From NCBI GenBank assembly GCA_016195565.1, contig JACPZK010000005.1, positions 1-64,000 on the forward strand: 64,000 bases of DNA. Direction: 5' to 3'. This document shows, one piece after another, positions 1-64,000 of the stretch. The notes under the pieces are model-generated. The model searched no databases. It was not told where the DNA came from and saw nothing but the letters and a program-made list of their open reading frames with translations. Positions within the stretch are counted from its first letter, which is position 1, and every line of letters begins with the position of its first letter. A program made the position numbers and the translations under genes. The stretch comes from Nitrospirota bacterium. GTDB lineage: Bacteria; Nitrospirota; Thermodesulfovibrionia; Thermodesulfovibrionales; UBA1546.

Positions 1-1
1 C

Positions 2-169
2 AGACACAGCTTCGCCACGCATCTGCTTCAGAGCGGCGTCAACATCAGGGAGGTGCAGAGCCTTCTCGGACACAAGAATGTCGAGACGACTATGATTTAC
101 ACTCATGTCTTGCGCGACATGTCTAATGCGCCACAAAGCCCGCTTGATGCCCTTTACGGAAATAAATAA
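2..169 (+). CDS. Tyrosine recombinase, C-terminal fragment (integron-integrase-like)
   Basis: The reading frame is open from the window edge to TAA at 167-169 (55 residues). It begins with the R-H-S-F-A-T-H-L-L segment of tyrosine recombinases, so its first codon is the conserved Arg of the HxxR motif. It continues with LLGHKN (catalytic His) and TTMIYTHV (the nucleophilic Tyr). The [19 protein letters not shown] and QSPLDAL stretches resemble IntI-type integron integrases more than XerC/XerD. The stop overlaps the prmC start by one base (TAATG). The rest of the gene lies outside the window, so family assignment within the tyrosine recombinases is tentative. Confidence 0.75.
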
Positions 170-1119
170 TGACTGCCATTGACAAAATAAAAGAGATTTC
201 GGCTTTTCTTAAATCTCAAGGCATTGATGATGCGCATAAGGAATCGGAAATCATCGTCACTCATTGTCTTGGCATAGATAAGGCATTGCTCTACAGAGAC
301 AATCCTGTGCTTTCCGAAAAAAATGTAAAGGAGATTAATGCTGTTCTTCAGAAGCGCGCTAAGAGAGAGCCGCTGCAATATATCCTCGGCTATGTAGAGT
401 TCTATGGATTAAAGATAAAAGTCGGGAAAGGAGTTCTTATTCCAAGGCCTGAGACAGAATTGCTGGCAGAAGAGGTTATCAAAGCAGTTGAGAGTTATAA
501 GTTAAAAGTTAAAAGTGAAAAAGAAATACTCAACTCCAAACTCCAAACTCCATACTCTAAACTGCGAGTTCTCGACTTGTGCACAGGAAGCGGATGCCTT
601 GCGCTTGCGCTTGCAAAGCGCTTTCCTGATGCCGAGGTGTACGGGACTGACATATCAAAAGATGCAATAAGGTACGCAAATGAGAATGCAAGGCTTAACG
701 ATATAATGAATGTAACATTTCTTAACGGCTCACTATTCGAGCCGTTAAGTCAACTTTTAACTCATAACTCTTCACTTTTAACTTTTGATGTGATTGTATC
801 AAACCCCCCGTATATCAGAAGCGGTGACATAGCGAATCTTCAGCCTGAGATAAAGAAGTGGGAGCCGAGGAGTGCGCTTGACGGCGGCGAGGACGGGCTT
901 GACTATTACAGAGCGATACTTTCAGAGGCGCCGAAATACTTAACCCCTCCTTGCCCCTCCTTGCCAAGGGGGGGATGGGGGGGTGGAGTTATCTTCCTTG
1001 AAATAGGAGAAGGGCAGTCAGAGGAAGTGTCAGTGATTGCCATGCAGAACGGCTTCTGTAATATCTCTGTGATTAAAGACTATGCAGGCATAGAGAGAAT
1101 CATAGTGTGCTGTCCCTAA
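169..1119 (+). CDS. prmC: Peptide chain release factor N5-glutamine methyltransferase PrmC (HemK)
   Basis: Methylates the Gln of the GGQ motif of release factors RF1/RF2 with S-adenosylmethionine, in the cytoplasm. An N-terminal helical domain (about 1-85) precedes LIPRPETE (about 90-97), the SAM-binding VLDLCTGSGCLALALA (from about residue 134) and the diagnostic NPPY motif at about 215-218. At 316 residues it is longer than the usual 280 or so. The extra residues are low-complexity stretches at about 109-134, 192-206 and 258-274, each encoded by a short repeat of kinds found elsewhere in this window between genes. The last four codons (V-C-C-P) are supplied by the terminal repeat of another element. 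The core motifs are intact, so the enzyme is probably functional. Confidence 0.93.
   Translation: MTAIDKIKEISAFLKSQGIDDAHKESEIIVTHCLGIDKALLYRDNPVLSEKNVKEINAVLQKRAKREPLQYILGYVEFYGLKIKVGKGVLIPRPETELLAEEVIKAVESYKLKVKSEKEILNSKLQTPYSKLRVLDLCTGSGCLALALAKRFPDAEVYGTDISKDAIRYANENARLNDIMNVTFLNGSLFEPLSQLLTHNSSLLTFDVIVSNPPYIRSGDIANLQPEIKKWEPRSALDGGEDGLDYYRAILSEAPKYLTPPCPSLPRGGWGGGVIFLEIGEGQSEEVSVIAMQNGFCNISVIKDYAGIERIIVCCP
491..571 (+). repeat. Short AT-rich repeat inserted in frame in prmC
   Basis: Tandem GTTAAAAGTT-like units followed by repeated AACTCCAAACTCC units. The same word family occurs between genes at 11855-11937, 15545-15612, 16846-17015 and 59682-59720. Here it encodes the extra residues between the PrmC substrate motif and SAM motif I. 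A second copy of related TTTTAACT words lies at 743-787, just before NPPY. Confidence 0.7.
943..988 (+). repeat. CCCCTCCTTGCC-type GC-rich repeat inserted in prmC
   Basis: An imperfect palindrome (CCCCTCCTTGCC followed by AAGGGGGGGATGGGGG) that encodes a Pro/Gly-rich insert before the conserved FLEIG strand of PrmC. A related palindrome lies after rdgB at 7034-7083. Confidence 0.65.
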
Positions 1120-1231
1120 CAATTCTGTACACTGTCATTGCGAGGGACAGAGTCCTGAAGCAATCTCAAAACGAGATTCTTCGCTTTGCTCTGAATGACA
1201 AGTAGAGCAAAGTTATTTATGGGACAGCACA
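1106..1231. repeat. MITE-like element with 11-bp terminal inverted repeats, ending prmC
   Basis: TGTGCTGTCCC at 1106-1116 is the exact reverse complement of GGGACAGCACA at 1221-1231. Inside is a CATTGCGAGGG...AAGCAATCTC unit (about 1134-1201) of a kind seen again at 19207-19352 and 34415-34463. The left terminus supplies the last codons and the stop of prmC. No ORF is present inside, and mobility is inferred only from the structure. Confidence 0.55.
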
Positions 1232-1292
1232 ATAGCTGCAAGCGCATTATAGATCCATAAATTTTTTATATAACCTATAGCTTGCTAAATCC

Positions 1293-1322
1293 TTGACTTT
1301 GAATCGGAATTTTAATTAAGAT
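1293..1322 (+). promoter_or_regulatory. Candidate sigma-70 promoter for atpBE
   Basis: TTGACT at 1293-1298 and TAAGAT at 1317-1322, spaced by 18 bases, 45 bases before the atpB start. This is a consensus match by eye only. Confidence 0.45.
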
Positions 1323-1367
1323 AGCAACGATTTTCCCTGTAGCCTATGACTTGTAGAGGAGGCTTTT

Positions 1368-2063
1368 ATGGCAGCTGGCATGCACGAAGTGCTTTTAATG
1401 GATGTGATTGTTGATCCCAACAAGATTTCCCATAATGTTACTTACGCAGTCCTGGCGTCTGTCATTCTTATAACATCTGCGCTTGTCATCAGGCGTTCTC
1501 TCAGAATGGTGCCGACAGGCTTTCAAAATTTTATTGAGGTAGTTGTTGAGACATTCCTTAAACTCTCAGAAGAAAACATAGGGCATCACTGGGGCAGGAC
1601 CCTTTTCCCTTTGATTGGCACATTGTTTATGTTTATACTCATTTGCAATTTTATGGGTCTTATCCCCGGATTTGCTTCTCCTACAAGCAACATAAATACA
1701 AATGCAGCGATGGCTATCCCTGTGTTTCTGGCAACGCATTATTACGGGATTAAGGTTCACGGAATAAAATACCTAAATCATTTCCTTGGTCCAATTCGTT
1801 CTATTTTTGCGCTGCCCTTAATGCTACTTATGTTCATAATCGAATTTATCGGCCATCTTGTAAGGCCCATTACCCTCTCGGTAAGGCTTTTCGGAAACAT
1901 GGTGGCAAAACATATACTCTTAGGTGTGCTTGCTGTATTGGCTCCGTGGATAATTCCAACGCTCATACTCGCATTGGGCACACTCGTAAGTCTTATACAG
2001 GCATTTGTCTTTGCCCTTCTAACCACTTTATATCTTGCCGGAGCTGTTGAAGAAGGGCATTAA
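1368..2063 (+). CDS. atpB: F0F1 ATP synthase subunit a
   Basis: Membrane subunit a, which forms the two ion half-channels of F0 against the c-ring. At 231 residues it has the usual length. The conserved helix with SVRLFGNMVAKH (about residues 172-183) contains the essential Arg, and the following helices contain the LIQAFVFALLTTLYL motif. GAGGAGG at 1356-1362 precedes the ATG. It is followed by atpE after about 30 bases. The remaining F0 and F1 genes are not in the window, so the operon is split, as known in several anaerobes. Confidence 0.95.
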   Translation: MAAGMHEVLLMDVIVDPNKISHNVTYAVLASVILITSALVIRRSLRMVPTGFQNFIEVVVETFLKLSEENIGHHWGRTLFPLIGTLFMFILICNFMGLIPGFASPTSNINTNAAMAIPVFLATHYYGIKVHGIKYLNHFLGPIRSIFALPLMLLMFIIEFIGHLVRPITLSVRLFGNMVAKHILLGVLAVLAPWIIPTLILALGTLVSLIQAFVFALLTTLYLAGAVEEGH

Positions 2064-2095
2064 ATACGAGTTTTAGAAGAAAGGAGGAATAAGTG

Positions 2096-2440
2096 ATGAG
2101 AAAAATAATCTCTGTAATTTTAATGGCGCTAACCTTTGTCTGTCTGTTTGCTCCGTTTGTTTTTGCAGAAGAGGCAAAGGTTGCAGCATCTGGAGATTCT
2201 TCTGTTAAGGCAATGGCTGCATTGGCAGCAGGACTTGCAATAGGTATTGCAGCATTGGGCACAGGTATTGGCCAGGGCATCGGTCTGAGCAAGGCATGTG
2301 AAGGCGCAGCAAGGAACCCCGGCGCAGCCGGAAAGATTCAGCTCCTTCTTATCATCGGTCTTGCGATGATAGAGTCTCTGGCAATCTATGCGCTGCTCGT
2401 GGCATTGGGTATTCTGATCAACCAGAAGCTCTTCTTCTAA
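2096..2440 (+). CDS. atpE: F0F1 ATP synthase subunit c
   Basis: Two-helix c-ring proteolipid with an N-terminal signal-like helix (about 1-25, ending FVFAEEA). The ion-binding carboxylate is the Glu of [14 protein letters not shown] in helix 2; a Gln sits in GTGIGQGIG of helix 1. The set Gln, Glu-Ser and Tyr resembles the ligands of Na+-binding c-rings, although the Thr that follows Ser in classical Na+ enzymes is Leu here, so ion choice is open. AAGGAGG at 2081-2087 best fits the ATG at 2096, three bases after an in-frame GTG. A terminator follows. Confidence 0.93.
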
Positions 2441-2460
2441 AAAAGAAAACTGATTAGTTT

Positions 2461-2505
2461 AAAAGGGCTCGCCCCCCGATAATATCGGGACGAGCCCTTT
2501 TTTAT
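2461..2505. terminator. Bidirectional intrinsic terminator after atpE
   Basis: AAAGGGCTCG (2462-2471) pairs with CGAGCCCTTT (2491-2500), with an inner CCGAT/ATCGG helix and a T-run after it. A-runs on the other side let it also serve the convergent gene ending at 2502. Confidence 0.85.
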
Positions 2506-2909
2506 TTTGTCTTTGCCCTGTAATATGACGACTTGTATTTATCGGGCTTGAATGGCTTAAGGCGGACTATTTTGCACTCGGGAAGTCTCTCTTTAATCTT
2601 TTCCTCTGAAACCCTCTGGTCGTAGCCAAGGGCGATGATATCCGGTTTTAAATTCTCCAATATTTTAAAAATATCTTTATCCGTATATCCGAGTATGGCC
2701 TTATCCGGAATGCCTGTTTTTTCGACGCTCTCCCTGCGCTCATTTTCATTATGCTCCGGAAGTATGTTCTTTATGTGCCTGACATTCTCATCACGGGCAA
2801 CAATAACAACGAGTTCATCTCCAAGAACCTTTGCCTGTTTCAAGAAGTTGGCATGCCCCAGATGGAGATGGTCGAACGTCCCGGCGCATACAACGAGTTT
2901 TTTTTTCAA
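2502..2909 (-). CDS. Cytidylyltransferase-fold adenylyltransferase (RibL-like FAD synthase)
   Basis: Nucleotidyltransferase with the HxGH signature in GTFDHLHLGH near the N-terminus, and GYD and a KSSYYR-like C-terminal motif. Length (135 residues) and layout resemble archaeal-type FAD synthase (RibL) and glycerol-3-phosphate cytidylyltransferases; the substrate cannot be fixed from sequence. I chose a TTG start at 2909 because AGGGAGGA lies a few bases upstream and translation from it begins directly with the first beta strand (KKKLVVCAGTF). Longer versions would overlap the preceding GDPD gene. It is downstream of dusB and GDPD, probably in one operon. Confidence 0.8.
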   Translation of the reverse strand: MKKKLVVCAGTFDHLHLGHANFLKQAKVLGDELVVIVARDENVRHIKNILPEHNENERRESVEKTGIPDKAILGYTDKDIFKILENLKPDIIALGYDQRVSEEKIKERLPECKIVRLKPFKPDKYKSSYYRAKTK

Positions 2910-2928
2910 AGATTCCTCCCTAACCCTT

Positions 2929-3585
2929 TTACAAAACATCCGGTTTGTCGCTTGCAATTCCGTCAACGCCTTTGGCGCGGTATTCTTTTGCCTCTTCTTT
3001 TGTATTAATCGTCCAGACAATTACCTTGAGGTTTTTCTTATGCGCGTCTTCAATGTTTTTAGTATGAGTAAACCTATAAAGGGCAACGAGGTACTGAGTC
3101 TTTAATTTTAAGGCTGAAGCAATGGGGTTCTTGTGCCTTGCATAGATGAGTCCAGTCTCAATCTTGCTGTCCAGTCTTCTGATTTCAGAGAGCGCCTCTT
3201 CATGGAACGAGACAATGATTGCGCGGTCCAGGAGTTTTTCTTTCTTTATAACCGCAAGGACTTTCTTTTCATAACCTGTTTCTTTTAGCTCAATGAGAAT
3301 CCTCTCTACCTTTTCCCCGATGAATTGCAACGCCTCTTCAAGGGTCGGGATTCTGTTTTCCGTGAGATGCTTTAGTTCTTTTAATGGCGAAGCATTTAAC
3401 TCAATGTCCTTTCCAAACACTCTTTTCAGATTGTCGTCGTGAAAGACAATGAGCTTTCCGTCCTTTGTTGCCCTCACGTCAAATTCAATGGCATTTACGC
3501 CAAGCTCAATAGCCCTTTTAAAACTATCAAGGGTGTTCTCAATCTCGTAGGCCCTTGCTCCCCTATGCCCGACTTTTAGAAACAT
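2929..3585 (-). CDS. Glycerophosphodiester phosphodiesterase
   Basis: GDPD-family TIM-barrel enzyme that hydrolyses glycerophosphodiesters to glycerol-3-phosphate and an alcohol. The start GHRGARAYEIENT carries the catalytic His-Arg and Glu, followed by AIEFDVRATKDG (metal ligands) and VFHDDNLKR (second catalytic His). The C-terminal NTKEEAKEYRAKGVDGIASD is typical. At 218 residues with no signal peptide it is a short cytoplasmic form. Its first 23 bases overlap the end of dusB, suggesting coupled translation. Confidence 0.92.
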   Translation of the reverse strand: MFLKVGHRGARAYEIENTLDSFKRAIELGVNAIEFDVRATKDGKLIVFHDDNLKRVFGKDIELNASPLKELKHLTENRIPTLEEALQFIGEKVERILIELKETGYEKKVLAVIKKEKLLDRAIIVSFHEEALSEIRRLDSKIETGLIYARHKNPIASALKLKTQYLVALYRFTHTKNIEDAHKKNLKVIVWTINTKEEAKEYRAKGVDGIASDKPDVL

Positions 3586-4549
3586 AATCCTCCTCCACTT
3601 CTTCTATCAACTCTTGCATATCTTCTTTGGTTGCCGCATTAAATGCTTTCATTTTCAGCATTTTTACCGGCATCCCCTTTGTATACCATCCAAAGAATTT
3701 CCTAAAACGCAGGACTCCTCTTTCCTCGCCGTGGAATGAGATAGTTAGAGCAAGATGTTTTTGCATTGTTTGAGTAATCTCCTGAGCAGAAGGACTTAAA
3801 GGCGCCGAACCTTTTTTCAGAAACTCTTCTGTTTCCCTGAATATCCATGGATTGCCGAGAGCGCCTCGCGCCACTGCCACGCCGTCACAGCCGGTCTCAT
3901 CAAAAAGTTTTCTGATTAGTTCCGGTGAGAGCGCATCACCGCTGGCTATTACAGGTATTTGAACGGACTCTTTTACCTCTCTTATTATGTCGTAATCTAC
4001 TTTTCCCCTGTATGCCTGCTGCCTGGTTCTGCCGTGTATAATGAGGGCTTTAACGCCGGCATCCTGTGCGCGGAGCGCAGTCTCGGATGCATTGACAGAT
4101 GATCCATCCCAGCCGGAGCGTATCTTTACGGTGACGGGCCTGTCTGTATTTTCTACGATTATCTTCAGGATTTTCTGCAGCCTCAGAGGTTCCATGAGAA
4201 GCCCTGCGCCTTCGCCTCTTGATACAACCTTGCTTACGGGGCATGCCGCATTGAAATCTATTATATCGAACGCATATCCGGATACAATATCAACAGCCCT
4301 TCTGATAACATCCGGATTGGCTCCGAGAAGCTGGACCCCCAATGGCCTGTCATCAACTGTCGTAGAAAGGTTTTTCAGCGTGGTTGCATTTTTTCTCACA
4401 AGCGAGCCGGCGCTTATCATCTCTGTGAATGCCAGTTCACACCCGAAAGACCTGTTAATCAGACGGAAAGGCAGGTCGCTTATCCCCGCCATGGGAGCAA
4501 GCGCCAATGGAGAACGGCTGTTTATTTTTATGTGTCCGATTGAAAGCAT
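3563..4549 (-). CDS. dusB: tRNA-dihydrouridine synthase (DusB type)
   Basis: FMN-dependent reduction of uridines in the tRNA D-loop. The N-terminus has LALAPMAGISDLPFR, then FTEMISAGSL, the catalytic cysteine in DFNAACPVSKVV (about residue 103), and barrel motifs VTVKIRSGWD, ALIIHGRTRQQ and VIASGDALSPE. GVAVARGALGNPWIF binds the FMN phosphate. The usual NxGCP signature is NAACP here, a mild departure that keeps the Cys. Length (328) is standard. It lies between a THUMP methyltransferase and a GDPD on the same strand. Confidence 0.93.
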   Translation of the reverse strand: MLSIGHIKINSRSPLALAPMAGISDLPFRLINRSFGCELAFTEMISAGSLVRKNATTLKNLSTTVDDRPLGVQLLGANPDVIRRAVDIVSGYAFDIIDFNAACPVSKVVSRGEGAGLLMEPLRLQKILKIIVENTDRPVTVKIRSGWDGSSVNASETALRAQDAGVKALIIHGRTRQQAYRGKVDYDIIREVKESVQIPVIASGDALSPELIRKLFDETGCDGVAVARGALGNPWIFRETEEFLKKGSAPLSPSAQEITQTMQKHLALTISFHGEERGVLRFRKFFGWYTKGMPVKMLKMKAFNAATKEDMQELIEEVEEDYVSKSRA

Positions 4550-4574
4550 GGCTGTTTATTATACATTAGACGGA

Positions 4575-5723
4575 TTATGGCTTCCTGCTTCCTTCATACA
4601 ACTCGTATTCCAGCAGCCTGCATTCAATACTGCCGTTAAAGAACTGTATGCGCCTCTTTGCCTTAAGTCCAACTTTTTTCGCGAGGTCAAGATTTCCCGT
4701 GAATATGCAGCCTGTATATCCCTTGCACCTCTGTTTGAAAAAATCGCCTATTCCCTCGTATGTATCCTTTAGAGCTTCTTCCTCTCCCATCCTCTCTCCA
4801 TATTCAGGATTCAGTATAACTACCCCTCCTCCTTCAGGAACCGGTGTTTCTCTGAAATCGCAGATATGAAACTCGATGAGGTGTGCAACGCCTGCTGTCT
4901 CTGCATTATTTTTTGCAGCATCTATAGCCTTACTGCTTACGTCAGATGCTATTATCCTGAAGTCAAGCCGCTTTTTTATTGAGGACTTTGCGTTTTCCCT
5001 TAAGCGTTCCCATGATTCCTCTTTAAATTCTTTTATATGCATAAAGCCGAAGTTGTCCCTGAGAAGGCCCGGCGGCCTGTTCAGAGCAATGAGGCTGGCC
5101 TCTATAGCGAGTGTTCCGCTTCCGCACATGGGGTTTATGAAATTCCCTTTCCCGCTCCATCCTGTTGCCATGATAACAGCGGCAGCGAGAGTCTCCTGCA
5201 TCGGCGCCCTAAATGGGATTTTCCTGTATCTCCTTTTGGACAGGGGCTCGCCGGAAGTATCTATATATATGCTGCAATCTTTATTTCCCCAGTAAAGGTG
5301 GATAACTGCACTGTCCCTCAGCGGGCCCGAGTCAGGCCTCCTTCCGAACTTCTCTGACATCCTGTCCACTATCGCATCTTTACACTTAAGGTTTGGATAT
5401 CTTGTATCGCTTATTGTTGAGTTTTTAACCGATGATGTTACGCATACATATCCATCCTCATGAAGATAATCCTCCCATGGTATTTTTTTGACCTCAGCGT
5501 AAAGTTCTTCGGGATCAGATGCATGAAAATCCCTGATGTGATAGAGGACCCTGTGGCCTGTTCTTAAAAAAAGGTTAAGCCTCATTGTATCTTCCATCAG
5601 ACCTTCAGTTTCAACCCATGAAACAGAATCGGATTTTACAGGGAATTCAAGTCTCAGGATTTCTTCCTTAAGGTATGGAGAAATTCCCTTGGGGCATGTT
5701 ATGAGAATCCTTGCCTTCTTCAT
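4575..5723 (-). CDS. THUMP-domain class I RNA methyltransferase (RlmL N-domain/YpsC family)
   Basis: RNA guanine-N2 methyltransferase-like protein: a ferredoxin-like/THUMP region (about 1-160) followed by a Rossmann methyltransferase with FINPMCGSGTLAIEA (SAM motif I) and IIASDVSSKAIDAAKNN. The catalytic motif reads NPEYGERMG instead of NPPYGER, a substitution at the second Pro. The 382-residue length equals the N-terminal half of E. coli RlmL and matches stand-alone YpsC-like proteins. The exact target base in rRNA is unknown. Its ATG overlaps the TGA of a 58-codon upstream frame by four bases. Confidence 0.85.
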   Translation of the reverse strand: MKKARILITCPKGISPYLKEEILRLEFPVKSDSVSWVETEGLMEDTMRLNLFLRTGHRVLYHIRDFHASDPEELYAEVKKIPWEDYLHEDGYVCVTSSVKNSTISDTRYPNLKCKDAIVDRMSEKFGRRPDSGPLRDSAVIHLYWGNKDCSIYIDTSGEPLSKRRYRKIPFRAPMQETLAAAVIMATGWSGKGNFINPMCGSGTLAIEASLIALNRPPGLLRDNFGFMHIKEFKEESWERLRENAKSSIKKRLDFRIIASDVSSKAIDAAKNNAETAGVAHLIEFHICDFRETPVPEGGGVVILNPEYGERMGEEEALKDTYEGIGDFFKQRCKGYTGCIFTGNLDLAKKVGLKAKRRIQFFNGSIECRLLEYELYEGSRKP

Positions 5724-5896
5724 CTTAAGTCACGAAGTTTTAAAAAAGAGATGGCGTTATGGTGTAAAAGTTCAAAGGGCAAGGCTTGCTTCTGAGTGTT
5801 GAGCCATGATGCCCCTGCGTTTGTTTCATGGATTTTTTTGGTTATAAATTTCTCTATTTTCATGACAGCCGCTGTAAGAGTATTTTGTAAAAACAT
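5720..5896 (-). CDS. Hypothetical small protein (58 aa), coupled to THUMP methyltransferase
   Basis: A 58-codon frame that ends in an ATGA overlap with the start of the downstream methyltransferase, the arrangement of translationally coupled genes. It has no visible ribosome binding site and no motif I recognise; the C-terminus is AISFLKLRDLR. It fills much of an otherwise empty 300-base gap. It may be real, or a chance frame. Confidence 0.3.
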   Translation of the reverse strand: MFLQNTLTAAVMKIEKFITKKIHETNAGASWLNTQKQALPFELLHHNAISFLKLRDLR

Positions 5897-6023
5897 TTAA
5901 AAAAATGCAATATAGCTTGAAGCCTGATGCGTTATCAATCTATAATATCACGCTGTCACATAAGAAAAACAAAAGTATCAAAGTGTCAGAGCGCAGAAGT
6001 TTAATAATGCCTTGGGGGAATCA

Positions 6024-6356
6024 ATGGAGATTAGTGTCAGCATCGGTGATGCTTCAATATCTATTGCCGTTGAAAATCCATTCCATATTGATCTGGATTT
6101 TGTTGCAGGACGGATAGAGTCCTTTTGTTCCTCAAAAGGAGCAACTCTTAACGGCATCAATGTAAGAGGGCTAATCCCGAGAATGATAAAGGGCGTTGCG
6201 GGGTGTGAGAGAGGATGTCCTGCTGATGCAAAGGAGTTTGTCCACAGAGGGCTTAAGGAGTTCAGCCTTGCCTATGTTGAAGGCGGCATTCTTACGGCAA
6301 AGGCAGTGATTGGCAATAATAAAGAGCTTTCAATCAAGATGTTTCCTGATTTTTAG
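6024..6356 (+). CDS. Conserved-looking hypothetical protein with GCERGCPADA motif
   Basis: A 110-residue soluble protein with no recognised domain. It begins with alternating hydrophobic residues (a beta-rich start) and has a central GCERGCPADAKEF motif with a CX3C cysteine pair, which could bind metal or form a disulfide. GGGGGA lies five bases before ATG 6024, so I prefer this start over an in-frame TTG at 6012. rdgB follows 45 bases later on the same strand, probably co-transcribed. Confidence 0.65.
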   Translation: MEISVSIGDASISIAVENPFHIDLDFVAGRIESFCSSKGATLNGINVRGLIPRMIKGVAGCERGCPADAKEFVHRGLKEFSLAYVEGGILTAKAVIGNNKELSIKMFPDF

Positions 6357-6401
6357 GGAAGCCCTGTTTTTTGGTTAAGTGGGCTGAGAATCTTTGAGGG
6401 G

Positions 6402-7028
6402 ATGGACATGGATATAGTCCTTGCAACAAGAAATAAGAAAAAGGTTGAAGAGATAAAGAGGATTGTCAGGGATATGCCTGTCACAATTTATACCCTTGAT
6501 GACTTTCCCGGATGCCCTGAAGTTGAGGAAGACGGAAAGACCTTTGAGGAAAATGCCGTGAAGAAGGCAAGGGCTGTTTCAAAATATACGAAGATGCCTG
6601 CCCTTGCCGATGATTCAGGGCTTGAGGTTTACGCCTTGGGCGGAGCGCCCGGAGTTTTCTCTGCAAGGTATGCGGGAGAAGGCGCAGACGACAGAAATAA
6701 TCTTGAAAAGCTCCTGAAGGAAATGAGTTCGCTGCCTGATGATAAAAGAGGTGCGCGCTTTGTATGCGTAATAGCTCTGGCATTTTCTGGCAGCAGGGTG
6801 GAGACATTTTCAGGATATGCTGAGGGGTTGATAGGGAAGGAGACAAAAGGGGCTAACGGGTTTGGATACGACCCTGTTTTTTATCCAAAAGGGCATGAAA
6901 TGACATTTGCCGAGATGTCTGATAAGGAAAAAGACCTTCTCAGCCACAGGGGCAAAGCCATTGGAAAACTTCAGGAATATCTTGCACACGGCAGACAATC
7001 ATACCACAAGCAGCACAGAGAACAATGA
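6402..7028 (+). CDS. rdgB: XTP/dITP diphosphatase (non-canonical purine NTP pyrophosphatase)
   Basis: Hydrolyses ITP, dITP and XTP to the monophosphates, keeping deaminated purines out of DNA and RNA. The HAM1 family signature is clear: IVLATRNKKKVEEI (phosphate binding), TFEENAVKKA, ALADDSGLEVYALGGAPGVFSARYAG and GANGFGYDPVF, ending LSHRGKAI. Length 208 is close to the usual 200. GAGGGG abuts the first ATG at 6402; the ATG at 6408 has better spacing, so the true start may be two codons later. Confidence 0.95.
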   Translation: MDMDIVLATRNKKKVEEIKRIVRDMPVTIYTLDDFPGCPEVEEDGKTFEENAVKKARAVSKYTKMPALADDSGLEVYALGGAPGVFSARYAGEGADDRNNLEKLLKEMSSLPDDKRGARFVCVIALAFSGSRVETFSGYAEGLIGKETKGANGFGYDPVFYPKGHEMTFAEMSDKEKDLLSHRGKAIGKLQEYLAHGRQSYHKQHREQ

Positions 7029-7033
7029 GAATT

Positions 7034-7083
7034 ACCCCGCCCCCATCCCCCTCCCTCAAGGGGAGCGGGTGAGGGGGATGGTG
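7034..7083. repeat. GC-rich imperfect palindrome after rdgB
   Basis: CCCGCCCCCATCCCCCTCCC followed by a partly complementary AAGGGGAGCGGGTGAGGGGG. It is related to the insert in prmC at 943-988. No T-run follows, so it is not a classical terminator. Confidence 0.55.
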
Positions 7084-7132
7084 AAACATTACAATTATAA
7101 GAAAAATTAATATAATAATTTTTATTTTTTTC

Positions 7133-7162
7133 TTGAAAAAACCCCGATATTTAGAATAGTAT
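7133..7162 (+). promoter_or_regulatory. Candidate promoter upstream of adk-sat
   Basis: TTGAAA (7133-7138) and TAGTAT (7157-7162) with an 18-base spacer, in an AT-rich stretch about 130 bases before adk. Confidence 0.35.
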
Positions 7163-7295
7163 GTAACGCTTACAAGGACTGCTTAAATTTTTTAGAAAGT
7201 CCTGCATTAGATACAGGCAGTTATTTTTGTTAGGTTTTTTATTTTATGTTGGGTTTAAGTTAGCTGACAGCAGAGGGAAATAAAGGGGGTAAGGT

Positions 7296-7943
7296 ATGAG
7301 GATAGTATTGTTAGGTGCGCCTGGCGCGGGCAAAGGGACTCAGGCTAAGAAGCTTATTGACAAATACGGGATTCCGCAGATTTCAACAGGCGATATCTTA
7401 AGGCAGAATGTAGCGGAGGGCACACCGCTCGGCAAAGAGGCAAAGTCCTATATGGACAAAGGAGAGTTGGTGCCTGACAGTGTAGTTTTGGGTCTTGTGG
7501 AGGACAGGCTTAAAAAGGATGACTGCAAAAAGGGCTATATCCTTGACGGTTTTCCGAGAAATACTGCCCAGGCAGAGACGCTGGATAAAATATTGGCGTC
7601 GCTCGGCATGTCACTGACAGGCGCGGTGAGCGTGAATGTCCCGAAAGAGGACCTTATGAAGAGGCTCACAGGCAGGAGGACCTGCAAGGGATGCGGGCAG
7701 ATGTACAATGTATATTTTTCTCCTTCAAAGAACGAAAGCGTTTGCGACAAGTGCGGCGGAGCGCTTTTCCATAGGGATGACGATAAAGAGGAGACAATTA
7801 AGAGAAGGCTTGATGTTTATGAGGCCCAGACAGCGCCGCTCATAGACTATTACAAAAAAAACGGGATTTTAAAATCTGTTACGGGTGTCGGAAGCATTGA
7901 TGAGATATTCAGCAAGGTTTGCAGCGCATTGGGCGCAAAGTAG
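7296..7943 (+). CDS. adk: Adenylate kinase, long LID form with zinc-finger cysteines
   Basis: Catalyses ATP + AMP to 2 ADP. Walker A GAPGAGKGTQ is at about 7-16, followed by ISTGDILR, the AMP-binding region and GFPRNTAQA. The LID (about 125-160) carries two Cys pairs, CKGC and CDKC, the zinc-binding form of the long-type enzyme. Placed 35 bases before sat, it would recycle the AMP released by APS reductase, a metabolic link to the sulfate-reduction genes downstream. All ten Arg codons are AGG or AGA, typical of this genome. Confidence 0.96.
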   Translation: MRIVLLGAPGAGKGTQAKKLIDKYGIPQISTGDILRQNVAEGTPLGKEAKSYMDKGELVPDSVVLGLVEDRLKKDDCKKGYILDGFPRNTAQAETLDKILASLGMSLTGAVSVNVPKEDLMKRLTGRRTCKGCGQMYNVYFSPSKNESVCDKCGGALFHRDDDKEETIKRRLDVYEAQTAPLIDYYKKNGILKSVTGVGSIDEIFSKVCSALGAK

Positions 7944-7978
7944 ATAAAATTAATTTTTAAATTTTCAAGGAGGAAAGA

Positions 7979-9178
7979 ATGGCATTAATTAAACCACATG
8001 GGTCAGACAAACTAAATCCACTATTTGTATATGACACGGCTGAAAATGAAGCCCTGCAGAAAGAAGCTAAAGGTCTGGCTTCGATTGTTGTGAGCTCAGC
8101 TACTGCAGCTAATGCAGTTATGCTGGGTGGTGGTTACTTCAACCCATTAACAGGCTACATGAATAAAGCTGATGCCCTATCTGTTGCTACAGATATGAAA
8201 ACAACATCCGGTTTGTTCTGGCCTACTCCAGTTTTAAACTTGGCTAAAGCTGCAGGCTCAATCAAAGCGGGCGAACGCATTGCACTGAAAGATCCAAATG
8301 TCGAAGGCCATCCTGTACTGGCCGTTATGGATGTAAAAGCGGTTGAAGAATTCAGCGATGCAGAGATGGCGCTGATGTCTGAAAAAGTTTACCGTCCCAG
8401 GCTTCCTGAAGCACATCCGGGTGTTGAAGCCTTTAACGCTCAGGGTAAAGTTTGTCTGTCAGGTCCAATCAAAGTATTAAACTTCTCTTACTTCCAGGAT
8501 GAATTCCCGGACACTTTCCGTACTGCAGTTGAAATTCGTAACGAAATCAATGAGCGCGGCTGGAAGAAAGTTGTTGCTTTCCAGACTCGTAACCCAATGC
8601 ATCTGGCTCACGAAGAACTATGTCACATGGCAATGAAGCGCTTAGGTTGTGATGGTCTGGTTATTCACATGTTACTTGGTAAATTGAAAAAAGGAGATAT
8701 ACCGGCGCCTGTTCGTGATGCTGCGATCCGTAAAATGGTTGAGCTGTACTTCCCAAAAAACAGTGCAATGATTACCGGTTACGGTTTTGATATGCTTTAT
8801 GCCGGTCCACGCGAAGCTGTATTGCACGCCATATTCCGTCAGAACATGGGTGCAACTCACTTCATTGTTGGCCGTGACCATGCGGGTGTTGGTGATCACT
8901 ACGGTGCATTCGATGCTCAAACTATCTTTGATAATGAGGTGCCTGCCGGTGCGCTGAAAATTGAAATCTTCAAAGCTGACCACACTGCATACTCGAAGAA
9001 ACTGAACAAGGTTATGATGATGTGTGAAGCGCCTGATCATAAAAAAGAAGACTTTGTTCTGCTTTCAGGTACAAAAGTTCGTGAAATGTTAGGCAAGGGT
9101 ATTGCACCACCTAAAGAATTCTCACGTCCTGAAGTGGCTGAAATTCTGATTAAGTATTATCAGAGTCTTGAAAAATAG
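7979..9178 (+). CDS. sat: Sulfate adenylyltransferase (ATP sulfurylase)
   Basis: Activates sulfate with ATP to adenosine phosphosulfate and PPi, the first step of dissimilatory sulfate reduction; in sulfur oxidisers it runs in reverse. The single-domain 399-residue form has VAFQTRNPMHLAHE (about 199-212) and GRDHAGVGDHYG (about 298-309), the two active-site motifs, and no APS-kinase domain. AGGAGG precedes the ATG. Arg codon use is strikingly foreign: 14 of 15 are CGT/CGC, whereas adk (10 of 10) and aprB (6 of 6) use only AGG/AGA. This points to fairly recent acquisition, perhaps from a CGT-preferring proteobacterium (inference). Confidence 0.97.
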   Translation: MALIKPHGSDKLNPLFVYDTAENEALQKEAKGLASIVVSSATAANAVMLGGGYFNPLTGYMNKADALSVATDMKTTSGLFWPTPVLNLAKAAGSIKAGERIALKDPNVEGHPVLAVMDVKAVEEFSDAEMALMSEKVYRPRLPEAHPGVEAFNAQGKVCLSGPIKVLNFSYFQDEFPDTFRTAVEIRNEINERGWKKVVAFQTRNPMHLAHEELCHMAMKRLGCDGLVIHMLLGKLKKGDIPAPVRDAAIRKMVELYFPKNSAMITGYGFDMLYAGPREAVLHAIFRQNMGATHFIVGRDHAGVGDHYGAFDAQTIFDNEVPAGALKIEIFKADHTAYSKKLNKVMMMCEAPDHKKEDFVLLSGTKVREMLGKGIAPPKEFSRPEVAEILIKYYQSLEK

Positions 9179-9227
9179 ATTGTTGAGATAAAGGTTCACA
9201 AGTATTCAGAAGGCGTATAAGAATAAT

Positions 9228-9267
9228 AGTGTCAGTGGTTAGTGTCAGTAAGCTTTATCACTGACAC
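9228..9267. repeat. Direct and inverted AGTGTCAGT repeats between sat and aprB
   Basis: AGTGTCAGT occurs at 9228-9236 and again at 9241-9249. The second copy can pair with ACTGACAC at 9260-9267 (8-bp stem, 10-base loop). No T-run follows. It could be an mRNA-processing or attenuator hairpin, or a scar at the edge of the transferred sat segment. Confidence 0.4.
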
Positions 9268-9376
9268 AGACACTATAAACTTAATGAGAAGGGGGTGAAG
9301 GAACAAGTTAGAGATTCACGGTTTTAGACTAAAGCCGATTTTGTATTAAAAACAATATCACTGAAGGAGGTTGAAA

Positions 9377-9817
9377 ATGCCGAGTTTTGTAATCACAGAA
9401 AAGTGTGATGGTTGTAAGGCTCAGGATAAGACAGCATGCCAGTATATCTGCCCCAATGACCTGATGACTCTGAACAGGGATCTGATGAAGGCTTACAATC
9501 AGGAGCCTGACCAGTGCTGGGAATGCTACAGCTGCGTAAAGATATGCCCTCAGCAGGCTATGGAGGTAAGGGGTTACGCTGATTTTGTTCCCCTCGGAGG
9601 CAATGTTATCCCTCTGAGAGGTTCAGACTCAATCATGTGGACAATTAAATTCAGGAACGGGAAACTTAAGAGGTTTAAATTCCCTATAAGGACTACCCCT
9701 GAGGGTTCGGTAGAGCCGTACAAGGGGAAACCGGAAGCAAATATCGCAAACATTAAGAAGCCTGGCTTCTTTACACATCAGGGTGCAGGCAAGACGATGC
9801 CTCTCCCCAAGAAATAA
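9377..9817 (+). CDS. aprB: Adenylylsulfate reductase, beta subunit
   Basis: Electron-transfer subunit of APS reductase, which reduces APS to sulfite and AMP in the cytoplasm. Two [4Fe-4S] clusters are visible: CDGCKAQDKTACQYICPND and CWECYSCVKICPQQAMEV, including the loop insertion typical of AprB in the first motif. A C-terminal tail wraps AprA in known structures. AAGGAGG (9364-9370) places the start at ATG 9377; a TTG six bases earlier is too close. The 146-residue length is usual. aprA follows after 12 bases. Confidence 0.96.
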   Translation: MPSFVITEKCDGCKAQDKTACQYICPNDLMTLNRDLMKAYNQEPDQCWECYSCVKICPQQAMEVRGYADFVPLGGNVIPLRGSDSIMWTIKFRNGKLKRFKFPIRTTPEGSVEPYKGKPEANIANIKKPGFFTHQGAGKTMPLPKK

Positions 9818-9829
9818 GGAGGTGTGCTA

Positions 9830-11809
9830 ATGGAAAAAGAAAGTTGCACGTTTTCGTATTGTCAAAAGCCGGAAATTGTTGAGCATGAGACAGATATTCT
9901 TGTCATAGGCGGCGGAATGTCAGCATGCGGTTCTGCTTTTGAGGCGGCAAGATGGGCCAACCCGCAGAAGATGAGGATTACAATGGTTGATAAGGCAGCA
10001 ACTGACAGAAGCGGCGCAGTTGCAATGGGCCTTTCTGCTATCAATACATATATGGGCGAGAATGATCCCGCTGACTACGTCAAATACGTAAGAGCCGACC
10101 TCATGGGCATAACAAGGGAAGACCTTGTTTATGACCTCGGCAGGCATGTTGATGACAGCGTCCATAATTTTGAAGATTGGGGACTTCCAGTATGGAAGAA
10201 AGCTCCGGACGGGCACACAATGGACGGCGCTCAGGAAGCTCCAAAACTTTCAGAGGGCGGAAAACCTGTAAGGTCAGGCAAGTGGCAGATAATGATCAAT
10301 GGTGAATCCTACAAAGTCCTTGTTGCAGAGGCAGCGAAAGCAGCTTTGAAGACAAACAGGGAGGCAACCGGCGTTGCAGAGAACCATTTTGAGAGGGTTT
10401 TCATAGTGAAACTCCTCCTTGATGAAAAAGTTCCCAACAGGATTGCCGGCGCAGTAGGATTCAGCGTAAGAGAAAATAAAGTTTATATATTCAGAGCCAA
10501 AACAATACTCCTCGGTGCCGGCGGCGCAGTTAACGTATTCAGGCCAAGGTCTGTAGCAGAAGGACAGGGCAGGGCTTGGTATCCTGTATGGAACTCAGGC
10601 TCAGGATACGCTCTCGGTATTCAGGCCGGAGCAGAGCTTACCATGATGGAGAACAGGTTCGTTCCTGCCAGATTTAAGGACGGATACGGCCCTGTCGGCG
10701 CATGGTTCCTCTTCTTTAAGGCAAAGTCAACAAATGCTTATGGAGAGGACTATTGCGTAGGCGAGAACTTTGAATCAACAAAGAAGCTCTACAGCCCTTA
10801 TGCAGAGAAGATGGGAACTGCCATCAGAAACCACATGATGATGCTGGACATGAAGGCTGGCAAAGGACCGATTTTTATGCAAACTGCTCAGGCGATGGCA
10901 GAGCTTGGAAAGACAATGGATGCAAAACAGATTAAGCACCTTGAGGCAGAGGCATGGGAAGACTTCCTTGATATGTGTATTGGTCAGGCAGGTGTATGGG
11001 CTGGTATGAACATTGCGCCTGACGAGACGCCTTCCGAGATTATGCCTACAGAGCCATATCTCTTGGGTTCGCATGCCGGCTGTGCAGGTTTCTGGACCAG
11101 CGGCCCTGCAGATGTTATTGAGGCAACAGGCGCGCCAAAGGAATGGGACTGGGGCTATAACAGGATGTCAACAGTTAACGGTCTCTTTATGATGGGCGAC
11201 ATCTGCGGCGCATCAGGCCACAAGTTCTCATCAGGCTCACATGCTGAAGGAAGAATCGCGGCAAAGAGCGGAATTGCCTTTATCCTTGACAACAAGGATT
11301 TCAAGCCGACAGTGACAAAGTCAGCTGATGAGCTCGCAGCAGAGATATACATGCCGTTTGAAACATACGAGAAATATAAAACATATTCGACAGCTCCTGA
11401 GGTTAACCCCAACTACATTAAGCCGAAGATGCTTCAGGCAAGGATGCAGAAGATTGCTGATGAGTATTTTGGCGGAACCTCAACATGGTATATGACCAGT
11501 GCAACAATGCTTAAAGAGGGGTTAAAGCTGCTTGCAATGCTCAAGGAAGATGCAGCCAAGTCCGGCGCAAAAGACCTTCATGAGCTTATGAGGGCCTGGG
11601 AGAATTACCACAGAATATGGTCAATCGAGGCGCATGCAAGACACATACAGTTCAGGGAAGAGACAAGATACCCCGGTTATTACTATAGGGGCGACTACCT
11701 TGCAATCAATGACAAGGACTGGAAGTGCTTTGTAAACTCCAAGTACGATCCTGCAACAGGCGACTGGAAGTGCTTCAAGAAAGAGTACAAACAATTAATA
11801 CCTGATTAA
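9830..11809 (+). CDS. aprA: Adenylylsulfate reductase, alpha subunit
   Basis: FAD-containing catalytic subunit of APS reductase. It starts with an FAD-binding Rossmann motif, DILVIGGGMSACGSAFEAA (about 22-40), and has the fumarate-reductase-like fold; GAGGAVNVFRPRS and the GAMSGH-like GASGHKFSSGSHAEGRIAA segment (about 463-480) are characteristic. At 659 residues it is standard. An AAGGAGGTG site supports ATG 9830. The order aprB-aprA followed by qmoABC is the arrangement of sulfate reducers. A strong terminator follows. Confidence 0.97.
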   Translation: MEKESCTFSYCQKPEIVEHETDILVIGGGMSACGSAFEAARWANPQKMRITMVDKAATDRSGAVAMGLSAINTYMGENDPADYVKYVRADLMGITREDLVYDLGRHVDDSVHNFEDWGLPVWKKAPDGHTMDGAQEAPKLSEGGKPVRSGKWQIMINGESYKVLVAEAAKAALKTNREATGVAENHFERVFIVKLLLDEKVPNRIAGAVGFSVRENKVYIFRAKTILLGAGGAVNVFRPRSVAEGQGRAWYPVWNSGSGYALGIQAGAELTMMENRFVPARFKDGYGPVGAWFLFFKAKSTNAYGEDYCVGENFESTKKLYSPYAEKMGTAIRNHMMMLDMKAGKGPIFMQTAQAMAELGKTMDAKQIKHLEAEAWEDFLDMCIGQAGVWAGMNIAPDETPSEIMPTEPYLLGSHAGCAGFWTSGPADVIEATGAPKEWDWGYNRMSTVNGLFMMGDICGASGHKFSSGSHAEGRIAAKSGIAFILDNKDFKPTVTKSADELAAEIYMPFETYEKYKTYSTAPEVNPNYIKPKMLQARMQKIADEYFGGTSTWYMTSATMLKEGLKLLAMLKEDAAKSGAKDLHELMRAWENYHRIWSIEAHARHIQFREETRYPGYYYRGDYLAINDKDWKCFVNSKYDPATGDWKCFKKEYKQLIPD

Positions 11810-11815
11810 TCAGGC

Positions 11816-11848
11816 AAAAAGGGGCGGAAGAAATCTCCGCCCCTTTTT
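11816..11848 (+). terminator. Intrinsic terminator after aprBA
   Basis: AAAAAGGGGCGGA (11816-11828) pairs with TCCGCCCCTTTTT (11836-11848); seven-base loop and T-run. It separates aprBA from qmoABC, so qmo probably has its own promoter or is read through. Confidence 0.9.
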
Positions 11849-11854
11849 AAATTA

Positions 11855-12020
11855 AGAAAAGTTAAAAGTTAAGAGTTAAGGACTGAGAGCTGAGAGCTAT
11901 CAGCTAATAGCTCTCAGCTTTTAACTTTGAAATAAACAAAACCAGGTCGTCATTCCCCGACTTGATCGGGGAATCCAGAGGAATAAAGACTGGATTCCGC
12001 ATCAAGTGCGGAATGACAAA
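11855..12020. repeat. Composite repeat block between aprA and qmoA
   Basis: Two repeat families in tandem: GTTAAAAGTTAAGAGTTAAG-type words and AGAGCTGAGAGCTATCAGC-type units (11855-11937), then a GTCATTCCCC...GGAATCCAGAGG / CTGGATTCCGC...GGAATGAC element (11949-12020), an inverted arrangement also present at 39913-40014 and partly at 28868-28890. Confidence 0.65.
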
Positions 12021-12046
12021 ACTAATGTGTTTTTTGGGAGGATTAA

Positions 12047-13312
12047 ATGGCAGACGGAAAAACTATCTTAGTTATCGGCGGAGGCATGAGCGGATTGACT
12101 GCTGCTATTGAGGCGGCAGAAGCCGGCAACAACGCTGTTATAGTTGAAAAGACCCCTTTTTTAGGCGGCAGGGTTGCACAGCTTAATAAGTACTTTCCGA
12201 AGTTATGCCCTCCAAACTGCGGACTTGAGATAAATTTCAAAAGGATGAAAAACAATGCAGATGTAACTTTTTACACCCTTGCGGAAGTTGAAAAGATCTC
12301 AGGCGAGGAAGGGAATTACGATGTGGCCATAAAGGTTAAGCCGCGGTATGTGAATGACAAGTGTGTCGGCTGCAATGCATGCTCTGAGGCATGTCCTGTT
12401 GAGATGCCGAATGAGTTTAATTTCGGCATGGATAAGACAAAGGCAGCATACATAGCGCACAATCAGGCGTTCCCTTTTAAATATGCGATAGATGACAGGC
12501 ACTGTAAAGGAGCGTCATGCGCAAAATGCGTTGAGGCATGCAAATACGATGCTATTAAACTTGACATGAAACCCGAGACAGTTAATCTCAAGGTCGGCGC
12601 GATTGTAATGGCAACAGGCTGGGATTTATATGATGCTTCAAAGCTTGATATTCTCGGCGGCGGGAAAATTCAGAATGTAGTGACTAATATGCAGATGGAG
12701 AGGATTGCATCGCCGAACGGGCCTACGGCAGGAAAGATTCTCAGGCCGTCTGACGGGAAAGAGGTAAAAAACATAGCGTTTGTCCAGTGCGCGGGAAGCA
12801 GGGATGAAAACCATCTTCCATACTGTTCGTTTATATGCTGTATGGCTTCTCTGAAGCAGGCTACATATCTGAGAGAACAGTATCCTGATTCCAGGGCGCA
12901 GATATTCTATATAGATATCAGAACCCCGGGTAGGTATGAACAGTTCTACTGGAAGGTAAAGGATGACCCTAATGTTACCCTCACAAAAGGAAAGGTTGCA
13001 AAGATTACAGAAGACCCTTCCACAAAAGACGTGATTGTTGAGGCGGAAGATATAATGGCAGGGAAAAAGATAAAGGCTAAATTTGATATGGTTGTGCTTG
13101 CAGCAGGCATGGTGCCCTCAACAAAGAGCCAAACAAATAAAATATCAGAAGATATTTCATATACTCCCGACGGCTTTGTTATTCCGTCTTCTCTAAAAAA
13201 AGGAATCTACGCAGTCGGGACCTTAAAGAGCCCTGTTGATGTGGCAAAATCTGTTCAGGATGCGACAGGGGTTGCCATTAAGAGCATTCAGAGCGCAAGG
13301 AGGTCGAAATAA
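12047..13312 (+). CDS. qmoA: Quinone-interacting membrane-bound oxidoreductase subunit A
   Basis: HdrA-like flavoprotein of the QmoABC complex, which passes electrons from menaquinol to APS reductase. FAD motif VIGGGMSGLTAAIEAAEAG is at about 6-24, an iron-sulfur motif CVGCNACSEACPVEMP at about 106, and CKGASCAKCVEACKYDAI at about 152. FVQCAGSRDENHLPYCS is the HdrA-family signature. The 421-residue length is normal. GGGAGG precedes the ATG. qmoB follows two bases after the stop. Confidence 0.95.
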   Translation: MADGKTILVIGGGMSGLTAAIEAAEAGNNAVIVEKTPFLGGRVAQLNKYFPKLCPPNCGLEINFKRMKNNADVTFYTLAEVEKISGEEGNYDVAIKVKPRYVNDKCVGCNACSEACPVEMPNEFNFGMDKTKAAYIAHNQAFPFKYAIDDRHCKGASCAKCVEACKYDAIKLDMKPETVNLKVGAIVMATGWDLYDASKLDILGGGKIQNVVTNMQMERIASPNGPTAGKILRPSDGKEVKNIAFVQCAGSRDENHLPYCSFICCMASLKQATYLREQYPDSRAQIFYIDIRTPGRYEQFYWKVKDDPNVTLTKGKVAKITEDPSTKDVIVEAEDIMAGKKIKAKFDMVVLAAGMVPSTKSQTNKISEDISYTPDGFVIPSSLKKGIYAVGTLKSPVDVAKSVQDATGVAIKSIQSARRSK

Positions 13313-13314
13313 TA

Positions 13315-15540
13315 ATGGAGAAGAAATACGGTGTATATATATGCAAGGGCTGCGGAATTGAAAAGGCGATTGATATAGAGAAGCTTTCAAAAAATGCCGC
13401 CAAGGGAGCTAAACTTCCGGAAGAAACAGTGAAAAATCACCCGATACTTTGCAGTCCTGAAGGACTGCAATTAATAAAGAGCGATATTAAGGAAGGCACA
13501 AATACGATAGTCATAGCCGCATGCTCTCCCCGCGTGAAGTATGAAGAGTTTGATTTCCCCGGCACAATAACAGAGAGAGCCAACATCAGAGAATTGGTTG
13601 CATGGAGCCAGCGGCCCAACACAGAAGATACTCAGATGGCGGCAAATGATTATCTTAGGATGGGGATAATAAAAGTTCAGAAAGGAACTCTTCCTGAACC
13701 AAATGTGCTTGAGGATTTGAGTAAGGCAATACTGGTTGTCGGCGGAGGAATTTCAGGGCTTTCTGCAGCGCTTGAGGCAGCGAATGCGGGTTATCAGGTT
13801 GTTCTTGTTGAAAAAGAGGCTGAACTCGGAGGGTGGGCTGCAAAACTTTATAAAGAGGTTCCGAGACAATACCCCTATGAAAAGCTGGATGACCCGATTA
13901 TCTTTAGCAAGATACAGGAAGTTGAGTCAAACCCCAATATAAAAGTGTTCAAGTCATCGGTAATTGAAAAGACAGACGGGCAGCCCGGGCTCCTGGATGT
14001 AACTATAAGAAATAACGGCACAAGCGAGACAATCAGGGTTGGGTCAGTTATTATGGCGTCAGGGTGGAAGCCGTATGATGCGGCAAAGCTCGGACATCTC
14101 GGATACGGCAAGCCTAATGTTATTACAAGCGTACAGATGGAGGAAATGGCAAAGAAGGGGAAAATCATTCGTCCTTCTGACGGCAAAGAGGCCAAAAAGG
14201 TCGCATTCATACAGTGCGCAGGTTCAAGGGACCCGAATCATCTTCCTTACTGTTCATCTTTCTGCTGCGCAACATCTCTGAAACAGGCAAAGTATGTCAG
14301 AGAGAAAAACAGCGATGCGATTGCAATGATATTTTACAAAGATATAAGGACGCCGGGACAGTCAGAGATTTTCTATAAAAATATGCAGAATGACCCCGGT
14401 GTTTTATTGACAAAGGCTGATGTTACGGGCATAAGCGATGCAGGAAACAGCAGCCTGTTTGTTGAGGCTGAGAATGCCCTGCTTGGAGAGAAAATAAAGG
14501 TTGAAGCCGACCTTGTTGTTCTTGCAATAGGGGTGGTGCCCGGCACGCGGGCACCGCAGGAATATCTTGACGGGCTTACAGAGGCTCAGAAAAAAGGCGA
14601 TGATGCAAAGGCAAAATATCTGGAAGAAACTCCCAAACCTGAATTTATACTGAATCTTGACTACAGGCAGGGTCCTGAAATCCCTTCGCTTGAAGGCGCA
14701 TACGGTTTTGCTGATTCCAATTTTATATGCTTCCAGTATGAGACAAGAAGGACTGGTATCTATGCGGCAGGCTGTGTAAGGCAGCCGATGAATATGTCAG
14801 AAGCGCAGCTTGATGCGGCAGGCACAGCAATGAAGGCAATCCAGTGCGTTGAGCATGTCGCAAAGGGCATAGCTGTTCATCCGAGGGCATGGGATATGAC
14901 ATATCCTGATGCAAATCTTTTGAAATGTACCGCATGTAAGAGGTGTACGGAAGAGTGTCCGTTCGGCGCCATAGAAGAGGATGCAAAAGGAATTCCTTCT
15001 TACAAGATTAACCGGTGCAGGCGCTGCGGCACATGCATGGGCGCATGTCCCGAGAGGATTGTTTCATTCAAAGACTACAGTGTTGACATGGTAGGCTCAA
15101 TGATTAAGTCAATGGAAGTCCCTGATGAAGGGCTGAGGATAATTGCGCTTGCATGTGAAAACGACGCTTATCCCGCGCTTGACAGCGCAGCGATAAACAG
15201 GAAACAGCTTCATCCGAGCGTAAGGTTTATACCTGTAAGGTGTCTCGGGTCAACAAATCTTGTGTGGGTTGCGGATGCGTTCTCAAGGGGCATTGACGGG
15301 CTTATACTCCTTGGGTGTAAATATGGGGAGAACTATCAGTGCCATTTTATAAAAGGCAGCGAGCTTGCGAACTACCGTTTCAGCAAGATTCAGGAAACAC
15401 TTGACAAGCTTCAGCTTGAGGCGGAAAGATGCCAGCTCATGCAGGTCACTATATCAGAATATGACAAGCTTCCTGATATGATTAATGATTTTGTGAAGGG
15501 GATAGAGAAAGTAGGCCCGAATCCGTTTAAAGGATTTTAG
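13315..15540 (+). CDS. qmoB: Quinone-interacting membrane-bound oxidoreductase subunit B
   Basis: Larger HdrA-like subunit with a C-terminal MvhD-like domain. FAD motif ILVVGGGISGLSAALEAANA is at about 137, FIQCAGSRDPNHLPYCSS follows, and two [4Fe-4S] motifs, CTACKRCTEECP (about 539) and CRRCGTCMGACPERI (about 569), come before the MvhD-type region (about 600-735) with IALACEND, VRCLGS and LLGCKYGENYQCHF. The 741-residue length agrees with QmoB of sulfate reducers. It probably links QmoA to AprBA; flavin-based bifurcation has been proposed for the complex but is not shown by sequence. Confidence 0.95.
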   Translation: MEKKYGVYICKGCGIEKAIDIEKLSKNAAKGAKLPEETVKNHPILCSPEGLQLIKSDIKEGTNTIVIAACSPRVKYEEFDFPGTITERANIRELVAWSQRPNTEDTQMAANDYLRMGIIKVQKGTLPEPNVLEDLSKAILVVGGGISGLSAALEAANAGYQVVLVEKEAELGGWAAKLYKEVPRQYPYEKLDDPIIFSKIQEVESNPNIKVFKSSVIEKTDGQPGLLDVTIRNNGTSETIRVGSVIMASGWKPYDAAKLGHLGYGKPNVITSVQMEEMAKKGKIIRPSDGKEAKKVAFIQCAGSRDPNHLPYCSSFCCATSLKQAKYVREKNSDAIAMIFYKDIRTPGQSEIFYKNMQNDPGVLLTKADVTGISDAGNSSLFVEAENALLGEKIKVEADLVVLAIGVVPGTRAPQEYLDGLTEAQKKGDDAKAKYLEETPKPEFILNLDYRQGPEIPSLEGAYGFADSNFICFQYETRRTGIYAAGCVRQPMNMSEAQLDAAGTAMKAIQCVEHVAKGIAVHPRAWDMTYPDANLLKCTACKRCTEECPFGAIEEDAKGIPSYKINRCRRCGTCMGACPERIVSFKDYSVDMVGSMIKSMEVPDEGLRIIALACENDAYPALDSAAINRKQLHPSVRFIPVRCLGSTNLVWVADAFSRGIDGLILLGCKYGENYQCHFIKGSELANYRFSKIQETLDKLQLEAERCQLMQVTISEYDKLPDMINDFVKGIEKVGPNPFKGF

Positions 15541-15544
15541 CTTA

Positions 15545-15612
15545 AGTGTAAAGTTCAAAGTTGAAAGTTATAAAAATTAACTCTTAACTTTTAATTCTTA
15601 ACTTATAACTGT
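15545..15612. repeat. AT-rich short repeat between qmoB and qmoC
   Basis: AAGTTCAAAGTTGAAAGTTA and TTAACTCTTAACTTTTAATTC words, the same family as in prmC and aspS. It fills almost the whole qmoB-qmoC spacer. Confidence 0.65.
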
Positions 15613-15632
15613 ATTTTTTAGAGGAGGAGTCA

Positions 15633-16784
15633 ATGACAGAACAGATTATTAAACCTGATTTGAATTTTATAAACGATGTTATCAGTTCCGGAGGAGAGTC
15701 TCTCAAGAAATGTTTTCAGTGCGCAACCTGCTCTGTTGTATGCAATGTGACGCCCGATGACAAGCCTTTCCCGAGAAAAGAGATGCTGCACGCACAGTGG
15801 GGGCTGAAAGATAAGCTTCTCAGCAATCCTGACATATGGCTCTGTCATCAGTGCAGCGACTGCACAGCATATTGTCCCAGAGGGGCAAAGCCGGGCGAAG
15901 TTCTCGGTGCGATAAGAAAACTGAGCCTTCAGGAGTTTTCGGTTCCCGGCGTTATGGCGAAAATGGTAAATCAGCCGAAGTTTCTTCTGCTGCTACTCGC
16001 AGTGCCTGCGCTGCTCTACATATTGTTTATTGCCGCCCAAGGTTTTTTCAGCGGTGTCAGCATACCTACGGAAGACGGAAAGATTGTTTACGGGAAATTC
16101 CTTTTTTCCCTATATTATGTCGACACGGTTTTTACCGCTACCGCTCTCTTTGCGGCGTTTAGTCTGTTCCTTGGGATTACAAAATACTGGAAGGCAATGA
16201 GCGCTGCTGCTCCGGCAAATAAGGGTTCCTTCGGCAAGGCTCTCATTGATACAATCAAGGAAATCCTCGGACATAACCGCTTCAGGAAGTGCGAGGTAAC
16301 AAAGGGCAGGGCTATATCGCACATGCTGGTATTTTACAGCTTCATCGGTCTTTTTATAACCACAGTGCTGGCATTTGCAAAAGTTATCCCCGAGTATTTT
16401 GAACATTTCGGCGTTCCGATGCATGTAGACCCTTCGCTTCTGAGCGGTCTGACAGTCACATACAAAATAATAGGCAACATAAGCGCCGCTGCGCTGGTCA
16501 TCGGCATTCTTTTGATAATGCTTAACAGGTTCAAAAATCAGGGGAAGGCCGGATTAGGCAGCTATTACGACTGGCTGTTTATCTCGCTTGTAGCCGGGGT
16601 CGGAGTTTCCGGACTGCTGGCCCAGTTCCTGAGAATGGCTAACACAGTGGCTGCTTACCCAACTTATGTAGTGCATCTTTGTCTGGTTTTTTTCCTTTTT
16701 GCTTATGCCCCGTTTTCAAAGATGGCGCATATGGTTTACAGGGCAACTGCAATGGTTTTCGCAAAGCAGGCAGGCAGGGAATAA
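15633..16784 (+). CDS. qmoC: Quinone-interacting membrane-bound oxidoreductase subunit C
   Basis: Fusion of an HdrC-like iron-sulfur domain with an HdrE/NarI-like cytochrome b domain; it oxidises menaquinol at the membrane and feeds QmoAB. Motifs CFQCATCSVVCNV (about 28-40) and CHQCSDCTAYCPRGAKPGE (about 71-89) bind two [4Fe-4S] clusters. From about residue 118 there are about six membrane helices with histidines suited to haem b (for example in RAISHMLVFYSF). GAGGAGG precedes the ATG. Length 383 is normal. Confidence 0.95.
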   Translation: MTEQIIKPDLNFINDVISSGGESLKKCFQCATCSVVCNVTPDDKPFPRKEMLHAQWGLKDKLLSNPDIWLCHQCSDCTAYCPRGAKPGEVLGAIRKLSLQEFSVPGVMAKMVNQPKFLLLLLAVPALLYILFIAAQGFFSGVSIPTEDGKIVYGKFLFSLYYVDTVFTATALFAAFSLFLGITKYWKAMSAAAPANKGSFGKALIDTIKEILGHNRFRKCEVTKGRAISHMLVFYSFIGLFITTVLAFAKVIPEYFEHFGVPMHVDPSLLSGLTVTYKIIGNISAAALVIGILLIMLNRFKNQGKAGLGSYYDWLFISLVAGVGVSGLLAQFLRMANTVAAYPTYVVHLCLVFFLFAYAPFSKMAHMVYRATAMVFAKQAGRE

Positions 16785-16845
16785 TAAATATTTTTATATG
16801 CAGAGCCGGGTTACCCTAAGGATTATATTTCAGGCGGGTAAACGA

Positions 16846-17015
16846 ATAGTTGAAAGTTCGAAGTTAAAAGGTAAGAGTTGAAAACTAAAATTGGAAACTG
16901 CTTAAGGAGGTGAGGGGGCTACTCGGTAAAGCAATTAAAAGTTATAAGTGAAAAGTTAAGAGTTGAAGTGAAAGTTTTTTAACTTATAATTTTAAACTCT
17001 AAACTTTAAATTTTT
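16846..17015. repeat. AT-rich short repeats between qmoC and hppA
   Basis: Repeated GTTGAAAGTTCGAAGTTAAA, GTTATAAGTGAAAAGTTAAG and TTAACTTATAATTTTAAACT words over most of the 248-base gap. Confidence 0.65.
16963..16990 (+). promoter_or_regulatory. Candidate repeat-borne promoter for hppA
   Basis: TTGAAG (16963-16968), a 16-base spacer and a perfect TATAAT (16985-16990), both boxes lying inside the AT-rich repeat. If used, the repeat supplies the hppA promoter. Confidence 0.35.
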
Positions 17016-17032
17016 TCCAGAAGGAGGAGATA

Positions 17033-19105
17033 ATGAGTTCAACAATACTTTTTGCCTTAGGCTGCGGATTGTTAGGCGTTATATACGCTGTGATGACCGC
17101 AATGTGGGTATCAAAACAGGACGCAGGAAGTGCGAAGATGCAGGAGATATCAAATGCTGTTAAAGAGGGAGCTTATGCGTTTCTTGCTCGTGAATATAAG
17201 ACAGTAGCGATAGTTGCAGTGATTCTCGTTGTACTTATAGCGGCGATGAATCTCGGCATTTGGACTGCTATTGGCTTTATCGTCGGCACGTTCGGTTCAG
17301 CGCTTGCCGGTTTTGTAGGCATGTGGGTTACGGTCCGTGCAAACGTACGCACAACTCAGGCCGCGCACAAGGGTCTCCAGGCTGCACTCAGCCTGGCGTT
17401 TAAGGGCGGCTCTGTTACAGGCGTTATGGTCGTTGGCCTCGGAATTATAGGCCTTGCAGGTTTTTATTTTATAGCGAAGCAGGCAGCCCCTGAAATGGCA
17501 TTCCATGCACTGGTAGGGCTTGGCTTCGGATGCTCACTCATGAGCGTGTTTGCGCGTATCGCAGGCGGTATCTATACTAAGGCTGCTGATGTAGGCGCTG
17601 ACCTCGTTGGAAAGGTTGAGGCAGGAATTCCTGAAGATGATCCGAGAAACCCTGCTGTTATCGCAGATAACGTAGGAGACAACGTAGGGGACTGTGCAGG
17701 CATGGCAGCAGACCTTTATGAAACATATACGGTTACGCTTGTTGCAGCAATGCTCCTGGCAAAGACGGTTTTTGGCGTAGGGAGCGCATGGGTGGAATTC
17801 CCGATGCTCCTCGGCGGAATATCAATCATTGCTTCCATTATCGGGACCTTTGCAGTCAAGCTCGGTAAAAGCCAGTACATCATGGGCGCCCTCTATAAGG
17901 GGCTTGCCGTTGCAGGAGTTCTTGCGGCAATAGTATTTTATTTTGTGACAGGTAAATTTCTGAAAGGCGTAGATGCGGCTTCAATGGCCTCTCACCCTTC
18001 ATTTACACAGATGAACGTTTTCCTTATGGCGGTTATCGGCCTTGCATTGACCGGACTGATCGTGGTTATAACTGAGTACTTCACTGCTTCGCAGTATCCC
18101 CCGGTGAAACACATTGCAAAGGCCAGCCTGACCGGTCACGGCACAAACGTGATCGCCGGTCTCGCGGTCAGCATGAAGTCAACAGGCGCGCCTGTTGTAG
18201 TTATCGTTGCCTCAATTCTCGGCGCTTATTCATTGGGTGGCGGATTTGCAGGTGATGCTGTGGGCGGTCTTTTTGCTATCGCATTGTCAGCGGTTTCAAT
18301 GCTTTCGATGACAGGTATCGTTGTTGCGATTGACTCGTATGGTCCAATAACAGACAACGCAGGTGGTATCGCAGAAATGTCAGGACTTCCTGCAGAGATC
18401 CGTAACATAACAGATCCATTGGATGCAGTCGGAAACACAACAAAGGCTGTTACAAAGGGTTATGCTATCGGTTCAGCAGCCCTCGCGGCACTGGTCCTTT
18501 TTGCGGAGTATTCAAGGTCCTTTAGCACACAGCTTTATTTTGACCTTTCAAACCCGATGGTTCTGGCCGGCCTTTTCATCGGCGGTCTGCTCCCTTATTA
18601 TTACGGCTCACTCCTTATGGAGGCTGTTGGAAAGGCAGCAGGCAGTATTGTTGAGGAAGTCAGAAGACAGTTCAGGGAGATCCCCGGCATTATGGAATAC
18701 AAGGCAAAGCCGGAATACGGCAAGTGCGTTGACATTGTCACAAAAGGCGCTATCAAGCAGATGATGGTTCCTGCTCTTATCCCGGTTGTTGTTCCTATCG
18801 TAGTTGGCCTTACTCTTGGCAGGGAAGCGCTCGGCGGAGTTCTTATCGGCAGTATCCTTACCGGACTCTTCCAGGCTATTGCCATGACAAGCGGCGGCGG
18901 CGCATGGGACAACGCCAAGAAATCCTTTGAAGAGGGCGTTACCGACGACAAAGGCGTCGTACACAAGAAGGGGAGCGAAGGACACAAAGCCTCTGTCACA
19001 GGCGACACAGTCGGCGATCCTTACAAGGATACAGCGGGCCCGGCAATCAACCCGATGATAAAGGTTATTAACATTGTTGCGCTTCTGATAGTTCCACTCC
19101 TGTAA
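17033..19105 (+). CDS. hppA: Proton-translocating membrane pyrophosphatase, K+-independent type
   Basis: Couples PPi hydrolysis to H+ export through about 16 membrane helices. The catalytic region [19 protein letters not shown] followed by [19 protein letters not shown] (about 185-232) binds Mg-PPi; a second Asp-rich motif is near the C-terminus ([18 protein letters not shown]). The motif [16 protein letters not shown] has Lys where K+-dependent enzymes have Ala, so this is a K+-independent H+ pump. Located behind sat-apr-qmo, it would hydrolyse PPi made by Sat and save part of the energy as proton gradient. AAGGAGGAG lies before the ATG. Length 690. Confidence 0.96.
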
Positions 19106-19126
19106 AAGAGAATTAAGGCTCAAATT

Positions 19127-19167
19127 AAAGGGGATGTTTCCACTACATGTGGAAACATCCCCTTTTT
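19127..19167 (+). terminator. Intrinsic terminator after hppA
   Basis: A perfect 17-bp stem beginning AAAGGGGATGTTTCCAC (19127-19143), loop TACAT, then the complement from 19149, followed by TTTTT. It closes the sulfate-reduction block. Confidence 0.93.
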
Positions 19168-19206
19168 AGTTTGTAAGGTTTTATCAGCATTCTGATTTAG
19201 AAAATT

Positions 19207-19352
19207 GTCATTCCGAGTGAAGCGAAGCAATCTCACACGAATTGTCATTCCGAGCATAGCGAGGAATCTCAAAGAGATTGCCACGGGTTTTGCCCTCGCA
19301 ACGACCTTTTAGGTCGGATTGCCACGAACCCTTCGGGTTCTCGCAATGACAG
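19207..19352. repeat. Cluster of ATTGCGAG/GTCATTCCGAG-type repeats
   Basis: GTCATTCCGAG...GCAATCTCAC, GTCATTCCGAGC...GGAATCTCAA and inverted GATTGCCAC...TCGCAATGAC units, with small internal hairpins (AACCCTTCGGGTT). No ORF. It belongs to the family seen at 1134-1201 and 34415-34463. Confidence 0.6.
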
Positions 19353-19396
19353 ACAAAACAAGGCATTGAAAAGTCTATATTGGGATTGGGTAGCAC

Positions 19397-19426
19397 TTGA
19401 CTATATATCGGGTTTTATCGTATAAA
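19397..19426 (+). promoter_or_regulatory. Promoter upstream of the MinD-like ATPase gene
   Basis: TTGACT (19397-19402), an 18-base spacer, then TATAAA (19421-19426), 20 bases before the ATG at 19446. The leader would be very short and I see no Shine-Dalgarno motif. Confidence 0.5.
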
Positions 19427-19445
19427 AAAGCTGTCAATATAATTT

Positions 19446-20408
19446 ATGAATAACGGCGCGCAGGATAAGAGATGCGAAATATGGGCTATTGGCGGAGGCA
19501 AGGGAGGGACCGGCAAGAGTTTCGTCACAAGCAGCATAGGCATGCATCTGGCTTCAAAGGGCCACAAGGTTGTGCTGATTGATGCAGATCTCGGAGGAGC
19601 GAACCTTCATACTCTGCTTGGAGTAAGCAAGCCAAGAAATTCTCTTACTGATTTTTTTGAAAAAAAAGCGTCACTGAATGACATTATAGTAAATTGCGGT
19701 ATCCCTGACATTGGATTGGTGTCAGGGACTCTCAGTTCACTTGACTCCGAGAACATAAAATATGCTCAGAAACTCAAGCTGTTCAGGCAGATAAAGGCAA
19801 TAGATACGGATTATATTCTCATTGACCTCGGAGCGGGCTCGCACAATAATACCATCGACACTTTTTTGCTGGCCGATAAGATGATAGTTGTAACACTGCC
19901 CGAAATCACCGCACTTGAGAATATGTATCATTTCATTAAAAATGGTTTTTTCAGAAAACTTAAGATTATACTCGGCGCACACGGGCTGAAGGATGTGATT
20001 CAGGATGTCTGGAAGAACAGGGATGCGCACGGCATAAAACACCTTAAGGATGTAGTGGAGCATCTGATGGGCACTTCGGTTCACATCAGGGATATTATTG
20101 AGGATGAACTGGCATCATTCAGGATACATATAGTCCTGAATCAAGTGAGAAGCGGCAGGGAGATTATGATTGGAGCTTCTGTTAAAAGCGTATGCCTGAA
20201 ATTTCTGGGTTTTGATGCGCAGTATGCAGGGCACATAGAATACGATGATGCTGTGTTGAGGTGCATAAACAAGAGGCTGCCTTTTATGCTTACGCATCCG
20301 TTTTCACATGTAGCAAAAGAGATAAGCAAGCTTACGGAAAATCTGAGAGACGGCAGGCAGATAACGGTAACGGCCGATAAATATGCATATGCCAATAGAA
20401 GATTATAA
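19446..20408 (+). CDS. MinD/FlhG-like P-loop ATPase
   Basis: ParA/MinD superfamily ATPase with the deviant Walker A GGGKGGTGKS (about 16-25), switch I VVLIDADLGGANLHTLLG and Walker B YILIDLGAGSHNNTID. Such proteins position structures or repress flagellar genes (FlhG), but the DLGAGS form and the long insert with charged residues (about 165-225) fit a less-known delta/Nitrospirota type. There is no C-terminal amphipathic MinD helix that I can see. The last 26 bases overlap the next gene, a J-like/HTH protein, so the two are probably co-expressed partners. Confidence 0.85.
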   Translation: MNNGAQDKRCEIWAIGGGKGGTGKSFVTSSIGMHLASKGHKVVLIDADLGGANLHTLLGVSKPRNSLTDFFEKKASLNDIIVNCGIPDIGLVSGTLSSLDSENIKYAQKLKLFRQIKAIDTDYILIDLGAGSHNNTIDTFLLADKMIVVTLPEITALENMYHFIKNGFFRKLKIILGAHGLKDVIQDVWKNRDAHGIKHLKDVVEHLMGTSVHIRDIIEDELASFRIHIVLNQVRSGREIMIGASVKSVCLKFLGFDAQYAGHIEYDDAVLRCINKRLPFMLTHPFSHVAKEISKLTENLRDGRQITVTADKYAYANRRL

Positions 20409-20952
20409 GAAATACTTTGAGGCGCTTGAGCTCAGTCCTGACGCCCAGTTGTCAGAAGTAAGGAATTCATATCTGCATCTGAAATCATTATACTCAAATG
20501 ACTCCATTGTGACTTCGGCCATTGCCTATGAATTATCCGAAGAAAAGCGGCATGATATACTGGAACAGGTAGAGGAGGCATACACAAAACTTATCGACTT
20601 TTTTGAGAATAAAGGCAGCAACCCCTCGGGCAGCAAGAAACCGTCTTTTGTTGTGGGTGAAGAACTAAAGCAGTACATGTCCGGTATGACGTCATTCAGC
20701 GGCGAATCGTTAAGAGAGATAAGGGAAAAGCTTGGGGTTAACCTGAAAGATATGGCAGTTTTTACAAAAATCCGCAAGCAGTATTTTGAAGATATAGAGC
20801 GCGAGAAATTTTCGTCCCTTCCGGCAGAAGTTTATCTGAAAGGGTATATCATGGAATATGCCCGTTACCTCTCCCTTGACCCTGTAAAGGTTGCAAATGA
20901 TTATATAGGCAGATACAGGGCAGCGATGAAGGCTAAAGGCAAGCAGGATTAG
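20383..20952 (+). CDS. J-like domain plus RodZ-type helix-turn-helix protein
   Basis: A 189-residue protein. The N-terminal 70 residues (YKKYFEALELSPDAQLSEV...AYTKLIDFF) look like a DnaJ-like helical fold without the HPD motif, so it cannot stimulate Hsp70 in the classical way. The C-terminal half (about 105-180: LREIREKLGVNLKDMAVFTK, then LPAEVYLKGYIMEYARYLSL) is an HTH_25 domain as in RodZ, but no membrane helix follows. ATG 20383 and ATG 20389 are both possible; neither has a clear ribosome site, consistent with coupling to the overlapping ATPase gene. Confidence 0.75.
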   Translation: MHMPIEDYKKYFEALELSPDAQLSEVRNSYLHLKSLYSNDSIVTSAIAYELSEEKRHDILEQVEEAYTKLIDFFENKGSNPSGSKKPSFVVGEELKQYMSGMTSFSGESLREIREKLGVNLKDMAVFTKIRKQYFEDIEREKFSSLPAEVYLKGYIMEYARYLSLDPVKVANDYIGRYRAAMKAKGKQD

Positions 20953-21491
20953 GGAGAACATTACATTTTATGCCGCATGCGTCTTTTGAATTGTTTTAAG
21001 GGAAACCTGTAAGTTGAATCAAGGAAAATTTCAAGCAGCAACATTAAACTCATTGAAAAATATGGAAATTAATTTTCTGCCGCACAATTTATAGAAAATT
21101 TATCCAAGGCTTAAATCCCTTAAAAAACTGCCGGTTAAGCGCCTTTTTTAGTGTTTATAACCCCAAAGTTTTAATTGCATAGCGCCAATGTCCTGATAAA
21201 TAAGGCTTTTTGATTAACTATAAAATCAAGTCGTTGCAGAGCCAATTCTAAAGACGTAACCTATTGTTATTTAAAGAAAACCTAACTGCACAAAAAACAG
21301 GCAAAATGTTGGGGTTGAGGACTGTAGAGGCAAAAAAATCTTTAATTGAAGTTGCTAACAATTTTTCAACATATATGTTTGGTAAATACTTTGATGCTGT
21401 CTTTATCCCGTCATAGATAACTCTCTAAAAATAAAGAGAAAGAATAAAAAATAGCGAAATGAAGGTGTTTTAAAAAATTTAGCTGACTGAT
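20953..21491. other. AT-rich gap without recognisable gene
   Basis: About 540 bases, rich in A and T, with stops in all frames and only weak hairpins (CTCTAAAAATAAAGAG near 21430). I see no RNA gene, promoter pair or repeat of the families found elsewhere. It separates two convergent genes. Confidence 0.5.
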
Positions 21492-22451
21492 TCAGATTCC
21501 CTCAATCACTGCTGCTGCCAAGAGCGGGAACATAATCTCGTGATGGCCTGTGAGGGCATACGAGCATCCTTTTTGCAGGGTAGGCCTTTTAAGAACATTT
21601 TGATGAGGCCTGTAGTGCTGGATAAAATCCATGTTGACAGTGGTGATGTTTTCAACCTTGCTGCCGAGATTTCTTGCTATTGTCAATGCCTTTAAAAAAA
21701 CTTCCGGCATAATGACGGCAGAGCCTAAATTTATATAAACGCCTCCTTCAAGGTCTGACACTACGGATGTGAAGAGTTTGAAATCTCTCAGGCTACCTTC
21801 CCCGATTGATGCGCCGTCGGCGTGGGGGTGCATATGAATTATGTCTGTGCCGATTGCAACGTGGACAGTTGCAGGAATTTTAAGCTTATATGCAGAGCCG
21901 AATATGCTCATTCCTCTGTACTTGAATCTTGAATTTTGAATCATCTCGCCGAGCGATTTCCCGATGCCGTAACCTTTCTTTACCCCTCTGTTTATAGCCT
22001 TATTGATATATTCTCCGGTCTCCCTTGCCATTCCGAAAGTGCCTTTGCATATCTCCGCTGCAACGTCTTCGGAGGTCTTACCCATGAAAGACAGCTCAAA
22101 GTCATGAACAATACAAGCGCCGTTTGTTGCAATTGCGGTTATAATCCCCCGGTTCATAAGGTCAATGATAAGGGGGGATAACCCCACTTTTATTGGATGC
22201 GCTCCCATGCCTAAAATAACATGCCTCTTTTTCTTTCTTGCATTAACTATGGCCATTACAACAGCCCTGAAGTCCTTTGCCGCGAGTATGCCGGACAGAT
22301 TACGGATAAAATCGCTGAATGACTGTCCTGTTTTATGCGGAGCAGCAGTCAAGGCAATCTCCACCTTGCTCTTCCTTCTTGAGATGGGATATGTCTTTAA
22401 CTTTTTCAGCGAGACAGGCTTGTATTTTTTCATAGTGTTGAATTTTAACAT
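21492..22451 (-). CDS. Deoxyhypusine-synthase-like protein of unknown substrate
   Basis: A 319-residue protein with a Rossmann-like NAD-binding core: HVILGMGAHPIKVGLSPLII (about 78-97), IATNGACIVHDFELSF, and VHVAIGTDIIHMHPHADGAS (about 205-224). The layout resembles bacterial homologues of deoxyhypusine synthase, which transfer aminobutyl groups from spermidine, but I cannot identify the active-site Lys with certainty. Bacteria lack eIF5A, so another acceptor is implied. Start could be ATG 22451 or ATG 22433; neither has a good ribosome site. It stands alone, divergent from vapBC. Confidence 0.6.
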   Translation of the reverse strand: MLKFNTMKKYKPVSLKKLKTYPISRRKSKVEIALTAAPHKTGQSFSDFIRNLSGILAAKDFRAVVMAIVNARKKKRHVILGMGAHPIKVGLSPLIIDLMNRGIITAIATNGACIVHDFELSFMGKTSEDVAAEICKGTFGMARETGEYINKAINRGVKKGYGIGKSLGEMIQNSRFKYRGMSIFGSAYKLKIPATVHVAIGTDIIHMHPHADGASIGEGSLRDFKLFTSVVSDLEGGVYINLGSAVIMPEVFLKALTIARNLGSKVENITTVNMDFIQHYRPHQNVLKRPTLQKGCSYALTGHHEIMFPLLAAAVIEGI

Positions 22452-22499
22452 AAAAAGATTGATTTTTTGTCTCCCTTGATTTTATTTTGTCTGATAAAT

Positions 22500-22524
22500 G
22501 TGTATGCTATTCTATAATATACAC
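22500..22524. promoter_or_regulatory. Probable vapBC operator/promoter
   Basis: Inverted repeat GTGTAT (22500-22505) and ATACAC (22519-22524) around a perfect TATAAT-like TCTATAATAT sequence, 17 bases before the vapB start. Type II antitoxins usually bind such sites; binding here is inferred. Confidence 0.45.
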
Positions 22525-22540
22525 ATGGAGGTGACAGACT

Positions 22541-22750
22541 ATGCAGACAGAAGAAAAGGTTAGAAAACAGTTTATCCTCGACCCTGCCAAAATCGCAATG
22601 GTTAAAAAAATTACCCGCGCAGCAACCGAGACAGAGGCGGTTAATAGGGCGTTGGACATGGTTATTGCAAATGAACAAATCGAAAAAACACTTATGGCGG
22701 TAAGAGGCAAGGGGAAGATAAAGGATGTCTACGGAAGAATATCCGTTTAA
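22541..22750 (+). CDS. VapB-type antitoxin
   Basis: A 69-residue protein with a short basic start, a central ATETEAVNRALDMVIANEQI helix pattern and a charged C-terminus, as in small VapB/ribbon-helix-helix antitoxins that are followed by PIN toxins. A GGAGG site precedes the ATG. Its last 26 bases overlap vapC. It resembles the antitoxin at 50001-50198 (ILGAKTETEAVETAL versus ITRAATETEAVNRAL), so the two pairs are related. Confidence 0.75.
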   Translation: MQTEEKVRKQFILDPAKIAMVKKITRAATETEAVNRALDMVIANEQIEKTLMAVRGKGKIKDVYGRISV

Positions 22751-23159
22751 AGCTCTCTGCGACACTTCGGTATACATTCCTTTTATCAACAAGGGAATTA
22801 TCCATCCTGTTTTTGCCGAATCTGCCCGGCCCGTGCTCTACATGAGCCTGGTAGTTCTTGCGGAATTGTACGCCGGAAGCCATGACGCTAATTCTATAAA
22901 ACTTGCCGACAGGCTATACAATACTTTTCTGGGCGTTGGAAGGCTTATTATCCCCAATGATGAAGACTGGAGGAAGACGGGGATGGTTATGGCAAAGCTC
23001 GGCCAGAAATACGGATTTGAAGCAAAATATATCTCAAAAATTCAAAACGACGTCTTGATTGCATGTTCAGTGCGTAGAATCGGCGCATTCGTTGTCACGC
23101 AGAATAAAATTGATTTTCAGAGAATAAAAGAGTTCATAGATTTTCGGATTTATGGGTAA
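22725..23159 (+). CDS. PIN-domain ribonuclease toxin (VapC)
   Basis: A 144-residue PIN-domain protein. The acidic residues expected for Mg2+ binding are present: Asp in ALCDTSVYIPF, Glu in VLAELYAGS, Asp in IQNDVLIACS and Asp in VVTQNKIDF. VapC toxins cut tRNA or rRNA; the target is unknown. It overlaps its antitoxin gene. It ends a few bases before the decayed cas3 5' fragment and so forms the left edge of the CRISPR island. Confidence 0.85.
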   Translation: MSTEEYPFKALCDTSVYIPFINKGIIHPVFAESARPVLYMSLVVLAELYAGSHDANSIKLADRLYNTFLGVGRLIIPNDEDWRKTGMVMAKLGQKYGFEAKYISKIQNDVLIACSVRRIGAFVVTQNKIDFQRIKEFIDFRIYG

Positions 23160-23161
23160 AG

Positions 23162-23382
23162 GCAGTGCATAAGTTCTATGCCCATAGCGTCGAAGGGAAG
23201 CCGAAGAGCGAATGGCAGGGGCTTGAGGAGCATTTGCTGAATGCGGAGGGGACTGTCCCAGATTTACGGACGGAGCAAAGCGTAGTCGTAGAATCGGGAC
23301 TGTCCCCGGCTAAAAGGAATGTGGCGAAGTTTGCCGCCGAATTCGGCTGTGGGCGATTGGGCATATCTGGCGGGGTTGTGGC
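23162..23382 (+). pseudogene. Decayed 5' fragment of a divergent cas3
   Basis: The fragment reads HKFYAHSVEGKPKSEWQGL and EEHLLN, matching the start of the intact Cas3 at 24250 (EFYAHSIKGKPTREWQGL, GEHLLN), then after a foreign stretch and a frameshift GDWAYLAGLWHD, matching residues about 42-53 of Cas3. It stops exactly at the HD motif. An inserted segment with two GGGACTGTCCC copies breaks it. Nucleotide similarity is clearly incomplete (many silent and non-silent changes), so it comes from a different cas3 allele and is not a recent tandem duplicate. Confidence 0.85.
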
Positions 23383-23481
23383 ATGATAAAAATTGACTTG
23401 CCTTGAAATTGCTTTAAGGGTAGACTATTTTAAATTGTTTGAGACTGAATGATTGTATTCGGCAGGTGAGGAGGAAACTTT

Positions 23482-23811
23482 ATGAATGATAGAGATAGGG
23501 CTTTGATATTGGATATTAAAAGAAGGCTTTCATCGGATTTGGAGGGTCATGTAAAACGCCTCATAGTTTTTGGTTCGAGAGCAAAAGGTGAAGCAGCAGA
23601 GGATTCTGATCTTGATGTAATTGCATTGGTTGATGAAAAAAATCCGGAGATTGAAAAAGGTCTTGAAGATATAGCGTATCAGATTATGTGGGATCATGAC
23701 TTCAGGCCAATCATATCACTCAAGGTGCTCTCTGAAGCTCAATTCTATAATGCTCTCAATAGAGGTTTTTCCTTTTACCGGCATGTTGAAAAAGAAGGTG
23801 TTTCAGTATGA
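23482..23811 (+). CDS. MNT-type nucleotidyltransferase antitoxin (MntA-like)
   Basis: A 109-residue minimal nucleotidyltransferase with VFGSRAKGEAAEDSDLDVIAL, the GSx10DxD core (about 32-51), and a third acidic residue in the region after it. In MntA/HepT pairs the MNT protein neutralises the HEPN toxin, in studied cases by AMPylating it. GAGGAGG precedes the ATG. It overlaps the HEPN gene by four bases (ATGA). Confidence 0.88.
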   Translation: MNDRDRALILDIKRRLSSDLEGHVKRLIVFGSRAKGEAAEDSDLDVIALVDEKNPEIEKGLEDIAYQIMWDHDFRPIISLKVLSEAQFYNALNRGFSFYRHVEKEGVSV

Positions 23812-24188
23812 CCGAGGAGGTAAAAAAGCTGGTTGAAAAAGCTGAACATGCACTTGAGGTGGCTGAAAAATTGATGGAGGATGGCTATCCATCTGATGCT
23901 GCAAGCAAAATCTATTATTCAATGTACTATGCAGCGCAGGCGCTTTTAAAATCAGAAGGAATTGATGTTATCAAGCATTCTGCCGTTGAATCAGCATTAG
24001 GGTATCACTTTGCTAAGACTGGAAAGATTGACTCCAAATACCACAGGATGCTTATAGATGCAAGGAAGATTCGTGAGATAGCCGATTATGATATTCAGGA
24101 AGAGATTATTGAGCCGGCTGCATCGCTAAAAATTGAAGAGGGGAAATCTTTTTTAGCTGAAATCAAGAAAATTCTCGGCAGCCCGTAG
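23808..24188 (+). CDS. HEPN-domain toxin (HepT-like)
   Basis: A 126-residue all-helical protein: AEHALEVAEKLMEDGYPSDA, then AASKIYYSMYYAAQALLKSE, typical for HEPN proteins of MNT/HEPN pairs. The segment ARKIREIADYDI takes the place of the Rx4-6H ribonuclease motif; here it is the R...ADY form known in this subgroup. Translation is coupled to the MNT gene. The pair lies between the cas3 relic and the intact cas3. Confidence 0.85.
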   Translation: MTEEVKKLVEKAEHALEVAEKLMEDGYPSDAASKIYYSMYYAAQALLKSEGIDVIKHSAVESALGYHFAKTGKIDSKYHRMLIDARKIREIADYDIQEEIIEPAASLKIEEGKSFLAEIKKILGSP

Positions 24189-24249
24189 CATCAGGCTGTC
24201 TATTTTTAAAGTCTGCTGTTTAGGAAGTAGATTCCGTTCTTATTGAAAT

Positions 24250-26463
24250 ATGCCTCACGAATTCTATGCACATAGTATTAAGGGGAAGCCGACAAGAGAA
24301 TGGCAGGGGCTTGGGGAGCACTTGCTGAATGTCGCTGAGCTTGCAAAGAAGTTCGGGGATGAATTCGGCTCAGGAGATTGGGCGTATCTGGCGGGGTTGT
24401 GGCATGATATGGGAAAGTATTCGGAGGATTTTCAGAAGATGCTTCTTGCCTCTGCCGATGCGCATATTGAGACAAAGCCAGGTCGGGTTGATCATTCAAC
24501 AGCAGGGGCAATTCATGCCATTGAAAAATTAAAAATACCGGGCAGAATATTAGGCTATCTTATCGCAGGACACCATGCGGGGTTGGCAGATTGGCAAACT
24601 GATATGGCTGGGAGAAAGAGCCTTGTACAACGATTGCAGAACATTAATCTTTTTCATAAGCTACCCTTTTCAGACATCCCTCATCATATCATTGAGCAAT
24701 CCCGTCCAAAACAAAAATTTATAACCAAAGAAGGTCATGCCCTGTGGATAAGGATGCTTTATTCTTGCCTTGTTGATGCTGACTTTCTTGATACAGAGGC
24801 GTTTCTTGAGCCGGGAAAAACAAAGACACGAAAAGGCTACCCCTCATTGAAAGAGCTTCTGTCGTTCTTTGAATCTTATATGGCTTACAAACAGACGAAT
24901 GCAGTTGATACTCTTGTTAACAAAAAGCGGGCGGAGATACTCAAACAATGTATCTTAAACTCAGCGCATGAACCTGCGATATTTACCCTGACGGTTCCAA
25001 CTGGCGGTGGCAAAACGCTTTCGTCAATGGCATTTGCGCTGAATCATGCCGTGAAGTACGGTATGGAGCGAGTAATTTATGTCATACCCTATACAAGCAT
25101 CATTGAGCAGACAGCTGAACAATTCAGGGAAATTTTCAAAGATGCTGTTATCGAGCATCACAGCAATGTTGATGTCTCTGACGAGAGCAGTGAGACCGCA
25201 AGAAGCAGGCTTGCCTGTGAAAACTGGGACGCTTCGGTGATCGTAACAACGTCAGTTCAATTTTTTGAATCCCTTTTTGCCAATCGTTCAAGCCGCTGTC
25301 GGAAGCTACACAATATTGCAAACACCGTTGTGGTTTTAGATGAAGTGCAGCTTCTGCCGCCTGAATATCTTAACCCGATTCTCCATACAATGAAAGAGCT
25401 TCATCAGAATTACAATGTGACATTTGTCCTATGCACGGCGACACAGCCTGCATTCACGCCTCACAAATCGAATGACTATGAATTTAAGGGGCTACCTGAC
25501 ACCGTTGAGATAATGGAAAAGCCCCTGTCTCTTTACAAATCATTCAAACGGGTTGAGGTGCAGGTGCCAAACGATTTCTTAAAACCTTGCTTATGGGAAG
25601 ACCTCGCATCTGAGCTTACTCAACATCCGTCAGTTTTGTGCATTGTGAACAGGCGAGACGATTGCCGGACACTTTACGAGTTGATGCCTGAGAAAGGAGA
25701 AAAAACCTTTCACCTCTCCGCTCTTATGTGCGGCGAGCATCGTTCGAAAGTAATTAAGCAAATAAAACAGAGACTTAAAGATAAAATCCTGACCCGTGTC
25801 ATAAGCACACAGCTTGTTGAGGCAGGCGTTGATCTTGATTTTCCAGTCGTCTACCGCGCCCTTGCAGGGCTTGACTCGCTTGCACAAGCTGCGGGCAGAT
25901 GCAACAGGGAAGGACTCCTTGAGAGCGGGCATGTAGTGGTTTTTATTCCACCGAGTAAATTCCCTGTTGGTTACTTGAGACAGGCAGGAGAAATCGGCAG
26001 AAGACTGCTTGCTGAAAAAGCAGACGACTTACTTTCACCAAAAAGGTTTGAGCAATTTTTTAAAGAATTGTACTGGCTTCAAGGGACTAACCTGGATGAG
26101 CATGAAATTATGAAAGACCTTGCTATAGACAAGGAGTTGCGATTCAGTTTTCTCTCGGCAGCTCAGAAATTCAAGATGATTGACGATAAGCAATATGCTC
26201 CTGTAATTGTATGTTACGAAGAAGGGGAGAGATTGATTGAGATGCTGAAAAAACTTAGTCCCGAAAGATGGCTGATGCGTAAGCTTCAAAGATATGTTGT
26301 GAATCTGCCTAAATACGGTCATGCAAAACTTTACAAAGATGGCGCTATTATTGAAGCTCATCCGGGTATATATATTCAGGTAAATAGGGCAATGTATCAT
26401 CCTGAGCTTGGGTTTTGTCCTGATAAGTCTATGATCTACGAGCCAGATGATTTAATGTGTTAA
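24250..26463 (+). CDS. cas3: CRISPR-associated helicase/nuclease Cas3, type I-C
   Basis: Single-strand DNA nuclease-translocase recruited by Cascade. The HD nuclease domain has EHLLN, LWHDMGKYSEDF (His-Asp about 52-53), DHSTAGA and AGHHAGLADW. The SF2 helicase has Walker A TVPTGGGKTLSSMAFALNHA (about 249), motif II DEVQLLPPE (about 364) and motif VI QAAGRCNREG (about 546). The 737 residues and HD-helicase order match type I-C. No ribosome site is visible before ATG 24250. All motifs are intact, so interference is plausible. A relic of another cas3 start lies 1.1 kb upstream. Confidence 0.96.
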   Translation: MPHEFYAHSIKGKPTREWQGLGEHLLNVAELAKKFGDEFGSGDWAYLAGLWHDMGKYSEDFQKMLLASADAHIETKPGRVDHSTAGAIHAIEKLKIPGRILGYLIAGHHAGLADWQTDMAGRKSLVQRLQNINLFHKLPFSDIPHHIIEQSRPKQKFITKEGHALWIRMLYSCLVDADFLDTEAFLEPGKTKTRKGYPSLKELLSFFESYMAYKQTNAVDTLVNKKRAEILKQCILNSAHEPAIFTLTVPTGGGKTLSSMAFALNHAVKYGMERVIYVIPYTSIIEQTAEQFREIFKDAVIEHHSNVDVSDESSETARSRLACENWDASVIVTTSVQFFESLFANRSSRCRKLHNIANTVVVLDEVQLLPPEYLNPILHTMKELHQNYNVTFVLCTATQPAFTPHKSNDYEFKGLPDTVEIMEKPLSLYKSFKRVEVQVPNDFLKPCLWEDLASELTQHPSVLCIVNRRDDCRTLYELMPEKGEKTFHLSALMCGEHRSKVIKQIKQRLKDKILTRVISTQLVEAGVDLDFPVVYRALAGLDSLAQAAGRCNREGLLESGHVVVFIPPSKFPVGYLRQAGEIGRRLLAEKADDLLSPKRFEQFFKELYWLQGTNLDEHEIMKDLAIDKELRFSFLSAAQKFKMIDDKQYAPVIVCYEEGERLIEMLKKLSPERWLMRKLQRYVVNLPKYGHAKLYKDGAIIEAHPGIYIQVNRAMYHPELGFCPDKSMIYEPDDLMC

Positions 26464-26486
26464 CCATTTACTGAAAGGAGGGGAAT

Positions 26487-27128
26487 ATGAGGGATTCACC
26501 TGTTACAAGTAATGCCTTTCGTCTAAAAGTATGGGGCAGGAATGCTTGCTTCACGCGGCCAGAGATGAAAGTGGAGCGCGTTTCATATGACGTTATGACG
26601 CCATCTGCTGCACGAGGAATACTTGAAGCGATTCTCTGGAAGCCTGCCATTCTCTGGAAGGTGACGCAGATAGATGTGCTGAATCCGATTAAGTGGGAAT
26701 CGGTGCGCAGAAATGAGGTCGGCGCTGTCATGTCTCCGCGAACAAACGGATTGTTTATCGAGGATCAGCGACAGCAACGAGCAGGGTTATTTCTCAGGGA
26801 TGTTGCTTATACAATTCATGCGCATTTTGAGCTTACTGATAAGGCAGAGAACGAGGATACAGTTGTTAAGTTTACAGAGATGTTTCTCCGCAGGGCTGAA
26901 AAAGGGCAGTGCTTTCAACGTCCTTATCTTGGCTGCCGTGAGTTTGCTGGTGAGTTTGAAGTGTTTACAAACGGTAAGAAATTGCCAGAACCAATTGCCG
27001 AAACCCGCGACCTCGGCTGGATGCTCTACGATATGGATTTCGAAGGCAAAGAGCCTATGCCACGCTTCTTCAAGGCAAGCCTCGACAACGGACGCATGAT
27101 GACTGATGAAAGGGTGGTGAGACAGTGA
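26487..27128 (+). CDS. cas5c: CRISPR-associated protein Cas5c
   Basis: In type I-C, Cas5c replaces Cas6: it cuts pre-crRNA at the repeat stem and holds the 5' handle in Cascade. The family start (FRLKVWGRNACFTRPEMKVE), SYDVMTPSAARGILEAI and the FIEDQRQQRAGLFLRDVAY segment are clear. Length 213 is normal. AAAGGAGGGG precedes the ATG. The stop overlaps the GTG start of cas8c (GTGA). Confidence 0.93.
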   Translation: MRDSPVTSNAFRLKVWGRNACFTRPEMKVERVSYDVMTPSAARGILEAILWKPAILWKVTQIDVLNPIKWESVRRNEVGAVMSPRTNGLFIEDQRQQRAGLFLRDVAYTIHAHFELTDKAENEDTVVKFTEMFLRRAEKGQCFQRPYLGCREFAGEFEVFTNGKKLPEPIAETRDLGWMLYDMDFEGKEPMPRFFKASLDNGRMMTDERVVRQ

Positions 27129-28852
27129 TTCTACAGGCATTGACAAAGTATTATGAGCGAATTCCAAATGTCGCTCAAGAAGGATATCAGAAGCAGGCCA
27201 TTTCGTTTCTCATCATCATTAAAAAAAATGGGGATTTTGTCGGATTACAGGATTTGAGAGAAGGAGAAGGTAAAAAGAAAAAAGGGCAATTCCGCTTAGT
27301 GCCGAAGGCTGTTAAGCGAACTATTAAGTCAGCAGCAAACCTTTTATGGGATAATCCTGCATATGTCTTGGGACGACCTAAGCCTGACAAGAGAAAGGAT
27401 ATGAAGGCTTTGCTCAAGAGGGCAGAAGAACAGCGAGCTCTTTTTCTTGAGCATATCAAAAACACCTTTTGTTGCAATCATGTTGACGAGGGAGTTGCTG
27501 CCGTAATCCGGTTTCTTGATACGAAAAACTATAAAAAACTTTTTGATCATCCACTATGGAAAGATATTGAGGAAAGCGGAGCAAATATAACATTTCAAAT
27601 AGAAGGCGATACGGAACTTGTTTGCCAGCGTGAAGCTGTGCGAAATGCTATCAGTACCTCTTCAAGCACTGATCGTTCCGAATCTCAAATCTGTCTTATA
27701 ACCGGCAAACAGGATAGTCCAGCCCGGCTTCACACTGCCATTAAAGGCGTCTGGGGTGCACAGCCATCTGGTGCGAATATTGTAGCGTTCAACCTCGATG
27801 CTTTCAGATCGTTCAACAAAGAACAAGGCTATAATGCGCCTGTCGGCAAGAAAGCAGAATTCGCTTACACAACTGCATTAAATACTTTGCTTGCAAAGGG
27901 CTCACGACAGCGCATTCAGGTAGGTGATGCAAGCACTGTTTTTTGGGCCGAGAGAAAGCATGACATTGAAGACTGGTTTGCAGATATTTTTGGAGAACCT
28001 GCTAAAGGAGATAGTGAGCAGGACTATGCAGCCATCAAGGCTTTGTTCAAGTCGCCTGAAACAGGAGCGAAACCTCTACTTGATAACAATATTAAATTTC
28101 ATGTTCTTGGCCTGTCTCCAAATGCATCACGGATTGCTATCCGTTTCTGGTATGCAGGAACCATCACTGAAGTTGAAGAAAATATTAAGCAGCACTTCAA
28201 GGATATTGCCATTGACCACGCTCCACGCCAGCCTGAATATTTATCACTTTTCCGATTACTTGTTTCAACAGCTTTACAGGGGAAGGCAGATAACATCCAG
28301 CCCAATCTATCAGGCGATTTCATGAAGGCTGTACTTACTGGTACGCCGTATCCAACAACGCTTTTATCAGCGGCAATACGGCGGATAAAGGCTGAGCGTG
28401 AAGTTACATATCCACGAGTATCGCTTATTAAAGCCATACTTGTAAGAAATGCACGATTTTATGAAATAAACCTAAAGGAGGAGGTAGGTATGTCATTGGA
28501 TACAAGCAACACTAACATAGGCTATCGTCTTGGGCGACTCTTTGCCGTTCTCGAAAAGATTCAGGAAGAGGCAAGTCCTGGAATCAACGCCACTATTAGA
28601 GACAGGTTTTATGGTTCGGCATCAAGCGTCCCTGTTACCGTCTTTTCGCATCTTATGAAACTGAAGAATCATCATATTGCAAAGCTTGAAAGCAAGGGAC
28701 GTACAGTAAATCTGGAAAAGATAATAGGCGAGATAGTGGATGATATAAAGGACTTCCCCGGCCATCTGAGTCTCGATGATCAGGGGAGGTTTGCAGTTGG
28801 CTATTATCACCAGAGACAGGATTTTTTTAAGAAGAAGGATATAAAGGAGTAG
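27125..28852 (+). CDS. cas8c: CRISPR-associated protein Cas8c (Csd1)
   Basis: Large subunit of type I-C Cascade, which recognises the PAM. Family features are GLQDLREGEGKKKKGQFRLV near the start, CLITGKQDSPARLHTAIKGV, VAFNLDAFRSFNKEQGYNAP, FHVLGLSPNASRIAIRFWY and DTSNTNIGYRLGRLFAVLEK. The last part doubles as the small subunit (Cas11c) in type I-C. A GGAGGAGGT site lies just before ATG 28490 (MSLDTSNTNIGYRLG), the expected internal start for Cas11c. Length 575 is usual. GTG start coupled to cas5c. Confidence 0.94.
   Translation: MILQALTKYYERIPNVAQEGYQKQAISFLIIIKKNGDFVGLQDLREGEGKKKKGQFRLVPKAVKRTIKSAANLLWDNPAYVLGRPKPDKRKDMKALLKRAEEQRALFLEHIKNTFCCNHVDEGVAAVIRFLDTKNYKKLFDHPLWKDIEESGANITFQIEGDTELVCQREAVRNAISTSSSTDRSESQICLITGKQDSPARLHTAIKGVWGAQPSGANIVAFNLDAFRSFNKEQGYNAPVGKKAEFAYTTALNTLLAKGSRQRIQVGDASTVFWAERKHDIEDWFADIFGEPAKGDSEQDYAAIKALFKSPETGAKPLLDNNIKFHVLGLSPNASRIAIRFWYAGTITEVEENIKQHFKDIAIDHAPRQPEYLSLFRLLVSTALQGKADNIQPNLSGDFMKAVLTGTPYPTTLLSAAIRRIKAEREVTYPRVSLIKAILVRNARFYEINLKEEVGMSLDTSNTNIGYRLGRLFAVLEKIQEEASPGINATIRDRFYGSASSVPVTVFSHLMKLKNHHIAKLESKGRTVNLEKIIGEIVDDIKDFPGHLSLDDQGRFAVGYYHQRQDFFKKKDIKE
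28476..28492 (+). promoter_or_regulatory. Internal ribosome binding site and ATG within cas8c (putative Cas11c start)
   Basis: AAAGGAGGAGGTAGGT immediately precedes ATG 28490, in frame with cas8c. In studied type I-C systems an internal start in cas8c yields the small subunit Cas11c; the strong site here fits that and would give a protein of about 120 residues. Confidence 0.7.
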
Positions 28853-28867
28853 AAAGTGAACTGGATT

Positions 28868-28890
28868 CCTGCTTTCGCAGGAATGACAAA
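28868..28890. repeat. Dispersed CTGGATTCC repeat inside the cas operon
   Basis: CTGGATTCCTGCTTTCGCAG and GGAATGAC form a hairpin (ATTCCTGC/GCAGGAAT) of the same family as at 11949-12020 and 39913-40014. It lies in the 61-base spacer between cas8c and cas7c. Confidence 0.55.
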
Positions 28891-28913
28891 AAAATCAAAG
28901 GAGGAATAAAAAA

Positions 28914-29819
28914 ATGAGCAACACAATCAACAACCGCTATGATTTTGTATTATTCTTTGATGTAAAGGACGGCAATCCCAACGGAGACCCGGACGCAGGC
29001 AACCTGCCGCGCGTTGATCCTGAAACAGGACACGGGCTTGTTACGGACGTTTGTTTAAAAAGGAAAGTAAGAAATTATGTGCAGATGTCAAATGGGAATA
29101 AAGATGGATACGATATTTTTGTGAAAGAAAAAGCGATACTCAACAAATATATTAGAGAAGGATATGAGACATTGGGCATTAATCTTAACGAACCACCCAC
29201 AGACAAAAAAGATGGAGAGAAGCGTAAAACCAAAGGTGGAGCTCAAAGCAGCGAAATTGAGAAAGGACGGCAGTATATGTGTAAGACTTACTATGATGTC
29301 CGAACTTTCGGGGCCGTTATGAGTACAGGTCCTAATGCTGGACAAGTTAGAGGTCCGATACAAATGACTTTTGCGCGCTCCGTTGATCAAGTAGTTCCAC
29401 TTGAACATTCATTGACTGTTTGCGCTGCCCGTTCTGAGGATAAATCAATCGAAGAACAAATTGGCATTCAAGGGCGTAAATTCACAATCCCTTATGGACT
29501 TTATCGTTGCCACGGATTTATCTCTGCACCATTTGCAACGCAGACAGGATTTAACGAAGATGATTTGAATCTATTCTGGAAGGCTCTTCTTGAAATGTTT
29601 GAGCATGACCGATCTGCAGCGCGGGGACAAATGGCCACTCGGAAGCTCATCATTTTCAAGCACGATTCAGCAATGGGTAATCATCCGTCTCACGTGCTGT
29701 TCGACATGGTCAAGGTCAAATCCGAAAACAAGCCTGCGCGTGATTTCAGTGATTACACTGTCACAGTACCTACTCAGGCAAATATGCTGCAGGGTGTAAC
29801 TTTGGAGGTCGAGCTTTAG
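28914..29819 (+). CDS. cas7c: CRISPR-associated protein Cas7c (Csd2)
   Basis: Backbone subunit of type I-C Cascade that polymerises along the spacer part of crRNA. NRYDFVLFFDVKDGNPNGDP with DAGNLPRVDPETGHGLVTDV is the signature N-terminus; GAVMSTGPNAGQVRGPIQM and FARSVDQVVPLEHS follow. Length 301 is usual. AAGGAGG precedes the ATG. cas4 begins directly after its stop. Confidence 0.96.
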   Translation: MSNTINNRYDFVLFFDVKDGNPNGDPDAGNLPRVDPETGHGLVTDVCLKRKVRNYVQMSNGNKDGYDIFVKEKAILNKYIREGYETLGINLNEPPTDKKDGEKRKTKGGAQSSEIEKGRQYMCKTYYDVRTFGAVMSTGPNAGQVRGPIQMTFARSVDQVVPLEHSLTVCAARSEDKSIEEQIGIQGRKFTIPYGLYRCHGFISAPFATQTGFNEDDLNLFWKALLEMFEHDRSAARGQMATRKLIIFKHDSAMGNHPSHVLFDMVKVKSENKPARDFSDYTVTVPTQANMLQGVTLEVEL

Positions 29820-30212
29820 TTGTACACTGAAGACGATTTGATTCAACTCTCTTCCTTGCAGCACTTTTTTCCTGTTGAATACAAGCGCGGAAAACCTAAG
29901 ATGGATGATTGCGATAAGGTTCAGCTTTGCGCTCAGGCAATCTGTCTTGAGGAAATGCTCAATGTTGAAATTCCGGAAGGCGCGCTTTTTTACGGCCAGA
30001 CTCACCACAGGCATGATGTGATTTTTGACAAGGCATTGCGTTCGGAAACAGAAGACGCTGCGAAAAAAGTTCATGAGCTTATTGAATCAGGGATTACGCC
30101 GAAAGCTGAATACTCAAAAAAGTGCAAGAAGTGTTCTTTGGTAGAGTTGTGCCTGCCTAATGCAAGCAGTAAGGCGAGTAATTATCTGATGAAGGCGATG
30201 GCGGAGGAATAA
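29820..30212 (+). CDS. cas4: Cas4 with large internal deletion (type I-C), probably inactive
   Basis: Cas4 normally trims prespacers and selects PAM together with Cas1-Cas2, using a RecB-like nuclease and a four-Cys iron-sulfur cluster. Here YTEDDLIQLSSLQHF, the family N-terminus, runs directly into FPVEYKRGKPK. In full-length I-C Cas4 about 80 residues lie between these, carrying the first cluster Cys (FCxRQW), the motif-I His and the metal-binding Asp. The rest, QLCAQAICLEEML and the CKKCSLVELC cysteines, is intact and in frame; total 130 residues versus about 210. A TTG start follows the cas7c stop directly, with GGAGG 12 bases upstream. Three of four Cys remain. Confidence 0.88.
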   Translation: MYTEDDLIQLSSLQHFFPVEYKRGKPKMDDCDKVQLCAQAICLEEMLNVEIPEGALFYGQTHHRHDVIFDKALRSETEDAAKKVHELIESGITPKAEYSKKCKKCSLVELCLPNASSKASNYLMKAMAEE

Positions 30213-30221
30213 AGGAAGCCT

Positions 30222-31280
30222 ATGAAGAAAAAGAAAGAACAAATTCCAGTTAAAAGTGATTTGATTCTGTATCAGACAGAGGATGGCAAAACTAATATCG
30301 AGGTGAGATTGCAGGACGAAACCGTCTGGATGAGCCAATTGGCAATGGCGGAACTGTTTCAGACAACTGTCCCTAACATCAATATTCATTTAAACAATGT
30401 GTATGACGAAGGAGAGCTTTCAGAGATGGCAACTATTAAGGATTACTTAATAGTTCGGCATGAGGGTTCCCGGCAGGTTCGCCGCAATGTAAGGCACTAC
30501 AACCTTGAAGCTATTGTCGCGGTCGGCTACCGGGTGAAATCACTTCGAGGCACTCAGTTTCGCAGGTGGGCAACAGAGCGGTTGAATGAGTATCTCATCA
30601 AGGGCTTCACCATGGACGATGAACGGCTGAAAGAAGTCAATAATATCGGCTCTGATTACTTTGATGAGATGCTTGAGCGGATAAGGGACATCCGGTCAAG
30701 CGAAAAGCGTTTTTATCAAAAAATCCGCGACATCTATAAACTTGCGGTTGATTACGATCCGAATGCAGAAGAAACCCTGGAATTTTTTAGCATTGTCCAG
30801 AACAAGCTGCACTTTGCAGTATCAGGAAAGACTGCTGCTGAAATAATCTCCGAACGGGCGGATGCATCGAAGCCCAATATGGGATTGACTTCATGGAAGG
30901 GGGCAAAAGTCCGCAGGGGGGATGTGACCATTGCCAAAAACTATCTGAATCATAATGAAATCGAGCATCTCAACCGCATTGTTGAAATGTACCTGAATTA
31001 TGCCGAAGATCAGGCCAAACGCCGCAGGCAGGTTTTCATGCGCGACTGGCGGAAAAAGCTGGATGCCTTCCTGAAATTTAACGAACGGGATATTCTGACT
31101 AACGCAGGCAAGGTGACCAAAGAAGTAGCGAATAAGCTGGCGCTTGATCATTATGAAGCATTTAACCGCAACCGGCTTGCAATAGAGGCGAAGGAGGAAG
31201 CTCTTGCTGACGATGAAGAACTGAAAAAGATAGAAGCGGCTATCGAAAGAAAAAAGAGACAGAGACATAAAAAGACATGA
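30222..31280 (+). CDS. RhuM-family protein embedded in the cas operon
   Basis: Full-length (352 residues) RhuM-family protein. The N-terminal domain has ETVWMSQLAMAELFQTTVPN, RNVRHYNLEAIVAVGYRVKS and RGTQFRRWATERLNEYLIKG, a winged-helix/BRO-N-like DNA-binding pattern. The C-terminal helical domain has TSWKGAKVRRGDVTIAKNYL, YLNYAEDQAKRRR and KLDAFLKFNERDILTNAGKV. The family was named for a Salmonella pathogenicity-island gene; its biochemical role is unknown. It begins nine bases after cas4 and its TGA overlaps the cas1 ATG (ATGA), so it is translated as part of the operon. It is not a usual I-C component. Confidence 0.92.
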   Translation: MKKKKEQIPVKSDLILYQTEDGKTNIEVRLQDETVWMSQLAMAELFQTTVPNINIHLNNVYDEGELSEMATIKDYLIVRHEGSRQVRRNVRHYNLEAIVAVGYRVKSLRGTQFRRWATERLNEYLIKGFTMDDERLKEVNNIGSDYFDEMLERIRDIRSSEKRFYQKIRDIYKLAVDYDPNAEETLEFFSIVQNKLHFAVSGKTAAEIISERADASKPNMGLTSWKGAKVRRGDVTIAKNYLNHNEIEHLNRIVEMYLNYAEDQAKRRRQVFMRDWRKKLDAFLKFNERDILTNAGKVTKEVANKLALDHYEAFNRNRLAIEAKEEALADDEELKKIEAAIERKKRQRHKKT

Positions 31281-32308
31281 AAAGACACCTTAATACATTG
31301 TTCGTGACAACTCAGGGCGCGTATCTTTCAAAAGAAGGAGAGACAGTCATTGTCAAGGTTGATGGAGAAGTGGCCTTGCGCTTGCCTGTTCATACCCTCG
31401 GCGGCATTGTCTGTTTCGGACAGGTCAGTTGCAGCCCGTATCTTATGGGCTTTTGTGCAGAGCGCGGAGTGTCAGTTAGTTTCATGACTGAAAACGGCAG
31501 CTTCCTCGCAAAGGTTCAGGGGCCTGTGTCAGGCAATGTACTTCTGAGGCGCGAACAATACAGGAAGGCTGATGATCAGAAATTCTCTGCTGATATGGCA
31601 ACTGCTTTTCTTACAGGAAAAATTACCAACAGCAGGACGGTCTTGCAGAGAGCGCTAAGGGATCATTCAGAGAAAATCGAATGTTCTGAACTTGAAGATG
31701 CAGTTCAAAAACTCAACAGCTCTTTAAGGAGGCTACAGTCTGATTCAGATCTCGATTCTTTGCGCGGGATTGAGGGCGACTCTGCAAATGCATATTTCAG
31801 CGTCTTCGACCACCTGATTACAACTCAAAAGGAAAACTTCTTTTTCAAGGAGCGTAACAGGCGTCCGCCTCTTGATAATGTAAACTGTCTGCTTTCTTTT
31901 CTTTATGTGATTCTGATGCACGATATAAGGTCTGCGCTTGAAGCAGTCGGGCTGGACCCTGCTGTGGGCTTTTTGCACAGAGACCGGCCGGGGCGCTATA
32001 GTCTTGCCTTGGATTTGATGGAAGAGTTCCGTCCGTTTTTTGCAGACCGTTTGGCTCTTTCATTGATTAATCTCTGTCAGGTGCAGGACAAGGGGTTTAA
32101 TAAAAAAGAATCAGGCTCAGTGTGGATGGATGACGACACAAGAAAGACAGTGCTGGTAACTTACCAGAAGCGTAAGCAGGATGAGATGATGCATCCTTTT
32201 TTGAAAGAGAAGGTTACTGTCGGGCTGTTATTTCATACGCAGGCATTGCTTCTGGCGCGCTATCTGCGCGGGGATATGGATGCATATCCGCCGTTTATAT
32301 GGAAGTGA
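31277..32308 (+). CDS. cas1: CRISPR integrase Cas1, type I-C
   Basis: Catalytic subunit of the Cas1-Cas2 spacer integrase. The 343-residue protein has an N-terminal beta domain (TLFVTTQGAYLSKEGETVIV) and the helical catalytic domain with IEGDSANAYF (metal-binding Glu), GFLHRDRPGRYSLALDLMEE (His and Asp) and FRPFFADRLAL. All three catalytic positions appear present. Its ATG lies in the stop codon of the RhuM gene. Confidence 0.95.
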   Translation: MKRHLNTLFVTTQGAYLSKEGETVIVKVDGEVALRLPVHTLGGIVCFGQVSCSPYLMGFCAERGVSVSFMTENGSFLAKVQGPVSGNVLLRREQYRKADDQKFSADMATAFLTGKITNSRTVLQRALRDHSEKIECSELEDAVQKLNSSLRRLQSDSDLDSLRGIEGDSANAYFSVFDHLITTQKENFFFKERNRRPPLDNVNCLLSFLYVILMHDIRSALEAVGLDPAVGFLHRDRPGRYSLALDLMEEFRPFFADRLALSLINLCQVQDKGFNKKESGSVWMDDDTRKTVLVTYQKRKQDEMMHPFLKEKVTVGLLFHTQALLLARYLRGDMDAYPPFIWK

Positions 32309-32317
32309 GGAGAAATT

Positions 32318-32608
32318 ATGTTTATGATTGTAAGTTATGATGTGTCAACAGTTGAGAAGGGCGGGCAGCGCCGTCTGCGAAGGGTAGCGCGTGCGTGTCT
32401 TGACTATGGACAGAGGGTGCAGAATTCTATCTTTGAATGCATTGTTGACCCTGCGCAATGGACAACGCTCAGGTCGAGGCTCGTTAAGGAGATTGACCCT
32501 GCAAAAGACAGTCTGCGGTTTTATTATCTCGGCTCTAACTGGAAACACAGGGTTGAGCATGTGGGTGCAAAGGCAACGATTGAACAGGATGGGCCATTAA
32601 TAATTTGA
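32318..32608 (+). CDS. cas2: CRISPR-associated Cas2
   Basis: Small ferredoxin-fold partner of Cas1 (96 residues). It starts MFMIVSYDVSTVEKGGQRRL, contains RVQNSIFECIVDPAQW, and ends with FYYLGSNWKHRVEHVG, all typical of type I-C. GAGGAG precedes the ATG. The CRISPR leader begins directly after its stop. Confidence 0.95.
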   Translation: MFMIVSYDVSTVEKGGQRRLRRVARACLDYGQRVQNSIFECIVDPAQWTTLRSRLVKEIDPAKDSLRFYYLGSNWKHRVEHVGAKATIEQDGPLII

Positions 32609-33436
<828 letters not shown>

Positions 33437-33547
33437 TAATATCCGGATTGAGGTATGGTGGAATAATCCGTGAGTCGTCTTTTTGAATCTCTCTCCTCAT
33501 AAAAGAAAATCTGCTTATAAACTGTCTATTACAAGCAAAAAACTATT

Positions 33548-33578
33548 TAAATCTTGTATTATATAAATAAATCTTGTA
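33548..33578 (+). promoter_or_regulatory. Direct repeats upstream of abrB-PIN pair, likely operator
   Basis: TAAATCTTGTA at 33548-33558 and again at 33568-33578, 20 bases apart (about two helical turns), just before the ribosome site of the antitoxin gene. Likely an antitoxin binding site; inferred. Confidence 0.45.
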
Positions 33579-33601
33579 AGTTATTATTGGAGGTGATGAG
33601 G

Positions 33602-33829
33602 ATGGAAAGCACGGTTACAGTGAGGGGGCAGACGGCGATCCCCGTGGCGATACGCAGAAAGTATAACATCAAGCCAAAGACAAAACTTGAGTGGATAGAT
33701 GACGGACATACCATAACTGTCTTGCCTATTCCCAAAGACCCCATTAAGGCGCTCAGGGGCAAATTCAGGGACACGGATCTTCTGCGGTCGCTTCTGAAAT
33801 CAAGGAAAGAGGAACGAGAACGTGTCTAA
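33602..33829 (+). CDS. AbrB/SpoVT-family antitoxin
   Basis: A 75-residue swapped-hairpin DNA-binding antitoxin: MESTVTVRGQTAIPVAIRRK and LEWIDDGHTITVLPI, then a basic C-terminal tail that would bind the toxin. GGAGGTG at 33589-33595 supports ATG 33602 over ATG 33596. It overlaps the PIN toxin gene by eight bases. Confidence 0.85.
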   Translation: MESTVTVRGQTAIPVAIRRKYNIKPKTKLEWIDDGHTITVLPIPKDPIKALRGKFRDTDLLRSLLKSRKEERERV

Positions 33830-34232
33830 GAGTTATGTGCTGGACACCTCTGCTATTTTCACTTTTACAAAGGCAGAGGAGGGCAGTGACGTGGTTGAAG
33901 ATATTCTGAATATGGCCAAGAAGGGGAAAGATTCGGTTTATCTCTCGTTCGTCAGCTTTATGGAATTGTACTATGTCACATGGCAGGAAAAAAGTGAAGA
34001 TGCTGCCAGGGAGTTGATTATACTGGTTAAGTCGCTGCCTGTTCACAGAGTAGATTCAAATGAAAGGCTCACTTTGTCTGCAGGCAGGCTTAAGGCAAAT
34101 CACAGGCTTTCGGTGGCTGATGCTTTTATAGCGGCAACAGCAATAGAAAAAGGCGCTGTCCTGGTTCACAAAGACCCCGAGCTTGAAGTTATATCAAAAT
34201 ACACAGAAATCATAGAGTTGCCGTATAAATAA
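33822..34232 (+). CDS. PIN-domain ribonuclease toxin (VapC family)
   Basis: A 136-residue PIN protein with a GTG start. Acidic active-site residues: Asp in VLDTSAIFTF, Glu in SFMELYYVTW, Asp in LSVADAFIAATA and Asp in VLVHKDPELE. Partner of the AbrB-type antitoxin just upstream. It lies between the CRISPR array and a lone divergent CRISPR repeat, so the module may have been inserted into or beside an older, longer array. Confidence 0.87.
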   Translation: MSKSYVLDTSAIFTFTKAEEGSDVVEDILNMAKKGKDSVYLSFVSFMELYYVTWQEKSEDAARELIILVKSLPVHRVDSNERLTLSAGRLKANHRLSVADAFIAATAIEKGAVLVHKDPELEVISKYTEIIELPYK

Positions 34233-34335
34233 CAAGGGGAGTGAATTTGTTGGTTGTTAGTCCTTATCATTTTGTCGATTTAGTTGAGTCCTCCTCAGAA
34301 AAGAAAATCTGGACACTTCGACAATGCCAGCGTAT

Positions 34336-34367
34336 GTCGCTCCTCGCGCGGGAGCGTGGATTGAAAC
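34336..34367 (+). repeat. Orphan divergent CRISPR repeat
   Basis: A single 32-base unit, GTCGCTCC at the start and GTGGATTGAAAC at the end, in the same orientation as the array 0.9 kb upstream. It differs from the array repeat at four positions (6, 9, 14, 18). Positions 6 and 18 pair in the stem and have changed together from G-C to T-A, and position 9 becomes a U-G wobble in RNA, so the hairpin is preserved. No second copy follows. Confidence 0.88.
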
Positions 34368-34414
34368 TCATTGCGAATCATTAAATCTTTGCAATGCAAA
34401 ACAATCTCTAAAGA

Positions 34415-34463
34415 AAGATTGCCGCGCGGAGTTTATCCCGATGAAAATCGGAACTCGCAATGA
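34415..34463. repeat. Repeat of the ATTGCGAG family next to the orphan CRISPR repeat
   Basis: AAGATTGCCGCG...GAGTTTATCCCGAT / ATCGGAACTC...CTCGCAATGAC, with a hairpin inside. The rest of the 34233-34588 gap shows only AT-rich sequence and a weak promoter-like TTGATT/TTAAAA pair (34513-34541) before rpsT. Confidence 0.55.
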
Positions 34464-34588
34464 CAATAAGGGAACCCTGAAGCAAGACTACAGAAATTGT
34501 AGAATTAAAAGATTGATTTTATAACTAAAATTATGTTAAAAAATAAGACCAAATTTTTCGGGGTCTCAGACCTATAAGGAGGAAAGAA

Positions 34589-34885
34589 TTGCCGGCTAAA
34601 GCAGCAAAAAAGAAAAACCTTTCAGCAATAAAAAGAATAAGACAGGCAGAGAAACGCAATTTGCGCAATGCTTCAATCCGCTCAAAGATAAAGACTGTCT
34701 CGAAAAGGATTGAGGAAGCGATAACTGAAAAAAATCAGGACAATGTAAAAAAGTTTTTGAGAGAGATAATAAGGGCTGTAAATTCAGCTGTCTCAAAAGG
34801 CGTATTGCACAAAAATACAGCCTCCAGAAAAATATCAAGACTCTCAAAACTGGCAAATACAGTTCTCAAAGCTGCAGCAGCCTGA
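34589..34885 (+). CDS. rpsT: 30S ribosomal protein S20
   Basis: Primary 16S rRNA-binding protein. The 98-residue, Lys-rich helical sequence PAKAAKKKNLSAIKRIRQAE, then NLRNASIRSKIKTV and the end KGVLHKNTASRKISRLSKLA are diagnostic. The start is TTG with a perfect AGGAGG ten bases upstream; E. coli rpsT also uses TTG, where it takes part in autogenous control, so this may be functional conservation. Its end overlaps the convergent holA by 20 bases. Confidence 0.96.
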   Translation: MPAKAAKKKNLSAIKRIRQAEKRNLRNASIRSKIKTVSKRIEEAITEKNQDNVKKFLREIIRAVNSAVSKGVLHKNTASRKISRLSKLANTVLKAAAA

Positions 34886-35756
34886 TAAGCAGGTGTTCCA
34901 TCGGATAGGCGCCGCCTGAGGTTTTTATCTGTATATCGGCATCGTTAAGGAGTTTAAATGCTCTGGAAATGTTTTTCCGCTGACGCGTGTCGTTTGCTTG
35001 CAGGGACATCTTGCTGTACTGCCAGTTTATTGCGCCTAAAAGGTTATACGGTTCTGTTGTCTCGGAGAGCGTTCTGTATATCCTGAATACTTTTTCGATG
35101 TTCTTCTCTCTCAGCGCATTTGTGAGGTCAAAGACACTGTAATCCCTGCTCCCTTCAACAATTTCCTTTATGCCTGTGATTGTTATTGTTTCATTCCCGA
35201 ATGACGCAAGTTTTTCGATTTCCGATGACAGAAGTCCTATGTCGTCTCCGACAACCCCGATGAGGTATTCCACGGCGTCATCTTTAATTGTAATTCCCTT
35301 TTGCCTTATCTTTTCTTTTATCCACACAGGCAGATCATTCTCCCGCATATCGAGGCAGATGCTTTTTAACCCTTTCGTGCTTTCTTTCATTTCTTTTTTT
35401 AATGTTCCGGTATAGGACATTAAGAAAACCGAATTGGGTGATGGATTGGCTATATAGGATTGGAATTTTCTAAATTCCTTTGTAGAAATTTTCTGAAGGT
35501 TCCTGACAACTACATACCTGCGGCTTCCGAAAAAAGAGACTGTATTTAAGGTGTCAGTTATTTCCCCTGTAGTTGGGATGCTGTCGGCAGAGTCCATGTC
35601 AAATACATTGAAGTTGAAAGCCATCTCTGTTTCAGGAATTGTTTTTTTTACTGAAGATAACGCCTCTTCTATCATATACTCGTTATCTGCATATAGAAGG
35701 TAGGCAGGCGAGGTCAGTCCTTTATCTATTTCCTGCAAAAAGGTTTTAATGCTCAT
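34866..35756 (-). CDS. holA: DNA polymerase III subunit delta
   Basis: Clamp-loader delta subunit that opens the beta clamp. N-terminus TFLQEIDKGLTSPAYLLYAD, then FNVFDMDSADSI, FFGSRRYVVVRNL, and a C-terminal helical collar domain ending in GGAYPMEHLLIRLLQL. The 296 residues are a bit short of the usual 330, normal for this lineage. There is no ribosome site before the ATG. A 55-bp copy of its start (35703-35757) lies behind lptE at 44328-44382, indicating that holA once followed leuS-lptE as in many bacteria. Confidence 0.9.
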   Translation of the reverse strand: MSIKTFLQEIDKGLTSPAYLLYADNEYMIEEALSSVKKTIPETEMAFNFNVFDMDSADSIPTTGEITDTLNTVSFFGSRRYVVVRNLQKISTKEFRKFQSYIANPSPNSVFLMSYTGTLKKEMKESTKGLKSICLDMRENDLPVWIKEKIRQKGITIKDDAVEYLIGVVGDDIGLLSSEIEKLASFGNETITITGIKEIVEGSRDYSVFDLTNALREKNIEKVFRIYRTLSETTEPYNLLGAINWQYSKMSLQANDTRQRKNISRAFKLLNDADIQIKTSGGAYPMEHLLIRLLQL

Positions 35757-35913
35757 TAAGTGTGTATTTTACCATAGATGAATTTTACTATGGTTTTATG
35801 ATGAAAAATAGATTCTTTATTATATTAAAAACAGAGGTATCATGCTTGATATTCTGATCTTTCTTAAGACAATCTGCATTGTCCTGACAGGAAAAGGAGC
35901 GATTTTTAAATAC

Positions 35914-36558
35914 TCACTTTTCCCACAGATACCTGTCAACATGCTGGGCCAGTATCTCCTGCATTCTGGCAGGCGGCGGTACGATGAAATAAAAGTTAAT
36001 AACGGCATGGGCTGTCTCATGCGCAAAGATTCTGTCAGTTATGCTTTCAAGTGAGATATAGATAGCCTTTGTCCTGTGCGAATAAAATGCGATTGGCGCC
36101 TTGTCAAAAAATCCCATGGACCTGTACATTGTTTCTATTTCTTTATTAGTTTGATAAAGATAGATGCTGAAATAAAGGCCGGACGGATACATATCCAGAA
36201 GCGCCCTTACTCTTTCCACTATCTTGTCCACCCTGTTTTTTGTAAGCAGCGGATTATTTTCAATGCTTTCACTGGAAAAACTAAACCCTTTATCTATGTT
36301 TTTGGTGAAGATAGCCAGGTCGTTGTCGTTTGAATAGTGAATTATAGCGTATTGTGTCTTATAATTTTTTGTCCATTCCTGAGCCTCAAGGCGGTCAGGG
36401 GCAGAAATAACGAGAAAAAGACCCAAACAGAAGATGATGAGAAGCAGATTCTCAGAATCAGGGTTTTTTATCTTGCTGCTCTTTAGAGGTTTTAAAATAA
36501 TTTGCAGTCTCCTGTAAGTCTGATAGTTTTTCAGAAATGCCCTGTACAAGGCGTTCAA
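35914..36558 (-). CDS. Putative secreted or membrane-anchored metallopeptidase-like protein (HETAH)
   Basis: A hydrophobic segment (about 38-53, LLLIIFCLGLFLVISA) is followed by an extracytoplasmic region that ends with IFAHETAHAVINFYF, an HExxH zinc motif, and EILAQHVDRYL with a Glu about 20 residues later that could be the third ligand, as in gluzincins. The protein ends shortly after, so it is small for a peptidase and activity is uncertain. The ATG at 36558 overlaps the upstream gene by 101 bases; the true start may be a CTG or TTG near 36440. Confidence 0.55.
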   Translation of the reverse strand: MNALYRAFLKNYQTYRRLQIILKPLKSSKIKNPDSENLLLIIFCLGLFLVISAPDRLEAQEWTKNYKTQYAIIHYSNDNDLAIFTKNIDKGFSFSSESIENNPLLTKNRVDKIVERVRALLDMYPSGLYFSIYLYQTNKEIETMYRSMGFFDKAPIAFYSHRTKAIYISLESITDRIFAHETAHAVINFYFIVPPPARMQEILAQHVDRYLWEK

Positions 36559-37087
36559 GGTCCTCGTCGGAGGGATTGCCTGATGCAGTGAGGGTTTTTA
36601 ATCTTAGAAATTGTTCAGAAATTTCATTGGCGCCGGACTTTAGGTTCCCAACATTAATATCAAGGGTATTTGTCAGTTCATTAATGCGATCCGCTAATTC
36701 CTTAAACTCATCTGCTTGCCGGAGTTTAACCCTGTGAGTCAGGTCGCCTTTGCTGATCTCGCCGAGCGCTTTTTCAAAACGGTACATCGGGCCTGCTATT
36801 CTGTGAGATAAGAATATCAAAACGATTATGCCTGTTATGCCTGTTATGCCTACAATGACAAGATTTGCGAGGAGAAGAGTAGGGAGGAAGAAATCATACG
36901 TGCGTGTTATCTTGAGTTCTGAGCCGATGTAGCCTGTGGTCAGTGTTCCTTTTGACAAGAAAAGGAAAAGGCCTACTGCAAGGACTGCCTCTATAACTAT
37001 AATGGCAAAGAACTTGATCGAAAAATTCGCCTGAAATTTTTTCTTGATAAAATAGTTTCTTCGCCTGAACGGTGGTCTATTTTCCAT
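36458..37087 (-). CDS. HAMP-domain membrane protein without output domain
   Basis: A 209-residue protein with two membrane helices (about 22-45 and 67-92), a short periplasmic loop, then a HAMP linker (RIAGPMYRFEKALGEISKGD to ELTNTL, about 94-146) and a coiled coil to the end. Kinase, cyclase or MCP signalling domains are absent. It overlaps the ppiC-like gene upstream by 11 bases and the HETAH protein downstream, so the three form an operon in the island. Confidence 0.75.
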   Translation of the reverse strand: MENRPPFRRRNYFIKKKFQANFSIKFFAIIVIEAVLAVGLFLFLSKGTLTTGYIGSELKITRTYDFFLPTLLLANLVIVGITGITGIIVLIFLSHRIAGPMYRFEKALGEISKGDLTHRVKLRQADEFKELADRINELTNTLDINVGNLKSGANEISEQFLRLKTLTASGNPSDEDLERLVQGISEKLSDLQETANYFKTSKEQQDKKP

Positions 37088-37880
37088 TGCCGGCTGCCTT
37101 TAAAAGTGCGGTATCTATATTTATTTTTGACGACTTCTTAAGCTCTTCCATCCATTCTGCCATTGCCTTCTGTTTTTTCTGCTCAACGAGGGATTCCTTT
37201 ATTTTTTCTTGTATGTCCTTAAGCGGGAGCAGCATGATTTTTTCCTTTTTAACAACACGGATAACAATGTATTCACCGTCGCTGCTGAAAAACTTTATTT
37301 CGCCTTTTTGCATATCAAATGCATTTTGCAGCGGAAGTAACTTTGTGTCCTCACAAAAATGCGGAACTATTGTCTCTCCGCCTTCAATATGTTCCCCTTT
37401 CTTCATCTTCTTTTTTATTGCTTCAGCCTCCTCTTTATTGCCTGCCCTGACTGCAATTACAACCATTCTGTATTGCATTCTTTTGTATTGTTTCTGTATT
37501 TCGTTTTCAGTTACAAAAAATCTGTCCGCCCATTCCTTGTTCTTTGTATTTATCAGTTCCCTTATCAAGGTCTGTTCCCAGAATGTCTTGATTGTATCTA
37601 TAAACCGTTCGTCTTCTGCCAGGCCTTTCTTCATGGCCTCATGGATCATAAGTTTTTTTTCTATGATGGTCTTGAGATGGTTTTCTATTGCCTCCGGCGT
37701 CATCTTGAACATCGGCTGCCTTTTTGAATATGAGGCTATCTCTTTCTCAAATTCTGCAAGTGTGATTGGCGTATCATTTACTGTTGCAATGACTTTCTGT
37801 TCCTGTTTTTTATCCTTGCAGGCGGCTATTAATAATACCGATAAAAAAATGAAATAGAGCAGGTATCTGCTTGCTTTCAT
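37077..37880 (-). CDS. Lipoprotein with SurA/PpiC-like chaperone fold
   Basis: A 267-residue lipoprotein: signal peptide with lipobox LLIAAC (Cys about 21). IATVNDTPITLAEFEKEIAS and the helical region that follows match SurA/PrsA N-domains; about 135-235 is a degenerate PpiC rotamase (VVIAVRAGNKEEAEAIKK, GEIKFFSSDGEYIVIRVV). It probably assists outer-membrane or secreted proteins and is divergent from the secretion genes at 38140 onward, which could be its clients. Confidence 0.8.
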   Translation of the reverse strand: MKASRYLLYFIFLSVLLIAACKDKKQEQKVIATVNDTPITLAEFEKEIASYSKRQPMFKMTPEAIENHLKTIIEKKLMIHEAMKKGLAEDERFIDTIKTFWEQTLIRELINTKNKEWADRFFVTENEIQKQYKRMQYRMVVIAVRAGNKEEAEAIKKKMKKGEHIEGGETIVPHFCEDTKLLPLQNAFDMQKGEIKFFSSDGEYIVIRVVKKEKIMLLPLKDIQEKIKESLVEQKKQKAMAEWMEELKKSSKINIDTALLKAAGNGK

Positions 37881-37971
37881 GCCATGGCCCTTTGTTCCTT
37901 ATTCATATAAGGAATTATAGTAAATATTAATGGGAATAACAAGAAAACGAATATTTGCTGTAAGCAGAGCG

Positions 37972-37989
37972 CCACGGGCTTGCCCGTGG
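37972..37989. repeat. Perfect palindrome CCACGGGC-TT-GCCCGTGG
   Basis: 8-bp stem with a two-base loop in the divergent spacer between the ppiC-like gene and tpsB. It is not followed by a T-run, and it is upstream of both genes, so it is not a terminator. Possibly a dispersed repeat or a regulator site. Confidence 0.5.
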
Positions 37990-38003
37990 GTATCTAAATT
38001 CGC

Positions 38004-38032
38004 TTGACAGAAATGATGGGGGGATTGATAAT
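38004..38032 (+). promoter_or_regulatory. Strong sigma-70 promoter for the two-partner secretion operon
   Basis: Perfect TTGACA (38004-38009), 17-base spacer, GATAAT (38027-38032), 108 bases before the tpsB start. Confidence 0.65.
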
Positions 38033-38139
38033 ACAGTGAATCTAAATTGGGACAAGTTCATCTATTTTTCTTAATTGGGTTTTTATTTCCTTATTACTCT
38101 GTTATTAAGGCATAGAAGAACAGTAAGGAGAAGAGAATA

Positions 38140-39861
38140 GTGGGATATGTAACGAAGGTGATTTGCAGCATAGGGATTCTTGTGCTGTGCGGTTTTTCAG
38201 TTCCTTCCAAATCTCAGGCCGCATCGCAGCCCGATGCAGGCACAATATTGAGGGACATCAAAGACAAGCCTGCGCTGCCCGAAAAAGAGCCTGATGGGAA
38301 AATAGAGACCAAACCCGATGTGATTGCGCCGGAAGTCGCAGGGCCGAAAGTCCTCGTAAAGGGTTTCCGCATCAAGGGGGCGACAATCTTCAAAGAAGAG
38401 GCTCTCTTGGCGCTTCTTCAGGAATACATCGGCAAAGAGCTTGCCTTTTCGGAACTTCAGAAGGCGGCGGAAAAGATAACCGCCTACTACACAGCGCACG
38501 GATATATAGCCCGCGTCTATCTGCCCCCGCAGGAAATCAAAGACGGCATAGTGGAGATTGCAGTCATAGAGGGCAGGCTTGAGGATATAGTCCCCGACAA
38601 AGAGAGTAAATCGCGGCTTGATTTTCAAGGGGCAAAACAATACATTACCGCATCGCAGGGCCTCGGCGAAACTGTCCGCATGGACAAGCTTGAAAGGGGC
38701 ATGCTCATACTTAACGACCTTCCGGGAGTAGCAGCGGACTCCGTCCTCCAGCCCGGCACGAAAGAAGGCATGATACAGCAGACCATCAAACTCACAAACA
38801 CCCCCTTCATTACCGGCAGCATAGACCTTGACAACACCGGCAGCCGCGCTTCCGGCGAGTACAGGGTGGGAGCGGGCATTAACCTCAATAATCTCAGCGG
38901 CATCGGAGACCGGATATCCATCAAAGCGCTTGGCGGCTACGACAATCTGTACACCCTGCGCACAAAATACGGCAGAATCGCCTACAGCCTGCCGGTGGGA
39001 TACAGCGGACTCAAACTCGGCGCATCACTTGCAGCGATGGACTATAACCTTGGCGCCGACTTCAAGGCAACGGAAGCAGAAGGCCGCTCCACCATCTACA
39101 GCCTCTTTGCGTCATATCCTCTAATCCGTCAGAGACAGCACAACCTGAGCGTTACAGCCAATTACGACCACAAAGATCTTTATAACGAATCAAACAGAGT
39201 AACCACCAGCAACAAGCAAACAGACGCGGCAACCCTTGGGTTGAACGGAGACATCTTTGACAGCCTTCTGGGAGGCGGATATACATCATTAGGCGTGAAC
39301 TTTGTCATGGGCAGGCTGGACCTCGGCAGATGGCAGGACGATTTGGATGCAGACCAGTTATCCGCAAAGACCCACGGAGAATACAAGAAAGCGACGCTCA
39401 ACCTTTACCGGATGCAGCGGCTTGCTGAAAAGACCTCATTAAGCCTGAGCCTCACACACCAGTTCGCCTTCAAAAACTTAGATTCCTCCGAAGACTTCAG
39501 CCTTGGCGGGGCTTACGGAGTAAGGGCATATCCCGCAAACGAGGCATCCGGGGACGAAGGAACGCTCCTTGCAGTAGAACTCCAGCAAAGGCTCACGCAG
39601 AACATAAGCGTATTCGGCTTTTACGACTACGGACACATCAAAACGAACCATACGGAATGGACAACTACAAGCATTCCGAACTCATACAATCTTGAGGGCA
39701 TAGGCGGAGGCATTGCTTACATAAAGGCCGGAGACTTCTCTGTCAAAGCAACCATAGCAGGCAGACTGGGCAACAACCCGGGCATGACCACGGCAGGCAA
39801 CGATTCCGACGGAACGAAGCGCAGCCCGAGGGTATGGGTGACGGCGAGCAAATATTTCTGA
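38140..39861 (+). CDS. Two-partner secretion outer-membrane transporter (TpsB, ShlB/FhaC family)
   Basis: Exports its partner TpsA across the outer membrane. The 573-residue protein has a signal peptide (about 1-28), a POTRA_2-type domain beginning VLVKGFRIKGATIFKEEALL (about 70-145), a second POTRA (about 148-222) and a 16-strand barrel with the VRAYPANEASGDEGTLL region near the C-terminus. The last residue is Phe (TASKYF), the BAM recognition signal. GTG start with AAGGAGAAG upstream. An ompH-like gene and tpsA follow. Confidence 0.93.
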   Translation: MGYVTKVICSIGILVLCGFSVPSKSQAASQPDAGTILRDIKDKPALPEKEPDGKIETKPDVIAPEVAGPKVLVKGFRIKGATIFKEEALLALLQEYIGKELAFSELQKAAEKITAYYTAHGYIARVYLPPQEIKDGIVEIAVIEGRLEDIVPDKESKSRLDFQGAKQYITASQGLGETVRMDKLERGMLILNDLPGVAADSVLQPGTKEGMIQQTIKLTNTPFITGSIDLDNTGSRASGEYRVGAGINLNNLSGIGDRISIKALGGYDNLYTLRTKYGRIAYSLPVGYSGLKLGASLAAMDYNLGADFKATEAEGRSTIYSLFASYPLIRQRQHNLSVTANYDHKDLYNESNRVTTSNKQTDAATLGLNGDIFDSLLGGGYTSLGVNFVMGRLDLGRWQDDLDADQLSAKTHGEYKKATLNLYRMQRLAEKTSLSLSLTHQFAFKNLDSSEDFSLGGAYGVRAYPANEASGDEGTLLAVELQQRLTQNISVFGFYDYGHIKTNHTEWTTTSIPNSYNLEGIGGGIAYIKAGDFSVKATIAGRLGNNPGMTTAGNDSDGTKRSPRVWVTASKYF

Positions 39862-39912
39862 AAGCAGGAAGATTGATGGCTTCGTAAAAAGTCTGAAAAA
39901 TCGGTTTCTGTC

Positions 39913-40014
39913 ATTCCCGTAGGTTTTTTGTCATTCCCGCGAAAGCGGGAATCCAGAGGAACGAAAAACCTTTTAAAACAGCTGGATTCCGTGTCAAGCA
40001 CGGAATGACAGACT
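39913..40014. repeat. GTCATTCCCG / GGAATGACAG inverted repeat element
   Basis: GTCATTCCCGCGAAAGCGGG, AATCCAGAGGAACG, then CTGGATTCCGTGTCAAGCAC and GGAATGACAG; an element of the same type and internal arrangement as 11949-12020. It lies between tpsB and the ompH-like gene. Confidence 0.65.
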
Positions 40015-40028
40015 AAGGAGGAAGTCAG

Positions 40029-40559
40029 ATGAATACAACAATCAAAAGCATAGGGATAAGCGGACTTGCGGCATTGCTCATCTTCGGCATGGAGGCCCTT
40101 GCCCACGGCGCTGATAAAATAGGCTACATCAACCCGCAGAGAATCATATCGGAATCCAACATAGGCAAAAAGAAGACAGAGGAATACAACAGGCTCAGAG
40201 AGCAGAAAGACAAAGAACTTCGCGGAAAACTTGCGGAAATAGAAGCCCTCAACAACGACCTCAAAAAAGGGAGGGAGCAAAAGACCATAAACGAAAGAAA
40301 GGTAAAAGACCTCATAGAACAGATACAGAACAAAAACAAAGAAATAGAGAGATATGCGGCTGATGTAAAAGAAGACCTTGCGAAGAAAGATGTTGAATCA
40401 GTAAACGAGATACTCCTGAAAGCGGCGCCCATCTTAAACGACATAGGCAGCAAGCGCGGCTATGCCGTCATACTGAAAAACATACAGGACATTGCATATA
40501 TAGGCGCCGGAGTGGACATAACGGGCGAAGTCATAAAGAGGCTTAATGAGACTAAATAA
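40029..40559 (+). CDS. OmpH/Skp-family periplasmic chaperone
   Basis: A 176-residue protein with a signal peptide (to about 27) and the Skp/OmpH start DKIGYINPQRIISES, then a long charged coiled coil (about 50-130) and VILKNIQDIAYIGAGVDITG at the end, typical of the trimeric chaperone. AAGGAGGAA precedes the ATG. Between tpsB and tpsA, it may hold TpsA or TpsB in the periplasm; such an operon member is not standard for two-partner secretion. Confidence 0.88.
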   Translation: MNTTIKSIGISGLAALLIFGMEALAHGADKIGYINPQRIISESNIGKKKTEEYNRLREQKDKELRGKLAEIEALNNDLKKGREQKTINERKVKDLIEQIQNKNKEIERYAADVKEDLAKKDVESVNEILLKAAPILNDIGSKRGYAVILKNIQDIAYIGAGVDITGEVIKRLNETK

Positions 40560-40687
40560 TATAAGGGTAACATTTTGGGTAAAGCCTTACCCTTAAATCA
40601 TTGCCCTAATTTGTAATGCGCTGATTTTAAGCTGTTATTTTTCAGGCATGGACATTGCGAATTATAGAATAAAGAGGTAGGAGGAAC

Positions 40688-43600
40688 ATGACAACTCTTA
40701 ATAAGACCAAAAACAAACTTTTCAGGGCCATATCAATAGCTTTGATATTTTTACATACAGCGGTCTTTGCCGCTCCTCCTGCGTCCAATGAACTGCCCAC
40801 CGGCGGGCAGGTAACGGCAGGGCAGGCGTCCATCACGCAGACCAACGCCAGCATGAACATCAACCAGAGCACAGACAAGGCTGTCATCAATTGGCAGACC
40901 TTCAACATAGGTTCTCAGGCGCAAGTGAATTTCAACCAGCCCTCTGCATCGTCGGCAACATTAAATAGGGTGCTTACGCCTGATGCGAGCCAAATCTTCG
41001 GCAGACTCACCGCAAACGGGCAGGTATTCATCTTAAACCCCAACGGCATCATTTTCGGGCAGGGAAGCAGTGTTAATGTAGGCGGCATTGTCGCCTCCAC
41101 CATGAAAATAAGCGACGCGGATTTCATGAACGGAGTTTACCGCTTTGAAAGGGACGGCTCCACCGGAAGCATACTCAACTATGGAAACATTACGGCAGCG
41201 GACGGCGGCTACATAGCCCTGTTAGCCCCTGAAGTGAGGAACGAGGGCATACTCTCCGCAAAACTCGGCACGGTGGCAATAGGAGCTGGAGATAAAGCCA
41301 CGCTTGACTTCAACGGCGACAGCCTGATAGGCATAACAGTAGAGCCGGCAGCAATAGACACCTTTATAGAGAACAAACACTTAATACAGGCAGACGGCGG
41401 CAGGGTGATAATGAGCGCCTCCGCAGCAAACAGCCTGTTGAGCAGCATAGTAAGCAATGAAGGCGTTATACAGGCGCAGACCATAGGAGAGAAAGACGGC
41501 GTCATCAAACTTCTGGCCGGCATGGAAAGCGGCGGAGTCGTGAAAGTGGGCGGCACTCTGGACGCCTCTGCTCCGAATGGCGGGGATAGCGGATTTATAG
41601 AGACTTCGGGACATAATGTTGAACTGAATAATCCGACCGTTACTGCAGCAGCGCCTTACGGCAAAGGCGGGACATGGCTTATAGACCCGACCGATGTGCT
41701 CATGGATGCGGCATATAATGCCCCGATTGTTGCCTCCTTAAACGCAGGCACCAGTGTAACTGTTGTGCTACCGCAGCAGCAGGGGCGCAACTCGGCGACA
41801 TCACCGTAGCCGCCAACATTGCCAAGACCGCGGGCGCCAATGCAACGCTCACCCTTCGGGCGTACAATAATATTATCGTAAACAGCGGCGTTTCCATCTC
41901 ATCCACCAGCAACAGGCTCAATGTAGTTCTCAACTCCGACTCCGACGCCACCGGCGGCGGCAACATCCAGATGAACAGCGGCTCATCCATCGTTACCAAT
42001 GGCGGCTACATCACCCTTGGCGGCGGTGCAAATCCGGCAACCACAGCGGCGGTGGGCACAGGCGGCGCTGGCGTTAATGATAAATACGGCGTCTATCTTA
42101 ATAACGCAACGCTCAACGCAGGCGCGGGCATTATCAGAATCAGAGGCACAGGCTTTGCCGGAACATCGAGCGCCTACGGCATTTACGCATTGGGCGGAAG
42201 CGTTATTCAAACAACAAGCGGTAATATCACACTTACCGGCACAGGCGGCGCGGGAACAGGCACTAACCGCGGCGTTTATCTCTCCGGCGCAAACACAAAG
42301 GTAACATCCGCAACCGGCGCAATCTCCATTACCGGAACCGGCGCAGGCTTAGGCGCGGGCAATTACGGCATACTCATAGATAACGGCGCAGCCGTAACTT
42401 CCACCGGCTCCGCCAACATCACCCTTGACGGCAGAGGCGCTGGAGCGGCGCAAGGCATATACACTGCTGGTCTCAACAACACCATCGGCGGCGCGACCTC
42501 CACTGGCAATATCACCCTCATCGCAAGGACGGCAACCGGCGCGGACAGCATCTTCCTTTCCGGCCTGACCATACAAGGCACGGGTAATCTTTTGCTTGAG
42601 CCGCTCAATCCAGCAACCACCATCGGCCTCGCAGGCGGCGCAGGCACATTCAACCTTTCCGCCGCCGAACTGGGCTATATCCAGAACGGCTTTGCAAACA
42701 TTACCATTGGCAGGGCGAACGGCACAGGAGCGATAAAGACCGGCGCATGGACAGTTCCGGCATCGGCAAATCTTACGCTGCAAAATCCCGGCGCATCAAG
42801 CGGCGGCATAGCCATAAACGGCGCGCTGACATTGGGTGCAGGAAAGAACCTGACCCTCAACACCACCGGCGCGGTAACCCAGACAGCGGCAATCACCGCA
42901 GCGGGACTTGAACTCCTCGGCACAGGCGGCACATACACCTTAACCAACACCGGCAATGCCATCGCCACCCTTGCGGGAAATACCGGCAGTGTGAGCTACT
43001 CGCAAGCAGGCGGATTGACCATCGGCGCGGTAAATCTCACATCAGGACTGACCGCCTCAAATACAATCCTTGTTCAAACCACAGGTGCAGCCGCAGACAT
43101 CACCCTGAATAACGCGGCAACCGCCAACGGAACCGGCGACGCCCTTGTGCTTGCTGCGGCAAGAAACTTCATCAACAATGCCGGCGCAACTCCGCTGAAT
43201 GCGCCCAATGGAAGATTTCTTGTATATTCCACAGACCCTGCGGCAAACACCTTCGGCGCATTCACCTCGCCGGGCAATTATTTCAACTGTGTTTATGGAA
43301 CATGCACACCTTCCGCATCTCTCGGCAGCAGAATGGTTTACAGCATTACGCCGACCTTGACCGTTACCGCGGATGCGCAGACGCGGCTCTACGGAGACCC
43401 GAATCCGGCATTGACCTATGCAACAAGCGGACTTATTGCAGGCGACACAGCGGCAACGGCGCTCGCAGGCAGCCTTTCAACCGCTGCAACACAGACAAGT
43501 AATGTTGGGACATACACCATTACGCAGGGAACGTTGCTTGGTAGTCTCGGCTACAATATCACCTACATCGGCAATAACCTGACAGTAACCCAACGGCCTA

Positions 43601-44100
43601 TTATAAACACGGACGCAGGCACTATAGATAGGGAGGTCATTCTGCCGGCAGGTACGATATTCGTAGTTGCCCCTCCGCCGCAGGAAAGTTTTGTTAAACT
43701 TGCATTCAATACAGCCGTAACACTAAGCGACAGTAACGCATTATTCGGCAGCGCGCTGGTGAACACTCCCGATGTATTCACCTACACCGAACCCAAAGAG
43801 GTAGTAATACAGATTGAAGTCCTTGTTGATACAACCAGTACATTTACTTTCTCCATACCCAAAGAGGTGGTCATACAGGCTGCCGGAAGCGAAAGCGACG
43901 CCACAACAGCGAAGGCAACGACCACTGACGGCAATCCTTTACCTTCGTGGCTGAGTTTTAATCCTAAGACGCAGACCTTTACAGCGGTAAATGCGCCTGC
44001 GGGGTCACTGCCTATGAAAGTGACTGTGCATTACACCGGCGCTGCGGGAAACGGTTCAGTTGTAGTGACCATAATATGGAAGGGCGCAGCCGTGAAATAA
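40688..44100 (+). pseudogene. TpsA filamentous-haemagglutinin-type exoprotein gene with one frameshift
   Basis: Signal peptide, then the TPS secretion domain: GQASITQTNASMNINQSTDK, VNFNQPSASSATLNRVL and the hallmark ILNPNGIIFGQ. The frame is lost at about 41765: the first part stops at 41809, but the -1 frame reads on without loss of similarity (ATAAAGAQLGDITVAANIA) to 44100. One missing base restores a protein of about 1138 residues. The middle is Gly/Ala/Thr-rich beta-helix; TRLYGDPNPALTYATSGL is an MBG-type repeat, and PSWLSFNPKTQTFT an Ig/cadherin-like end. It may be a real phase-off allele or a sequencing error. Confidence 0.85.
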
Positions 44101-44130
44101 GACCCGAACAAAACACTCTCATACTGAGCC

Positions 44131-44252
44131 TGTCTAAAAAATACTGATTTGTCACCCTGAATTTATTTCAGGGTCTTATAACTCATTGATTTCATTAGAT
44201 ACTGAAACAAGTTCAGCATGACATAATGCACTGTTTTATGAGTTTTTAGACA
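44131..44252. repeat. MITE-like element with TGTCTAAAAA termini
   Basis: TGTCTAAAAA (44131-44140) and TTTTTAGACA (44243-44252) are perfect 10-bp terminal inverted repeats. Inside is CACCCTGAA...TTCAGGGT, itself an inverted repeat. About 122 bases, no ORF; located after tpsA near the edge of the secretion island. Confidence 0.55.
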
Positions 44253-44327
44253 AGCTCTACTTGCCCCCTTTAGCCAAAAGGCGGCGTCTTATTTTCCCAT
44301 AGCGCTTAATTTGACTTGACAGTCTTG

Positions 44328-44382
44328 GGCAGGCGAAGTCAGTCCTTTGTCTATTTCCTGCAAAAAGGTTTTAATGCTCATT
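44328..44382 (-). pseudogene. holA 5'-end fragment behind lptE
   Basis: 55 bases identical to 35703-35757 except for two mismatches; it encodes the start codon and the first 18 codons of HolA (MSIKTFLQEIDKGLTSPA). Its ATG directly follows the lptE stop (TAAATG), the expected position of holA in a leuS-lptE-holA operon. The frame then leaves the HolA sequence. Confidence 0.92.
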
Positions 44383-44990
44383 TATATGCCATATACTATT
44401 CCGGCCCGTATCTCAGAAGCCAGGTTTCTCATGGCAGTTTCCGCTGCCTGCTCCTTTGCCGCAACTATGTTTTCTATATTGCCTGAACCTGAAAAAGATA
44501 CAGTAAAAACCCCGCTATTTCTTAGCTCTTTGACCTTTCCATCGGGGAAAGTAAGAAAGAACCTGGCTTTTATAATCACCTGGTATTCGGATGCTACTCC
44601 TTCTTTTTCTGAAAGAGGTTTAAGGCTGAAATCATTTATTGTGCCGCTTATTACATGCCCTGCACTCTTTGAAATCATTATCCCGTTTCTTATGAGTTCA
44701 TCAGCAAGCGCTTTCTGAAATTTATCTTCTAATTTCGGTTCAAATGTTTTGTTTTCAATCCTGCCTATTTTGACAGAGGTAAAGGGCAGCGTGTCTCTGC
44801 CCTGTAATGTATAACCGCAGCCGGAAAGAGTGAACAGTAAGATGAGCCCAGTAGCCCAGCAGCCCAGTAGAACAGCAGTTAAATAAAAAGTCTTGGTAGT
44901 TGTATCTTCCTGCTGCTCTATTGCTCTACTGCTCTGTTGCTCTGTTGACCCCTTCACTTTTAACTTTGAATTTTTAATTTTTATTTTCAT
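44382..44990 (-). CDS. lptE: LPS-assembly lipoprotein LptE
   Basis: Plug of the LptD barrel that places LPS in the outer membrane. Lipobox FTLSGCGYTLQGRDTL (Cys about 58) and the LptE core KIGRIENKTFEPKLEDKFQK, FTVSFSGSGNIENIVAAKEQ and LASEIRAGI are recognisable. The N-terminal region before the signal helix (KIKNSKLKVKG, EQQSSRAIEQQED) and part of the hydrophobic core are encoded by short tandem repeats (CTGGGCTGCTGGGCTACTGG), giving an unusually long leader. ATG overlaps the leuS stop (ATGA). Confidence 0.83.
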   Translation of the reverse strand: MKIKIKNSKLKVKGSTEQQSSRAIEQQEDTTTKTFYLTAVLLGCWATGLILLFTLSGCGYTLQGRDTLPFTSVKIGRIENKTFEPKLEDKFQKALADELIRNGIMISKSAGHVISGTINDFSLKPLSEKEGVASEYQVIIKARFFLTFPDGKVKELRNSGVFTVSFSGSGNIENIVAAKEQAAETAMRNLASEIRAGIVYGI

Positions 44991-47572
44991 ATTACTATGT
45001 TAACAAGTTTGCCTTTAACAATAAAGACTTTTTTCAGCGCTTTCTTGCCGATAATCTCTTGTATCTTCGGCTCATCAAGCGCTTTCTTTCTGACTTCATC
45101 GTCAGAGATCCCGGCAGGTATCATAATCTTTGCTTTTACTTTGCCGTTAATCTGAATAACGAGTTCTATTTCCTCTTCTTTTGCGATGTGCTCATCCCAT
45201 GAAGGCCATTTCTGTTCAAGTATGCCTTCTTTGTTGCCTATGGATTCCCACAGTTCTTCTGAGATGTGCGGAGAAAATGGAGAGAGCAAAAGCATAAGCG
45301 TCTCAATGCTGAATCTGAATACTTCCCATTCTTCATCTTCCTTAGGCTCAAAAGCGCTTATATCATTCACAAGCTCCATAAGCGCTGCGATCGCTGTGTT
45401 GAAGTGGTATTCGCGCTCCATGTCGTTTGTGACCCGCTTTATGGTCTGATGCGTCTTTCTTAGAAGGCTCATAGCTGATGGCTGATAGCTTGATAGCTCC
45501 TCAATTTTGAATTTTGAATTTTGAATTTTGAATTTATTTTTATACAAGATTCCCCATATCCTGTTGAGGAATCTGTATGCGCCCTCAACTCCCTGATCAG
45601 ACCATTCAAGGTCCCTTTCAGGCGGCGCTGCAAAAAGCGAAAAGAGCCTTGATGTGTCTGCACCGTATCTATTTATCAGGTGGTCAGGGTCAATGACATT
45701 TTTTTTGGATTTTGACATCTTCTCAACCCTTCCTCTCTCAACAGCTTTTCCGCACTTCACGCACTTCTCATCCTTAATATCTTCGGGTAAGAGCCAGCCA
45801 TGCTCAGAACATTTCAATGTCTCCTTGCAGACCATTCCCTGCGTGAGAAGGTTTGTGAAAGGCTCCGGAGAGTTAATGATCCCAAGGTCTTTTATAACAC
45901 GGGTAAAGAACCTTGAATAGAGGAGATGAAGCACTGCGTGTTCAACGCCGCCGACATACTGGTCAACAGGCATCCAGTAACTTATTGGGGATTGGGGATT
46001 GGGGGTTAGGGATTGGAAATTAATCTTTCCATTGTCAACGCAATATGCAATGAAATACCATGATGAATCAACAAATGTGTCCATAGTATCAGTCTCGCGC
46101 CTTGCCTTGCCTTTGCACTCTGGGCAGCTTGTATTTACAAATTTTTCTGACTCTGCAAGCGGTGACCCGCCTGTGCCTGTGAATTTCACATCCTCGGGAA
46201 GGATTACAGGGAGTTCGTCTTCAGGAACAGGAACAACACCGCATTTCTCACAATAAATTATTGGTATTGGCGTTCCCCAGTATCTCTGCCTTGATATTCC
46301 CCAGTCACGGAGCTTGTAATTTATTACCCTTTTGCCTAATCCCTTTTTCTCTATGTGCTTTGCTATCTCTATTCTTGCAACATCACTTCTTAGTCTGCTG
46401 TATGAACTTGAGTCAACGAGAATGCCTTCATCCTCAAAAGCGGCATTGAGTTCGGAGTTTGAAGTTTGGAGTTCGGAGTTTTCAGGCATAATTACAATCT
46501 TAATCGGAAGTTCATACTTCTTTGCAAACTCAAAGTCGCGCTGGTCATGCGCAGGCACTGACATTATAGCTCCTGTGCCGTATTCCATCAGGACGAAGTT
46601 TGCTATGCAGATGGGAATCTTCTCATCATTCGCAGGATTGACTGCATAGTGTCCTGTGAAGAATCCAATCTTTTCATCTTCTTTGCCGTAGCGCTCTTTG
46701 ACTTTTTTAAGCGCTTCTTTATCAGCAGCGAGTTTTTCTGATAACGGGTGTGTGGGTGCAAGGCATACAAATGTTGCGCCAAACAGCGTATCTGCCCTTG
46801 TAGTGAATATCCTGATTTTTTCATCCATTCCGTAAACTTTAAAATCAGCTTCAAGTCCCTCACTCTTTCCTATCCAGTTTTTTTGCATTAAGACAACTTT
46901 TTCAGGCCAGCCCTTAAGCTCGTCACATGCATTTAGAAGGTCTTCTGCATAATGCGTAATACGGAAGAACCATTGCTCCAACTCTTTCTTGATTACGGCT
47001 GTATCGCATCTCCAGCATCCGCTGTCAATAACCTGCTCATTTGCAAGAACAGTCATGCATGAAGGGCACCAGTTCACAAATGATGATTTCCTGTATGCCA
47101 GCCCTTTTTCATACATCTTCAGGAAAAACCACTGATTCCACTTATAGTAATCAGGACTGCATGTCGTAACCTCTCTGTCCCAGTCATAGCTAAGCCCCAA
47201 CTGATTGAGCTGTTTTTTCATATATGTGATGTTTTCGTATGTCCATTTTGCAGGATGGACACCCTCTTTTATCGCGGCGTTCTCAGCAGGCATTCCGAAT
47301 GCATCCCATCCCATCGGATGTATTACATTGAATCCCCTCATTTTCTTGTATCTTGCTATAACATCACCGATGGCATAGTTCCGCACATGGCCCATGTGTA
47401 TTTTTCCTGAAGGGTAGGGGAACATCTCAAGGCAGTAAAATTTCTTTTTTGAAGAGTCCTGTTCTGTTTTAAAAATATTTCTCTCAGCCCAATACTTCTG
47501 CCACTTCAGCTCAACTTTTTGCGGGTCGTATCTTTCTTCCAAAGCAGTCTGTCTCCTTTTAATTTCAGGCAT
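44987..47572 (-). CDS. leuS: Leucyl-tRNA synthetase
   Basis: Class I synthetase, 861 residues. HIGH motif in FPYPSGKIHMGHVRNYAIGD (about 51-70), a CP1 editing domain with TRADTLFGATFVCLAP, zinc-like Cys clusters (CEKCG, CPECKGKA, CGKAVE) and KMSKSKKNVIDP (about 617). Three in-frame inserts come from the dispersed repeats: NSELQTSNSELNAAFE (46440-46490 region), INFQSLTPNPQSPISY (45970-46020) and KFKIQNSKFKIEELSSYQPS (45470-45540). They sit in loops, so activity is probably kept. lptE overlaps its stop. Confidence 0.96.
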   Translation of the reverse strand: MPEIKRRQTALEERYDPQKVELKWQKYWAERNIFKTEQDSSKKKFYCLEMFPYPSGKIHMGHVRNYAIGDVIARYKKMRGFNVIHPMGWDAFGMPAENAAIKEGVHPAKWTYENITYMKKQLNQLGLSYDWDREVTTCSPDYYKWNQWFFLKMYEKGLAYRKSSFVNWCPSCMTVLANEQVIDSGCWRCDTAVIKKELEQWFFRITHYAEDLLNACDELKGWPEKVVLMQKNWIGKSEGLEADFKVYGMDEKIRIFTTRADTLFGATFVCLAPTHPLSEKLAADKEALKKVKERYGKEDEKIGFFTGHYAVNPANDEKIPICIANFVLMEYGTGAIMSVPAHDQRDFEFAKKYELPIKIVIMPENSELQTSNSELNAAFEDEGILVDSSSYSRLRSDVARIEIAKHIEKKGLGKRVINYKLRDWGISRQRYWGTPIPIIYCEKCGVVPVPEDELPVILPEDVKFTGTGGSPLAESEKFVNTSCPECKGKARRETDTMDTFVDSSWYFIAYCVDNGKINFQSLTPNPQSPISYWMPVDQYVGGVEHAVLHLLYSRFFTRVIKDLGIINSPEPFTNLLTQGMVCKETLKCSEHGWLLPEDIKDEKCVKCGKAVERGRVEKMSKSKKNVIDPDHLINRYGADTSRLFSLFAAPPERDLEWSDQGVEGAYRFLNRIWGILYKNKFKIQNSKFKIEELSSYQPSAMSLLRKTHQTIKRVTNDMEREYHFNTAIAALMELVNDISAFEPKEDEEWEVFRFSIETLMLLLSPFSPHISEELWESIGNKEGILEQKWPSWDEHIAKEEEIELVIQINGKVKAKIMIPAGISDDEVRKKALDEPKIQEIIGKKALKKVFIVKGKLVNIVI
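45470..45540 (-). repeat. AAAATTCAAAATTC-type repeat inserted in leuS
   Basis: TTTTGAATTTTGAATTTTG tandem words plus TAGCTGATGGCTGATAGC units within leuS. Related coding inserts in the same gene lie at 45985-46018 (GGGATTGGGGATTGGGGG) and 46442-46485 (GAGTTCGGAGTTTGAAGTT). Confidence 0.75.
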
Positions 47573-47662
47573 TTATTATAAATGTGCGAGAGGAAGAATG
47601 ACAAGGGAGGAGAGCAGGAGCAATGAAAATTCTTAATAAAATCAGGAAATTTCAAAAACTGC

Positions 47663-47711
47663 TTGACAGTCCATCATTTTTATAGTATCGTATGTTTAGA
47701 AAGTTCTAAAC
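47663..47711 (+). promoter_or_regulatory. Promoter with perfect palindromic operator for the GbsR operon
   Basis: TTGACA (47663-47668), 17-base spacer, TATCGT (47686-47691). Immediately downstream, at the expected transcription start, is GTTTAGAA-AG-TTCTAAAC (47694-47711), a perfect 8+2+8 palindrome. The operon encodes a GbsR/MarR-type regulator as its second gene, so autoregulation at this site is likely (inference). Confidence 0.65.
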
Positions 47712-47733
47712 AAAAAGAATAAGGGAGGATTGC

Positions 47734-48087
47734 ATGACAGAGACATGCTACTTCTTGACAGGGCTTTTGGTTTGTTCGGTTGTTACATTTAGCATAATAG
47801 CGGTTATGCACAAAAGTTTTTCGATTATGATGGTAGATCTTTGTGAAGGCGAGGCAAGGGCACGTTTCTGGACAGTGGCTGTTGAGGCATGGTTTTTTCT
47901 TTGGGGCATAAGCGCAGCATTGAAGTGGTGTCCCGAAGGGACTACTGACAGGCAGTTGTTTTTTGCAGCAATTAACCAGATTAAGAGCGGTTTGAACGGC
48001 ACATCAAGTGCAATAGTAATGTTTTCAGTAGGACTGCTTGCTTTTGTCCTGATTAGGAAATTTAAAGGGCGTGAAGAAGAAGCTTAA
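47734..48087 (+). CDS. Hypothetical small membrane protein
   Basis: A 117-residue protein with three predicted membrane helices (about 5-28, 46-66, 88-110) and a loop with charged residues (DLCEGEARARF). I recognise no family. GGGAGG precedes the ATG. First gene of an operon with a GbsR-type regulator and an NAD-binding SDR protein, all behind the palindromic operator. Confidence 0.65.
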   Translation: MTETCYFLTGLLVCSVVTFSIIAVMHKSFSIMMVDLCEGEARARFWTVAVEAWFFLWGISAALKWCPEGTTDRQLFFAAINQIKSGLNGTSSAIVMFSVGLLAFVLIRKFKGREEEA

Positions 48088-48097
48088 AGGAGGCAAT

Positions 48098-48622
48098 ATG
48101 AGCAATCAGTTTACAGATGTACGCGAAGGTTTGATGGAGGCTGTGGGGAGAATAACTTCTTTCTGGGGTTTCAGCAAGATAATGGGGCAGATGTACGGAT
48201 TGCTGTATCTTTCTTCCAAGCCATTAACGCTGGATGAAATGTCAGAAAGCATTTCTGTAAGTAAGGGCAATGTCAGCATAAACATAAGGGCTCTTGAGCG
48301 ATGGAATATGGTTAAGCCTGTTTGGGTTAAAGGAGATAGAAAGGACTATTATGAGGCTGAGACTGATTTCTGGAAGATTGTAAAGGGGGTATTGAGGGAA
48401 AGAGAAAAGAAGGAATTTGATCAGGCACTGGCATCTGTGAGCAGCATTTTGAAGAAATCGGAGGATATTCATAAGAGTTCAAAAAATGCCGAGACTGCAT
48501 TCACAATAGAAAGACTTAAAAAACTTGAAGACTTCATTATGACAATAGATAAGCTGGCAGGTGTTTTATTAACAATAGAAGACCTTAAAAGAAAATTTTT
48601 AGGTCTTTCTAAAAAGAAATAG
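48098..48622 (+). CDS. GbsR/MarR-family transcriptional regulator
   Basis: A 174-residue winged-helix regulator: FWGFSKIMGQMYGLLYLSSK, then the recognition helix region LTLDEMSESISVSKGNVSIN and the wing WVKGDRKDYYEAE, which define the GbsR subfamily; helical C-terminal dimerisation half. GGAGG five bases before ATG 48098 makes this the start, not the in-frame GTG at 48071. The likely operator is at 47694-47711. Confidence 0.87.
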   Translation: MSNQFTDVREGLMEAVGRITSFWGFSKIMGQMYGLLYLSSKPLTLDEMSESISVSKGNVSINIRALERWNMVKPVWVKGDRKDYYEAETDFWKIVKGVLREREKKEFDQALASVSSILKKSEDIHKSSKNAETAFTIERLKKLEDFIMTIDKLAGVLLTIEDLKRKFLGLSKKK

Positions 48623-48631
48623 GAGGTCATT

Positions 48632-49573
48632 ATGAACTCTAAACAAATTCATATAGTGACAGGAGCCTTTGGATTTTCAGGAAAATATATCGCCGGGCGC
48701 CTACTCGATGCAGGTTATGAGGTGCGGACGCTGACCAATTCTCCGCATCGTGAAAATCCCTTCGGAGGCGGAATAAAGGCTTACCCCTATAACTTTGATA
48801 ATCCTAAAAAACTTATTGAATCATTACAAGGGGTTTCTGTTCTCTACAACAACTACTGGGTAAGATTTAATTGTAGGGATTTTTCTTATGCAAAAGCTGT
48901 TGAAAATACATTGAAGCTTTTCGACGCGGCAAAGAAGGCTGGTATAAAACGAATAGTCCACGTCAGCATAACAAATCCATCAGGAGATTCTCCCTTTGAA
49001 TATTTCAGTGGGAAGGCAAAAATTGAAAAAGCGCTGATAGAATCTGGAATCTCCTATGCCATTCTCAGACCGGCTGTTCTCTTTGGCAAAGAGGATATTT
49101 TGATAAACAACATTGCCTGGTTCTTAAGGCGATTTCCTGTATTCGGAGTTTTCGGCGACGGCAATTATCGCCTACAGCCGATTTATGTTGATGACCTTGC
49201 AAAGCTCGCAGTTGAACAGGGGCAGAAGACTGAAAATTGCGTTATTGATGCAATCGGGCCTGAAACATTTACGTATCGAGAGTTGATTGAGGAAATAGGT
49301 GATGCCATAGGAAAACGAAGACTTATTCTGTATATTCCACCTCCTCTGGGTTATCTTATAGGTTCAATCGTTGGTAAAATATTCGGCGATGTAACGATTA
49401 CACGCGATGAGATAGACGGGCTAATGGCTGACCTCCTCTATACAAAGTCCCATCCAACAGGGAAGACAAGACTTAGTGACTGGGTAAACAAGAACGCATC
49501 CACACTCGGAATTCATTACAGCAGTGAACTTGCGAGAAGGAAGGATAGAGAGAAATCTTATGAGAAGTTGTAA
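48632..49573 (+). CDS. NAD(P)-binding SDR-family protein (NDUFA9/NmrA-like)
   Basis: Atypical short-chain dehydrogenase/epimerase fold, 313 residues. Dinucleotide motif VTGAFGFSGKYIAGRLL (about 9-25), then RIVHVSITNPSGDSPFEYF and GKAKIEKALIESGISYAILR. The YxxxK catalytic pair is replaced by FEYFSGKAK (Tyr-Phe-Ser-Gly-Lys, i.e. YxxxK preserved in form). Similar proteins act as complex-I accessory or quinone/nucleotide-sugar enzymes; substrate unknown. Co-transcribed with the GbsR regulator (nine-base gap, AGGAGG). Confidence 0.8.
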   Translation: MNSKQIHIVTGAFGFSGKYIAGRLLDAGYEVRTLTNSPHRENPFGGGIKAYPYNFDNPKKLIESLQGVSVLYNNYWVRFNCRDFSYAKAVENTLKLFDAAKKAGIKRIVHVSITNPSGDSPFEYFSGKAKIEKALIESGISYAILRPAVLFGKEDILINNIAWFLRRFPVFGVFGDGNYRLQPIYVDDLAKLAVEQGQKTENCVIDAIGPETFTYRELIEEIGDAIGKRRLILYIPPPLGYLIGSIVGKIFGDVTITRDEIDGLMADLLYTKSHPTGKTRLSDWVNKNASTLGIHYSSELARRKDREKSYEKL

Positions 49574-49590
49574 ATAAGAGTGTAAAGAGA

Positions 49591-50004
49591 CTAAGCAACA
49601 ATATATTTAAAATTAAGCACTTCGCTGATTAACTTAAAATCCTTCTCATTTTTTGTAATTAGGACTGCGCCTATGTCTCTGACAGAAATGGCTATGAGAA
49701 TATCAGCAAGAAGGCTTTTGATTCTTAAGGGGTCGATTTTCTCATCAAGTCTCAGCTTTCGCATTATATCCCCTGCAACATACCATTGTCTTTCAGTTAC
49801 AGAGATAACACTAAAATTATTCTTTATCTGCTCTATGAGTTTTTGTTCCTTTGGGTCGTATGCGCCCGAGAGAAGTTCCATCAGGACTACAGAACTGAAT
49901 GTAATATGATAAACTCGGTTCAGGCTTATGAATGTGTCGTAAACAGTGCCTTTTCTGAAATGTTCTATGAGAAAGGAAGTATCAAAGACAGCCCTCTGCC
50001 TCAA
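49591..50004 (-). CDS. PIN-domain ribonuclease toxin (VapC)
   Basis: A 137-residue PIN protein: Asp in AVFDTSFLIEHF, Glu in VVLMELLSGAY, Asp in SLLADILIAISV and Asp in LITKNEKDFKLI. It overlaps the antitoxin gene by four bases (ATGA) and shares VRDIGAVLITKNEKDF-type ends with the toxin at 22725 (VRRIGAFVVTQNKIDF), so the two loci are related modules. Confidence 0.88.
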   Translation of the reverse strand: MRQRAVFDTSFLIEHFRKGTVYDTFISLNRVYHITFSSVVLMELLSGAYDPKEQKLIEQIKNNFSVISVTERQWYVAGDIMRKLRLDEKIDPLRIKSLLADILIAISVRDIGAVLITKNEKDFKLISEVLNFKYIVA

Positions 50005-50198
50005 TTAAGACCCTCGAATTTGAATTTCCCCTTTGTCTGCTCGATAAGCCTTCTCATCTTTTCCTGATATATGACATCAGAAAGAGCAGTTTCTACAGCT
50101 TCTGTCTCTGTCTTTGCCCCAAGTATTTTCTGGGCATCCTTGATTAAAGTTTCATTAAGCCTGAAATGTTTTGCCGTTTTTTTAATTACAGTCTGCAT
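50001..50198 (-). CDS. VapB-type antitoxin
   Basis: A 65-residue antitoxin starting MQTVIKKTAKHFRLNETLIK with a GAKTETEAVETAL helix and a basic/aromatic tail (KGKFKFEGLN). GGAGG just upstream of ATG 50198 excludes the longer frame from 50228. Two matching palindromes lie in the promoter. Confidence 0.8.
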   Translation of the reverse strand: MQTVIKKTAKHFRLNETLIKDAQKILGAKTETEAVETALSDVIYQEKMRRLIEQTKGKFKFEGLN

Positions 50199-50216
50199 GT
50201 TAACCTCCATTCTTAC

Positions 50217-50258
50217 TTGTATATACAATTTAAGATATTGTAGCTACAATGTCAAGGG
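50217..50258 (-). promoter_or_regulatory. vapBC promoter with two TTGTA-N2-TACAA operators
   Basis: On the minus strand TTGACA (50258-50253), a 17-base spacer and TAAATT. A perfect palindrome TTGTAGCTACAA lies in the spacer (50238-50249, extended to 14 bp), and TTGTATATACAA (50217-50228) lies just after the -10. Centres are 21 bases apart, two helical turns. Confidence 0.7.
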
Positions 50259-50335
50259 CTTTTAGCTGTTTGGTGGTAATTGTGTGCATGATTACGGCTG
50301 ATGCGAGGAAGTTAGTTATTAGAGAATTGCTTATT

Positions 50336-50653
50336 CTATTTCGGTTGTCCGATAAACAATCTGATTATAGCAACGGCGATTAAGGCGTAAATCAGATATT
50401 GCAAGAACTGAACGGCTTTGCCGAGAGGCATTTTATCACTGCTCCCTGCCGTCTCCAACGAAGTTTTTTTCTCTTCTTTAGACAGTTTTGCAAAAGATAA
50501 CGCACCATAAATAAGAACTGCCACAAACATCAAGACGCCAATTGCCTTTAGGTAAAATTTTGTGATTATGATTGCAGCGATAAGGAATGTGATAACAACT
50601 AAGGCTATGGTAAATTTTTTTTTGGCTGCATTCCTTGATTTTGGCTGTTCCAT
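50336..50653 (-). CDS. Hypothetical membrane protein
   Basis: A 105-residue protein with a basic N-terminus, two adjacent membrane helices (about 13-53) and a third near the C-terminus (about 84-101), joined by a charged loop. No family recognised. It follows aspS by 11 bases on the same strand and is probably co-transcribed. Confidence 0.6.
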   Translation of the reverse strand: MEQPKSRNAAKKKFTIALVVITFLIAAIIITKFYLKAIGVLMFVAVLIYGALSFAKLSKEEKKTSLETAGSSDKMPLGKAVQFLQYLIYALIAVAIIRLFIGQPK

Positions 50654-50664
50654 GATGTGTACGA

Positions 50665-52467
50665 CTACTCTATTGGCACATCTGTCTTTATGTAAAGCTC
50701 TCTCAGTTGTTTTGGTTCTACTGTTGAAGGCGCTCCGGACATCATGCAGACAGCTTTTTGTGTTTTTGGGAATGCGATAACGTCTCTTATAGATGTTGCT
50801 CCAACCATTATCATCACAAGCCTGTCAAGTCCGAGGGCGATGCCTCCATGCGGCGGAGCGCCATACTGGAGCGCATCAAGCAGGAAGCCAAACTTCATCT
50901 TAGCCTCTTCCTCTGAGATATTCAGGACATCAAACATCTTTTTCTGAACGTCCTGCCTGTGAATACGAATGCTTCCACCGCCAATCTCAGAACCGTTAAG
51001 AACAATGTCATAAGCCTTTGCCCTAAGAGAAGTTAGAAGTTGAAAGTTAGAAGTTGAGAGTTGAGAATCAGAAAAATTAACAGTCAACAGTTTCTCTATA
51101 TCTTCATTCATGGGTGATGTGAACGGATGGTGCATTGTTTGAAACCTGCTTTCCTCTTCATCCCATTCAAGCAAAGGGAAATCGGTTATCCACGCAAATT
51201 TATATCCCGGCTTAATCAGGTTTAATCTTTCGCCGAGCGCAAGCCTGAGCCTGCTTAAGACGTCATAAGTAACCTTCGGCTTGTCAGCGATGAAGAGCAT
51301 CAAATCGCCTTCTTCAGCGCTAAGCCTTTCAGCCATCTTTTTCAATATCTCTTCAGGGAAGAACTTTGCAATTGGTGAGTCAAAGCCGTTCTTTATCTTT
51401 ATCCATGCAAGGCCTTTTGCGCCGAATGACTGCGCTTCCTGTGTCAGCATGTCTATCTCTTTGCGTGAAAGACCTGCCATCCCTTTTCCGTTGATTGCCT
51501 TTACCATTCCCCTGTCATTGATTGCATCAAGGAAAACCTTGAATGTGCCCTTTAAGGCGAGGTCTGCCATATCTTTAAGTTCAAGGCCGAATCTCATATC
51601 AGGCTTGTCGTTTCCAAATCTCTCCATTGATTCATGAAAACTTAATCTCTGAAAAGGTGTTTCTATATCAATTGAAAGCACATCTTTGAAAAGCTTCATC
51701 ATCATTTCTTCCATGAGAGAAATGATATCTTCCCTGTCGGCAAACGACATCTCAAGGTCAATCTGTGTGAATTCAGGTTGTCTGTCTGCCCTGAGGTCTT
51801 CGTCACGGAAACATTTCACAATCTGGAAATACTTCTCCAATCCTGAGACCATGAGTATCTGCTTGAATAACTGCGGTGACTGCGGGAGCGCATAGAAATG
51901 TCCGGGGTTCAACCTGCTCGGAACAAGATAATCCCTTGCGCCTTCAGGCGTGGATTTTGTAAGCATCGGTGTTTCTATCTCAAGAAATCCCCTCTCATCG
52001 AGATAATCTCTTGTGGCCATTGTAATCTTGTGACGCGTAGTAAGGTTCTGCTGCATCTCAGGCCTTCTCAAGTCAAGATACCTGTGTTTAAGCCGTAAGG
52101 CCTCTCCTGCGTCTGCCGCCTCTTCCATGTTATAAGGCAATGGCGCTGCCTCATTCAGGACTTCAAGTTTGCTGACATACAACTCAACAATGCCTGTTGG
52201 GATATTAGGATTTTCGGTGCCTTCAGGCCTTCTTCGTATCTCGCCTGACACAGCTATGACATACTCAGCCCTCAAATCATGCGCGTTAGTATGCGAATCA
52301 CCTGCGATGTCAGGACTGAATACAATCTGGCAAAGTCCGCTCCTGTCTCTGAGGTCAATGAATATCAGACCTCCGTGGTCTCTCCTTCTGAACACCCAGC
52401 CGGCAAGGCTCAGGTTTGAGCCTATGTCGGATTCCCTGAGTTCACCGCAGCCTTTGTCCCGAATCAT
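50665..52467 (-). CDS. aspS: Aspartyl-tRNA synthetase, bacterial type
   Basis: Class II synthetase of 600 residues: N-terminal OB fold ([20 protein letters not shown]), motif 1 with [20 protein letters not shown], motif 2 [18 protein letters not shown], a GAD insertion domain, and motif 3 [16 protein letters not shown] repeat-derived stretch, [15 protein letters not shown] (51026-51067), is inserted in frame just before the conserved [20 protein letters not shown]. AspRS of organisms lacking AsnRS may also charge tRNA-Asn; this cannot be decided here. Its start overlaps the pseudouridine synthase end by 26 bases. Confidence 0.96.
51026..51067 (-). repeat. AGAAGTTGAAAGTTAGAAG-type repeat inserted in aspS
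   Basis: Tandem GAAGTT/GAAAGTT/GAGAGTTGAG words, the family found between genes at 11855, 15545, 16846 and 59682. They encode the extra residues ahead of the RAKAYD motif. Confidence 0.75.
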
Positions 52468-53182
52468 TCATTACCTCTTTCTTTATCTTTTTAACCTCAT
52501 CCGGAGTTAAATATCTTAACTCTCCGGAGCGAAGATTTCCAATATCTATGCCGTTGATTTTTATGCGTTTGAGTTTAAGCACAGGATGTCCGGCCTGCTC
52601 GCACATTCTCCTTACCTGCCTTTTTTTCCCCTCATAAATCGTAATCTCAATCCAGCAGTTTTCCTCTGCCTTTCTGAGTTTCTTTACTTTAGCAGGCGCG
52701 GTAACTCCGTCCTTAAGCCTTATCCCTTTTCGCAGTTTCTCTATCTTTTCGTCCTCAATGATGCCCTTTATTTTAACATGATATGTCTTTGGAATCTTCT
52801 TTGACGGATGCAAGATTGAATGCGCGAAATCACCGTCATTTGTAAGAAGAAGCAGTCCTTCCGAATCAAAGTCAAGCCTTCCAACGGGAAATACCCTGTA
52901 TCTGATGTTTCTTAAATAATCCTTTATAGTCGGCCTTTCCTCCGCTTCTGCAAGGGTTGTAATAACTCCCTTTGGCTTGTTTATCATTAGATAGACCTTC
53001 GGCTCCGGTTTTGTTAGAAGTTTCCCGTCTAATTTTATATGGTCTTTTGAAATGTCTGCCTTCATCCCGAGGGATGCAGCCTTTCCGTTTATAGTGACCC
53101 TTCCTTCAAGGATAATCTCCTCAGCGCCTCTTCTGGAGGCAATCCCCATCTTTGCAAGTATCTTCTGAAGCCGTTCTTCCAT
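52442..53182 (-). CDS. Pseudouridine synthase RsuA/RluB family
   Basis: N-terminal S4 RNA-binding domain ([20 protein letters not shown]) and the catalytic core with [20 protein letters not shown], which holds the active-site Asp, then [12 protein letters not shown] and [19 protein letters not shown]. It modifies 16S or 23S rRNA; RluB-type activity is the most likely. I place the start at ATG 53182 because the S4 domain begins there; upstream codons look non-coding. No clear ribosome site. Confidence 0.9.
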
Positions 53183-53343
53183 AGGTAATGATGATAACAT
53201 AGCGGATGGTAATATGGGCAGGTGCCGCATAAAAATTCCTCGCCAGCCTCCCCTATCTATTGCCCATAGCAGCGCTCTGTTTTTCAATGACATATTCATC
53301 ATATGACTGCTATAATTTAATAAAAATTCAGAGGCTATCGCAT

Positions 53344-55071
53344 ATGAAATTTCTGAAACTCGTTGAATATTTTGAAAAGCTTGAGGCTACTGCAAAGCGT
53401 CTTGAGATGTTCGACATACTTTCGGAACTGTTCAAAGAGGCGCATTCCGATAATATAGATAAAATTATTTATCTCAGCCAGGGGCAGTTGCTTCCGCCTT
53501 TTCATGGCCTTGAGATGGGCATGTCGGAAAAACTTCTTATCAGGGCAATATCAGATGCAGCCAATACACCTACAAAAAAAGTTGAGGATGTATTTAAACA
53601 CACAGGAGACCTCGGGAAAACTGCCAGGGAATTGATAAAAAACAAAGGAGAAAATCTTACAGTCAGAAAAGTTTATGAAGAACTTACGGCCATTGCCCGG
53701 ACATCAGGCACAGGAAGCGTTGAAAAGAAGATTGGGCTTCTAAGTAGTCTTTTAAGGGGAGTATCTCCGGAAGAGGCAAAGTATATTGCGCGGTTTGTAA
53801 TAGGAAGATTGAGGCTCGGAATCGGCGATCCAACTGTGCTCGAAGCCTTGGCGCTTGCGCAGGGAGACAGATCATTAAGGCCCGAGCTTGAAAGGGCTTA
53901 TAACTTCTGCTCCGATCTGGGGCTTGTTGCAAAAACATTACTTGAAAAGGGGATGGAGGGCGTAAAGAAATTCCATGTGAGAGTTGGTTACCCGATAAGG
54001 ATGGCGTTGTGTGAAAGGCTTCCTTCCTCAGAGGAGATTATAGAGAAAATAGGGGAAGCTGCCATAGAGGCTAAATATGACGGTTTCAGGGTACAGATTC
54101 ATAAAAACAAAAACAATATTGACATGTTCTCAAGAAACCTTGAGAGGACGACTCACATGTTCCCCGAGATAAAAGAGGCTGTGAAAAATTTTATAACTGC
54201 GGATACTGCAATCATTGAAGGGGAGGCGCTTGCATACAATGAATCAACAGGCGAGCTTTTTCCATTTCAGATTACTATTCAAAGAAAAAGAAAACACGGG
54301 ATTGAGGAACTTGCAAAGGAATATCCCCTTAGATTTTTTGCCTTTGATCTTCTTTATGCAGATGGAGAAGACTATACTCCAAAGCCTTTTAGGGAGAGGC
54401 GTGAAAAATTAAAAAAGATTATAAAGAATAATTCTGTGATTGAACCATCCGAATTGTTTATTACAGACAGGCATGAAGATATCACAAAATATTTTGAGGG
54501 TGCCATAGCAAGGGGGCTTGAAGGTGTTGTTGCGAAAAGGCTTGATGCGCCCTATGCAGCAGGAGGCAGGAACTTCAACTGGATTAAGCTTAAGAGAAGT
54601 TACAGGGGAGAGCTTGCAGATACGGTTGATGTATGCATAGTCGGTTATTTCAGGGGCAAGGGAGCAAGGGCAAAGTTCGGTGTAGGAGCTTTTCTCGGCG
54701 CTGTCTATGACCCGAAGACAGACTCATTCAAGACAGTAAGCAAGGTCGGCACAGGCTTTTCAGAGGATGAATTTCTTCAGCTCAAAAAAATCCTTGATGA
54801 AATATCCATCTCCCACAGGCATCCGAGGGTAGATTCCGTTATGGAGGCAGATGTCTGGGTAGAGCCGAGATATGTTGTGACAGTCACGGCAGATGAAATT
54901 ACACGCTCTCCTTCGCATACAGCAGGACGCGACAAGGATGGCATAGGCTACGCACTGCGCTTCCCGCGTGCAGTCGGATTTCTGAGAGAAGACAAAAACC
55001 CTGAGGACGCAAACACGGTCAAAGAGATTATTGCGTTGTTTGAGATGCAGAAAAAGGTGAAGGTGAGTTGA
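53344..55071 (+). CDS. lig: ATP-dependent DNA ligase, archaeal/eukaryotic type
   Basis: Joins nicks through a lysine-AMP intermediate. The N-terminal DNA-binding domain (about 1-200), the adenylation motif I IEAKYDGFRVQIH (Lys about 243), FSRNLERTTHMFPE, EGEALAYN, GLEGVVAKRL and the OB-fold end with ITRSPSHTAGRDKDGIGYAL are all clear. At 576 residues this is the full archaeal LigI-like form rather than a short bacterial LigC/LigD. Start ATG 53344 from homology (MKFLKLVEYFEKLEAT). The replicative NAD+-dependent ligase is not in the window. Confidence 0.94.
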   Translation: MKFLKLVEYFEKLEATAKRLEMFDILSELFKEAHSDNIDKIIYLSQGQLLPPFHGLEMGMSEKLLIRAISDAANTPTKKVEDVFKHTGDLGKTARELIKNKGENLTVRKVYEELTAIARTSGTGSVEKKIGLLSSLLRGVSPEEAKYIARFVIGRLRLGIGDPTVLEALALAQGDRSLRPELERAYNFCSDLGLVAKTLLEKGMEGVKKFHVRVGYPIRMALCERLPSSEEIIEKIGEAAIEAKYDGFRVQIHKNKNNIDMFSRNLERTTHMFPEIKEAVKNFITADTAIIEGEALAYNESTGELFPFQITIQRKRKHGIEELAKEYPLRFFAFDLLYADGEDYTPKPFRERREKLKKIIKNNSVIEPSELFITDRHEDITKYFEGAIARGLEGVVAKRLDAPYAAGGRNFNWIKLKRSYRGELADTVDVCIVGYFRGKGARAKFGVGAFLGAVYDPKTDSFKTVSKVGTGFSEDEFLQLKKILDEISISHRHPRVDSVMEADVWVEPRYVVTVTADEITRSPSHTAGRDKDGIGYALRFPRAVGFLREDKNPEDANTVKEIIALFEMQKKVKVS

Positions 55072-55076
55072 AGGTT

Positions 55077-55568
55077 ATGAAAAACTGGCTTATTCTTTTA
55101 ATTGGAATTGTTTTTTTAACAATTTTTGTATCTCCTGCATCATCTGAGATTTACAAATGGAAGGATAAAGATGGAAATGTTTTTTACTCTGATTCTCCAC
55201 CGCCTGGCGTTGATGTGCAGAAAAAGAAGTTCAGGGAGGACAAAATCGAAAGGCAAGAAATAAAGGAAGGCATTCATAAGTCAGAGAGCATTACGTTAAA
55301 AGGGAACAGGCCAATCAGTGATGTAAAGGTCATCATGTATATGACGTCGTGGTGCCCATATTGCAGAAAGGCAAGAGAGTATATCAATTCTCTCGGCGTA
55401 AAATTAACTGAATATGATATAGATCGCGACAAAAGCAAAAACAGTGAAATGCTGAGTAAAAGCGGAGGAGCTAAGGGAGTTCCTCTTATCGATGTCGAAG
55501 GCCTGATAATAAAGGGGTATGTGCCGGATGCTATCAAGACAGCGGTAGAAAAAAGAAGAAGTCTATGA
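55077..55568 (+). CDS. Exported DUF4124-glutaredoxin fusion
   Basis: Signal peptide (about 1-23), a DUF4124 segment EIYKWKDKDGNVFYSDSPPP, a charged linker, and a glutaredoxin-like domain with YMTSWCPYCRKAREYINSLG (CPYC active site) and GAKGVPLIDVEG (cis-Pro). A predicted periplasmic thiol-disulfide protein, 163 residues. GAAGG before ATG 55077 decides the start. The end overlaps the next gene (ATGA). Confidence 0.87.
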   Translation: MKNWLILLIGIVFLTIFVSPASSEIYKWKDKDGNVFYSDSPPPGVDVQKKKFREDKIERQEIKEGIHKSESITLKGNRPISDVKVIMYMTSWCPYCRKAREYINSLGVKLTEYDIDRDKSKNSEMLSKSGGAKGVPLIDVEGLIIKGYVPDAIKTAVEKRRSL

Positions 55569-55915
55569 AGATAAATGATTACTCATTCGGAAAAATCACA
55601 GTTGATAATAAGACCTATACCTCTGATGTTGTCATGTATCCTGATAAGGTTGATTCTAAATGGTGGCGCAAGGAAGGTCATTATCTCCAGCCTGCAGACC
55701 TGACGGATATAATAAATGCAAAGCCTGATATCCTGATTATCGGTACTGGTGCATCAGGAATTATGCAAGTGCCGGATGAAACGCTGAAGTTTCTTAAGGC
55801 AAAAGGCATTGAGGTTCATGTTGAGATAACTGGGAAGGCAGTTGAATTATTTAATAAATTGCAGAGCGAAAAATCAGGCAAGAGAATAATTGCTGCATTG
55901 CATCTGACGTGTTGA
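55565..55915 (+). CDS. Mth938/DUF498-domain protein
   Basis: A 116-residue protein with the Mth938 fold pattern: YSFGKITVDNKTYTSDVVMY, ILIIGTGASGIMQVPDETLK and a helical end. The eukaryotic homologue (AAMDC/NDUFAF3 group) is linked to respiratory complex assembly; the bacterial role is unknown. Translationally coupled to the glutaredoxin gene. Confidence 0.85.
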   Translation: MKINDYSFGKITVDNKTYTSDVVMYPDKVDSKWWRKEGHYLQPADLTDIINAKPDILIIGTGASGIMQVPDETLKFLKAKGIEVHVEITGKAVELFNKLQSEKSGKRIIAALHLTC

Positions 55916-55934
55916 TAACCAAAAATCATTTGAA

Positions 55935-56585
55935 ATGAAAAACAAAAGGCTTATCTCAATCTACAGAAAACTCTTTAAATCATTTGGCCCTCAGAGCTGG
56001 TGGCCGGGGGATTCGCCCTTTGAGGTTGCAGTTGGAGCGATACTTACGCAGAACACAAATTGGGGAAATGTTGAGAAGGCGATAAATAATCTCAAAAGAG
56101 AGAAAGTCCTGAATGCAAAGGCTATTCATGATATGCCTGTAAACAGGCTGGCTTCATTGATTCGGCCTGCGGGATATTTCAATGTCAAGGCAAAGCGCCT
56201 TAAAGCATTCATTGATTTCCTGATGAATGATTATCACGGAAGCATGAAGAGGATGAAAAAAGAAGATATGCATTCACTCAGGAATAAACTTCTCAGTGTC
56301 AATGGCATAGGCCCTGAGACTGCTGACTCAATTCTTCTTTATGCGCTTGATAAGCCGATATTTGTGATTGATGCATATACCAAGAGGGTTCTATCAAGGC
56401 ATAATATTTTAGGGCATGATGAACCTTATGACAGGTTTCAGGAGCTTTTCCATTCAACTCTTAGAAAAGATGTTAAGTTATTTAATGAATATCATGCATT
56501 GTTTGTGAGGGTAGGGAAGATGTTTTGTAAAACAAAACCTGTTTGTGAAAGATGCCCGTTGAATAGGAAGGAGAAAATACTATGA
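55935..56585 (+). CDS. HhH-GPD DNA glycosylase, MagIII-like
   Basis: Endonuclease III superfamily. FGPQSWWPGDSPFEVAVGAI and LTQNTNWGNVEKAINNL resemble MagIII (3-methyladenine glycosylase). The helix-hairpin-helix is NGIGPETADSILLYAL; the Lys used by bifunctional Nth enzymes is Glu here, while the catalytic Asp remains (FVIDAYTKRVLSRH), so it is probably a monofunctional base-excision glycosylase. The C-terminal cluster region is CKTKPVCERCPLN, three Cys with no fourth before the stop, unlike the four-Cys Nth cluster. Length 216. Confidence 0.85.
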   Translation: MKNKRLISIYRKLFKSFGPQSWWPGDSPFEVAVGAILTQNTNWGNVEKAINNLKREKVLNAKAIHDMPVNRLASLIRPAGYFNVKAKRLKAFIDFLMNDYHGSMKRMKKEDMHSLRNKLLSVNGIGPETADSILLYALDKPIFVIDAYTKRVLSRHNILGHDEPYDRFQELFHSTLRKDVKLFNEYHALFVRVGKMFCKTKPVCERCPLNRKEKIL

Positions 56586-56778
56586 CAGGCAGTATTGTCT
56601 TTCACTTCCTGAGATATTTTTCTACAGTTCTAAGTTCATTCCACTACAGCCTCGAAACTCACCCTTCGGGTTCAGACAGTCGAGGCCGTGGACGCTTCAT
56701 TTCACTAAGAACTGTTACCGAAAAATCTCTAAAGTCGTTCAAGCCAACACTGCCTGTTACAAGCGTGAGGCTCGACCA

Positions 56779-57621
56779 ATGAGAACTCTTTCTCTTGGAT
56801 ACTCCCCCTGTCCGAATGACACGTTCATCTTCTATGCGCTCGTGCATGGGAAGATAGATACCGGTGATTTGAAGTTCAATGAAATTCTTCTTGATGTGGA
56901 GACACTGAACCAGATGGCTTTGAAAGGCAAGCTTGATATAACAAAGGCTTCATACAATGCATTCGGTAGCCTGCGTGAGGATTACTGTCTTCTGCGTTCA
57001 GGCGGAGCGCTTGGAAGGGGATGCGGGCCATTGGTTGTGGCTTCTAAAGAATGTGAAATGAAAGATTTGAAGGGGAAGACAATAGCAATCCCCGGAGAGC
57101 TTACCACAGCTTATCTTCTTTTACAGCTTTATGACCCTGATTTCAGGAGTAATGTCAAAGCGATGCCGTTTCATGAAATTATGGGTGCGGTTAAAGAAGG
57201 AAAGGCTGATGCAGGGCTGATAATTCATGAAGGAAGATTTACTTATCCATCCTATGGGCTGAAAAAGATTATTGACCTCGGCGAGTGGTGGGAAGAGGAA
57301 ACAGGCCTGCCGATACCACTTGGCTGCATAATTGCAAAGAGAAGTCTCGGAATAGAATTAATAGAAAAGCTGGGAAGGCTGATAAGGGAGAGTGTGCTTT
57401 ATGCTATGAGCCGCAGGGATGAGCCTGTGAAATATATAAAAGAGCATTCACAGGAGCTTGATGATTCTGTTATTGATGAACATATCAAGCTCTATGTCAA
57501 TGATTATTCGATTGACATTGGCGATAACGGTATAAGAGCCGTAAGGAAGCTTCTGGACATGGCAGAAGAAAGAGGGATAATAAAAAAATCGTCAAAGCCG
57601 CTATTTATAAGGTTGGATTAG
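56779..57621 (+). CDS. mqnD: 1,4-dihydroxy-6-naphthoate synthase
   Basis: Last named step of the core futalosine route to menaquinone: converts cyclic de-hypoxanthinyl futalosine to 1,4-dihydroxy-6-naphthoate. Periplasmic-binding-protein-like fold; LSLGYSPCPNDTFIFYALVH at the start, DITKASYNAFGSL, GPLVVA and AGLIIHEGRFTY are typical. At 280 residues it is complete. The quinone made is the electron donor used by QmoABC. The spacer 56586-56778 holds only a hairpin-rich stretch. Confidence 0.93.
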   Translation: MRTLSLGYSPCPNDTFIFYALVHGKIDTGDLKFNEILLDVETLNQMALKGKLDITKASYNAFGSLREDYCLLRSGGALGRGCGPLVVASKECEMKDLKGKTIAIPGELTTAYLLLQLYDPDFRSNVKAMPFHEIMGAVKEGKADAGLIIHEGRFTYPSYGLKKIIDLGEWWEEETGLPIPLGCIIAKRSLGIELIEKLGRLIRESVLYAMSRRDEPVKYIKEHSQELDDSVIDEHIKLYVNDYSIDIGDNGIRAVRKLLDMAEERGIIKKSSKPLFIRLD

Positions 57622-57660
57622 TATACTGTCTAAGTGGGATATAATATCTTCGCTTAACTT

Positions 57661-58302
57661 CTATTTATTTTTTCTAATCTTCGGCAAAAACCTTGGGACC
57701 TGTTTCATGTATTCAGCGTATTCATCGCCGAATATTTTAATCAACCGTTTCTCTTCCATGAATGCTCCGAAGATGAAGTAGATATCAGCAAGGATGCTCA
57801 CAGCGAGCCAGTTCCTTGTTATGTTAGGCTCAAATGTGAAAATAATTATTCCTGCAAGGTAAAGCGGATGCCTGACAAAACCATAAACACCTGTCTTCAC
57901 AAGCCTTGTCTGTGTTATCCCTTCAGCATCTCCTTTAACCTCTTTTTTTGTGATGTATCTCCAAACCTGTGTAATTCCCATAAACTCATGAGAGGTTAGA
58001 ACCTTAAAAGAAAGTGTGCCGAATATAAGGCCAGTAATCTGAATTGCGTGCATTGCCCACCTGAACCATGCCGGTCCCCTGAACAAATAAACATCAGGTA
58101 TCATGTTTATAAAATAAATTGCAATTAGTAATGTAATTATGCTGAAGCAGGTATAAATGAACCTGTAGAAAACCTTCACAAATGTCTCACCCAAAAGCCT
58201 CTGCGTTTGGGACTTAATGAAAGATGTCACGCAGAGAGAGTGGATAAAGGCAAATGATAAGAATATCAGTATCACTCTCCCTATGGCTTCATACCAGGTC
58301 AT
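57661..58302 (-). CDS. Isoprenylcysteine/phospholipid methyltransferase-like membrane protein
   Basis: A 213-residue protein with about five membrane helices and the ICMT/PEMT signature VYGFVRHPLYLAGIIIF followed by EEKRLIKIFGDEYAEYMKQV, which binds SAM at the membrane. The substrate may be a lipid or quinone; NnrU-like proteins are also similar. Convergent with mqnD, separated by 40 bases without a clear terminator. Confidence 0.82.
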   Translation of the reverse strand: MTWYEAIGRVILIFLSFAFIHSLCVTSFIKSQTQRLLGETFVKVFYRFIYTCFSIITLLIAIYFINMIPDVYLFRGPAWFRWAMHAIQITGLIFGTLSFKVLTSHEFMGITQVWRYITKKEVKGDAEGITQTRLVKTGVYGFVRHPLYLAGIIIFTFEPNITRNWLAVSILADIYFIFGAFMEEKRLIKIFGDEYAEYMKQVPRFLPKIRKNK

Positions 58303-58346
58303 GGAAGTATTGTATACTAATCAGCTTTATTCATGATATTTTCATA

Positions 58347-58376
58347 TTGCTGAAATAAAAACCGGTAAGCTATACT
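58347..58376 (+). promoter_or_regulatory. Candidate promoter for the MgtE-like/NRAMP-like operon
   Basis: TTGCTG (58347-58352), 18-base spacer, TATACT (58371-58376), 38 bases before the start codon. Confidence 0.4.
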
Positions 58377-58413
58377 TTATAATCAGCAGTTAAGAAAATT
58401 TCAGGAGATAGAG

Positions 58414-59676
58414 ATGCCTTTTTTCAGTGAACTTTTTGTAAGTGAAATATTAAGAAAGCCTGTCCTGGACCCGAGAGGCGAAGAACTCGGCAAGGTGAAG
58501 GACCTGGTTGTTGTTAAAGGCGAGCCATTGCCAAAGATTTCCAACCTTGTTATTGAGAAGAAAAGAAAGCTCTTTAATCTTCCATGGAGTGATTTGAGCA
58601 TATTCAATAAAAGGATAATCGCTGCGAATATTTACGGCGCAAGGCTTCAGTCCTACGAACTCAGCGAGCAAGACCTCCTTGTGGCAAGGGATATTTTTGA
58701 TAAGCAGATAGTTGATGCAAATGGAGCAAAGGTTGTGAGAGTGAATGACGTCAAGCTCGAAGGACTTAATACAGAGGCAGTGCTTTTAGCTGTTGACGTG
58801 GGGATGAGAGGAATAATGAGGAGGCTTGGAGTTGAGAGAGGCGGAGAAGACCTGATGAGGCTTCTCAGGATGCATCTGCCGTACAATCTTATAAGCTGGA
58901 ATTATATACAGCCGCTGGAACCAAAACTTACTGCAATATCACTTACAGTTCCGAGACAGATGGTGGCTGATCTGCATCCTGCGGACCTGGCAGCGATAAT
59001 AAGCCAGGTTTCTCACAAAGAGGGCGCTATTCTGTTTAAGGGCCTTGATGCGGAAACAGCTGCTGAGGCGCTTTCAGAACTTGAACCTGAGACACAGGCG
59101 GCAATAATAACAGGAATGGATACTGATAAAGCCGCTGATATAATAGAGGAGATGCCTCCTGATGAAGCTGCTGATGTCATAAGCGACCTGTCCGCAGAAA
59201 AGGCGCAGGAAATTTTAGGCAGTCTTGAAAAAGAGGATGCAGAGGACATTCAGGAACTTATGGGACATGAAGAAGACACGGCAGGCGGTATTATGACAAA
59301 TGCGTTTATAGCGTACAGGCCTGAAACGAGCGTAAAGGAGGCTATCGAAAGCTTCAGAAGAGATGCAGAAGAAGTTGAGACCATCTATTATATATATGTA
59401 ACGGATGCGGAAGAGAAACTCAAAGGGGTGGTGTCGCTTAGGGAAATTCTGCTTTCTCCGCCTGAAACAAAACTGTCAGATATTATGGTGACCAAGTTCA
59501 AGACAGTCACGCCTGAGATTGATGAAATGCAGGTTGCCGGTATTATATCGAAGTATAACCTTGTTGCGCTTCCGGTTGTTGACAGCGAAGGGTTTCTACT
59601 CGGCATTGTTACAGTGGATGATATTATTGACAGGATTCTGCCGCCGGCAGCAAAGCATAAGAGAAGAAGGGTATGA
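58414..59676 (+). CDS. Cytosolic MgtE-N/CBS-domain protein, predicted Mg2+ sensor subunit
   Basis: A 420-residue soluble protein: two PRC-barrel-like modules (about 1-130), the MgtE intracellular N-domain superhelix (LHPADLAAIISQVSHKEGAI to LMGHEEDTAGGIM, about 185-293), and a CBS pair (about 297-412, ending FLLGIVTVDDIIDRI). The MgtE channel helices are absent. In MgtE, these two domains bind Mg2+ and gate the pore. The next gene is an NRAMP-like permease, so this is probably its regulatory partner. Confidence 0.88.
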   Translation: MPFFSELFVSEILRKPVLDPRGEELGKVKDLVVVKGEPLPKISNLVIEKKRKLFNLPWSDLSIFNKRIIAANIYGARLQSYELSEQDLLVARDIFDKQIVDANGAKVVRVNDVKLEGLNTEAVLLAVDVGMRGIMRRLGVERGGEDLMRLLRMHLPYNLISWNYIQPLEPKLTAISLTVPRQMVADLHPADLAAIISQVSHKEGAILFKGLDAETAAEALSELEPETQAAIITGMDTDKAADIIEEMPPDEAADVISDLSAEKAQEILGSLEKEDAEDIQELMGHEEDTAGGIMTNAFIAYRPETSVKEAIESFRRDAEEVETIYYIYVTDAEEKLKGVVSLREILLSPPETKLSDIMVTKFKTVTPEIDEMQVAGIISKYNLVALPVVDSEGFLLGIVTVDDIIDRILPPAAKHKRRRV

Positions 59677-59681
59677 AAATA

Positions 59682-59720
59682 CAAGTTAAGAGTTTAGAAT
59701 TAAAAGTTAGAAATTAAAAC
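59682..59720. repeat. AT-rich short repeat between MgtE-like and NRAMP-like genes
   Basis: AAGTTAAGAGTTTAGAATTA and AAAGTTAGAAATTAAAACC words of the family also found inserted in prmC and aspS. Confidence 0.55.
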
Positions 59721-59758
59721 CTAAAACAGGCAATGCAGATTAGCAGAGGAAAGTTCTG

Positions 59759-61000
59759 ATGAAATTTAGCAAAAAAGTTCTCCTGTTCCTGAGTGTAATG
59801 GGGCCCGGCATCATAACTGCGAATATAGATAATGATGCAAGCGGGATTACCACTTATTCTGTGGCAGGCGCAAGATTCGGCTATGCGCTTCTCTGGACAT
59901 TGATACCCACGACTGTTGCGCTTGTTGTGATTCAGGAGATGGTTGCAAGGATGGGAGTTGTCACAGGCAAGGGGCTTTCAGATTTGATAAGAGAAAACTA
60001 TGGCGTAAAATCAACATTCTATATGATGGCAGCCCTCCTCATCGCAAATTTCGGCACAACTCTCGCTAATTTCGCAGGATGGGCAGCGTCAATGGATATC
60101 CTCGGATTAAGCAAGTACGTGATGGTTCCTGTTGGCGCGGTGTCAGTCTGGTTCCTTGTTACAAAAGGCAGTTACAGGTCAGTTGAGAGAGTGCTGCTCT
60201 TTGCATGCCTTTTATATTTCGGGTATGTTATCTCGGGGTTCATGGCAAAACCTGACTGGATTCCTGTTTTTAAGAACACACTTGTGCCTCAGATAAAGTG
60301 GGATTCCGAATATGCGATACTCAGCATAGCAATAATAGGCACAACAATAACACCGTGGATGCAGTTTTACCTCCAGTCATCTATTGCAGAGAAGGGAATA
60401 AGAAAAGAGGATTATAAGGCATCCAGGCTTGATGTGATACTGGGATGTTCTATAACGGACATAATTGCATTTTTCATTATAGTTACATGCGCAGCCACGC
60501 TTTTTCCGTCAGGCATAAGGATAAATGAGGCCTCGGAGGCTGCAATTGCGCTCAAACCGCTTGCTGGAGAATATGCGTCTTTCATATTCGCTCTCTGCCT
60601 TGCCAACGGTTCGCTTCTTGGAGTGATAATAGTCCCGCTGGCAACAGCATATTACATATGCGAGGCAATGGGGTGGGAAGCGGGTATCAATAAAACATTC
60701 AGAGAAGCGCCTCAGTTTATGTGGATATACACAGCGCTCATAGTTGTTTCTGCCTTGGTGATATTGATTCCCGGCGCACCGCTAGTTTTTCTTATGATTC
60801 TGGCGTCTGTTGTAAACGGCATATTGCTCCCTTTTGTGCTGATATATGCGCTGTCGCTGGTGAACAACGCAAAGATAATGGGAGAATATGTAAACCCGAA
60901 GAGTTATAATTACATAACTTGGGGCACAGTAGTGGTTATAATCTGTCTCACTGTATTTTTTGTGGTTACAAGCATAATACCTGCAGGAGGAAAGATTTAA
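59759..61000 (+). CDS. NRAMP-related divalent metal transporter, likely Mg2+ type
   Basis: A 413-residue LeuT-fold transporter with about 11 helices. Helix 1 reads GIITANIDNDASGITTYSVA, replacing the DPGN motif of Mn2+/Fe2+ NRAMPs by DNDA. Helix 6 reads IGTTITPWMQFYLQSS, where classical NRAMPs have A/V-MPH; the Met that selects transition metals is Thr. NRAMP-related Mg2+ transporters are known to lack that Met. With the MgtE-N/CBS neighbour, Mg2+ is the most likely substrate (inference). Its TAA overlaps the mtnA ATG. Confidence 0.85.
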   Translation: MKFSKKVLLFLSVMGPGIITANIDNDASGITTYSVAGARFGYALLWTLIPTTVALVVIQEMVARMGVVTGKGLSDLIRENYGVKSTFYMMAALLIANFGTTLANFAGWAASMDILGLSKYVMVPVGAVSVWFLVTKGSYRSVERVLLFACLLYFGYVISGFMAKPDWIPVFKNTLVPQIKWDSEYAILSIAIIGTTITPWMQFYLQSSIAEKGIRKEDYKASRLDVILGCSITDIIAFFIIVTCAATLFPSGIRINEASEAAIALKPLAGEYASFIFALCLANGSLLGVIIVPLATAYYICEAMGWEAGINKTFREAPQFMWIYTALIVVSALVILIPGAPLVFLMILASVVNGILLPFVLIYALSLVNNAKIMGEYVNPKSYNYITWGTVVVIICLTVFFVVTSIIPAGGKI

Positions 61001-62058
61001 TGGTAAAAGCAATAGAGTGGAAAGACGGGAAAGTTATTATGCTTGATCAGAGCAGGCTTCCTGTGGAAGTGAAGTTCATTGAGTGCGCTGATTATCATAT
61101 CATTGCCGAGGGCATAAAAAAACTCTGGATAAGAGGCGCTCCCGCAATCGGCATAGCAGCGGCAATGGGGATAGCTCTCGGCGCACAGGATATAACGGCA
61201 AAGAATTACAGGGACTTCATGAAAGGAATAGAAGTTATATGCAACGAACTTCTTGCCACAAGGCCTACGGCAGTAAATATAAAATGGGCTGTTGAGAGGA
61301 TAAAAAGGCTTTTAAAAGAGAGACGCGGTGAATCGGTTGCCCGGTTAAAGGAACTTCTCATTGAAGAGGCAAAAAAGATACATGAGGAAGATATTGAGGT
61401 TAATAAGGCAATAGGAAGATGGGGCGCGCAGTTTATAAAAGACGGCGATACAGTTCTCACTCACTGTAATGCAGGCGCTCTTGCAACAGGCGGGTACGGC
61501 ACGGCAACAGCGCCGATATTTGTCGCAATAGAACAGGGCAAGAAAATACAGGTCATAGCTGATGAGACAAGGCCTGTGCTTCAGGGAGCGAGGCTTACCG
61601 CATGGGAACTGATGCAGGCAGGAGTGCCTGTGACGCTTATAACAGACAACTCTGCGGGCGCTCTCATGAAAAAAGGCGAGATAGACCTTGCTATTGTCGG
61701 CACTGACAGGACTGTCAGGAACGGAGATGTAGCTAACAAAATCGGGACATATTCTGTAGCTGTATTATGCAAAGAGCATAAGATACCATTCTATGTTGCT
61801 GCGCCGCTCAACAGCATTGATTTTTCAATTTCAACAGGCGATAAGATTCCGATAGAAGAGAGAGGCGCAGAGGAAGTTACGCATATATTCGGCAGCTGCC
61901 AGATTGCGCCTGACAACGTGAAAGTGAGAAATATGGCATTTGATGTTACCCCTGCAAAATATGTGACGGCAATTATCACTGAAAAGGGCGCATTCAGGCC
62001 GAAAGACCTGAAGAAGCTGTCAAAAAAAGGCGTAAACATTGAAGAGTACAGGCTCTGA
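61000..62058 (+). CDS. mtnA: S-methyl-5-thioribose-1-phosphate isomerase
   Basis: Methionine salvage enzyme that converts methylthioribose-1-phosphate to methylthioribulose-1-phosphate. Signature LWIRGAPAIGIAAAMGIALG, TVLTHCNAGALATGGYGTA (catalytic Cys) and IVGTDRTVRNGDVANKIGTY (catalytic Asp) are intact. Length 352 is normal. AGGAGG at 60985-60990 and the TAATG overlap fix the start at 61000; a longer frame from 60919 would lie in the transporter gene. Confidence 0.95.
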   Translation: MVKAIEWKDGKVIMLDQSRLPVEVKFIECADYHIIAEGIKKLWIRGAPAIGIAAAMGIALGAQDITAKNYRDFMKGIEVICNELLATRPTAVNIKWAVERIKRLLKERRGESVARLKELLIEEAKKIHEEDIEVNKAIGRWGAQFIKDGDTVLTHCNAGALATGGYGTATAPIFVAIEQGKKIQVIADETRPVLQGARLTAWELMQAGVPVTLITDNSAGALMKKGEIDLAIVGTDRTVRNGDVANKIGTYSVAVLCKEHKIPFYVAAPLNSIDFSISTGDKIPIEERGAEEVTHIFGSCQIAPDNVKVRNMAFDVTPAKYVTAIITEKGAFRPKDLKKLSKKGVNIEEYRL

Positions 62059-62069
62059 GATAATTAAGC

Positions 62070-63053
62070 ATGATTAAGACAACGGATATTAAAAAGGTTT
62101 TTGATGCGTATGAAAAGGAATTAAGTCTCGTTGAGGCTAAACTTGAAGGACTGTTCCAAAGCGAAGCTCCTCTCATACCGCTGATAGGCAAGTATCTGCT
62201 TGAGAGCGGCGGCAAGAGATTAAGGCCGCTTTTCCTGCTTTCAAGCGCAAGGCTTGCAGGCTATAAGGGGGATGAACATATAGCGCTTGCAGGCATCATA
62301 GAACTGATACATATGGCATCGCTGCTTCATGATGATGTTGTTGACGCTGCAAAGATACGCAGGGGCAGGCCGGCAGCCCATTCAGTATGGGGGAATCAGA
62401 TTGTGATTCTGGTTGGAGATTTTCTGTATTCAAATGCCCTTAGAAAAGCTGTGTCCTTCAAAGATCAGAGAATAATGGAGGCCCTTTCAGAGGCAACAAC
62501 GAGCATGACAGAAGGAGAGATTCTGCAGCTTCAGAAGACCGCTGATATCAATATTACAGAGGACGAATATATAAAAATAATATCTGCCAAGACAGGCTTG
62601 CTCATATCAGCGGCATGCAGGATTGGCGCAATACTGAGTTCCGAGCTGCTCGGAGCTGAAGAAAATGCCTTTGCAATGTTCGGGCTCAAGGCAGGCACGG
62701 CTTTCCAGATGGCTGATGATATTCTTGATTACATGGCAGAAGAGAGCGAGCTTGGCAAGAAACTCGGCAAGGACATAGGAGAGGGAAAGATAACATTGCC
62801 TGTTATTTATCTTTTAAAAAATGCCTCGGCTGATGAGAAAGAGGAAATAAAACGGATAATAGAAAAACCCTCGGAAGAAGGACTCAGGCGGATTCTCGTG
62901 CTCTTCAGGCAGTACAGCGTTCTGAAAGAGTCACTCAAAAGGGCACAGGCTCTTGTTGATGAGGCAAAGGATGAGCTTTCCATATTCCCTGACTCTCCTG
63001 ACAGGGACGCCATGCTGAGCCTTGCCGACTATGCAATATCAAGAGATAAATAA
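62070..63053 (+). CDS. ispB: Polyprenyl diphosphate synthase (IspB/HepT type)
   Basis: Makes the long prenyl chain for menaquinone. First aspartate-rich motif [20 protein letters not shown], second motif [28 protein letters not shown] and GEILQLQKT are typical for trans long-chain enzymes. 327 residues. Chain length cannot be read with confidence. It sits in a run of same-strand genes with mtnA and an AMMECR1 gene and complements mqnD 5 kb upstream. Confidence 0.92.
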
Positions 63054-63054
63054 T

Positions 63055-63567
63055 ATGCATCCATTGGTCAAACTTGCAAGGCAGACAGTAGAGATTTATG
63101 TTAATGAACGCCGTGTGATAGAGCCTCCGAGCAGCTCGGAGCTTGCGCCTGAGATGAAACAAAAGGCAGGAACATTTGTCTCTATAAAAAAACACGGAGA
63201 ATTAAGAGGCTGCATAGGAACTTTCATTCCTTCCTGCGAGAATGTTGCCGGGGAGATTATAAGAAACGCAATATGCGCTGCAACACAGGACCCCAGATTC
63301 CACTGTGTTGAAAAGGAAGAACTGAGCGAGCTTGCTTATTCTGTTGATGTCCTGACTCCGCCTGAAGAGGTTAAAGACCTTAAAGACCTGAATCCTAAAA
63401 AATATGGGGTAATAGTCTCAAAAGGGCAGAGGAAAGGATTGCTTCTGCCTGACCTTGAAGGTGTTGACACTGTTGAAGAGCAGCTTCGCATTGCAAAGAC
63501 GAAGGCAGGCATATATGATAATGAGGAAGTTAAAATCTTCAGGTTTGAGGTTAAAAGATACCGCTAA
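63055..63567 (+). CDS. amrA: AMMECR1-domain protein (AmmeMemoRadiSam system protein A)
   Basis: A 170-residue AMMECR1 protein: [33 protein letters not shown] (the conserved LRGCIG motif) and [20 protein letters not shown] followed by [17 protein letters not shown]. Often encoded with a Memo-like protein and a radical SAM enzyme; these are not seen before the window ends. Start ATG 63055, two bases after the ispB stop; the longer frame from 63022 is inside ispB. Confidence 0.9.
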
Positions 63568-63583
63568 CTGATAAGATAAAGCC

Positions 63584-64000
63584 ATGGCAATATCATTTAA
63601 AGGCAGTCTAAGAGAATACAGCCTTCCAAAAATACTGACCAATCTTAACAGGAAACAGGCAACGGGAACCATGGTAGTCAGCACACCTAACTTTACCAAG
63701 AAGGCGTATTTGGTAAAGGGCGATGCCGTATTTGCCGCATCATCATACGAGGACGACAGGCTCGGAGAAATGCTGCTTAAGGCAGGGAAGATTACAGTTG
63801 AGCAGTACGATAAATCTGTGGAGATATTAAAAAGAACAAAGAAAAGACTGGGCGCAATCCTTGTGGAGCTTGGCTATCTGACGCCTAAAGACCTTTTCTG
63901 GGGAGTTAAATATCAGGTAAAAGAAATAATCTGCAGCCTTTTTCAGCTTGAAGACGCTGAATGTGAATTTATGGAAGGCAATGTGCCGACAGATGAGGTC
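63584..64000 (+). CDS. DUF4388-domain protein, partial (runs off the window)
   Basis: Open from ATG 63584 to the window end (139 codons). AISFKGSLREYSLPKILTNL followed by KQATGTMVVSTPNFTKKAYL and KGDAVFAASS is the DUF4388 (PatA N-terminal-like) domain. The next part, LGEMLLKAGKITVEQYDKSV and RLGAILVELGYLTPKDLFWG, is a second helical module often found with it in signalling proteins of deltaproteobacteria and Nitrospirota. Function unknown; the C-terminus is missing. Confidence 0.8.
   Translation, partial: MAISFKGSLREYSLPKILTNLNRKQATGTMVVSTPNFTKKAYLVKGDAVFAASSYEDDRLGEMLLKAGKITVEQYDKSVEILKRTKKRLGAILVELGYLTPKDLFWGVKYQVKEIICSLFQLEDAECEFMEGNVPTDEV

Follow-up and report, generated by a model that had tools for sequence, protein, structure and literature searches.

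Why does a gene of the RhuM family stand between cas4 and cas1 of a type I-C CRISPR operon, among the genes for spacer adaptation and next to a shortened Cas4? The operon lies in the window, which is the whole stretch of 64,000 nucleotides analysed here. RhuM is widespread, being annotated as a virulence family and present in many E. coli genomes. In the parts of the literature consulted, no biochemical activity of RhuM was found; it has been proposed as a toxin in restriction operons (PMC3710099), and LexA binds in vitro at a site of a protein called rhuM and described as death-on-curing (PMC3998124). The PDC families, among which RhuM is found, are candidates derived by guilt-by-embedding and mostly unvalidated, according to the sections available (PMC12988326). 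For RhuM in a CRISPR locus one precedent was found, in Bacteroides fragilis, whose type II-C loci carry ORFs with a RhuM domain between cas1 and cas9 (PMC5704556), and among the literature matches listed, mostly outside subscription journals, none was found to place RhuM in an operon of type I-C.

Architecture of the operon

According to ORFs and family profiles, the operon reads cas3-cas5-cas8c-cas7-cas4-rhuM-cas1-cas2-array (Table 1). Its assignment to type I-C rests on cas8c: the large subunit Cas8c/Csd1 (profile match E 2e-176, besides that to PF09709) is accompanied by cas5c, cas7c, cas3 and an I-C Cas1 (NCBIfam TIGR03640, 529 bits). The first-pass annotation had described a RhuM of 352 residues starting 9 bases past the cas4 stop and sharing ATGA with the cas1 start, within an operon of this type, and ORFs and Cas profiles bear out both the arrangement and its coordinates. 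RhuM matches PF13310 over profile positions 1-248 of 252 (E 2e-115, 385 bits, curated cut-off 33.7) and PADLOC PDC-S05 over positions 3-345 of 346 (E 4e-150). The gene is intact, and its placement can allow translation to be coupled to that of cas1. A promoter and terminator scan of positions 23100-33000 was no better than shuffles (14 sites against 14.4, and 10 against 8.9). Because only 9 nt precede rhuM and its end overlaps the next gene, there is no partner gene between cas4 and cas1 in the window, and the small adjacent partner of a type II toxin-antitoxin module is absent from that interval.

Table 1. Features of the type I-C operon and of its RhuM protein in the window
Feature	Position	Strand	Basis
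cas3 (I-C)	24250..26463	+	PADLOC Cas3c E 2e-225
cas5c	26487..27128	+	PADLOC Cas5c E 9e-75
cas8c/csd1	27125..28852	+	Pfam PF09709 E 2e-185
cas7c	28914..29819	+	PADLOC Cas7c E 1e-109
cas4, in-frame internal deletion, TTG start, 130 aa	29820..30212	+	PADLOC, ORF lengths, alignment
rhuM, 352 aa, PF13310 / PDC-S05	30222..31280	+	Pfam, PADLOC profiles
Predicted winged-helix N-terminal domain of RhuM, residues 13-137	30258..30632	+	AlphaFold2 model
Recognition helix and wing of RhuM, exchanged, hypervariable, residues 47-97	30360..30512	+	Sequence comparisons
Predicted helical domain of RhuM, DdrC-like, residues 147-300	30660..31121	+	Models, structure comparison
cas1 (I-C), start overlapping rhuM stop (ATGA)	31277..32308	+	Sequence, NCBIfam profile
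cas2	32318..32608	+	Pfam profile
CRISPR array, 10 repeats of 32 nt	32792..33419	+	Sequence, repeat search

Recurrence of rhuM beside adaptation genes

The order cas4-rhuM-cas1 is found in ten operons of one Cas1 clade, namely the window, L157 (=L003), L085 (=L005), L153, L021 (=L154), L022, L024 (=L155), L025 (=L156), L026 and L027, so that the order, whose repetition the first reading of the locus had proposed to test, does recur, and a one-off insertion fails as an account of it. Another operon, L023, holds in its gap, after cas4, a Bro-N-looking gene (by eye), a YhcG-type nuclease gene, rhuM and a further ORF before cas1, and five loci of other groups, L070 (Elusimicrobia) and L193-L196, have the order rhuM-cas4-cas1. 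In the genome collection, the best 80 of 314 RhuM loci were searched with the window's Cas proteins. L022 is labelled Planctomycetota and may be a misbinned contig.

The effector genes of L024 are of a second kind, which also proved to be I-C (PADLOC Cas8c E 4e-145, scanned in L024 only), and two effector subtypes were thereby ruled out. The placement of rhuM by adaptation genes recurs across several phyla and alongside two divergent effector modules of type I-C. This recurrence rules out chance insertion, and the loci in other phyla rule out confinement to one lineage.

The extent of the association was surveyed in three samples, whose genomes are not independent of each other. In the window's phylum (295 genomes), Cas1c over the cut-off was present in 47 genomes and any RhuM match in 78; six of the 38 strong RhuM matches lie directly upstream of Cas1c, the window among them, so that RhuM is adjacent in 6 of the 47 Cas1c-bearing genomes. 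The phylum of Geotalea (345 genomes) yielded 78 genomes with Cas1c, 73 with RhuM (E up to 1e-60) and 3 with the two adjacent, and the Bacteroidetes phylum sample (296 genomes) 138 with Cas1, 57 with RhuM (E up to 1e-40) and at least 1 adjacent, the E-value cuts in these two surveys leaving out partial RhuMs. The adjacent cases of these two phyla are L193-L196. Naively, 0.011 cases of RhuM within 2.5 kb of Cas1c would be expected in the window's phylum sample against the 6 observed; the adjacency expectations are 0.034 for the phylum of Geotalea and 0.07 for the Bacteroidetes phylum, the last using 165 Cas1 places, an estimate. With the expectation raised twenty-fold for defence-island clustering, the window's phylum stays clearly above chance (P 1e-7), the phylum of Geotalea becomes marginal (P 0.03) and the Bacteroidetes sample is not above chance.

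Content of the gap between cas4 and cas1

In the Cas1 tree, from which L171 and L172 were left out and which included 11 rows from outside, the operons form a clade of 27 rows, 26 of which have a readable cas4-cas1 gap, L178 having no upstream sequence. The gap holds rhuM in 10 operons, another cassette in 5 and nothing in 11; since four of the rhuM rows (L022, L026, L027, L157) were found via RhuM searches, 10 of 26 is not a frequency, and among the 22 rows found via Cas1 the counts are 6, 5 and 11. The other cassettes are a PIN_3 gene with an AbrB-like partner (the partner by eye) in L174, DUF433 with a DUF5615/PIN-like gene in L175 and, by eye, similarly in L186, Bro-N in L176, and Bro-N without cas4 in L179. 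The gap is thus a site where toxin-like, Bro-N and RhuM cassettes alternate, and the suggestion that RhuM acts as an extra defence or toxin protein agrees with such company. The rhuM label takes 4 changes on the Cas1 tree by the group table, or 5 in a with/without count that takes in L023, and the starred branches force only 1.

In 9 of the 11 empty gaps cas4 and cas1 overlap by 4 nt; the same 4-nt overlap joins cassette and cas1 in 8 of the 15 filled gaps, and in 12 of these 15 the final gene of the cassette either overlaps cas1 or is no more than 1 nt away. The presence of several unrelated cassettes in one gap and the closeness of their last genes to cas1 both speak for rhuM as a hitchhiking or addictive cassette, in which case ATGA junctions would tolerate insertion whenever coupling is restored, for RhuM, Bro-N and toxin-antitoxin genes alike and with no benefit to CRISPR. 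Addiction, however, requires a partner gene, and the window has none between cas4 and cas1.

Elsewhere in these operons, no cassette was seen by eye between effector genes (clade operons whose effector genes were read). The gap between effector genes and cas4 carries a shared ORF in several operons, scanned in L183 only, where it was 23S_rRNA_IVP-like below the cut-off. Between cas1 and cas2, L181 has a GIY-YIG gene and L025 a different ORF.

Selection and exchange in RhuM

A tree of residues 100-318 of 70 RhuMs places eight CRISPR RhuMs, including that of the window, and one not CRISPR-linked in a starred set, type A; a second starred set, type B, comprises L003, L085 and L153 with two not CRISPR-linked from the window's order or family. 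Here not CRISPR-linked means no match to a window Cas protein in the available flanks, often only 1.5 kb on each side, and for L131-L152 no adjacency in the survey place lists. The CRISPR label takes 4 changes on this tree, 2 of them forced. On a tree of 100 rows, 16 CRISPR RhuMs take 6 changes, 3 forced, against a shuffled mean of 15.1; the small starred type-A set is lost there, and no starred set of fewer than 29 rows contains L023; of these 29, 9 are CRISPR-linked and 20 are not.

The backbone of RhuM is under purifying selection, with dN/dS of 0.03-0.07 over residues 98-318 when the window RhuM is paired with each of seven other CRISPR RhuMs. The window Cas1 shares 98% identity with that of L157 and 96% with that of L085, yet the window RhuM is of type A and those of L157 and L085 are of type B, with 57-60% identity between the types. 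The same pattern separates L026 and L027 (type A) from L153 (type B), between which the Cas1 branches are short (0.008-0.033), and these cases are read as replacement of the whole rhuM gene in place, beside a near-identical cas1. Such swapping of types adds to the case for a hitchhiker, whereas the strong purifying selection and the repeated association in several phyla count against it, as a neutral passenger should decay. rhuM could persist in this way, but we regard hitchhiking as a rather doubtful explanation.

Within RhuM, one segment stands apart. Over the 28 pairs of the eight type-A RhuMs, mean pN is 0.30 in residues 47-97 against 0.056 in residues 98-318, and the first 46 residues, with 0.08-0.15, are also above the backbone. 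In L022, L024, L025, L026 and L027, DNA identity to the window is 70-90% before codon 41, falls to 46-65% across codons 41-100, and is back at 73-85% over codons 101-120 and at 81-91% over codons 121-140; L021 and L023 have no such drop and share the segment type with the window. The types are discrete, with VPNIN accompanied by IKDYLIV, KQNIS by VKEYLTT and VRTIN by IRKFRI. Four of the five strongest covarying pairs within residues 20-319, uncorrected for relatedness, join residues 50 and 54 of the recognition helix to 72 and 77 of the first wing strand, which fits a recognition unit moving as a block, and some of this signal may stem from relatedness or from packing within the domain. The sequence comparisons indicate that residues 47-97, the recognition helix and wing, are exchanged as a block. 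The partial matches listed for RhuM in E. coli cover 7-12% of the query; they look like another RhuM and are unusable for a within-species test of exchange.

Predicted fold

AlphaFold2, run with 70 sequences, predicts a winged helix at residues 13-137 with a hairpin at 72-93 and a helical domain at 147-300 (mean pLDDT 78, pTM 0.48). DdrC of Deinococcus radiodurans (PDB 8u0g, 7udi, 7qvb) has a fold of two such parts, which RhuM, as predicted, may share. DdrC senses and binds DNA breaks. For the whole model, DdrC is the top structural match (8u0g at Z 8.5 over 205 residues with rmsd 6.3, ahead of the next unrelated row at 6.5), and Foldseek gives E 1.6e-3. The C-terminal domain modelled alone (pLDDT 81, pTM 0.71) again has DdrC as its top match, with Z 7.6-7.7 over 96-112 residues at rmsd 2.4-2.9 (next row 4.0). 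A Z of 7-8, however, is a usual best score for models with no clear match, and helical models reach more. The 47 Foldseek rows obtained with the C-terminal model do not include DdrC, and DdrC was not matched when PDB sequences were searched with a RhuM profile up to E 1. RhuM differs from DdrC in having no detected sequence match to it, and also in a further long C-terminal helix in the model (residues 300-351). The predicted fold of RhuM appears nearest to DdrC in both halves, which is a good lead, not proof; by prediction, RhuM would join a winged helix, in which the DNA-reading segment is exchangeable, to a DdrC-like helical domain.

RhuM away from cas genes

RhuM genes away from cas genes are often within type I restriction operons, their neighbours matching N6_Mtase 16 times, Methylase_S 16 times and ResIII 7 times (81 of 117 neighbour proteins scanned). 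Overlaps of 4 nt on the same strand join rhuM to 12 of 59 upstream and 11 of 58 downstream neighbours, with both in 6 loci. A RhuM match was found in 1514 of 5426 E. coli genomes, covering at least 80% of the query in 839, and the single E. coli genome inspected has its RhuM by itself next to tRNA-Sec, so that RhuM need not act together with cas genes. Viral contigs contributed 5 RhuM loci at 53-56% identity.

Full-length similarity and embedding in a defence operon relate the window RhuM to PF13310 / PDC-S05, a single-gene phage-defence candidate; whereas PDC-S05 relatives sit in type I restriction operons, its host is a CRISPR I-C adaptation module. The Bacteroides fragilis loci, compared here by description only, share with the window a RhuM-domain gene adjoining cas1 inside a CRISPR locus, and they differ in being type II-C, with no cas4 named in the part of the source consulted (PMC5704556). 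CRISPR-coupled toxin modules offer a further likeness: in the accessible portions of the source, toxin or dormancy genes in defence operons are swapped for one another, one toxin being replaced by another in CRISPR loci, and most predicted toxin-like genes are placed in or near type III loci, unlike the cassettes of the I-C cas4-cas1 gap (PMC3506569).

Could RhuM instead be an accessory adaptation factor, a binder of DNA ends or prespacers that helps Cas4-Cas1-Cas2 to capture or hold DNA? RhuM tracks the adaptation genes, whether before or after cas4, while the adjoining I-C effector module varies, and 8 of the 9 rows in the starred set with the window RhuM are CRISPR-linked (70-RhuM tree); the predicted DdrC-like fold would also suit this role. 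Such a factor is nevertheless unlikely, given that RhuM is found away from cas genes too, that 11 of the 26 clade operons do without any cassette and toxin-like modules occupy the same gap, that the window rhuM adjoins a broken Cas4, and that on the 100-row tree the non-CRISPR rows prevail in the smallest starred set with L023. More specifically, RhuM might be a DdrC-like reader of DNA ends or sequence working as a subunit of I-C adaptation, whose swappable segment would bias which DNA Cas4-Cas1-Cas2 record or protect; we consider this distinctly improbable, and if true it would make RhuM a changeable pre-filter for CRISPR memory. The sequence fits both a RhuM that merely shares a message with Cas1-Cas2 and one that aids adaptation.

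Cas4 in the window and in its relatives

The window Cas4 had been called crippled, and alignment to seven relatives, five of them rhuM-bearing, confirms a single in-frame internal deletion between LSSLQHF and FPVEYKRG; the protein matches only positions 91-208 of the 229-position Cas4 profile. Lost with the deleted stretch are the cysteine region FCxRQ, the histidine of MHDK and the aspartate of GKAD, which we take to be catalytic or cluster residues and all of which the aligned relatives retain; the EYKRG motif and the C-terminal cysteines are kept, and the I-C adaptation module of the window does not contain an intact Cas4. Cas4 has 207-238 aa by ORF length in the nine rhuM-bearing clade relatives, in L023 and in L193-L196, and in L070 the cas4 reading frame runs through in full beside rhuM. 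A joint loss of Cas4 motifs with rhuM was looked for and not found in the five rhuM-bearing relatives aligned, which keep their motifs, the rest being judged by ORF length. To judge from these sequences, Cas4 loss is not coupled to RhuM gain, the exception being the decayed locus L078, where rhuM is broken, cas1 survives as a remnant of 48 codons and no match to cas4 was obtained. The proposal that RhuM replaces or modulates the Cas4 processing step, which could draw on the truncated Cas4 of the window, the absence of a cas4 match in L078 and two Bro-N operons (L179 and L191) in which no cas4 was seen, is highly improbable because Cas4 is full length beside rhuM in so many relatives, and RhuM matches no nuclease family in Pfam or NCBIfam; replacement of Cas4 was dropped on the same ground.

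A proposed defence cassette within the adaptation half

The explanation we favour, at about even confidence, takes rhuM for a DNA-binding defence cassette, complete in itself, that has settled among the adaptation genes of the I-C operon. RhuM would bind a preferred sequence or damaged DNA on the invader and, once CRISPR fails to clear the infection, would block the invader or stop the cell; being made with Cas1-Cas2, it may provide a second line of defence on the same message. A swap of the DNA-reading segment would change its recognition, and RhuM would not stand in for Cas4. This defence cassette is favoured by the recurrence of rhuM, by other cassettes in 5 of the 26 gaps, by the presence of RhuM in type I restriction operons and its solitary place in E. 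coli, by the purifying selection on the backbone, by the exchanged segment with its covarying pairs, by the structural matches to DdrC, and by the earlier proposal of RhuM as a toxin (PMC3710099) and the replacement of toxins in CRISPR loci (PMC3506569). Against it stand the rarity of the adjacency (3 of 78 Cas1c genomes in the phylum of Geotalea, 6 of 47 in the window's), the gap left empty in 11 of the 26 clade operons, a likeness to DdrC that is one of predicted fold, and starred Cas1 branches that force a single label change.

Conclusions

In some I-C adaptation operons, as far as sequence comparison can tell, RhuM behaves as an embedded, self-contained defence module that is under selection and has a changeable DNA-reading part. 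Its linkage to CRISPR adaptation, the DdrC-like predicted fold and the block exchange of a segment together yield testable hypotheses for a family so far opaque, in which RhuM may be a defence protein that reads sequence and possibly senses breaks. With several kinds of cassette alternating in the cas4-cas1 gap, the much-discussed link between immunity and dormancy becomes testable within one operon family.

Coordinates of features around the window operon and in compared loci
Feature	Locus	Position	Strand	Placement and basis
Small gene + VapC-like gene	window	22541-23159		upstream of operon; VapC-like match below curated cut-off
Second, partial copy of cas3 5' end, with MntA-like and HEPN-like genes	window	23165-23386, with 23482-24188		upstream of full cas3
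MazE/AbrB-like + PIN gene pair	window	33554-34367 region		immediately 3' of array; family matches
Lone repeat	window	34336-34367		after MazE/AbrB-like + PIN pair; sequence slightly unlike array repeats
Bro-N gene	L179	2540-3493	minus	before cas1
Bro-N gene	L191	9571-10398		before cas1; by similarity only
cas1 with transposase-like interruption	L070	1574-3561		transposase-like by eye

Flanks of the operon

The lone repeat beyond the array is perhaps the remnant of an older array, and the small gene with its VapC-like neighbour, upstream of the operon, is possibly a further toxin-antitoxin pair.

Operons in other genomes

In the L179 and L191 operons, both with Bro-N before cas1, cas4 was not found. 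L070, the interrupted cas1 locus, lies on an Elusimicrobia-titled contig.

Orphan cas3 stretches

Between the partial and full cas3 of the window lie an MntA-like gene, whose family match falls below the curated cut-off, and a gene that is HEPN-like by eye. Orphan cas3 N-terminal stretches similar to that of the window were detected upstream of the operon in the cas4-rhuM-cas1 loci L022, L024, L025, L027, L085 and L153, in L176 (Bro-N cassette), in L184, and in L186 (toxin-antitoxin-like cassette by eye), and in some of these loci a different I-C effector module follows the stretch. The orphan stretches look as if they were the scar left by swapped effector modules.

Follow-up and report, generated by a model that had tools for sequence, protein, structure and literature searches.

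Type I-C CRISPR-Cas systems use a 5'-TTC PAM (PMC8406640), and most of what is known of the part Cas4 plays in PAM selection comes from biochemical work and engineered strains. In types V-A and V-B, spacers can be acquired with Cas1 and Cas2 alone, but most PAM selectivity disappears unless Cas4 is active; in V-A, the absence of Cas4 also yields longer spacers (PMC9419969). Four cysteines are described as needed for the Cas4 cluster, the catalytically dead Cas4 used as a control is an active-site D/E double mutant (PMC12538437), and a survey of 7060 Cas4 proteins found the catalytic motifs and four cysteines kept in all (PMC5704561). Self-matching spacers account for ~0.4% of all spacers in published surveys (PMC6990116). 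Here we describe a natural type I-C locus in which cas4 carries an internal in-frame deletion and every spacer of the array matches the bacterium's own chromosome. The locus lies in a 64,000-nucleotide stretch (positions 1 to 64,000 of contig JACPZK010000005.1, forward strand; hereafter the window) of the genome of a Nitrospirota bacterium described as groundwater-type.

A type I-C locus with an internal deletion in cas4

The gene order cas3-cas5c-csd1-csd2-cas4-cas1-cas2, interrupted by an inserted rhuM-family gene, and matches to type-specific HMMs (TIGR01876, TIGR01863, TIGR02589 and TIGR03640) identify the locus as type I-C. Its features are as follows.

24250..26463, forward strand: cas3 (HD and helicase), apparently intact (TIGR01596 2-177/178; TIGR01587 3-331/358)
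26487..27128, forward strand: cas5c (TIGR01876)
27125..28852, forward strand: cas8c/csd1 (TIGR01863)
28914..29819, forward strand: cas7/csd2 (TIGR02589)
29820..30212, forward strand: cas4 with internal in-frame deletion, 130 aa, TTG start (PF01930 57-159/160; TIGR00372 81-180/180; relatives aligned)
29865..29870, forward strand: deletion junction, a run of six T between ...CAGCAC and CCTGTT... (nucleotide alignment with G010, G003 and others)
30222..31280, forward strand: rhuM-family gene in the cas4-cas1 interval, overlapping cas1 by 4 nt (PF13310, E=2e-115; same place in seven related loci)
31277..32308, forward strand: cas1c, full length, the sole Cas1 of the genome (TIGR03640 2-340/340)
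32318..32608, forward strand: cas2 (TIGR01573, PF09827)
32609..32791, forward strand: presumed leader, inferred from its position between cas2 and the first repeat
32792..33419, forward strand: CRISPR array of 10 identical 32-nt repeats and 9 spacers, all self-matching
33420..33429, forward strand: distal array end, a 10-nt partial copy of spacer 8 (CGAACAAGGG, identical to the start of that spacer, follows the last repeat)

The TTG start of the cas4 frame lies immediately 3' of the cas7 stop codon, with GGAGGT upstream. The product scores above the curated cut-offs of both PF01930 and TIGR00372, with only the second part of each profile covered (positions 57-159 of 160 and 81-180 of 180, respectively). 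Alignment with relatives showed that 76-77 codons (228-231 nt) are missing exactly between LQHF and FPVEYKRG, which are separated in the full I-C-type Cas4 proteins of relatives by 76-77 or more further residues. A preliminary description had claimed that the N-terminal motif is joined straight to FPVEYKRGKPK, which held, and that about 80 residues or 240 bases are missing, which held in part, the alignment giving the slightly smaller figure.

The missing segment is retained in ~40 relatives of the same order and in 34 GTDB loci from a species-wide collection. A scan of the order for Cas4 gave a match in 46 of 176 genomes, and only three I-C-type frames were shorter than ~200 aa: that of the window, a tandem partial copy in G030 that has a full-length cas4 alongside, and G175:C534 (148 aa), which we rejected as a second deleted Cas4 because an N gap in the assembly shortens its frame. 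Locus L055 resembles G030 in having an N-terminally truncated second cas4 with a full-length copy alongside. L046, for which the reported match comprised query residues 1-127, was likewise rejected, its ORF being full length. Within everything searched (the genomes of the order and the GTDB loci), the deletion is private to the window genome.

Homology at the junction, CAGCACTTTTTTCCTGTT, is no more than ~1 nt, and the longest exact word common to both breakpoints within ~40 nt, as read from relatives, has a length of 7 nt and is located away from the join. A repeat-mediated origin of the deletion was rejected on the same junction homology, and misassembly by k-mers is unlikely since there is no overlap at the join for a k-mer assembler to use. 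Misassembly, which the preliminary description had named as the result that would refute it, is thus not supported. As far as the assembled sequence, without raw reads, can tell, the deletion is real.

The deletion removes a cluster cysteine and active-site residues

We judged the invariance of Cas4 residues over 23 full-length relatives, using the numbering of the G010 protein. Four invariant residues are gone from the window Cas4 (C21, G43, H47 and D81), and seven are retained (E98, Y99, K100, Q113, C180, C183 and C189). The set of four Cys for the Fe-S cluster is incomplete after the loss of the first Cys, which leaves C102, C105 and C111 of the shortened protein, and the RecB-type His and metal-binding Asp (H47 and D81) both fall inside the deleted segment. 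The E-x-K and Q-rich (QLCAQ) motifs are present (E20, K22 and Q35). The losses are shown directly by the alignment. Nuclease activity of the protein is very unlikely because a cluster Cys and active-site residues are missing, a conclusion inferred from sequence alone. The preliminary description was accordingly right that the first Fe-S Cys, the conserved His and the metal-binding Asp are lost, and its claim that the protein cannot bind a four-Cys cluster or cut DNA normally is supported, the loss of activity remaining an inference; that the catalytic first half is removed held only in part, as the E-x-K and QLCAQ motifs of the nuclease remain.

The nearest solved relative of the full-length G010 Cas4 is the I-C Cas4 in the Cas4-Cas1-Cas2 complex 8d3l (E=2e-47), and 8d3l was the best fold match for structure models of both the G010 protein (TMq 0.82) and the truncated window protein (TMq 0.55). 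The pTM of the window model was 0.57 versus 0.76 for G010, and most core strands are absent from it. The window protein therefore belongs to the same family and operon as the Cas4 of 8d3l/8d3q, and differs from it in lacking most core strands and 76-77 residues, among them the first Cys, the His and the Asp. A PF01930 search found no other Cas4 in the window genome; the second match was rejected as another Cas4, being a 930-aa AddB-like protein.

The retained part of cas4 has a dN/dS of 0.13 versus G010. Of the few changes private to the lineage, three are non-synonymous and fall at conserved positions (L108V, K114N and E128A), which fits relaxed constraint, but the changes are too few to decide. 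We rejected dN/dS as a discriminator, since it cannot separate a recently dead Cas4 from one that is still functional. Codons 27-85 of the window cas4 (29898-30074, compared with L029) are nucleotide-identical to G010, and the flanking codons differ, which suggests a recent recombination tract.

All nine spacers match the bacterium's own chromosome

The array is the only one in the genome with its repeat. A search of the genome with its spacers showed that all nine match the chromosome, on other contigs, eight of them perfectly and spacer 8 at 34 of 35 positions. Most genus mates carry the same chromosomal places at lower identity, and the spacers are therefore recent and derived from the window lineage. 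Named from translations, the targets are core genes encoding an epimerase, a DppC-type permease, a TrkA-type channel, a TPR protein, a GlcF-like Fe-S protein, RbfA, a response regulator/PilZ protein, ComEC and a B12 radical SAM protein. No credible match was found when eight spacers were searched against IMG/VR as exact 24-26-mers or when all nine were compared with phage records by blastn, as follows from their origin in the bacterium's own chromosome. The spacers are 32-36 nt long, with an SD of 1.62 versus ~0.9 in most control arrays (permutation p = 0.016); so wide a spread is not unique to the window, the array of L047, whose Cas4 is full length, having an SD of 1.59.

The 10-nt copy at 33420-33429 includes the single mismatch of spacer 8 to the chromosome, and is probably the remnant of a duplicated repeat-spacer unit that was truncated later. 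Just past the array are a MazE/AbrB-like antitoxin and a PIN toxin (33554-34232), followed by a lone variant repeat, GTCGCTCCTCGCGCGGGAGCGTGGATTGAAAC, at 34336-34367.

As controls we used ten relatives whose Cas4 is full length and whose Cas1 is related (G003, G008, G016, G027 and G030, and the genomes of L031, L034, L035, L037 and L042); their spacers were searched in their own genomes. Seventy-eight control spacers were retrievable, as counted from the returned rows, and because each was recovered in its own array, the search was able to see them. Only one of the 78 had a self match, a G030 spacer against gyrB with a 5'-TTC flank; it comes from a 3-spacer array, and the positions for this spacer and the tandem partial cas4 of G030 are G030:C46 17964-18257 and G030:C63 27882-27916. 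The contrast between 9 of 9 in the window and 1 of 78 in the Cas4-intact relatives is shown directly (Fisher p = 2e-11), with the proviso that the control genomes are drafts, in which self targets lying in absent parts would be missed. Comparison of the relatives' spacers with other genomes of the order, and of L037 spacers with phages, produced no match yielding a PAM.

None of the self protospacers is preceded by TTC

On their 5' side, the nine protospacers carry the trinucleotides GCA, TAG, GCA, ATC, TCA, TCA, AAG, GAG and ATT. The usual I-C PAM, which the preliminary description had proposed to compare with those of the protospacers, is thus present at 0 of 9 of these chromosomal sites (all nine array spacers checked), and the locus shows no choice of spacers next to 5'-TTC. 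Zero of nine has a probability of 0.82 under random sampling, and of ~5e-7 with a live Cas4 (80% fidelity) and dead interference. The absence of TTC is not independent proof of a Cas4 defect, because survivorship alone purges TTC-flanked self spacers; the stronger fact is the self origin of all nine. The two results together support the earlier suggestion that PAM-dependent prespacer trimming is affected.

On the 3' side, GAA, which corresponds to TTC on reversed insertion, is found at two of nine protospacers (spacers 1 and 4; p ~0.015 for the 3' side, 0.057 with both ends counted). This could hint at leftover PAM recognition, though it rests on nine cases only. An alternative PAM such as NCA (4 of 9 sites) is not claimed, the sites being too few.

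The locus is a chimera with an apparent insertion hotspot beside cas4

G168, G056 and the L041 locus have the effector genes most similar to those of the window locus (cas7 75-80%), whereas the best counterparts of its cas4, cas1 and cas2 are in G010 and G003 (cas1 96-98%), whose effectors differ. Because the two modules have different closest relatives, the locus is chimeric, its effector and adaptation modules meeting at cas4. The cas4 deletion may have arisen during module exchange, which we offer as a suggestion only. At 23174-24188 the window holds a decayed 5' stub of cas3 (84% identity across 70 nt with the beginning of the intact gene), and after it, directly upstream of cas3, a nucleotidyltransferase/HEPN (MNT/HEPN) pair. 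Several relatives have similar N-terminal cas3 stubs ahead of unrelated effectors, a sign of effector-module exchange.

RhuM, a proposed toxin (PMC3710099), is located between cas1 and cas9 in the Bacteroides fragilis II-C system (PMC5704556). A RhuM-family gene occupies the cas4-cas1 gap in the window (30222-31280) and in L029, L031, L032, L034, L039, L042 and L044; these genes are 56-87% identical and often begin only ~10 nt past cas4, and the effector modules of the loci differ. In twelve further loci (L033, L035, L038, L040, L041, L047, L050, L051, L052, L054, L055 and L056) the gap holds other genes, encoding Bro-N proteins, DUF433/DUF5615 pairs, RelBE-like pairs, AbrB/PIN-like pairs, AbiEi/AbiEii-like proteins, 23S rRNA IVP-like four-helix proteins or an IS200-like transposase. 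The gap in this clade looks like a toxin-antitoxin insertion hotspot inside the adaptation operon. In L055, the truncated second cas4 (7853-8695) forms an in-frame fusion with a four-helix-bundle (IVP-like) protein and adjoins the full-length cas4 and a cas1 fragment.

Discussion

We consider it likely that the deletion is a real, private loss of function that led to PAM-free acquisition and to the toleration of self spacers. With an intact Cas4, self DNA adjacent to TTC would give rise to a lethal spacer, and other self DNA would seldom be captured. In the window lineage, the in-frame deletion would have inactivated Cas4, including its PAM-specific cleavage, within an otherwise complete I-C locus, and Cas1-Cas2 would have gone on integrating spacers; both steps are inferred. 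Without Cas4, the PAM-bearing end of the prespacer would be neither recognized nor trimmed, such that capture would become independent of the PAM and the captured DNA would mostly be the bacterium's own chromosome. Self spacers without 5'-TTC at their source would not direct the effector to attack and may accumulate as neutral, harmless entries, while useful anti-phage spacers would turn rare, because those too would mostly be without TTC. The surviving array appears younger than the loss of Cas4, since even the oldest (leader-distal) spacer is self-derived and PAM-less; that the deletion came first and gave rise to the spacer pattern is nevertheless an inference from one genome and nine spacers.

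The most direct objection is that the deletion reflects a collapsed or chimeric assembly and that the cells really have an intact Cas4. The genome is a draft of 33 contigs, related cas4 copies may share the sample and, with the reads unavailable, a sequencing artefact is conceivable; yet the join offers ~1 nt of homology at most, the shared words of no more than 7 nt are too short for a k-mer overlap, the contig extends tens of kilobases to either side, and the array has the phenotype expected from a Cas4 defect, so we regard an artefact as very unlikely. It is similarly improbable that interference is dead and the loss of Cas4 incidental, with a defective effector letting self spacers pile up. 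Such a defect would explain the tolerance of nine self spacers, and the locus is rearranged, with the cas3 5' stub and MNT/HEPN pair upstream of cas3. However, HMM matches show cas3, cas5, cas8 and cas7 to be full length, and a working Cas4 predicts TTC at the self spacers, which none of the nine has, yet the single self spacer of the Cas4-intact relatives does.

Self-acquisition might instead have been driven by a phage-borne or other foreign Cas4, as proposed for the host-derived spacers acquired under phage Cas4 in Campylobacter phages CP8/CP30A (PMC6990116). There is, however, no second Cas4 in the window genome, and a Cas4 that works should have imposed a PAM, of which none is observed, leaving this explanation with very little support. 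The last rival holds that the short Cas4 is a selected, non-nuclease subunit with a structural role on Cas1-Cas2. The preserved frame, ribosome-binding site and operon position, together with the low dN/dS versus G010, speak for it, whereas the three replacements at conserved positions, as under relaxed constraint, and the core strands missing from the model speak against it; the deletion is too young and too private for a test, and we find this rival hard to credit. Loss of function with PAM-free acquisition remains our preferred reading. A bolder version, in which the Cas4-less locus goes on adding random fragments of its own genome to the array as a stable or even used state (for example, through PAM-independent binding of crRNA to host genes) rather than undergoing mere immune decay, appears unlikely.

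Like laboratory delta-cas4 or dead-Cas4 strains of types V-A and V-B (PMC9419969), the window locus combines PAM-free acquisition as we infer it, chromosomal spacers and wider or longer spacer lengths; unlike those strains, it is natural, of type I-C and recorded in the array of an environmental genome. The fragmented CasY (fCasY) of Roizmanbacteria (PMC6509639) and Lactobacillus acidophilus NCFM (PMC6990116) also have several chromosomal spacers per array beside a damaged locus. In those cases the interference side is broken, whereas here it is the adaptation checkpoint, and the self protospacers of fCasY retain the PAM, whereas those of the window are all without one. The window locus is thus a known system in a naturally occurring variant form, apparently one of lost function, and not a new kind of system.

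For a role of Cas4 established mostly outside natural populations, the window provides a natural experiment: a wild lineage with an apparently loss-of-function Cas4 beside apparently intact Cas1-Cas2 and effector, whose array records the outcome. Some PAM-less self spacers may thereby gain an evolutionary explanation, in which the adaptation checkpoint is broken instead of interference, and this explanation makes a prediction that can be searched for, namely that other naturally broken cas4 genes would be found beside PAM-less self arrays.
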